IMG/VR virus record: IMGVR_UViG_3300044630_005485
Coordinates: 1-27,808 of that record
Reading direction: 5' to 3' (one strand)
From: a virus
Length of the DNA: 27,808 nt
This document shows positions 1-27,808 of this stretch, piece by piece (within the stretch, counting starts at the first letter, position 1; every line of letters begins with the position of its first letter). A program made the translations under genes and the position numbers. The notes below the pieces were generated by a model, which saw nothing but the letters and a program-made list of their open reading frames with translations, was not told where the DNA came from and did not search any database.

Positions 1-23
1 CAGAAAAAGAAGAAGTAGAGTAA
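1..23 (+). CDS. Possible 3' end of an upstream gene (partial)
   Basis: The first bases can be read in frame 3 as a short acidic tail (EKEEVE) ending at a TAA at 21-23. Frame 1 would instead end in a lysine run with a TAG at 16-18. I prefer frame 3 because nearly all genes here end in TAA, but too little is present to decide or to name a product. Bases 29-42 form a small perfect hairpin (5-bp stem, 4-base loop) just before the next start codon at 45. Confidence 0.25.
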
Positions 24-44
24 GAACCCTGTAATAATACAGAA

Positions 45-1052
45 ATGACAAAGACGTTATTGGTTGACGGAAACAACCTATTAAAAATTGGATTTCACGG
101 TGTTAAAGATTACTTTAACAAAGGTGAGCACATTGGAGGTCTTTGGCACTTTCTAAACACATTACGTAGGTTTATAGAAGAATCTAACTTTAACAAGGTT
201 GTGGTATTTTGGGATGGTGAAACTAGCTCATCACAGAGGAGAATTATCTACCCAAAATACAAACTCAACCGAAAACCATCAGACAATCAACTAAAAGAAG
301 AGTCTTTTTATAATCAACAACAACGAGTTAAACAATACTTAGAAGAAATGTTTGTTAGACAAGTTGAATTTGATAATTCTGAAGCAGACGATTTAATTGC
401 GTACTATTGTAAAATTTCAAAAGGAGAAGATAAAACCATATTTAGTGGGGATAGAGATCTTACGCAACTTATTTCCGATGATGTGACTATATACTCACCT
501 AACACAAAAAAGTATTATAAGAAAGGAGATAAGATTAAATTACACGAAATAGAAATTCCACATTACAATGTAAAAACTTTTAAAATATTATCAGGAGATA
601 AGTCAGATAATATTGATGGAATATATTATTTAGGTGAAAAAACTTTTGTTAAATTATTTCCTGAACTACTTGAAAAAGAAGTTTCATTTACCGATATTTT
701 AACAAGAGGTGAACAACTTTTAAAAGAACAAAAAGATAATACCGTTCTTAAAAATATACTAACAGGTAAAACTAAAGAAGGTATTTTTGGTGATGAATTT
801 TTTGAAATAAATAAAAAAATTGTCGATCTTTCAGAACCATTAATAACAGATGAAGGTAAAGAGTTAGTTGAGTCATATTACTCAGAGTCATTAGATCCTG
901 ATGGTAGGGGGTATAAAAACTTGATTAGAATGATGATGGAAGATGGTTTATTTAAATACCTACCTAAAGGAGACGAACAGTGGGTTTATTTTTTAAAACC
1001 ATTTTTAAAGTTAACAAGAAAAGAAAAAAACAATTTTAAAACAAAAAAGTAA
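45..1052 (+). CDS. 5'-3' exonuclease of the FEN / T4 RNase H family
   Basis: A structure-specific, metal-dependent 5' nuclease. In T4 the related RNase H removes RNA primers and 5' flaps from lagging-strand fragments, and I infer the same role here. The 335 residues compare with about 305 in T4. The PIN-like acidic residues are visible in order: D8 in LLVDGNN, D57 in VVFWDGE, E113/D115/D116 in SEADDLIAYY, and D136/D138 in SGDRDLTQL. A helix-hairpin-helix region follows, with SGDKSDNIDG (D185, D188). The segment YPKYKLNRK near residues 69-77 resembles the arch lysine/arginine patch of the polymerase I exonuclease family. The C-terminal third (about 210-335) is less conserved and lysine-rich. 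It lies 4 bases upstream of the next gene and one gene before a replicative helicase, which supports a replication role. Family assignment is firm; the exact substrate is inferred. Confidence 0.9.
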   Translation: MTKTLLVDGNNLLKIGFHGVKDYFNKGEHIGGLWHFLNTLRRFIEESNFNKVVVFWDGETSSSQRRIIYPKYKLNRKPSDNQLKEESFYNQQQRVKQYLEEMFVRQVEFDNSEADDLIAYYCKISKGEDKTIFSGDRDLTQLISDDVTIYSPNTKKYYKKGDKIKLHEIEIPHYNVKTFKILSGDKSDNIDGIYYLGEKTFVKLFPELLEKEVSFTDILTRGEQLLKEQKDNTVLKNILTGKTKEGIFGDEFFEINKKIVDLSEPLITDEGKELVESYYSESLDPDGRGYKNLIRMMMEDGLFKYLPKGDEQWVYFLKPFLKLTRKEKNNFKTKK

Positions 1053-1056
1053 AAAA

Positions 1057-1509
1057 ATGAAAGAACAAATTGATGTTACCAAAGTAGAATTTTTAATAAC
1101 ACTTAATGATAATTTTGTGGTACAAAGATTTTTTAATGTAAAAAACTTTAACAAAAATTCAAAAAACAGTTTAGACTTATATGAGTATGTAAAAAATTTA
1201 TCACACTCACTCCAAACAAAACTTAGAAATAAAAGTGTTGTCTATATGTTAGAAAATAGATATCAAATAGAAGAAGATCCGACAGTCTTAGAAACATCAA
1301 ATACAGATGGTCCTGAAACATTTAACATTATTTTAAAATTAGGAAATGAGACAATTTGTCATAGGTCTTTAGACGCTAAAGTTTACCCACCAAAGGTAAG
1401 ATATACGTTAGACGTTAGACCAGACATAAAAACAATATTGAAAGATTTAACTGACATTTTATCAGATAAAAAATTATCTTTCAATTACCTAAATTATTCA
1501 CTCGCTTAA
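1057..1509 (+). CDS. Unidentified 150-residue protein between the exonuclease and helicase genes
   Basis: I do not recognise this protein. It is 150 residues long, charged and soluble, with no membrane segment, signal peptide or cysteine motif. The middle and C-terminal parts (about 85-150) alternate hydrophobic and polar residues, suggesting beta strands followed by a final helix. The ATG follows the exonuclease stop by 4 bases with a run of A's in front, the usual start context here. Its place between the primer-removing nuclease and the helicase makes a replication accessory role possible, for example helicase loading, but no motif shows this. It is very likely a real gene because of the tight operon packing and full use of the space. 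Confidence 0.75.
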   Translation: MKEQIDVTKVEFLITLNDNFVVQRFFNVKNFNKNSKNSLDLYEYVKNLSHSLQTKLRNKSVVYMLENRYQIEEDPTVLETSNTDGPETFNIILKLGNETICHRSLDAKVYPPKVRYTLDVRPDIKTILKDLTDILSDKKLSFNYLNYSLA

Positions 1510-1516
1510 TCATATT

Positions 1517-1530
1517 TATCTTTAAAGATA
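1517..1530. promoter_or_regulatory. Perfect 14-bp palindrome upstream of the helicase start
   Basis: The sequence TATCTTTAAAGATA reads the same on both strands and lies in the 38-base gap before the helicase start at 1548. It overlaps an ATATTTATCT stretch that resembles the motif found upstream of structural genes. It could be a binding site for a dimeric regulator. In such AT-rich DNA a chance palindrome cannot be excluded. Confidence 0.25.
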
Positions 1531-1547
1531 TAAAAAAAATCACAAGT

Positions 1548-2930
1548 ATGTCAGACAAAAAAAACTTCGGGTATTTAGGAAATACGTTTCAAATACAACT
1601 TTTAAATAACATTATTACGTATAAAGATTTTTCTAATTCCATACTTGAAGTAATTGAACCAACTTATTTTGATAATCAGTATTTTAAGATTATTTGTCAA
1701 ATGATTAAAGAATACTATTCTAAGTATGAACATACACCTACGTTTGATACTTTAGAACAACTTACAAAGTCAGAAATTACTTCTGCAATGGCTCAGAAGA
1801 GTATTTTAGATACTTTAAAACAAGTTAAAGAAGTACCAGATGAGGGTTCAATATTTGTCCAAGAAAAATCTTTAAAATTTTGTAAACAACAAGAGCTCCA
1901 AAAAGTAATGACTAAAGCGCAATCAATCATTGATAAAGGTGATTTTGAGAGTTATGATAAGTTAGAAGAAATGGTTAGGGGAGCACTTCAAGTTGGTGAA
2001 GTAGATAAAGGAACAAGTGATGTATTTTTTAACCTTGATGAAGTTTTAGACGACGATTACAGACACCCAATTCCAATTGGGGTACCCGGTATCGATAATT
2101 TATTAAAAGGAGGATTAGCCAAAGGAGAAATTGGCGTTATTTTAGCCCCTACCGGAGTTGGTAAATCTACGTTCACAACCAAAATTGCAAATCACGCATT
2201 TAACTTAGGGTATAACGTTCTTCAAATATTTTTTGAAGACAACCCAAAAATTATTCAAAGAAAACACTTTACACTTTGGACAGGTTTTCATCCCGATGAT
2301 TTATCTGAAAACAAAACTGAAGTTATGGAAAAAGTTAAACACATTCAGTCAACGAGAAAAAATAAGTTGATAATGAAAAAGTTGGCCTCAGACACCGTAA
2401 CTATGAATCAGATTAAAAATCAAGTAAGAAAGATGATTGCCGAGGGAATAAAAATTGATATGATTATCTTAGATTATATTGATTGTGTGGTTCCTGATAA
2501 GATGTTAGGTGATGAATGGAAAAGCGAAGGATCGGTCATGCGAGGATTTGAAGCAATGTGTCATGAATTGGATATTGCGGGTTGGACAGCAACACAAGGT
2601 AATAGAAACTCAATCTCATCTGAAGTTGTAACTACAGATCAAATGGGTGGTTCTATTAAAAAGGCACAAGTTGGTCACGTAATTATTACTGTAGCAAAAA
2701 GTCTTCAACAAAAAGAAATGAATTTAGCAACAATAGCGATTACTAAATCAAGAATAGGTAAAGATGGAATCATATTTGAAAACTGTAAGTTCGATAACGG
2801 TATGTTAGAAATAGACACAGAACAAAGTGTGACATTCTTAGGTCACGAAGAACAAAAAGAAGAAAAAAATCGTAACAGAATAAAAGAGCTGTTAGAAAGA
2901 AAAAAACAAAAAGAACAACAAGAATCTTAA
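1548..2930 (+). CDS. DnaB/gp41-type replicative DNA helicase
   Basis: An ATP-driven hexameric helicase that unwinds the replication fork, of the RecA-fold DnaB / T4 gp41 superfamily (460 residues, typical length). The N-terminal helical region (about 1-150) matches the position of the DnaB N-terminal domain. The core begins near PIGVPGIDNLLKGGL (175-190). Walker A is APTGVGKST (200-208, with K206) and IFFED at 227-231 holds the likely catalytic glutamate. Walker B is DMIILDYID (304-312), followed by WTATQGNRN with Q350. The late motif ITKSRIGKDG (398-407) corresponds to the arginine-finger region. The C-terminus is a highly charged K/E/Q tail (about 434-460), common in hexameric helicases that bind partners. 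No separate primase is visible in the window. Confidence is high for the helicase family. Confidence 0.93.
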   Translation: MSDKKNFGYLGNTFQIQLLNNIITYKDFSNSILEVIEPTYFDNQYFKIICQMIKEYYSKYEHTPTFDTLEQLTKSEITSAMAQKSILDTLKQVKEVPDEGSIFVQEKSLKFCKQQELQKVMTKAQSIIDKGDFESYDKLEEMVRGALQVGEVDKGTSDVFFNLDEVLDDDYRHPIPIGVPGIDNLLKGGLAKGEIGVILAPTGVGKSTFTTKIANHAFNLGYNVLQIFFEDNPKIIQRKHFTLWTGFHPDDLSENKTEVMEKVKHIQSTRKNKLIMKKLASDTVTMNQIKNQVRKMIAEGIKIDMIILDYIDCVVPDKMLGDEWKSEGSVMRGFEAMCHELDIAGWTATQGNRNSISSEVVTTDQMGGSIKKAQVGHVIITVAKSLQQKEMNLATIAITKSRIGKDGIIFENCKFDNGMLEIDTEQSVTFLGHEEQKEEKNRNRIKELLERKKQKEQQES

Positions 2931-2955
2931 AATAAATTATTAAAATAAAATAAAA

Positions 2956-4815
2956 ATGGATATTTCGCAAAAAATATTAAGTGACATTACTGTCTTTATG
3001 AAATACGCTAAGTTTCAACCTGAAAAGAACCGTAGAGAGACTTGGGAAGAGTTGGTAACACGTAACAAAGAAATGCACCAACGTAAGTACCCACACATCA
3101 AAAATGAGATTGAAGAGGTATATAAAATGGTGTACGACAAGAAAGTATTACCATCTATGAGATCTTTACAATTTGGTGGAAAACCAATCGAGATTTCACC
3201 AAACAGAGTTTACAATTGTGCATATATGCCAATCGATCACGTTGACTCATTTTCTGAAACAATGTTTTTACTTTTAGGCGGAACAGGAGTTGGTTACTCA
3301 GTTCAAAAACACCACGTTGAAAAATTACCAGATATTAAAAAACCAAACCCTGAAAGAACAAGACGTTACTTAATTGGTGACTCTATTGAAGGGTGGGCGG
3401 ACGCCATTAAAGTATTGATGGAATCATACTTAGGTTATAAGTCATCAACACCTGTATTTGACTTTTCAGATATCAGACAAAAAGGTGCGATGCTTGTAAC
3501 ATCAGGTGGAAAGGCGCCAGGACCTCAACCACTAAAAGATTGTATCCACAACATTACAAAGGTATTGGATAACAAAAAAGACGGTGAAAAATTAACACCA
3601 ATCGAAACTCACGATATAGTATGTCATATTGCAGATGCCGTACTTGCGGGTGGTATCAGAAGAGCGGCACTTATCTCATTATTCTCGGCTGATGATGAAG
3701 AAATGATTTCTTGTAAATCAGGTAGTTGGTGGGAACAAAACGCACAAAGAGGTAGAGCAAATAACTCGGCGGTACTTCTTCGTCACAAAATCACAAAAGA
3801 ATTCTTTATGGATTTGTGGAAACGTATTGAGTTGTCAGGGGCAGGTGAACCAGGAATATATCTATCTAACGATAAAGATTGGGGAACAAACCCTTGTTGT
3901 GAAATCGCACTTCGACCATTCCAATTCTGTAACTTATGTGAAGTTAATGCTTCGGATATTGAATCACAAGAAGATTTTGATGCGAGAGTTAAGGCGGCAT
4001 CATTTATTGGAACTTTACAAGCAGGATACACTGATTTTCATTACCTAAGAGATATTTGGAAAAGAACAACTGAAAAAGATGCCCTTATTGGTGTTGGAAT
4101 GACAGGTATTGGTTCAGGTGTGGTTTTGGGTTACGATATGAAAAAAGCGGCTAAAATGGTTAAAGAAGAAAACGAAAGAGTTGCTGGACTTATTGGAATC
4201 AACAAATCTGCAAGAACAACAACCGTTAAACCATCAGGAACCTCATCATTAGTTTTAGGTACATCATCAGGAATCCATGCTTGGCATAACGATTACTATC
4301 TAAGAAGAATTCGTGTAGGTAAAAATGAATCTATCTATTCTTATTTGGCAATTAATCACCCTGAGTTAATTGAAGATGAGTTTTTCCGTCCTCACGATAC
4401 TGCAGTAATCACTATCCCACAAAGAGCACCAGAAGGTTCCATTGTTAGACACGAATCAGTATTCCAAATGTTGGAAAGGGTTAAAAAAGTTTCTCAAGAG
4501 TGGATTAAACCCGGACATAGAAACGGACAGAATACTCACAACGTATCGGCAACAGTTTCAATTAAAGAAGATGAATGGGAATTAGTTGGTGAGTGGATGT
4601 GGAATAATAGAGATTTTTATAATGGATTATCAGTGTTACCATACAATGGAGGAACATATACACAGGCACCATTTGAAGATTGTACTAAAGAAGATTTTGA
4701 AAGATTGGTTAAAACATTGTCAGATGTTGATCTTACAAAAGTTATTGAGTTACAAGATAACACCGATCTACGAGGGGAAGCTGCTTGTGCGGGTGGTGCA
4801 TGTGAAATTGTTTAA
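2956..4815 (+). CDS. nrdJ: Adenosylcobalamin-dependent (class II) ribonucleotide reductase
   Basis: Reduces ribonucleotides to deoxyribonucleotides for phage DNA synthesis, using a thiyl radical generated from adenosylcobalamin, so no small subunit gene is needed; none is present. Visible features: first redox cysteine C88 in RVYNCAYMP, a glycine-rich segment LLLGGTGVGYSV (106-116), the family block VLAGGIRRAALI (229-240), and the active-site triad N312/C314/E316 in NPCCEI. The PSGTSS loop is near 425-430, and the C-terminal thiol pair is C611 and C616 in ACAGGAC. At 619 residues it is shorter than the Lactobacillus enzyme (about 739), so it is a compact viral form. The residue after the radical cysteine is Cys where Gly is common. 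Base composition is visibly more GC-rich than the neighbouring structural genes. Class I is less likely given the AGGIRRAA block and the lack of nrdB. Confidence 0.9.
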   Translation: MDISQKILSDITVFMKYAKFQPEKNRRETWEELVTRNKEMHQRKYPHIKNEIEEVYKMVYDKKVLPSMRSLQFGGKPIEISPNRVYNCAYMPIDHVDSFSETMFLLLGGTGVGYSVQKHHVEKLPDIKKPNPERTRRYLIGDSIEGWADAIKVLMESYLGYKSSTPVFDFSDIRQKGAMLVTSGGKAPGPQPLKDCIHNITKVLDNKKDGEKLTPIETHDIVCHIADAVLAGGIRRAALISLFSADDEEMISCKSGSWWEQNAQRGRANNSAVLLRHKITKEFFMDLWKRIELSGAGEPGIYLSNDKDWGTNPCCEIALRPFQFCNLCEVNASDIESQEDFDARVKAASFIGTLQAGYTDFHYLRDIWKRTTEKDALIGVGMTGIGSGVVLGYDMKKAAKMVKEENERVAGLIGINKSARTTTVKPSGTSSLVLGTSSGIHAWHNDYYLRRIRVGKNESIYSYLAINHPELIEDEFFRPHDTAVITIPQRAPEGSIVRHESVFQMLERVKKVSQEWIKPGHRNGQNTHNVSATVSIKEDEWELVGEWMWNNRDFYNGLSVLPYNGGTYTQAPFEDCTKEDFERLVKTLSDVDLTKVIELQDNTDLRGEAACAGGACEIV

Positions 4816-4818
4816 GTC

Positions 4819-4899
4819 ATGAAAGTACAATGGGGAAATAATACAACGTTAACATACCAAGTTTTGTTGGCGTTTTATAATCTAAGAAAACAAAATTAA
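4819..4899 (+). CDS. Possible 26-residue microprotein
   Basis: An ATG at 4819, three bases after the reductase stop, opens a 26-codon frame beginning MKVQWGNNTT and ending in LRKQN, with its TAA at 4897-4899 directly touching the ATG of the next gene at 4900. The frame fills the gap exactly, as expected for a real gene in this densely packed operon. The peptide has an amphipathic, weakly hydrophobic middle (YQVLLAFYNL). I recognise no family. A leader or spacer reading frame formed by chance is the alternative. Confidence 0.45.
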   Translation: MKVQWGNNTTLTYQVLLAFYNLRKQN

Positions 4900-5127
4900 A
4901 TGACAGTAAACGCATCTAAAGATTGGATACAGGAATTGTATGTGAAGGAGTTTATGAAACCTAAACTCCTTCCTACAGATTTTTACTATGATAAAAATGG
5001 TAGAATGGTAATGACGGAAGAGTATCACAAACGGAGAGGAAGTTGTTGTGGTAATAGATGTTTACATTGTCCATATGAACCAAAACACGAAAAAGGAAAT
5101 AATGATTTACAAAAATCCCGACAATAA
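4900..5127 (+). CDS. DUF5522-like small four-cysteine protein
   Basis: A 75-residue protein whose C-terminal half carries the motif RRGSCCGNRCLHCPYEPK (46-63), with C49, C50, C54 and C57. This matches the DUF5522 family pattern as I remember it from Bacteroidota, where a short stretch like YYDKNGRMVMTEEYH (29-43) precedes the cysteines; both parts are present here. The cysteines plausibly bind a metal ion, probably zinc or an iron-sulfur cluster. The cellular role of the family is not known to me. The ATG at 4900 immediately follows the TAA of the small upstream frame, and the stop at 5125-5127 lies inside a terminator loop. It is probably a host gene acquired by the phage, placed last in the nucleotide-metabolism operon. 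Confidence 0.8.
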   Translation: MTVNASKDWIQELYVKEFMKPKLLPTDFYYDKNGRMVMTEEYHKRRGSCCGNRCLHCPYEPKHEKGNNDLQKSRQ

Positions 5128-5140
5128 ATCGGGATTTTTT
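5111..5140 (+). terminator. Rho-independent terminator ending the replication/metabolism operon
   Basis: A perfect 10-bp inverted repeat (arms 5111-5120 and 5130-5139, core ATCCCG/CGGGAT) with a 9-base loop, ending in a run of six T's at 5135-5140. It is by far the strongest terminator-like structure I found. The TAA stop of the DUF5522-like gene (5125-5127) lies within the loop. The flanking A and T runs mean it could also act on the opposite strand, but no minus-strand gene is visible. Confidence 0.88.
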
Positions 5141-5149
5141 ATTTTATAT

Positions 5150-5159
5150 CTATTTATTA
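5150..5159 (+). promoter_or_regulatory. Candidate late promoter element upstream of gp25
   Basis: CTATTTATTA lies 10 bases after the terminator and 29 bases before the gp25 start at 5189. The identical 10-mer occurs at 7616-7625, and close variants at 16176-16185 and 25472-25481, all before structural genes. The placement right after a terminator is what a new transcription unit needs. The role is inferred from recurrence and position only. Confidence 0.45.
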
Positions 5160-5188
5160 GAAAATCCATAACATTATATTTATATAAT

Positions 5189-5725
5189 ATGGCTAATAAC
5201 GAAACTTATGGTATAAATTTTCCATTTAGACAAAGTTCATTTGGTAAGTACCTATCTTTATCTAGAGATAAGGATCAAGAAATAAGATCTAGTTTACTAC
5301 ATTTAATATTAACAAGAAGGGGTAGTAGATACATGCTACCAAATTTTGGTACTAGACTGTATGAATTTATTTTTGATCCACTTGACGGGATAACTTTTGA
5401 TGCTATTAAAGAAGACATACAACAGGCATGTGATGAGTTTATACCCGATTTAAATATCATAAGTATAACACTAACACCTTACGTTCTTTTAACAGAAAAA
5501 CAACAATCAGAGAATAAAATAATTTTTAACCCAAAAGAATATGTTTCTGAAGGAACTCTTTACCAACAGTTTGAAACAATAAATTCAGATGAAGAACTTA
5601 AAGATGTAGGTATTTATAGATTACCTGGAAAAAATACAGAGGAATATACTGCTAAACTAAAAATAGAATATTCAATAGATAATGACCCATTTGGTTCTAA
5701 ACAATTTGTTATAATTAATATATAA
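5189..5725 (+). CDS. Baseplate wedge protein, gp25 / GPW family
   Basis: The small wedge subunit that, in contractile tails, joins the baseplate to the sheath. T4 gp25 is the best-known relative, and its family is conserved in contractile injection systems. At 178 residues it is a little longer than T4 gp25 (132) because of a C-terminal extension (about 110-178). The family signature is clear: EIRSSLLHLILTRRGSR (31-47) followed by PNFGTRLYEFIFDP (51-64). I chose the ATG at 5189 (MANNETYG) rather than the longer frame opening at 5048. That extension would overlap the upstream gene and run through the terminator, and the 5189 start places the signature where the family has it. The stop overlaps the next start by one base (TAATG), so translation of gp25 and gp6 is probably coupled, consistent with their direct contact in the wedge. 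Confidence 0.93.
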   Translation: MANNETYGINFPFRQSSFGKYLSLSRDKDQEIRSSLLHLILTRRGSRYMLPNFGTRLYEFIFDPLDGITFDAIKEDIQQACDEFIPDLNIISITLTPYVLLTEKQQSENKIIFNPKEYVSEGTLYQQFETINSDEELKDVGIYRLPGKNTEEYTAKLKIEYSIDNDPFGSKQFVIINI

Positions 5726-7563
5726 TGGCTGATAGAAAAATATCATATACACAGAGAGATTTTGTTGGTTTAAGAGACGAACTACTTAATTATGTGCAAA
5801 ATTACTACCCTGAACTAATACAAAATTTTAATGACGCTTCAGTTTTTTCTGTATTAATGGATTTAAATGCCGGTATTGCAGATAATCTACATTACCATAT
5901 AGATAGGAGCTTACAAGAAACAGTATTACAATATGCACAACAAAAATCTTCAATATATAATATTGCAAGAACGTATGGTTTAAAAATCCCTGGATATCGT
6001 CCTTCTGTTGCTGTAGTGGACTTTTCAATCCAAGTACCTGCTTTTGGTGATTCTGAAGATATTAGATATTTAGGTAAGATAAAGGCGGGATCTCAATTTT
6101 TTGGTGCTGGTAATTCATTTGAAAACCAGTACGATATTGATTTTTCAACACAGTATAATGAACAGGGATATGTGAATAGAACTAAAATACCTACTTTTGA
6201 TGCTAATAATAAAATTATAAATTATGTTATTACAAAAAGAGAGGTTGTTGTAAATGGAACAACAAAAGTTTTTAAAATAGTAATAAATCCTTCAGATGTT
6301 ATTCCATTTTTTAGTTTTTTCTTACCTGAAAAAAATGTTCTTGGAGTTACTAGTATAATACAAAAAGAAGGTAGCTCATTTCAAGGAACCCCACCCTTTT
6401 CAGATTTCCAAAGTGAAAACGGAAGATGGTATGAAGTAGATGCTTTGGCTGAAGATACCGTTTTTGTTGATGACCCAACTAAACCTGTAGATGCTAATGG
6501 AGTAAGAGGTGGAAAATATATAGAAACAGATAATAGGTTTATAACCGAATATACTCCTGAAGGTTATTTAAAAGTTCAATTTGGTGCCGGCACAACAACA
6601 CCAAATGAACAATTAGAACAATTTACAAATGTAGGAGTACCTTTAAATTTGGCTGATTATCAAAATAATATAGGTTTAGGATTAACAGTAAAACCAAACA
6701 CAACATTATTTGTACAATATCGAGTTGGTGGAGGTGCGTCTACAAATGTCGGTGTAGGAGTGATAAATCAAGTTGGTACAATAGACTTTGCAATAAATGG
6801 ACCAAATCCGACTGTAACAAAAAATGTACAACAATCCTTAACATTAAGAAACGTTACCGCAGCAATAGGTGGTGCTAATCCACCAACAACGGAAGAAGTT
6901 AGAAATATGGTATCGTTTAATTTTGCGGCACAAAAAAGGGCGGTTACGGTTAATGATTATAAATCAATAATTGAAACTATGCCTGGTAGATATGGTGCTC
7001 CTGGTAAAGTTTCTATAACCGAAAAAGATAATAAAATTGTTGTACAAATACTATCATATGAAAGTGGAGGTAAATTAACACAAGTGGCTTCAAACAATTT
7101 AAAAACAAACTTGGCAACTTACTTGTCTAAGTATAGAATGGTTAACGACTATATTGTTATAGATAGTGCTAAAGTTATTGATTTAGAATTTGAAATATCA
7201 ACAGTATTAGAATCAGATAGGAATCAAAACGAAATAGTATCAACTATCATAGAACAAGTGTCTGATTATATGAACCCAAATAATAGAGATTTAGGTGGTA
7301 GTGTTAATGTTTCAGAGATTAGAAAAAGAATACAAAACTTAGGGGGAGTTTTAAGTGTCCCTGAAATAAAAGTATTTAATAAAGTTGGAGGTAACTATTC
7401 TTCTTCTGAAACTTCACAAAAATATAAAGATCCAATAACAAGAGAAATACAGTTAATTGACGATACAATTTTTGCTGAACCAGACCAAGCGTATCAAGTA
7501 AGATATGATAATGCTGATATAAAAGTTAGAACTAAAACTTTTAAAGCTGTCGACTTTTCTTAA
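5725..7563 (+). CDS. Baseplate wedge protein, gp6 / Baseplate J-like family
   Basis: The central ring-forming wedge protein of contractile-tail baseplates. In T4, gp6 dimers form the inner iris and bind gp25 and gp7. The protein has 612 residues, against 660 in T4. The N-terminus has the usual opening: KISYTQRDFVGLRDELLNY, then NDASVFSVLMDLNAGIADNL and HYHIDRSLQE, where each subunit starts with a helical segment before beta domains. A later stretch with AAQKRAVTVNDYKSIIE (about residues 398-414) is the segment typical of J-like proteins, followed by a domain with the GGSVNVSEIRKRIQNLGGV region (about 525-543). It is coupled to gp25 by a one-base overlap. No truncation is seen. The family call is strong; direct ring formation is taken from T4. 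Confidence 0.92.
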   Translation: MADRKISYTQRDFVGLRDELLNYVQNYYPELIQNFNDASVFSVLMDLNAGIADNLHYHIDRSLQETVLQYAQQKSSIYNIARTYGLKIPGYRPSVAVVDFSIQVPAFGDSEDIRYLGKIKAGSQFFGAGNSFENQYDIDFSTQYNEQGYVNRTKIPTFDANNKIINYVITKREVVVNGTTKVFKIVINPSDVIPFFSFFLPEKNVLGVTSIIQKEGSSFQGTPPFSDFQSENGRWYEVDALAEDTVFVDDPTKPVDANGVRGGKYIETDNRFITEYTPEGYLKVQFGAGTTTPNEQLEQFTNVGVPLNLADYQNNIGLGLTVKPNTTLFVQYRVGGGASTNVGVGVINQVGTIDFAINGPNPTVTKNVQQSLTLRNVTAAIGGANPPTTEEVRNMVSFNFAAQKRAVTVNDYKSIIETMPGRYGAPGKVSITEKDNKIVVQILSYESGGKLTQVASNNLKTNLATYLSKYRMVNDYIVIDSAKVIDLEFEISTVLESDRNQNEIVSTIIEQVSDYMNPNNRDLGGSVNVSEIRKRIQNLGGVLSVPEIKVFNKVGGNYSSSETSQKYKDPITREIQLIDDTIFAEPDQAYQVRYDNADIKVRTKTFKAVDFS

Positions 7564-7589
7564 TTTATTTATTTTAATTTGTTTAGTGT

Positions 7590-7606
7590 TACTTTTTTGA
7601 AAAGTA
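7590..7606 (+). other. Short AT-rich inverted repeat between gp6 and the 1609-residue gene
   Basis: Perfect 7-bp arms (TACTTTT and AAAAGTA) with a 3-base loop lie in the 72-base gap after gp6. No T-run follows the hairpin and the stem has only one G/C pair, so I do not call it a terminator. It sits 10 bases before a copy of the candidate late promoter element. Confidence 0.3.
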
Positions 7607-7615
7607 CTAAAATAA

Positions 7616-7625
7616 CTATTTATTA
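7616..7625 (+). promoter_or_regulatory. Candidate late promoter element, second exact copy
   Basis: CTATTTATTA, identical to the copy at 5150-5159, lies 10 bases before the ATG at 7636. The 72-base gap here is one of the longest in the structural region, which would fit an internal promoter. A short distance to the start codon leaves little room for a 5' leader, so a translation-related or chance role is also possible. Confidence 0.4.
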
Positions 7626-7635
7626 AAAAAATCGG

Positions 7636-10600
7636 ATGCAAAAAAGTTATAGAATAAAAACAGATATTGGAACTGATAAAAACGTTAGAATAAACATCAA
7701 TCAAGATTTTGATTTTTTAGAAATTCTATCACTAAAACTTAGACAGGAAGATGTCTATACTAGATTTTGTGCCGATTTTGGTGTAGTTGCTGGTAGAGTA
7801 ATCACAAATGGCGGGTATGGATTACCAAACGTAAACATATCTATTTTTGTACCATTGGCGTCTATGGATGAAGATGATCCCGTTATATCAACATTATACC
7901 CATATAAAAGACCCGATCAAAAAAATGAAGATGGATATAGGTATAATCTTTTACCATATGTAAAAGAATACGGAGGACACACCCCAACAGGCACATTTCC
8001 CGATAGAGAAGATATCTTGACAAGAAAAGAAGTTTTAGAGGTATATGAAAAATATTACAAGTATACTGTAAAAACAAATGATAGTGGTGATTTTATGATT
8101 GTTGGTGTACCGCTGGGTATGCAAACAATCATAATGGATTTAGATTTATCTAATATTGGGTGTTTTTCTTTAAGACCTTCAGATATGATAAGAATGGGAT
8201 TAGGTGTTGCCAGTCAATTTAATGGTCCTTTATTCAAATCTTCTAATGACTTATCATCATTACCTCAGATAATAAACGCTCAAAAAGATATTGATGTTGC
8301 ATCATTTTGGGGGGAAGAAGACATCTGTAATGTAGGAATAACTAGAGTTGATTTTGATATGAGAGATTATGGTATTGAAATCAAACCACAGGCAATTTTT
8401 ATGGGGTCTATATTCTCTACAGGAGAAGAGGATTTTTTAAAAAGTAATTGTAAACCAAAAAAAACAACAGGTAAATTATGTGATTTAGTCACTGCACCTG
8501 CAAAAATATTAGCGTTAAGACAGACAATAGATTATGACGTTAATGGTAATCCAATATTAGAACAGTTTAATCTACCAGACGGTGGGAATATTATTGACGA
8601 TGAAGGAGTTTGGTTAACTGAGTTACCAATGAACATGGACTACGTAACTACAAATGAATTTGGAGAAGAGGTTATTTCAAACGACCCAAAAGTAGGGATA
8701 CCAACAAAAGGTAAGTATAGATTTAGAATACAGTACCAAAATGAAGATGGTATGCAAAACGATATAATGAGGGCTGACTATTTGGTGCCAAACATTAGAG
8801 AGTATGGTTGGAGTCCTAACCCTGTAAATGGTCCATCATTTTTTACACCATCACAGATGGATTTACAATTAAAATCATATGCATTTAGTTTAGATTGGAA
8901 CGACTATGCGGATCCACAAGCGGCTATAAATTGTGAGGATACTTTCTATGAGTTTAATTATAATAAAGTATATACTATTTCTAATTTTTTAGATAGATGG
9001 AAATGGGGGTATAATAGAGATAGACATTTAGGTATTAAAGAAATAACCGATAGAACTTGTACATCTAAAATAAATAGATTTCCTGTAAATGACGGAAGTA
9101 AAAACTTTGATTTTTTAGTTTTTATATTTTCTATAACATTAATAATTTTAACGCCAATTGTTTATACCTTATTTTTATTATTACATATTTTGGCTTTAAT
9201 ATGGCCGATACTACAATTTATTATTAATTTAATTATATGGTTAGTAAATACGATAGTCTACGGTATATGTGTGGTAGTTTCATGGTTTTCAAATAGTATA
9301 GAGTGTAAAAAAGAAACAATACAACCTTTAGAAGGTAACCCATTTAAAAAAGTATCTCTTCCTATGTTAAGTTTTCCCGATTGCGAAACTTGCCCATGTG
9401 AAGAAGCGGTATTACCACCGAGTACTCAAGGAGTCAATCAACAAACAAATCAAACAGTACTTGATGCTAATCAATCATTTTTATTGGATTTAGGTTCGCA
9501 AGACCCATGGACACCTAATTTTCAAGGATGTTACCCTTTCGATCAATCTACTGACGATTTTTCAACATACTATAATAGTACTAAAAAATTTGTGGCAGGT
9601 GAAGATACACCAGGTATACACTACAAAGTTAATTATCTTGAGAGTACTACTGACGGTGAACCTGTCATGAGAAAAATGGGTGATGGTTTGGCTTTGGCTC
9701 AATCAATGAATTTAGCAAATATTAGACCTAGATATTTTGATAATTCTGGTTTAAATTCGGCACAAAATAAAATAAAAGTAATACCAAACCCGGCAATTGC
9801 AAATTCCACTCTAAACTATTATGAGGATATTTGTTTAGTCTTATTAGTTGATGCTGGAACAAAAGATAATTTAATTGGTAAACTTTTAACATTTAATAAC
9901 CCTGATAGTATTTTAGATAATAACATAAGTGGATTAACAATAGCAAATCAGTTTAATACAAATACAATCACAGGTTCTACAAACTTATCAGCATCAGGAT
10001 ATGATGTCCCTGTTACTTATGTTCAAGATAACGGAATACAAACTACTAAACAAATAAAAGTTATTTCAACCACAAGCGAAAAGGAGTATAAATATAAAAC
10101 AGGTTTAGAGTATTTCCAAGTTTTAACTGGAATGACTATTACTGATGCACAAAATACTGTTGGGACTAAAGGGTTAATAAATAAATACCTTTTAAAGAAT
10201 AAACAATACAATACAGTTACAAGTAATAATAATTCAATAGTTTGGTATAATGATTACGCAAATCAAGAAGTTTTATTTTTAACAAGAGGAGTTGACCCAT
10301 ACACAGATAAACAAACAATTCAGTATGATTTGTCTATTTTATTTGGTAGAAATATTGGAGATATTATAGTTGAGGGAGAATATCATCTTAACATTCCAAT
10401 ACAGCCAAATGGGGGAGGTACGTGGTCTCAAGATTTTAGAACACCAAGAAAACATAACTTAGTCACAAATAATACCGATCAATATCTATATCACACACCT
10501 TTTAATTTTAATGTTGACGCTACGGCATTTAGTTCTGTAACTACCACAGTACCGTATTACTATGTTGCAACAGATAAATCTACTATGTCTTTACTTCATG

Positions 10601-12465
10601 GTGGTGTCGCTATGAGTAATTGGTTTTCATCGCCAAACAATTTAGATTTAAATACCAGTGGAGGTAATACTGTCAGAATAAGAAACGGGGTTGGGGATTA
10701 TGATGCTACATCAGTAGGTAGAGTGGATGGTGGTTCGTTTACAGTTTCTAATCATAATTTATTTCAGTGTTACTGGGTTTATGGTCCATCTACAACACCG
10801 GGGTACCAAAGTCAATTTGAAACAGCAAACAAGCATGCCAGAGTATATTCTCCAGCTTACCATGTGATGGGTACAATAGCACCAATTACAATAACAAATA
10901 ACAATAAGTTAGTGTTTAGGTCTGACAGATTACCAACATCTGATAAAACACAAACCGTAGGTAATAATTCATACGCCTTACATCAAAATGAAAAATTTGG
11001 GTACTATTTACCACAAGAAGGGGGGTCAACATTAACCACAATACCACCACAATTACCTGCGGATACATCAAATAATTCTGCCGATAGTACTGATGATGGA
11101 CAAACAAGTGTTTTAGAAAGTTTTAATTGTGAAAATATGACTGCATTAGCATGCTATAACGACAGTGATCCTAATAATTTTACTGTTGATGATCCATGTG
11201 ATGAAAATCCTGAAGGTAAAAGAGTTAAAGGAGGGTGTTATTATTTTGTTGATGATCCATTATTAGTATCATTACCTAAAGATATAAAATATTACGAAGA
11301 GTGGAAATCTAGATTTTTATTAATGTTTGCCGCATGTAGAGGTGTGTTTAGTCATGTGTTTAATAACAATTGGGTTAATGGTACATTATATATGTTTTCT
11401 TTTAAGAAAAAAACAATATTTAGTGTATTAGGACAACCTAAAAAATATTTGTTTTGTGGTTCTATGGATAGTTTCATTAGACCTGGACAAGGACCCGTTG
11501 TGTACACTGAAGGAACGACAAACTCTTTATTTTATAGATCATCACCTTATGACGGTACTTACTTTGTTGGACAGGAACCAAGAAAAAAGAACTGGTTATC
11601 GGCATTTAGTTGGACGGGAGTGGACGATTATTATGCAAATGACAGAAACATATTTTTCCCAACAACTATAATGGATTTAGGTAGTAGAGATGAATTTACA
11701 AAAGAAATATGTTTTAGTCCTAATTTTGAAGGGTATTTTATAGAAACGATAAAATCAACTTCTTTTCAAGATACCTCAGATATATTACAACTTTTTATAA
11801 TATCAAGATTAATAAATAGTAATTTCTTAGGACAACTTTTAGGTGCGGGTAACGCATCTATTGATGGTTTATTTAGTAGAGATGAAAATAAAATAGACGG
11901 TGATTGTGCACAAGCATTTAGTGTAAATTCTGAATATGGTGTTTTTGGTTTCAGTGAAGATGAATATGACGGAGCTAATGATATATTTGTTGGTAAAACA
12001 GGTTCTAATGATCCTCTTTTTGGTATTTTCTTTTCTTCAAACACAAGTAATAGAATATTATTAACACCAGGGATAAACACAATTGGTCCTAATATATATA
12101 ATCCTTTTGGTTACCCAAACACACAAGAAGCCCCTATGTATAAATGGTTAACCGCAGAACAAAATAAAATATTTGGTTCACAAACTAATGAATGGTACAC
12201 TAATTACGATTCGGGCAACCATTTATATTCCTCAAAATACCAAACATTAGATTTTAATACTTCAGATTATTTTCATCAATTGAACGGACCTCAAGTTGGA
12301 TTTATCTTTAATTACGATAACAGTGGAGTAGCAACAAGTGCTTGGCCAGCAACACAATCATCACGTTTTATTGTTGGGGCTCCTTTTCATTTTTATTTTG
12401 GGTTAAATAAAGGTAAAACCGCCATCAATAGATATATAACAAAATATGTATTAAATAATGAGTAA
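7636..12465 (+). CDS. Giant baseplate/tail structural protein with an internal membrane-like segment
   Basis: I do not recognise a named family for this 1609-residue protein, but its place directly after gp25-gp6 makes a baseplate or tail-tip part likely. Residues about 48-165 look like a carboxypeptidase-regulatory/Ig-like beta domain (FGVVAGRVITNGG through NDSGDFMIVGVPLG). Residues 491-551 are almost wholly hydrophobic (for example FIFSITLIILTPIVYTLFLL at 496-515), enough for two or more membrane-spanning helices. A cysteine cluster (C583, C586, C588) follows. The remaining 1000 residues are Asn/Thr/Tyr-rich and probably beta-structured, with further Cys pairs. T4 gene 7 follows gene 6 and encodes a 1032-residue wedge protein, so a gp7-like position is tempting, but I see no sequence signature, and the hydrophobic segment is not expected in a wedge protein. 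It overlaps the next gene by 8 bases. Confidence 0.8.
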   Translation: MQKSYRIKTDIGTDKNVRININQDFDFLEILSLKLRQEDVYTRFCADFGVVAGRVITNGGYGLPNVNISIFVPLASMDEDDPVISTLYPYKRPDQKNEDGYRYNLLPYVKEYGGHTPTGTFPDREDILTRKEVLEVYEKYYKYTVKTNDSGDFMIVGVPLGMQTIIMDLDLSNIGCFSLRPSDMIRMGLGVASQFNGPLFKSSNDLSSLPQIINAQKDIDVASFWGEEDICNVGITRVDFDMRDYGIEIKPQAIFMGSIFSTGEEDFLKSNCKPKKTTGKLCDLVTAPAKILALRQTIDYDVNGNPILEQFNLPDGGNIIDDEGVWLTELPMNMDYVTTNEFGEEVISNDPKVGIPTKGKYRFRIQYQNEDGMQNDIMRADYLVPNIREYGWSPNPVNGPSFFTPSQMDLQLKSYAFSLDWNDYADPQAAINCEDTFYEFNYNKVYTISNFLDRWKWGYNRDRHLGIKEITDRTCTSKINRFPVNDGSKNFDFLVFIFSITLIILTPIVYTLFLLLHILALIWPILQFIINLIIWLVNTIVYGICVVVSWFSNSIECKKETIQPLEGNPFKKVSLPMLSFPDCETCPCEEAVLPPSTQGVNQQTNQTVLDANQSFLLDLGSQDPWTPNFQGCYPFDQSTDDFSTYYNSTKKFVAGEDTPGIHYKVNYLESTTDGEPVMRKMGDGLALAQSMNLANIRPRYFDNSGLNSAQNKIKVIPNPAIANSTLNYYEDICLVLLVDAGTKDNLIGKLLTFNNPDSILDNNISGLTIANQFNTNTITGSTNLSASGYDVPVTYVQDNGIQTTKQIKVISTTSEKEYKYKTGLEYFQVLTGMTITDAQNTVGTKGLINKYLLKNKQYNTVTSNNNSIVWYNDYANQEVLFLTRGVDPYTDKQTIQYDLSILFGRNIGDIIVEGEYHLNIPIQPNGGGTWSQDFRTPRKHNLVTNNTDQYLYHTPFNFNVDATAFSSVTTTVPYYYVATDKSTMSLLHGGVAMSNWFSSPNNLDLNTSGGNTVRIRNGVGDYDATSVGRVDGGSFTVSNHNLFQCYWVYGPSTTPGYQSQFETANKHARVYSPAYHVMGTIAPITITNNNKLVFRSDRLPTSDKTQTVGNNSYALHQNEKFGYYLPQEGGSTLTTIPPQLPADTSNNSADSTDDGQTSVLESFNCENMTALACYNDSDPNNFTVDDPCDENPEGKRVKGGCYYFVDDPLLVSLPKDIKYYEEWKSRFLLMFAACRGVFSHVFNNNWVNGTLYMFSFKKKTIFSVLGQPKKYLFCGSMDSFIRPGQGPVVYTEGTTNSLFYRSSPYDGTYFVGQEPRKKNWLSAFSWTGVDDYYANDRNIFFPTTIMDLGSRDEFTKEICFSPNFEGYFIETIKSTSFQDTSDILQLFIISRLINSNFLGQLLGAGNASIDGLFSRDENKIDGDCAQAFSVNSEYGVFGFSEDEYDGANDIFVGKTGSNDPLFGIFFSSNTSNRILLTPGINTIGPNIYNPFGYPNTQEAPMYKWLTAEQNKIFGSQTNEWYTNYDSGNHLYSSKYQTLDFNTSDYFHQLNGPQVGFIFNYDNSGVATSAWPATQSSRFIVGAPFHFYFGLNKGKTAINRYITKYVLNNE

Positions 12466-14167
12466 TCAAAATGACATAAGAATTGTTTTAGGTTCTAAAA
12501 GATTTGCCGGTAACACAGATAAAGATGTTGGACTGCAATTACCATTAATTGGTGAAATGAGAGATATGACTGATAGTGAACGTTCAGTACCTGTTAGTCA
12601 ATTAGAAAGATTTAATACTGAAAGAAATAATAGTAATATTTTTAGAGTTTCGGGAAAAATTGTTAATATATTTAATAATGAAATAACGGGAAAAACAAGT
12701 TATAGCCCATTTAAAAATAGTTTGTATTATACAAACGCAGTTAATAATGTGATATCTAATTCACCTGCTTGGGATGGGTATCCGCAATTTGATGAATTTA
12801 CATTTTTTAGAGAATCTGGTATCGATAACCACGTAACATACGCACCTAAAAGTGGTGGTAACTATAATTGGGTTGTATATTTAAGTTACTCTTATAGTAG
12901 TACAACTGCACAAACTTTAAGTTATAAAAATGAAAATATTACAACTTCAGTTTATAATAATATAAATGTAGGTTTGGGTATACCATTTTGTATAAAATCA
13001 GGAAACTTTAATGGAAAACCAATAGTGTTTTTCTACTGTGCAACACCACATAATTTAAATGAAAATGAGTGGGTTGAGTTATCTTTTCCAATTAACGGTA
13101 AAACCACATTTCAAATATATGTTTTTGGTGATGGTACTTACGGAAGTGAAAAAAACGTTTTTGGGATTTATGACATGAAATTCCCGACATCAGATATACC
13201 AAATGGTAAATACGGAAGTTTTAAAAGAATTATAACTATTAATAACAGTGGAGAAACTAAATCCAAATACTATGTTAGGTTACATAAAATTTTAACAAAA
13301 GAGCAAGACTGTAATTTAACAAGAGCAGGATTTGAAAATAATGCATTTATAATAAAAAAGAAATTAGAGTATTCCGCATTGACACCAAATCAAGTGCAAA
13401 GAGTTTCTAAAAAACAAGGTAGTCAAACTTTTTCATATTCATTTGATTCTGACGTTGATATTTCTGGGTTAGTAGATAATAATGGAAAACCAATCACTGA
13501 ACTTTTTGTTACAATAATAAATAAAGGTTATATGGGTTGGTTTAATAAACCAATAACAGGTTTACAAAGTGCTATAGATATTGGATGGAAATTTAATTTT
13601 TTAGAAAATTCAATAGACACATGGTGGAATCATAGCTCAACAAATAATAAAGATAACATCCCTTTCAATTCTTACTCAGTAGGGGGACAAACTTTTTACT
13701 ATAATGATGTGTTAAATGTTGGGGACATCATAAAAGGAGATATTTGTGAATATAATTATGTTGAACAAAAAGAATATGTTCTTTCTAATTTATATCATAA
13801 ATATTCTATTAATCCAAACATATTTTTAGACAACTCAACTATAAATTATCCAAGTGGTTATGTTTATCAACCACATTATTCAATCAAAATACGAACATTT
13901 AGTGATTATGTAGAATTTGGTAGTACTACCGAAATAGATGGTATACCCGGACACGCTTGGTACTCTGAAACAAATAATATATGGATATGGAGAGATTTAT
14001 ATGATTATGGATTTATAGATAGTGACGGTATTGGAGTAAACAATCCATTTACCAATGGTGCCCACTATCCTTTCAGCAACATTTTATTTTTACAAAAACC
14101 AATGAAACAAAAAACAAATGTAAATTCAACTGTAATAAACCAACCAACCGAAGACAATTGTGAATAA
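12458..14167 (+). CDS. Unidentified structural protein (569 residues)
   Basis: I cannot name this protein. It is rich in Asn, Ser, Thr, Tyr and aromatic residues with many short turn motifs, the look of a beta-rich virion protein, and it has no signal peptide or membrane helix. The N-terminus (NDIRIVLGSKRFAGNTDKDV) is followed by a segment reminiscent of phage particle proteins in that it begins with a short strand and a charged loop (about 1-60), then a long beta-rich body. The start ATG at 12458 overlaps the end of the giant upstream gene by 8 bases, and its own end overlaps the next gene by 8 bases, so the three are probably translated together and used in similar amounts. I infer a baseplate or tail-tip component from context only. 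Confidence 0.72.
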   Translation: MSNQNDIRIVLGSKRFAGNTDKDVGLQLPLIGEMRDMTDSERSVPVSQLERFNTERNNSNIFRVSGKIVNIFNNEITGKTSYSPFKNSLYYTNAVNNVISNSPAWDGYPQFDEFTFFRESGIDNHVTYAPKSGGNYNWVVYLSYSYSSTTAQTLSYKNENITTSVYNNINVGLGIPFCIKSGNFNGKPIVFFYCATPHNLNENEWVELSFPINGKTTFQIYVFGDGTYGSEKNVFGIYDMKFPTSDIPNGKYGSFKRIITINNSGETKSKYYVRLHKILTKEQDCNLTRAGFENNAFIIKKKLEYSALTPNQVQRVSKKQGSQTFSYSFDSDVDISGLVDNNGKPITELFVTIINKGYMGWFNKPITGLQSAIDIGWKFNFLENSIDTWWNHSSTNNKDNIPFNSYSVGGQTFYYNDVLNVGDIIKGDICEYNYVEQKEYVLSNLYHKYSINPNIFLDNSTINYPSGYVYQPHYSIKIRTFSDYVEFGSTTEIDGIPGHAWYSETNNIWIWRDLYDYGFIDSDGIGVNNPFTNGAHYPFSNILFLQKPMKQKTNVNSTVINQPTEDNCE

Positions 14168-14987
14168 TAATTTATTAAGATTTACCTTAGGGCAAAATGA
14201 AAAATACATCAATATACCAATAGAGTTAAATTTTGATTTAACAGGTAGAGAAGATGCTATTGATAGGTTTGAAAAAGAAACAATTGAAAAAGTCATTAAT
14301 CCAATAAATGACTTTGAAACAACTAGATATATGCATGCGCCATGGGATAATAACCCAAGTAAAACTGAAATTTATTATGAGTTCAATTTTTTTGATTCAA
14401 CACAATCAATCAACTCTTTAGGTTCTTGGGATGATGACTATATAAACGCCGGATTTAATGACGACGAGTTATATTTCTTCTCTAATTCTTTTAAAGGTAG
14501 TTTTTTTAAATTGGACTTATATGATAGTGTAATAGACGAAGATAAAAGAGCATTACTAAGCGTAATTATACCAACACAACAAGGACTAAAAAGACAAGGC
14601 GCTATCGGATCTTCAGTATCACCAACAATAGTTGACGTTAAAAAACCTAATTTTATTTTAGACTATGTGGGTGCCGATAAAGAAGGGTTTTTTATTTATT
14701 GGTTAAAGGAACCAAGTCTACTTAACACTACAAATTTTTATATGTCTGCTAAATTTTTTAATGGAAAAACAGGTAAATTTATAAGAATGATAAATAAACC
14801 ACAGGCTGATCCAAGTTTCACATCAAATAAATTTAATTTTAACAAATCTTTGCTTTTCTATTATAAATTAATATTAGACTACAATGATTACGAATATAAA
14901 GTATATTTGGAGGACGTACTTGGTAATTTAACTAGGGTTGGAGATTCAACTACACCCATAAAATGGTATGAATACGTTAACCCATAA
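14160..14987 (+). CDS. Unidentified structural protein with a GTG start (275 residues)
   Basis: Not recognised. The frame starts with GTG at 14160, inside the last codons of the upstream gene; no ATG occurs in frame until well into the protein (about residue 58), so the GTG start keeps the N-terminus LLRFTLGQNEKYINIPIELN. That opening resembles a beta-strand pair and suits a virion protein assembling with its neighbours. The rest is rich in aromatic and acidic residues (segments like DLYDSVIDEDKRALLSVIIP) without cysteines or membrane segments. It ends in TAATG, sharing one base with the next start. I infer a baseplate/tail part made in step with its neighbours. Confidence 0.7.
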   Translation: MNNNLLRFTLGQNEKYINIPIELNFDLTGREDAIDRFEKETIEKVINPINDFETTRYMHAPWDNNPSKTEIYYEFNFFDSTQSINSLGSWDDDYINAGFNDDELYFFSNSFKGSFFKLDLYDSVIDEDKRALLSVIIPTQQGLKRQGAIGSSVSPTIVDVKKPNFILDYVGADKEGFFIYWLKEPSLLNTTNFYMSAKFFNGKTGKFIRMINKPQADPSFTSNKFNFNKSLLFYYKLILDYNDYEYKVYLEDVLGNLTRVGDSTTPIKWYEYVNP

Positions 14988-16159
14988 TGAAAAGTTATAA
15001 TCTTTCATATAGAATTTCTCCGGAAGTATTAAAAAATGATTTAATACCCATACCTTTTTCAGGATTTTCTGAAGAAACAAACTGTGGCACTACAGAAGAT
15101 ATTTTACAGGATAGAACCTTAAGTGTTTACTCAGGTATGACTTACTTATTATCTGGAGGAACATGTAACTGTACCAATAATACGTGTATTGTTTGTAAGT
15201 GTGACGTTAGAGACTCAATATTTACAGGATTAACAATTCCAATATTATTTTTACAATCAATAAATGATATCGGGTATTATTCTGAATTTGATGGGTTTAT
15301 TTTACAAAAAGATATAATAACTAATTTTGTTTATAGTGGATCACCAAGCGGAATTTACGATTTAACTTTATTTAATACTTCAGGAGATAAATTAACTACT
15401 TTTTTAAGTGACTCGACATTTACCGTTGATTGGGGAGACGGATCTTTACTTCAACAACTAACAACAAATATTACAAATCATACTTATCCAAATACACCAG
15501 CAACATATACAATAACATTGTCAGGTAATAATGTTTTTGGAACCACAGTAATAAAAAAAGATGTTTATTTACCTGTAACAGGAGTCACAATATCAAATCA
15601 GTTTGGTAATATTATTTTTACACCACAATCAGGAAATTGGTCAGGAATACCAATCTCATATGATTATATATTTACTGGCGATTCAGAAAATAACATACAA
15701 AGTCAAGTTACCAGTAATTTTGTCCCAATACCTTATCAAATTAGTGGTTATACAAAATCAAAACTACAAGATTTAAGAAAATGGGGACCAATTAAATATG
15801 ATTATAATTTAGTGATTAAAAATAATCAACCTTTTGGGCAGGTAAACAGTATTACTCCTGATTATACCGCATATACCATAAATGGAATTTCATATTTTGA
15901 TTTATCTAATGGAAAAACTTTGTATATTATTAATAGTTCAGGGTTAACGGCAAATGATATTTTATCTGAAAAGATAACAAAAGATGAGTTATTGATGGAT
16001 TTTGTAATGGCTCCTGAAGTTATAAGTGATGTCTACATACAAAGAGGAAAGTATTCGGCTTTTGAGAATCTACAAAGGTTAGGTGAAGTGGATAATATTG
16101 GTGATTTAGTAAGGTATGGTTATGGTTACTTTAAAATTAATAACGCAGGAACAACATAA
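14987..16159 (+). CDS. Structural protein with a PKD-like domain and a cysteine-rich loop (390 residues)
   Basis: A likely tail or baseplate protein. Residues about 122-196 look like a PKD (polycystic-kidney-disease-type, Ig-like) domain: the hallmark FTVDWGDGS is at 145-153 and HTYPNTPATYTITLSG at 165-180. PKD domains often serve as spacers or carbohydrate-contact modules on surface proteins. Before it, residues 59-72 hold five cysteines (GGTCNCTNNTCIVCKCDV: C60, C62, C67, C70, C72), which could bind a metal. The C-terminal region (about 200-390) has no family I know. It begins with TAATG overlap with the upstream gene, and a 35-base gap with a promoter-like element follows it. The PKD-like call is from motif reading only. 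Confidence 0.72.
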   Translation: MKSYNLSYRISPEVLKNDLIPIPFSGFSEETNCGTTEDILQDRTLSVYSGMTYLLSGGTCNCTNNTCIVCKCDVRDSIFTGLTIPILFLQSINDIGYYSEFDGFILQKDIITNFVYSGSPSGIYDLTLFNTSGDKLTTFLSDSTFTVDWGDGSLLQQLTTNITNHTYPNTPATYTITLSGNNVFGTTVIKKDVYLPVTGVTISNQFGNIIFTPQSGNWSGIPISYDYIFTGDSENNIQSQVTSNFVPIPYQISGYTKSKLQDLRKWGPIKYDYNLVIKNNQPFGQVNSITPDYTAYTINGISYFDLSNGKTLYIINSSGLTANDILSEKITKDELLMDFVMAPEVISDVYIQRGKYSAFENLQRLGEVDNIGDLVRYGYGYFKINNAGTT

Positions 16160-16175
16160 AAAATTAAATATAAAC

Positions 16176-16185
16176 CTATTTATAA
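16176..16185 (+). promoter_or_regulatory. Candidate late promoter element, variant CTATTTATAA
   Basis: Lies in the 35-base gap before the ATG at 16195, 9 bases upstream of it. It differs from the copies at 5150 and 7616 in one base. On the opposite strand it contains TATAAATA, the T4 late-promoter core, but no minus-strand gene is present, so I treat the + strand reading as relevant. Confidence 0.38.
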
Positions 16186-16194
16186 AATAAAAAA

Positions 16195-17103
16195 ATGGCA
16201 TTAGGAACATATGGTATAGTCAGACCGGCAGACGTTTCTCCCGAAGATGTTGAAATAATTTTACATTACACAGAATCTAGAGACGTTACTGAAAATTTTA
16301 TAATGAAAAAATTGAATACAAGAAGTATTCTAACCCCATATTTTCATAATTCAGATACAGGGGGAAACGCCGATGTTGAATTATTAGGGGGATTATACAA
16401 TTTAAAATTACCGTCTTCAGAGTTCAATAAAATTGGGATTTATACTCTTTATGTTAGACCAGCTGAGATTAGAACAGTAATATCTGATTGTGGGGTTTTG
16501 TCCGCATTACCAAACGTTAAAGGTATTGTTATAGACATAAATGCGGTACCATCAGAATTTAGAAATAAATTTGTTAACCAAGGATTGGTTGGGTTTAGAG
16601 TTGAATACCTTAATTCGGACGGAACCAAAATACCAAATTTTTATAGAGTTATCACATCTTCTTTTTATTGTGAGCCAATTTTAACAGAACAATCAAATAG
16701 TTCACAAAAGGCTATTAGATACAGATATGTTGAAAATGGTAGCGATTTAATTTTTTGTACTTTAACACCATCAGCATCACCAACTAATAAACCTAACGCC
16801 ACTCCATATATTGGACAACCTGATCAGAACATTATCATTACTAATACATTTTTTAACCCAATGTCTATTGACATACAAATCGCTGAACATGATTTAGACA
16901 CAATTGCTTTGGCTCTTTATGGTAATCAAACTAAGAGCATTGAAGATGGGATTTATACAATATACGATAATAATGGTAATATATACAAACAATATAACCT
17001 ATTTGAGATTAGAGATAACTTTAATGAAATGTTATATGAAGTTAGAGAAAATAGGGGGAATAACATTGATTTTAGTAAAAACTTTACAAACATAGTTAGT
17101 TAA
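16195..17103 (+). CDS. Unidentified baseplate/tail protein (302 residues)
   Basis: Not recognised by family. The protein opens MALGTYGIVRPADVSPEDVE, then reads as alternating strands with a segment about alanine/leucine sites (LGGLYNLKLPSSEFNKIGIYTLYVRP, in pieces around 65-92). This resembles proteins that form beta-sandwich cores in phage baseplates. A Ser/Pro/Asn-rich linker (about 190-208) separates this from a C-terminal part with helical character that ends in NNIDFSKNFTNIVS. Only two bases separate it from the next gene, so the pair is probably co-translated. It comes directly before the protein with the tail-protein-I-like region, suggesting that both belong to the wedge periphery. 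That function is inferred. Confidence 0.7.
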   Translation: MALGTYGIVRPADVSPEDVEIILHYTESRDVTENFIMKKLNTRSILTPYFHNSDTGGNADVELLGGLYNLKLPSSEFNKIGIYTLYVRPAEIRTVISDCGVLSALPNVKGIVIDINAVPSEFRNKFVNQGLVGFRVEYLNSDGTKIPNFYRVITSSFYCEPILTEQSNSSQKAIRYRYVENGSDLIFCTLTPSASPTNKPNATPYIGQPDQNIIITNTFFNPMSIDIQIAEHDLDTIALALYGNQTKSIEDGIYTIYDNNGNIYKQYNLFEIRDNFNEMLYEVRENRGNNIDFSKNFTNIVS

Positions 17104-17105
17104 TA

Positions 17106-20048
17106 ATGGCTAAGAAAAAATACTTTTACCCACCTGCACCACCTGTTGGTTCTGAAACGTTTTCAGACAATATTGTGGGCAATCAAATCACAGACGGTGG
17201 TGGTTTGACTAATGGTGTATTTGAGTTTACTCCCGTTACTGCAGACAAGGCAAATAGAAGTTTTGATTTAGGGGTTTTTTCTGATCCGATATCACTTGAT
17301 GGTATGAATATTAAAAATGTGGATGAGGTAAAATCAATTATAGAAAAAAACTTTAAAGTATACCCAAATTTTGATTTCTCCCAAATAACTAGTTTTACTG
17401 AATTTGGTTCTTTACAAAAAAGAATATCAGTAGCTATTGTTAATATTATAAACCATTTTCCAGGTTCTTTACAACTAAATAAAGTTAAAGTAGGTAGTTT
17501 CCAAGCAAACACGGCATTTAATGCTGAATATGATAGTATAAGAGATGAAACAAGTTTTGAAATAAATACAAAACAAATTACTAACCCTTTTGGTATTGAT
17601 TACACAAAAAATTCAAAGAGGGCAATTGAAACAAGTAATATACCCGTAAGTAAATACAGGAGTTTTAGTGAGTATTTTAAAGATTACTCTTTATATACTG
17701 CACCAAATTTATCTTTTAACATTACAGATTTTGAGCCGACTACTTTATTAAATAGTGGAAATTTATTCTTTACGGTTAAAGGTAATCCATTTAGTGGGGC
17801 AACAGGATGGACAAATACATTAGTTATAAGACCTAACGACGAAACCGTAGAAAAAATATTCAACGAAGAAATGGATGAAGTTGAAAATTTTTTATTAAAT
17901 AGAAATACATTACCTAAATATACTTCTAAATTTACTTATGACTATTTTGATGTTAATGGACAATCCATAAGATATGATAGTAAATGTACTTGGCCTCTTA
18001 TCGATCAATGGAATTTAGATATAAAAACAAATGATTTTGATAAGTACTTAAAAAAATTAAATGACGCGGCATTAAATATGGATACCGCAAAAACTAATCT
18101 AATATCTAGATTTTTAACCACCGGATCGTTTAAAGATTTTGATACTCCAGATCAAAGAATGGAAAAAGTGTTACAAATTTATGGTAGAAGTTTTGATGAA
18201 GTTAAGAAATTTATTGACTCATTGGCTTATATGAATTCTGTAAATTATATTGTTGGTAATGATATTCCATCTCAGTTATTAAAAAATTTATCACAAACAT
18301 TAGGTTTAAATACTAATATTTCACAAATAACCAATAAAGATTTGATGGATTCTGTTTTTAATACATCTAATAAACAGATTTATCCTGGTAAAGTAAAATC
18401 CCCTACACCTGTTGAATTAGATTTTCAATACTACAGAAATTTAATACTAAATGCTGCTTACATGTTTAAAAGTAAGGGTACAAGAAAATCTTTAGAATAT
18501 ATAATGAGAATGATAGGTGCTCCTGATGCATTATTAGAATTTAATGAGGTTGTTTATTTGGCGGACGCACCAATAAGAGTTGATAAGTTTGATGAACAAT
18601 TTGCTTGTCTATCAGGAGGAACAATTTATGTTGAGACACCTACTTTGGACCCTAATAATACTTTTCAAATACAAGGGGTTACATATACTGGGTATTCAAC
18701 AGACGGAGTTGTTAGAACGGTAACAAATACTTTAGATTCTTATGGTATAGATAGTAGGGGTTATCCTAAAAGCCCAAAAGCAACTGAAAGTAATTTCTTT
18801 CAAAAAGGTAGCGGTTGGTTTGAAAAAACACCACACCACAGATCGGATGAAGAAATTGATACACAAAATTCGTCTTTTAATAATACAAATCCATTTATAG
18901 TTTCTAAATTAAAATCATATACATACGGACAAGACTATATGAATAAATTTAGAAACTTTGATTCAATGACTAACATTGGTTATACCTTAACAAAAGTTAG
19001 TGATAACCAAAAATCTTGGCCTTCAGAGATGGTTGGTAATAGAAAAGATAATAAAAATTTTAATGGAGTTGATTACAAAGTTAAAAATGATAGATTAGTT
19101 ATTAACTCAAAAAATATAGAGTTGTATACAAATATAGGACAAGGTATAACTTATGATGTGTGGCAAACATCTGTTAAGTACGGGTACCCAATATCAAATA
19201 CCCCATTAACTGCACCTTATCCAGCACCTGGAAACATAGATTGGACATCGATAAATCCAAAACCAAACCAAAAAACATTTTTTGAATTTGCTCAGTCTTT
19301 TTATAATAATTTTATTAATGTAAGAAATAGACAAACAATATTTGATGGTAAAACAGGGGGATACCCAACCTTACAATCTGTATTTTGGAGATACTTACAA
19401 TCTGAAGAAACTGTGGGAATACCAACAAATAAGTTTACATACCAAAAAATGATAGATTTTACTCTTGGTATAGGTGACTATTGGCAAAGATTATTAGAAC
19501 AAGTTGTTCCGGCAACAACACTATGGTTAACGGGACAAAAAATGGATAACTCAATTTTTCACAGACAAAAATTTGTTTGGAGAAGACAAAGGGGATGTAC
19601 ATTTATACCTGTTACGTGTATACCTTGTAGATATGACGGTAAGTTATTTGCATATGATTGTATAGATCAAACACTTACATGTAAATTCCCTAATACTAAT
19701 GGACCAACAATTTTAAACAGCGTTTTAGCTACAAATGGTTATAATTCAAATTCATGTGATTTTAATAGTATCACATCTAATTGGTATGTTGACGTAAGGT
19801 TAGACAATCAAATTTTGATTCAAGAACAATATTATACGGGGTACGGGTATTTTGACACCCCATCAAATTCATTAACATTAAGTGCTATAACAGATAATCT
19901 AAATCAATTATATAACTATGGTTTGAATTATTATGTTGCGGGTACTTCAATAGTTATTAGTAACTCAAGTTGTTATGATGACTTCACAAATAAAAAACTT
20001 TACATAAATATTGGTTTAGATATAGAAATAAACTGTACTGGACCTTAA
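17106..20048 (+). CDS. Large baseplate protein with a tail-protein-I/gp7-like region (980 residues)
   Basis: Probably a baseplate wedge protein. Residues about 380-482 include a helical stretch ending in YMFKSKGTRKSLEYIMRMIG, closely resembling the helical segment of P2 tail protein I, the small relative of T4 gp7, where a KGT motif precedes a helix and a glycine turn. With gp25 and gp6 this would complete the conserved wedge core. Near the end, VVPATTLWLTGQKMDNSIFH (about 799-818) leads into a basic, cysteine-rich part (C831, then CIPC, DCIDQTLTC), which may bind metal. The N-terminus starts with a Pro-rich segment (YFYPPAPPVG). About 110 residues after the Cys cluster form a separate C-terminal domain. 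The start is two bases after the preceding stop. The gpI likeness is read by eye from the motif; the structural role is fairly safe. Confidence 0.75.
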   Translation: MAKKKYFYPPAPPVGSETFSDNIVGNQITDGGGLTNGVFEFTPVTADKANRSFDLGVFSDPISLDGMNIKNVDEVKSIIEKNFKVYPNFDFSQITSFTEFGSLQKRISVAIVNIINHFPGSLQLNKVKVGSFQANTAFNAEYDSIRDETSFEINTKQITNPFGIDYTKNSKRAIETSNIPVSKYRSFSEYFKDYSLYTAPNLSFNITDFEPTTLLNSGNLFFTVKGNPFSGATGWTNTLVIRPNDETVEKIFNEEMDEVENFLLNRNTLPKYTSKFTYDYFDVNGQSIRYDSKCTWPLIDQWNLDIKTNDFDKYLKKLNDAALNMDTAKTNLISRFLTTGSFKDFDTPDQRMEKVLQIYGRSFDEVKKFIDSLAYMNSVNYIVGNDIPSQLLKNLSQTLGLNTNISQITNKDLMDSVFNTSNKQIYPGKVKSPTPVELDFQYYRNLILNAAYMFKSKGTRKSLEYIMRMIGAPDALLEFNEVVYLADAPIRVDKFDEQFACLSGGTIYVETPTLDPNNTFQIQGVTYTGYSTDGVVRTVTNTLDSYGIDSRGYPKSPKATESNFFQKGSGWFEKTPHHRSDEEIDTQNSSFNNTNPFIVSKLKSYTYGQDYMNKFRNFDSMTNIGYTLTKVSDNQKSWPSEMVGNRKDNKNFNGVDYKVKNDRLVINSKNIELYTNIGQGITYDVWQTSVKYGYPISNTPLTAPYPAPGNIDWTSINPKPNQKTFFEFAQSFYNNFINVRNRQTIFDGKTGGYPTLQSVFWRYLQSEETVGIPTNKFTYQKMIDFTLGIGDYWQRLLEQVVPATTLWLTGQKMDNSIFHRQKFVWRRQRGCTFIPVTCIPCRYDGKLFAYDCIDQTLTCKFPNTNGPTILNSVLATNGYNSNSCDFNSITSNWYVDVRLDNQILIQEQYYTGYGYFDTPSNSLTLSAITDNLNQLYNYGLNYYVAGTSIVISNSSCYDDFTNKKLYINIGLDIEINCTGP

Positions 20049-20066
20049 TAGATAATAAATAAAAAA

Positions 20067-22556
20067 ATGGCTTGTATATCAGGATTTACATTAGGTGGTT
20101 ACTACGAATATATTGATTGTTGTGGGTACAATCAAACCGGTTTATCTTCCGGTTTAGAAGAAGTGTGCGTTGATCAAGCATATTCAGCAACATCTATTGG
20201 TGTTTTGTTGGATTCTGGTAGTACTTGTACTATATCTTGTAATTTAGGTGAACTGAGTTATAACTTTACGGTTACAGGGACTTGTGATGCTTTAAGTGGG
20301 TCAACATTAATAACAGGTTATGGGGGAATACCACCATACACTATTGACAACATAATACCTGGAACAATTTCAGCACAAACTAGTAATAATCCTATGTTGT
20401 TTACTGGTTTAACGGGTGGTACATATGTTTTTAGAATTAACGACTCTTTAGGGTTACAAAATAATGAATTATATATAAATGTAACAATATCCGATTGTTT
20501 TACTGCGAATATTTTTAACACATCAGGAACCACTTGTGGTTTAGATAATGGTTCTTTTAGTGTCAGTGCAACTTCATTATCAGGACCATATACACTTATA
20601 ATTTATAAAGATGGTGAGTTTTACGATTTAATAGAAACAAATGTTTTACCATACAACGTAACTTCACTACCTAATGGAATTTACTATACAACAGTTTATG
20701 ATAATGGGTTTACTACCGCAAACACTGAAAATGTTATTGTAAATTCAAGTATCGGGGTTGATTTTGGTTTTTGGAAAGTCGATACATCAAATTGTCTAAT
20801 AGATAAAGGTAAACTTTCAGTGACAGGTATAACGGGTAATGGCCCTTTCACATATCTTTGGAGTACAAATGAAACAACACAAACAATTACAGGTTTAACC
20901 GCTGGAACTTATTCTTGTATTGTTACTGACTCAAATGGGTGTACAAACACAAAAAGTGCGGTTGTCGGGTTAGCACAACCTTTAGGTTTTGCATCACTAA
21001 CATCAACAAATCCAAGTTGTTTTAGTTCTGATGGGACTATGACATTTACTGTTACTGGTGGTAGTGCGCCATTTTTCTATTCTGCAGACACAAATGAAGT
21101 TGGGTATACTTTATCTAACACATTTACTATTTCTAACTTATCTAGTGGAAATCATACTGTTTTAGTTAGAGACGCTAACCTTTGTAGTGTTATTTTGTCA
21201 GGGTTTATTTCACCAATAAATGGATTTAACGTTGTCGGGACATCAATAACAAACTCAAATTGTAATTCAAACAATGGAGGATTGTACGTTCAATTACAAG
21301 GTAGTCAAATATATTATACATATTTACTTTCAGGGCAAACTAGTGGAATACTTACGGGTAATACGTCGATGAATCAAAACTATTCATTTAGCGGACTACC
21401 AAACGATAATTATTTATTAGTTATATCAGGTACGGGAACTGATTGTTCATATTTTACAAATTTAACAATATCATCTGTTGATAAATTTACAATAGATGTA
21501 ACATCTACAGGTTCTACTTGTTGGCAAAATAATGGAGTGATTAATGTAAATGTTAATAGTGGTTATACCGGAGTATTAGATTATATATTGAGCGATGGGC
21601 AATCAATAATAGACACAAATCTAAGTTCATATACTTTTAATAATTTAGCGGCAGGTACCTACACCCTTTCTGTTGTTGATCAAGATGGGTGTACTATCAC
21701 TGAAACAATAACAATACAATCACAAGGATCATTGGCTAGTGCTATTAATACTGTAGGTTGCACATCGGGTAATGACGGACAAGCGGAAGTTGTAATATTT
21801 CAAGGAGAACCAACATTTACCTATGATTGGTCGGATAATGTCTGTTGTTCACAAACAGGAGACACAGTCACAGGTCTTACTGCCGGAACATATAGTGTTA
21901 TGGTTACTGACAATAATGGATGTACGCAACTTCATAATTTTTCAATATCATGTAATAGTAATATAAGTACAGGTTACACTATATATAATATTTGTAATGA
22001 TTTTTTTACAACAACAGTTGGTGTAAAAAGAGGGTTTCTTGAAATGCTAGGTGAGGGTTATTTAGATATAACAAGTGGGTATACAGGTTGTAGTTTAAAT
22101 AGTGCTGAATATATTTGCAATTTGGAAATTAGTGGATCGTCTTACACTCAAAGTTTTTATACGGGTTATACTAGTAGTGACGTACCATCAGATTATTTAT
22201 GGAAAACAACAATTGAAGGAATATTAGATACCATACCTGATGTTGGTAGTTACACAGTTGATCCAATAAATAATCTTTTACAAATAGTTTCTGTTTGTAG
22301 TGGAGACACAAATAATTTGGGTGATCAAGAAGTAAAATTATATTTAACTATTAATTTTGATGTTGTGTGTCAAGAAGAAGCATTCCCTTGCCCAACCGCA
22401 ACACCAACCGCAACACCAACCGCAACACCAACCGCAACACCAACCGCAACACCAACCGCAACACCAACCGCAACACCAACCGCAACACCAACCGCAACAC
22501 CAACCGCAACACCAACCGCAACACCAACGCCTACACCTACACCGACAAGCCCTTAA
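20067..22556 (+). CDS. Fibre/adhesin protein with seven SprB-like repeats and a Pro-Thr tail (829 residues)
   Basis: Probably a tail fibre or surface appendage for host contact. An N-terminal Cys module (1-65, GGYYEYIDCCG, four to five cysteines) resembles the one at the end of the 164-residue protein at 22859. Then come seven repeats of about 70-90 residues, each opening with a Cys and NG/DG turn and closing in a phrase such as GLTAGTYSCIVTDSNGCT. The third and seventh are closest to the SprB repeat known from Bacteroidota gliding adhesins. A unique domain follows (about 640-772). The C-terminus is a Pro-Thr tail (776-829) encoded by an 11-copy 12-bp repeat. There is no signal peptide, as expected for a virion protein made in the cytoplasm. 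A single TAA and one codon separate it, in the same frame, from the next gene. Family calls are by motif. Confidence 0.85.
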   Translation: MACISGFTLGGYYEYIDCCGYNQTGLSSGLEEVCVDQAYSATSIGVLLDSGSTCTISCNLGELSYNFTVTGTCDALSGSTLITGYGGIPPYTIDNIIPGTISAQTSNNPMLFTGLTGGTYVFRINDSLGLQNNELYINVTISDCFTANIFNTSGTTCGLDNGSFSVSATSLSGPYTLIIYKDGEFYDLIETNVLPYNVTSLPNGIYYTTVYDNGFTTANTENVIVNSSIGVDFGFWKVDTSNCLIDKGKLSVTGITGNGPFTYLWSTNETTQTITGLTAGTYSCIVTDSNGCTNTKSAVVGLAQPLGFASLTSTNPSCFSSDGTMTFTVTGGSAPFFYSADTNEVGYTLSNTFTISNLSSGNHTVLVRDANLCSVILSGFISPINGFNVVGTSITNSNCNSNNGGLYVQLQGSQIYYTYLLSGQTSGILTGNTSMNQNYSFSGLPNDNYLLVISGTGTDCSYFTNLTISSVDKFTIDVTSTGSTCWQNNGVINVNVNSGYTGVLDYILSDGQSIIDTNLSSYTFNNLAAGTYTLSVVDQDGCTITETITIQSQGSLASAINTVGCTSGNDGQAEVVIFQGEPTFTYDWSDNVCCSQTGDTVTGLTAGTYSVMVTDNNGCTQLHNFSISCNSNISTGYTIYNICNDFFTTTVGVKRGFLEMLGEGYLDITSGYTGCSLNSAEYICNLEISGSSYTQSFYTGYTSSDVPSDYLWKTTIEGILDTIPDVGSYTVDPINNLLQIVSVCSGDTNNLGDQEVKLYLTINFDVVCQEEAFPCPTATPTATPTATPTATPTATPTATPTATPTATPTATPTATPTATPTPTPTPTSP
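22392..22523 (+). repeat. Eleven perfect tandem copies of a 12-bp unit encoding Pro-Thr-Ala-Thr
   Basis: The unit CCAACCGCAACA is repeated eleven times without any mismatch that I can find, then decays into PTPTPTPTSP coded with different triplets. Because the unit is 12 bases, gain or loss of copies by slippage changes the stalk by four residues and keeps the frame. All three forward frames stay open through it, so short overlapping frames here are artefacts. Confidence 0.97.
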
Positions 22557-22559
22557 AAT

Positions 22560-22847
22560 ATGCCAACATCTTTAAATATATCGGGAATTACTGGTGGTGT
22601 ACCACCTTATACTTTTTATGTTTGTGATGAATATGGAAATAATTGTTCTGTATTAGGAACAACAGGTGGAACATATGTGTTAAATTCATTTTATTCTACT
22701 GCAAATACTTTAATGATAAAAGTAATTGATAGTGTTAGTTGTGAATTTTTTACTTTAATTACTTGTCCTGAAGATTTATGTATTATTTTAACCGAACTTG
22801 GTGAAGATATGAGAACAGAAGACGGGTTTAATTTAGTATACTGTTAA
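22560..22847 (+). CDS. Small stand-alone SprB-like module protein (95 residues)
   Basis: A single small beta domain (1-68: NISGITGGVPPYTFYVCD, a second Cys in NNCSVLG, then LMIKVIDSVSCEFF) followed by a short acidic tail ending TEDGFNLVYC. The same plan recurs in the proteins starting at 22859 and 27131, so these three are paralogues. The pattern ITGG-PPYTFYV matches the SprB-like repeats of the upstream protein. The start ATG is three bases after the upstream stop and in the same frame, so the two could be one protein split by a single TAA. I infer a fibre-associated part. Small size lowers certainty about the start, but the paralogues begin at the equivalent position, which supports it. Confidence 0.72.
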   Translation: MPTSLNISGITGGVPPYTFYVCDEYGNNCSVLGTTGGTYVLNSFYSTANTLMIKVIDSVSCEFFTLITCPEDLCIILTELGEDMRTEDGFNLVYC

Positions 22848-22858
22848 TATTTATTTTT

Positions 22859-23353
22859 ATGTTAATACAAGTAACAGGGGTAACAAACGGTATTGGTCCA
22901 TATGATATTTTTTTATGTGATTGGAATCTTACGGGATGTTTTTATGTGTCAGGGGTAACCACAATACCACCTAATATAATAATTGATAGTAATGATTATT
23001 TTCCAAGTAATCAATTATTAAAATTAAAAATTATTGATGACTATGGATGTGTTGAAATAATTGACTTACCATGTGAACCCACACCTACCCCTACCCCTAC
23101 TGCAACACCAACACCTACCCCTACCCCTACACCAACTCCTACACCACTACCTTGTGATTGTTATACTTTAACAGGAACAAATCCGGCTGGCGGGACTTTT
23201 GGTTATCACGATTGTAGTAATGTTTATACAACTTCATCGGTCGGTAGAGGAGTATCTGTTAATGTATGTATGACATCTGCACCGACATTAATTAGTGGTA
23301 ATGGAACATCTACTTATAATGGTGCATGTATTGCGGGAGTTTGTCCACCATAA
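22859..23353 (+). CDS. Fibre module protein: SprB-like domain, Pro-Thr linker, Cys module (164 residues)
   Basis: Three parts are visible. Residues 1-72 are an SprB-like module (VTGVTNGIGPYDIFLCD, then LLKLKIIDDYGCVEI), paralogous to the proteins at 22560 and 27131. Residues 74-98 are a Pro-Thr linker. The last 65 residues form a Cys module (CDCYTLTGTNPAGGTFGYHD, then VSVNVCMTSAP) resembling the N-terminus of the 829-residue protein. It therefore shows the building blocks in a single small protein. The ATG is 11 bases after the preceding stop, preceded by a TATTTATT stretch. No export signal is seen. A fibre or decoration role is inferred from shared modules and position. Confidence 0.75.
   Translation: MLIQVTGVTNGIGPYDIFLCDWNLTGCFYVSGVTTIPPNIIIDSNDYFPSNQLLKLKIIDDYGCVEIIDLPCEPTPTPTPTATPTPTPTPTPTPTPLPCDCYTLTGTNPAGGTFGYHDCSNVYTTSSVGRGVSVNVCMTSAPTLISGNGTSTYNGACIAGVCPP
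23078..23152 (+). repeat. Pro-Thr linker-coding repeat with an internal 20-bp direct repeat
   Basis: Encodes residues 74-98 of the 164-residue protein. Bases 23081-23100 and 23111-23130 are identical. The codons (CCT ACC, CCT ACA) differ from the CCA ACC GCA ACA unit at 22392, so the same peptide is written with different DNA in the two genes. Confidence 0.85.
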
Positions 23354-23405
23354 TTTACTATACAGATTAAAAAATAGTTTTATATCATTTGATTAAAACT
23401 TATCT

Positions 23406-24653
23406 ATGAGTATCTTTGTCCAAATCGCATCATATAGAGACCCTGAATTAATACCAACATTAAAAAGTTGTTTAGAAAACGCTAAAAATCCTGAAAAAAT
23501 ATTTTTTGGTATATGTAAACAATACCATCCCGAAGACACGTTTGATGACTTATCTGAATATGAGAATGATAGTAGATTTAGAATAATTAATGTTCTTTAT
23601 AGCGAGGCAAAAGGGGTTTGTTGGGCAAGAAATCAAGTCCAACAACTTTACAATGGTGAAGACTATACTTTACAGATTGATTCGCATATGCGTTTTGAAA
23701 AAAATTGGGACGAAACATTAATTGATATGTTAATTGGTTTACAAAATAAAGGTTATGAAAAACCACTATTAACTAGTTATGTATCATCTTATAACCCACA
23801 AAACGACCCAGAAGGTAGGGTTAATGTTCCTTGGAGAATGGTTTTTGATAGATTTATACCTGAAGGTGCGGTTTTCTTTTTACCCGAAGTAATCCCTAAT
23901 TGGGAAACAATGACAGAACCAATCACCGCAAGATTTTATTCTGCTCATTTTTGTTTTACTATTGGTAAATTTTCAGAAGAAGTACAACATAATCCAGATT
24001 TTTATTTTCATGGCGAAGAAATATCAATAGCTGTTAGAGCATACACACATGGGTATGATTTGTTTCATCCACACAAAGTTATTATTTGGCATGAATATAC
24101 TAGAAATGGTAGAACAAAACATTGGGATGATGATAAAGAGTGGTGGAAATTAAATGAAAAGGCGCATAGTTTAAATAGACAACTTTTTGCTATGGATGGA
24201 AATATTAGAGCTGGACATGATGGAAAATATGGATTTGGAAAAGAAAGAACATTAAGAGATTACGAAAAGTATGCGGGAATATTATTTGAAAAAAGAGGGG
24301 TACAAAAATATACATTAGAAAAAAATTACCCACCAAACCCACAAACTTATGAAACAGAACAAGAGTGGATTAAAAGTTTTTCAACACCATTTAAGCACTG
24401 TATTAATCTTCACAAAACTCTTTTAAAACATGATGATTACAATTTTTGGGCTGTAATTTTTTCTGATGAAAATGGTAAAGAATTGTTCAGAAAAGATTGT
24501 GATAAAAACGAATTAACAGGATATTTAAATTCTAATAATGATTTAATGAACATTTGGAGAGAATTTGATTCCATAACTAAACCATCAGAATGGATTGTTT
24601 GGGCACATTCTGAAAAAAACGGTTGGGCTGAAAGAATAACTGGTAAAATATGA
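23406..24653 (+). CDS. Glycosyltransferase of the GlcNAc-transferase family (PF11397-like)
   Basis: Likely transfers a sugar, probably GlcNAc from UDP-GlcNAc, to a protein or glycan acceptor in the cytoplasm. The 415-residue protein has a GT-A layout: MSIFVQIASYRDPELIPTLK (1-20) is the family's opening, YSEAKGVCWARNQVQQLY (65-82) follows, and LQIDSHMRF (89-97) holds the metal-binding D92/H94 pair. A later stretch with YFHGEEISIAVRAYTHGYD carries the likely catalytic acidic pair, followed by IIWHEY. Relatives include the Dictyostelium enzyme that adds GlcNAc to hydroxyproline of Skp1. The last 120 residues are of unknown function. It overlaps the next glycosyltransferase gene by 4 bases (ATGA), so the two are translationally coupled, and both lie among fibre genes. 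Its only TGA stop among the window's genes is a minor oddity. The acceptor is unknown. Confidence 0.85.
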   Translation: MSIFVQIASYRDPELIPTLKSCLENAKNPEKIFFGICKQYHPEDTFDDLSEYENDSRFRIINVLYSEAKGVCWARNQVQQLYNGEDYTLQIDSHMRFEKNWDETLIDMLIGLQNKGYEKPLLTSYVSSYNPQNDPEGRVNVPWRMVFDRFIPEGAVFFLPEVIPNWETMTEPITARFYSAHFCFTIGKFSEEVQHNPDFYFHGEEISIAVRAYTHGYDLFHPHKVIIWHEYTRNGRTKHWDDDKEWWKLNEKAHSLNRQLFAMDGNIRAGHDGKYGFGKERTLRDYEKYAGILFEKRGVQKYTLEKNYPPNPQTYETEQEWIKSFSTPFKHCINLHKTLLKHDDYNFWAVIFSDENGKELFRKDCDKNELTGYLNSNNDLMNIWREFDSITKPSEWIVWAHSEKNGWAERITGKI

Positions 24654-25444
24654 ATATAAAAAACCCCACAATAGTTACTGCATTATTTGATATTGGTAGA
24701 GATACTTGGGACTCTTATAATTTAAGTTATGGTTCTTATCTACATTGGATGAGATCATTACTAATGTATGATAATCAGATGGTTATTTTTACTGATGAAA
24801 AACTTTTAGATGAAATTAAAAAAAATAGATTAGTCGCGGACCCCCGTTTAGAAAAAACAATATTTGTTGTTAGCGATGTGTCTAATATCGATGCATACAA
24901 AATGTATTACGATAGAATAAAAGAAATAATGGAAAGCTCAGAATTTCAAACAAAAAAACAATTCAATGTTCCTGAAATGACTAAACCATTATACAACGTA
25001 GTTATTTTTAATAAAATATTTTATATTAAGGAATGTATCCAAAAAAATTATTTTAATTCTGATTTTTACATTTGGATGGATGCGGGTGTACTTAGAAATG
25101 ATATAAATGAAGTTGTATTAAATTGGCCTAATTTGAATAAAATAAATGAAAAATATTTTGATAAAATAACATTTTTTAGTCATGAAGTGCCTGTACCATA
25201 TATTGAACCGCACATGCATCTTGTTTCACAATACAGATTTATACATGGTGGAAGTTTTTTTGTGCCAAACAATGGATGTATATTAGAATTTATTAATGAC
25301 TTTACATATTTAGTGGAAAAATATCTAAATGAGGGATATGTTGGTAGTGAAGAAAAGTACTACGATTTTTGTTATTTAAAAAATCCAAACAATTATAATA
25401 TAGTTAAATCAGATTGGAGACAATATTTCAATATATTCTCATAA
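24650..25444 (+). CDS. HtrL/YibB-like putative glycosyltransferase
   Basis: A 264-residue protein resembling the HtrL/YibB (WlaTC) family, whose members sit in polysaccharide loci and are thought to be glycosyltransferases. The opening IVTALFDIGRDTW (8-20) is the family's start; YLHWMRSLLMYDNQMVIFTD (30-49) follows. IWMDAGVLRN (141-150) contains the DxG motif at D144, in the position of a metal/nucleotide-sugar-binding acid. A His/Gly segment (FIHGGSFFVP, about 197-206) comes later. No membrane segment is visible, so it would act in the cytoplasm. Overlap by 4 bases with the upstream GlcNAc-transferase-like gene suggests the two enzymes act on the same acceptor or build a short sugar chain. 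The acceptor may be the fibre proteins around it or a host polysaccharide; the sequence does not say. Confidence 0.78.
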   Translation: MNIKNPTIVTALFDIGRDTWDSYNLSYGSYLHWMRSLLMYDNQMVIFTDEKLLDEIKKNRLVADPRLEKTIFVVSDVSNIDAYKMYYDRIKEIMESSEFQTKKQFNVPEMTKPLYNVVIFNKIFYIKECIQKNYFNSDFYIWMDAGVLRNDINEVVLNWPNLNKINEKYFDKITFFSHEVPVPYIEPHMHLVSQYRFIHGGSFFVPNNGCILEFINDFTYLVEKYLNEGYVGSEEKYYDFCYLKNPNNYNIVKSDWRQYFNIFS

Positions 25445-25471
25445 AAAATTTTTAATAAAATAAACTTTAGG

Positions 25472-25481
25472 TTATTTATAA
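25472..25481 (+). promoter_or_regulatory. Candidate late promoter element, variant TTATTTATAA
   Basis: Lies in the 54-base gap after the glycosyltransferase pair and 17 bases before the ATG at 25499. It matches the elements at 5150, 7616 and 16176 except for the first base and one later base. The gap is AT-only around it, so the match could be by chance. Confidence 0.33.
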
Positions 25482-25498
25482 TATAAAGTATAAAATAG

Positions 25499-27118
25499 AT
25501 GGCAGACGTAGTTTTAAGTAGTTGTTGTTATAATAACCTAGTTTATAGTGCAACTAGTTGGCCATATACTACAACAGTAGGTTCTGGTTTTGAAATAACT
25601 AGCGATACTAATATTATAGACGGATGTTATAAAATTGTAACCGGCATCACTACCGGAATTACCGTTACGGTTGATGGTGACGTGTTATCAAACACTGCAT
25701 GTGGTTCAGGTTGTACTGATTATTGTTGTTCAGAATCATTATGTGTTGATATTCCTTTATCAGCATATACAGATTTAAATGATACGTATTATTTATCAGG
25801 AACATATAATAGTAAAGGGTATTGGAGTGGAACAACGGGTAATGGTTTTATATTTTTTGATGGCATAAAATGGTGTTTAAGTACTACTTTAGGCGGTGCT
25901 TGTGATTTTTATGGATCTAACCCTGTAAATCCAATAAACGAGAATTGTCCTGACATTGACGAAACCATAATGTACCAGGGTGTTTGTGTTCCTACACCAA
26001 CACCATATGATCCTTGTAGTGTTTTAGATTTTGATGTTTTTTTAGATTGTGATTTCCCCACACCGACTCCAACTTTAACTCCGACAGCAACACCAACACC
26101 CACACCAACACCCACACCAACCCCAACAGTAGATGCGTGTTTAGGATTTAGTGCAAATATTTCTGTTGTTGAAGTAACCCCAACACCCACACCAACAGTA
26201 ACACCACAACCAACACCTTGTTTTATTGATGTAACACCATCTGCAGATAGTGTAACATATTTAATTGATTCTGGTAAATTTATTTGTACAAGAGTTAAAG
26301 AGTTAGTTGACTGTAACTCTTTTGAAAAATACTACATTACACAGCCTTTAGAAATAAGTGGAACACCAATATCTACAGGTACAACAATATTGGCTGTTGT
26401 TAGTAATCAAATTAAATGTGTTACATACACAAGAGAAACATTTGATAGTACAAATGCTATTTTAGAATTAATTATTAGTGCTTATAGTGGTAATTGTAGT
26501 GTTTGTGTTACCCCAACCCCTACACCTACACCTACGGCAACCCCTACACCTACACCTACGGCAACCCCTACACCTACTCCAACACCAACTTCATATCCTA
26601 TGGGAACTCAATTTATTTTTACTTCATGTACATCAAACACAATGATTATACAAACGGCAGTACCACCATCTAATCTTTGTGAAACAAATGTTTTACAAGA
26701 CGGTAACGGGGATTGTTGGACATACGTTACAAATGTTGTTGGATATTACCCAACAACAGGATTTATAACTTCAAATCAAGATGTATTTACGGCAACAACA
26801 GCAACAACATACGCAACTTGTGTTGAATGTTTTACTCCACCACCAACACCAACCGCAACCTATAAAGAATGGAAAGTTAAAGGAGAATATACTGTGTCTT
26901 GTCCTGTTTGTGAATTAACAAACTTTGGAACAGATATAACAATTTATACATCTTCAAGTGTACTTACATTAACAAATGGTGTCGTAACATACAAAGATAG
27001 TGGGATGACTATCCCATTAAATGTGGATTACATTAAGTACGGAGACTATATATATCAAGTAAACGACACTACGGGTGTATTAACACAAAAATGTAAAGTT
27101 AACGGATTTTGTAGTTAA
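25499..27118 (+). CDS. Cys-rich fibre protein with Pro-Thr linkers (539 residues)
   Basis: A modular appendage protein. Residues 1-186 hold many cysteines in close groups (SSCCYNN, GSGCTDYCCSESLC, then GIKWCLST) and a probable beta module near 78-150. Long Pro-Thr linkers follow at residues 187-210, 227-240 and 338-364, with a short one near 447-454; each separates a folded module of roughly 20-100 residues containing two or more Cys. The last module (about 455-539) ends CKVNGFCS. The layout is that of beads joined by extended stalks. No signal peptide is visible. It directly follows the two glycosyltransferase genes, which makes the Thr-rich linkers possible acceptors. I do not recognise a named family. 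The cysteines may form disulfides outside the cell or bind metal. Confidence 0.78.
   Translation: MADVVLSSCCYNNLVYSATSWPYTTTVGSGFEITSDTNIIDGCYKIVTGITTGITVTVDGDVLSNTACGSGCTDYCCSESLCVDIPLSAYTDLNDTYYLSGTYNSKGYWSGTTGNGFIFFDGIKWCLSTTLGGACDFYGSNPVNPINENCPDIDETIMYQGVCVPTPTPYDPCSVLDFDVFLDCDFPTPTPTLTPTATPTPTPTPTPTPTVDACLGFSANISVVEVTPTPTPTVTPQPTPCFIDVTPSADSVTYLIDSGKFICTRVKELVDCNSFEKYYITQPLEISGTPISTGTTILAVVSNQIKCVTYTRETFDSTNAILELIISAYSGNCSVCVTPTPTPTPTATPTPTPTATPTPTPTPTSYPMGTQFIFTSCTSNTMIIQTAVPPSNLCETNVLQDGNGDCWTYVTNVVGYYPTTGFITSNQDVFTATTATTYATCVECFTPPPTPTATYKEWKVKGEYTVSCPVCELTNFGTDITIYTSSSVLTLTNGVVTYKDSGMTIPLNVDYIKYGDYIYQVNDTTGVLTQKCKVNGFCS
26057..26128 (+). repeat. Pro-Thr linker 1 coding repeat
   Basis: Encodes residues 187-210 of the 539-residue protein as PT dipeptides with one PTLT and one PTAT. 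It contains short 12-base repeats of a CCAACACCCACA type, a different codon pattern from the linker at 22392. Confidence 0.8.
26510..26590 (+). repeat. Pro-Thr linker 3 coding repeat with a 24-bp tandem duplication
   Basis: Encodes residues 338-364 of the 539-residue protein. Bases 26519-26542 and 26543-26566 are identical 24-base units (PTPTPTAT), followed by a partial third copy. Length change in this unit would also keep the frame. Confidence 0.85.
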
Positions 27119-27130
27119 AAAATATAATAT

Positions 27131-27409
27131 ATGATATTAGTAACAATAAATACAATAACATCAGGAGCATCACCATTTGATATATGGGTTTGTGATACTT
27201 GTTATGGGACATGTCAATATATTGACACAATAACAAGTGCACCTTACACATTTACATTACCACCTGTTTATGAAACATACACAAATTATGTTGTTAAATT
27301 AATTGACAATAACGAGTGTGTGTATTGCGATACAGGATCGATATATAAACAATTCCAAAATTCAGATTTATTTGAATTTATGGACGGAACACCATATGAA
27401 TTCCAATAA
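27131..27409 (+). CDS. Small stand-alone SprB-like module protein (92 residues)
   Basis: The third small module gene. Residues 1-68 follow the plan seen at 22560 and 22859: ITSGASPFDIWVCD, a Cys in CQYIDT, a strand region, then YVVKLIDNNECVYC. A short tail (about 75-92) ends in FEFMDGTPYEFQ. It starts 12 bases after the 539-residue gene. It is in the same frame as that gene, but two in-frame TAA codons stand between, so a split is less likely than at 22554. I infer a fibre accessory part or a stand-alone tip module from shared architecture. Confidence 0.7.
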   Translation: MILVTINTITSGASPFDIWVCDTCYGTCQYIDTITSAPYTFTLPPVYETYTNYVVKLIDNNECVYCDTGSIYKQFQNSDLFEFMDGTPYEFQ

Positions 27410-27438
27410 ACTTTATTATAATATAAAAGAATAAAAAA

Positions 27439-27808
27439 ATGGCAAAATTAACAACAAGAAGTACGGCAAGTGGGGTAACAACTCAAGACTTTATACATAT
27501 TGTTATAACGGGAGACACCACACAAGACCCAAATGGTTCTTCATATAAAGCATCAATTGAACAAGTTTTTGATGCACTTAGCGGGTATTGTATTAGTGAC
27601 TTATATGTTTCAAATATACATTCATGTTCACCTTTACGAATAAACCCTTTAGATGAAGGGAACGTTTATTTCGGATCAACTAGTGGAGTAACGATAGATA
27701 TATCAAGTGGTGGTAACATTATGAATCTTGGAAGTGTTAATGTACAATCTGACAATTCAATTAATCCATATACCATAGTTGCTGGATATAACGCAATAAA
27801 TAGAAAAG
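27439..27808 (+). CDS. Tail fibre/appendage protein, N-terminal part (cut by the window end)
   Basis: An open frame of 123 codons starts with ATG at 27439 after an A-rich stretch (AATAAAAAA) and is still open at the last base. It begins MAKLTTRSTASGVTTQDFIH, followed by SSYKASIEQVFDALSG near residues 33-48, a pattern common at the start of phage tail-fibre proteins, where the N-terminus attaches to the particle. The following sequence turns repetitive and beta-like (GNVYFGSTSGVTIDISSGGN, then VAGYNAINRK), as in the shaft of beta-helical or collar-type fibres. The total length and C-terminal domains are outside the window, so the receptor-binding end cannot be described. Confidence 0.72.
   Translation, partial: MAKLTTRSTASGVTTQDFIHIVITGDTTQDPNGSSYKASIEQVFDALSGYCISDLYVSNIHSCSPLRINPLDEGNVYFGSTSGVTIDISSGGNIMNLGSVNVQSDNSINPYTIVAGYNAINRK

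Follow-up and report, generated by a model that had tools for sequence, protein, structure and literature searches.

A Candidate Mucin-Type O-Glycosylation Cassette in the Tail Module of a Phage

Introduction

Mucin-type O-glycosylation is usually described for animals and protists. Thr-directed mucin enzymes of the GT60 family are known from Dictyostelium and Trypanosoma cruzi, and the acceptors of characterised GT60 and GT27 enzymes are protein Ser/Thr or hydroxyproline (PMC8724618); both families bind metal through a DxH motif instead of DxD (PMC7185993). O-glycans are also found on the linkers of bacterial cellulases, where they protect from proteolysis, and the Caldicellulosiruptor bescii enzyme gene lies near the gene of its acceptor (PMC6151902; PMC12757957).

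In the phage window described here (the whole stretch of DNA that was analysed, IMGVR_UViG_3300044630_005485, 27,808 nt), proteins bearing Thr-Pro tracts adjoin two glycosyltransferase genes, GT1 and GT2; a literature search found no paper linking Thr-Pro tracts with GT60 in phages. From sequence and predicted structure, the region is proposed to be a self-contained mucin-type O-glycosylation cassette in which GT1 would add a sugar to Thr/Ser of the tracts and GT2 would extend it; a probability of roughly 0.7 is assigned to this reading.

Organization of the Locus

The window is probably a piece of a large T4-like phage with a Bacteroidota host. Its relevant genes are as follows.

5048-7563 (5048-5725 and 5725-7563), forward strand: T4-like baseplate wedge genes, two ORFs (PHROG 261, 43, 219)
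20067-22556, forward strand: proposed acceptor 1, an 829-aa protein with SprB-type repeats (PF13573, E 1.7e-13) and a C-terminal (PTAT)n tail
22560-22847, forward strand: 95-aa tract-free protein, conserved between the tract proteins in the locus comparison
22859-23353, forward strand: proposed acceptor 2, a protein of 164 aa whose Thr-Pro linker is internal
23406-24653, forward strand: GT1, a PF11397/GT60-type glycosyltransferase, proposed initiating polypeptide HexNAc-transferase
24650-25444, forward strand: GT2, a GT-A-like enzyme of the HtrL_YibB family (PF09612), proposed to extend the chain
25499-27118, forward strand: proposed acceptor 3, a 539-aa protein with three Thr-Pro linkers

The tract region probably belongs to the tail module, as T4-like baseplate wedge genes lie upstream; the earlier label of virion proteins derives from this gene order rather than from any direct match. 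The preliminary description had placed two coupled glycosyltransferase genes between the tract proteins, which is borne out by the ATGA overlap of GT1 and GT2 (24650-24653) and by the family matches given below. Homologues of the 829-aa protein occur in about 20 of the compared loci, in several of which a further domain lies beyond the tract; a search for isolates related through a 980-aa neighbouring protein found none.

Thr-Pro Tracts

Translation confirms each of the five tracts previously described in three proteins.

22392-22553, forward strand: Thr-Pro tract 1, C-terminal tail, PTAT x11 then PTPTPTPTSP
23078-23152, forward strand: Thr-Pro tract 2, PTPTPTPTATPTPTPTPTPTPTPLP
26057-26128, forward strand: Thr-Pro tract 3, PTPTPTLTPTATPTPTPTPTPTPT
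26177-26218, forward strand: Thr-Pro tract 4, TPTPTPTVTPQPTP
26510-26590, forward strand: Thr-Pro tract 5, TPTPTPTPTATPTPTPTATPTPTPTPT

The tracts had been likened to mucin linkers; tracts 2-5 are linkers, whereas tract 1 forms the extreme C-terminus of its protein and is here a tail, since the stop codon follows directly. For each of the three tract proteins the observed amount of tract was reached in none of 2000 residue shuffles, and dense Thr/Ser/Pro stretches are present; the three large neighbouring proteins that were checked contain no tracts. Pro and Thr codons are mixed in tracts 2-5, so these are maintained at the protein level; the DNA of tract 1 is a perfect 12-bp repeat, CCAACCGCAACA x11.4 (22392-22528), and slippage may, on this sequence, have contributed part of its length. 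An origin of the tracts by chance or as microsatellites was ruled out, tract 1 alone being a perfect DNA repeat.

Glycosyltransferases GT1 and GT2

GT1 is by sequence a PF11397 protein, putatively of the CAZy GT60 type; residues 54-295 match the profile at E 1e-71 (score 242.7 bits, cut-off 21), and the protein also matches phrog_24687 (E 1.9e-168). The motifs DSH (D92-S93-H94) and HGEE are invariant among 42 aligned relatives. The likeness to the family of the Skp1 enzyme that had been noted earlier is supported by PF11397 membership, but the Skp1 enzyme is a special case within it and the Thr-directed GT60 mucin enzymes fit better.

A sequence search for solved relatives of GT1 and GT2 returned none, and all structural matches came from fold comparison. 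The GT1 model has a GT-A fold near GT27: 36 of the best 37 Foldseek matches are ppGalNAc-Ts, as are all of the best 29 VIA matches (Z 17.2-20.0, mostly over residues 1-327), led by 2d7i (Z 20.0, 277 residues aligned, rmsd 3.7). The margin over other GT-A folds is modest, the best non-GT27 VIA match having Z 17.2. The predicted fold of GT1 is therefore nearest to that of the polypeptide GalNAc-transferases that initiate mucin glycosylation, a likeness that does not in itself fix the acceptor. Pfam recognises no ricin-type lectin domain in GT1; a C-terminal β-rich region of about 90 residues is apparently the enzyme's own.

GT2 matches PF09612 (HtrL_YibB) over the whole protein (residues 6-263, E 1.4e-23, score 84.3 bits, cut-off 24.1). 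Its model has a pLDDT of 93.7, and the fold search gives broad GT-A matches only, among them XXYLT1 and LARGE1 (E ~1e-5), which name no sugar. In many relatives a second GT-A-like domain is fused to GT2; a carbamoyltransferase found in some of them may decorate the glycan.

Co-occurrence of GT60 Enzymes and Tracts

A mucin-like tract lies near 75 of 81 GT1 genes, and in 80/81 viral records when whole records are read; in a control set of 34 random viral loci that are AT-rich, 3 have one. Every phage record with GT1 that is long enough to be informative has a Thr-rich tract. The tracts are spread more widely than the enzyme, 39 of the 50 records selected by a PTPTPTPTPT DNA pattern showing no PF11397. 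A clade control, w302, was selected via a 302-aa neighbouring gene; GT1 was seen in 15 of its 44 contigs and tracts in 44 of 47 loci of at least 17 kb. As tracts are near-universal at this length and many contigs are fragments, this control failed to separate enzyme from tracts; here and in the pattern-selected records the absence of GT1 is weak evidence because most of the sequences are fragments. Complete jumbo phages were taken instead: among 17 related phages, the three with GT60 carry 31, 11 and 11 PTPTPT sites, and the 14 without it have no site (12 phages) or one (two phages). The survey of related phages called for in the preliminary description thus shows the enzymes accompanying tracts, with complete relatives that lack the enzyme also lacking tracts, an outcome in favour of its core idea rather than of the refuting case it had named.

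It is unlikely, though the most credible of the alternatives, that the tracts serve as bare spacers while the enzymes act elsewhere, for instance on host surface glycans or phage DNA, their proximity reflecting a shared variable tail module. Many viral contigs with tracts show no GT60, including w302-clade contigs of 112-162 kb, and DNA and host serotype are both known targets of glycosyltransferases from phages, according to PMC12619734; however, characterised GT60/GT27 enzymes act on protein residues, the tracts are missing from complete relatives without GT60, and the pairing is retained at bacterial loci free of phage genes. Five bacterial loci combine GT60 and HtrL with one secreted-looking Ser/Thr/Pro-rich protein, and a sixth is a weak version of the same arrangement. 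Jiulongibacter sediminis has a GT60 gene together with a Thr/Pro-rich protein of 262 aa.

Common ancestry or composition, by which both features would simply be frequent in one AT-rich phage clade with no joint function, is considered very improbable. Many contigs in the survey are related to one another and the viral relatives are not independent (RAS14 and CM1 are apparently almost one phage); furthermore, 35 of the 81 GT1 loci give a mucin-like window even after residue shuffling of their ORFs, because the proteins are Thr-rich. Nevertheless, the pairing recurs in the cultured phage XacN1 and in RAS14, where GT1 and GT2 are the only window genes present in the stretches compared, in the sole GT60 record of a random sample, and in the Bacteroidota and Gemmatimonadota loci, two of them at a GC of 0.67-0.69; GT60 and HtrL also occur together far above chance in 100 records selected for neither (p 5e-6). 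XacN1 encodes a GT1 homologue (ORF334, 48% identical) and, in ORF330, an HtrL protein; its many Thr-rich tracts lie in ORF180, 232-237, 325, 350, 369, 370, 372 and 384. Its virions have been reported to contain at least two glycoproteins, and the available part of that report draws no connection between enzyme and tracts (PMC5852040).

Acceptor Residue

Within the tracts of GT1 phages, Thr is kept while Pro is replaced in 626 cases versus 83 for the converse, 50 of the 83 being changes to Ser. The ratio is 531:25 for the w302 clade and 101:27 for XacN1 and RAS14 together, but 26:49 in tract-bearing viral contigs with a GC of at least 0.45. Relatives without PTPTPT bear TTTTTTQPITTTTT-like tracts, and in some relatives the tract is nearly pure poly-Thr. 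A mere spacer would not be expected to conserve Thr, which argues against the enzymes acting elsewhere. The earlier proposal that the phage glycosylates its own tracts is consistent with this conservation, with the co-occurrence and with the bacterial pairing; its hydroxyproline branch is unsupported. That a prolyl hydroxylase acts first and the sugar is then placed on hydroxyproline, as for Skp1, is the least probable reading of all: the tracts are rich in Pro and hydroxyproline is the acceptor of some GT60 enzymes (PMC8724618), but Pro is the variable residue, almost missing from some tracts, and a search for one oxygenase family, PF13640 (the host may supply the activity), detected it in 3 of the 32 related records that were searched, but neither in the window nor in the complete XacN1 and RAS14 genomes, so that this route was rejected as the main mechanism and a Skp1-type arrangement was not found.

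Proposed Mechanism

In the proposed cassette, GT1 would be a GT60-type polypeptide α-HexNAc-transferase active in the host cytosol, with UDP-GlcNAc as the donor by family precedent. Its sugar would be attached to Thr (and Ser) residues within the Thr-Pro tracts in three tail-module proteins from the same gene block, after which GT2, translationally coupled to GT1, would add another sugar. The predicted outcome is a series of extended spacers, glycosylated and set between adhesin domains; the benefit would most likely be stiffness and protease resistance.

Comparison with Known Systems

The recurrence of GT60-tract pairing in many phages, and in a few bacteria that are free-living, suggests mucin-type glycosylation in bacteria and viruses. 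At about even odds, prokaryotes possess their own version of the process, in which a cytosolic nucleotide-sugar GT60 initiator and an HtrL_YibB extender (sometimes with a carbamoyltransferase) act on Thr/Ser-rich tracts; the chances are similarly balanced that large phages use it for tail proteins and Bacteroidota/Gemmatimonadota, in compact clusters, for a single exported protein. If true, this would be a bacterial and viral counterpart with a related enzyme fold, bearing on the origin of the eukaryotic pathway; it would also account for the glycoproteins reported from XacN1 virions, assign a function to phrog_24687 and PF09612 (named in Pfam a 'protein of unknown function'), offer a cytosolic enzyme to make mucin-like glycoproteins in bacteria, and extend the few phage virion parts known to be glycosylated by a new one, adhesin spacers.

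Mycobacteriophage virions (Freeman et al. 2023, via PMC12619734) resemble the proposed system in that structural proteins are glycan-modified; there it is the C-termini of capsid and tail-tube subunits that carry the glycans, and the available part of PMC12619734 names no Thr-Pro tract or GT60. The Pro-Thr linkers of cellulases from Cellulomonas fimi and C. bescii (CelA) are likewise bacterial Thr-Pro sequences bearing O-glycans (PMC6151902; PMC12757957), but they are modified by membrane GT39 mannosyltransferases, unrelated to GT1, which use a lipid-linked donor on an exported protein. The animal and Toxoplasma polypeptide GalNAc-transferases (GT27) are the nearest solved folds to GT1 residues 1-327 and share the DxH motif; identity is about 12%, and GT1 apparently has its own C-terminal β-rich region, with no ricin-type lectin domain recognised by Pfam. 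The GT60 α-GlcNAc-transferases, comprising the Dictyostelium and T. cruzi mucin initiators and the Skp1 enzyme, share both PF11397 and DxH with GT1; the protist mucin enzymes reside in the Golgi, whereas GT1 is a phage gene product, presumably cytosolic, coupled to an HtrL_YibB protein and of predicted activity, and Thr-rich or Thr-Pro tracts are the likely acceptors in both.

Window layout and Thr-Pro tracts

The window is a linear fragment and a whole virus record of 27,808 bases with 31% GC; genes for phage replication and for a T4-like baseplate wedge lie upstream of the tract region, and from ~7.6 kb onward large proteins, mostly without a database match, lead into the tract and enzyme region. 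Translation confirms the five Thr-Pro tracts of the preliminary description, together with its two coupled enzyme genes, which overlap by ATGA and lie after the second tract protein and before the third:

22392-22553, tract 1, in an 829 aa protein
23078-23152, tract 2, in a 164 aa protein
23406-24653 (+), GT1, PF11397/GT60-type
24650-25444 (+), GT2, HtrL_YibB
26057-26128, 26177-26218 and 26510-26590, tracts 3-5, in a 539 aa protein

Residue shuffles of the three tract proteins never reached the observed tracts. At the DNA level tract 1, which forms the C-terminal end of its protein, is a perfect repeat of 12 bp; the codons of tracts 2-5 are mixed. The 829 aa protein stops with tract 1 (window 22392-22556), and its homologues in loci L004, L006, L014, L019 and L020 run roughly 100-260 residues beyond the start of the tract; the window's protein may have lost a tip domain or had it replaced.

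Co-occurrence of tracts and enzymes

Tracts and enzymes occur together in viral records. A scan of IMG/VR gave 113 GT1 relatives, 80 of which were fetched, making 81 loci with the window; a strict Pro-Thr test places a tract within 10 kb of GT1 in 72 of these (window included). The association of tracts with both enzyme families proposed from the window extends to related phages: under a Thr/Ser/Pro test a tract is found in 75/81 loci vs 6/79 random loci (3/34 for AT-rich random loci of at least 7 kb), and a GT2 homologue is present in 72/83 loci. When whole records of the six negatives were scanned, three contained PTPTPT (one with a single site), two had poly-Thr tracts such as TTTTTTQPITTTTT, and the sixth record is a fragment of 8.5 kb. 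Poly-Thr tracts in repeated form, for example ITTTTTTINPITTTTTT, are also seen in the GT60-bearing phages L406 (G095), L407 (G096), L009, L013 and L016; these look more like trypanosome mucins than like Pro-Thr linkers.

In the reverse direction, PF11397 is found in 11 of 50 records picked by a PTPTPTPTPT DNA pattern vs 1 of 50 random records (p 0.004), and the sole positive random record has a Thr-rich tract too. Across these 100 records GT60 and HtrL are found together in six, GT60 alone in six and HtrL alone in one (p 5e-6).

Only three cultured phage records carry GT1: Xanthomonas XacN1, Stenotrophomonas RAS14 and CM1. Compared with 14 relatives among the jumbo phages, chosen by tail sheath similarity and with complete or nearly complete genomes, the three have 31, 11 and 11 PTPTPT sites, vs none in 12 and one site in 2 of the 14 lacking PF11397; RAS14 and CM1 look alike, so the GT60-bearing jumbo phages represent two lineages at most. 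The reversed pattern is absent from all 17. In XacN1, large proteins encoded next to baseplate, tail sheath and structural genes carry the tracts, as does a series of consecutive proteins of 400-750 residues.

Bacterial loci

The association could instead reflect a shared tail-module location; many tract-bearing contigs have no visible GT60 and the sampled phages are related to each other, both of which count against glycosylation. Bacterial GT60-tract pairings are, however, compact and without phage genes, which leaves shared location less able to explain the association. Among 84,980 species genomes 15 relatives were found, some phage-contig-like and others cellular. The isolate Jiulongibacter sediminis has a 262-aa Thr/Pro-rich protein divergent to a GT60 gene, which is followed by a carbamoyltransferase and then by HtrL fused to an FkbM methyltransferase; after the tract gene comes another PF11397 gene. 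In a Saprospiraceae contig a tract protein carries a type IX secretion tail (PF18962) and adjoins GT60 and HtrL, and a Bacteroidia contig is arranged similarly; a Verrucomicrobiales contig has GT60 without a Ser/Thr/Pro-rich neighbour. The Gemmatimonadota loci have GT60 directly after a PqqD-domain protein whose Ser/Thr/Pro-rich tail is short in one of three; HtrL follows GT60 in L425, the one locus checked for it:

L425:6933-10459, Gemmatimonadota cassette
L421:9158-11269, Gemmatimonadota cassette
L419:9488-11269, Gemmatimonadota cassette

The PqqD-domain protein also has a twin-Arg-like stretch, and an unannotated ORF resembling an HprK-type kinase lies just upstream in the cassette.

GT1 and GT2

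GT1 (415 aa) matches the profiles PF11397 (E 1e-71) and phrog_24687 (E 1.9e-168); the motifs DSH (92-94), HGEE (202-205) and WHEY (around 229) vary little or not at all among 42 aligned relatives. The AlphaFold2 model built from this alignment (pLDDT 87) has polypeptide GalNAc-transferases as its best match by both Foldseek (E 2e-10) and VIA (Z 20.0, 277 residues, rmsd 3.7), a modest lead over the best other GT-A enzyme (VIA Z 17.2). Residues 325-415 (window 24378-24650) form a beta-rich C-terminal region outside this match, at the position where ppGalNAc-Ts have a lectin domain. In Dictyostelium and T. cruzi, GT60 enzymes use GlcNAc to initiate mucin-type O-glycosylation; one GT60 enzyme acts on hydroxyproline of Skp1 (PMC8724618). 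Tandem GT60 gene pairs (records G067:C1:5780-8300 and G142:C1:56429-58658) may divide labour between acceptors.

GT2 is a PF09612 protein (HtrL_YibB, E 1.4e-23) whose model (pLDDT 93.7) gives weak, broad GT-A matches including xyloside xylosyltransferase and LARGE1; many relatives are ~555-aa fusions of the HtrL part and a second domain bearing an EDDM motif. The FkbM domain fused ahead of HtrL_YibB in Jiulongibacter sediminis (L418:12806-15148) suggests a methylated glycan there. The carbamoyltransferase adjoining GT60 in both phage (XacN1 ORF333, L396:20792-23089) and bacterium (L418:11238-12809) may decorate the glycan.

Probable acceptor residue

Five-residue contexts were counted in which Thr is kept and Pro replaced (PTxTP) or the converse (TPxPT). 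GT1 phages show 626 PTxTP vs 83 TPxPT, with Ser, which like Thr bears a hydroxyl, accounting for 50 of the 83; the counts are 531 vs 25 in the clade picked by the window's 302-aa neighbour gene and 101 vs 27 in XacN1 plus RAS14. Tract-bearing viral contigs of GC at least 0.45 have the opposite bias (26 vs 49). The selection filter required at least 5 Pro but only at least 4 Thr per window, and so introduces no bias toward kept Thr. Together with the poly-Thr tracts, the PTxTP excess points to Thr/Ser as the probable acceptor. The preliminary description had allowed Thr or hydroxyproline; Thr is favoured by these data, and hydroxyproline is disfavoured by the replacement of Pro and by the rarity of the prolyl-hydroxylase-type domain PF13640, which is found in 3/32 related records and is absent from the complete genomes of XacN1 and RAS14.

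Proposed function

Most likely, GT1 would start a short O-glycan on tract Thr/Ser in the host cytosol, where GT2 would extend it. With this reading, the so far unexplained finding of at least two virion glycoproteins reported for the cultured phage XacN1 (PMC5852040) becomes a direct test. The reaction would be mucin-type protein O-glycosylation, a known process, here with a phage-borne GT60 enzyme. Alternating Thr-Pro linkers of bacterial cellulases are glycosylated and thereby shielded from cleavage (PMC6151902; PMC12757957); by analogy, tract glycosylation may bring a similar benefit, although the cellulase linkers are modified by a GT39 enzyme unrelated to GT1.
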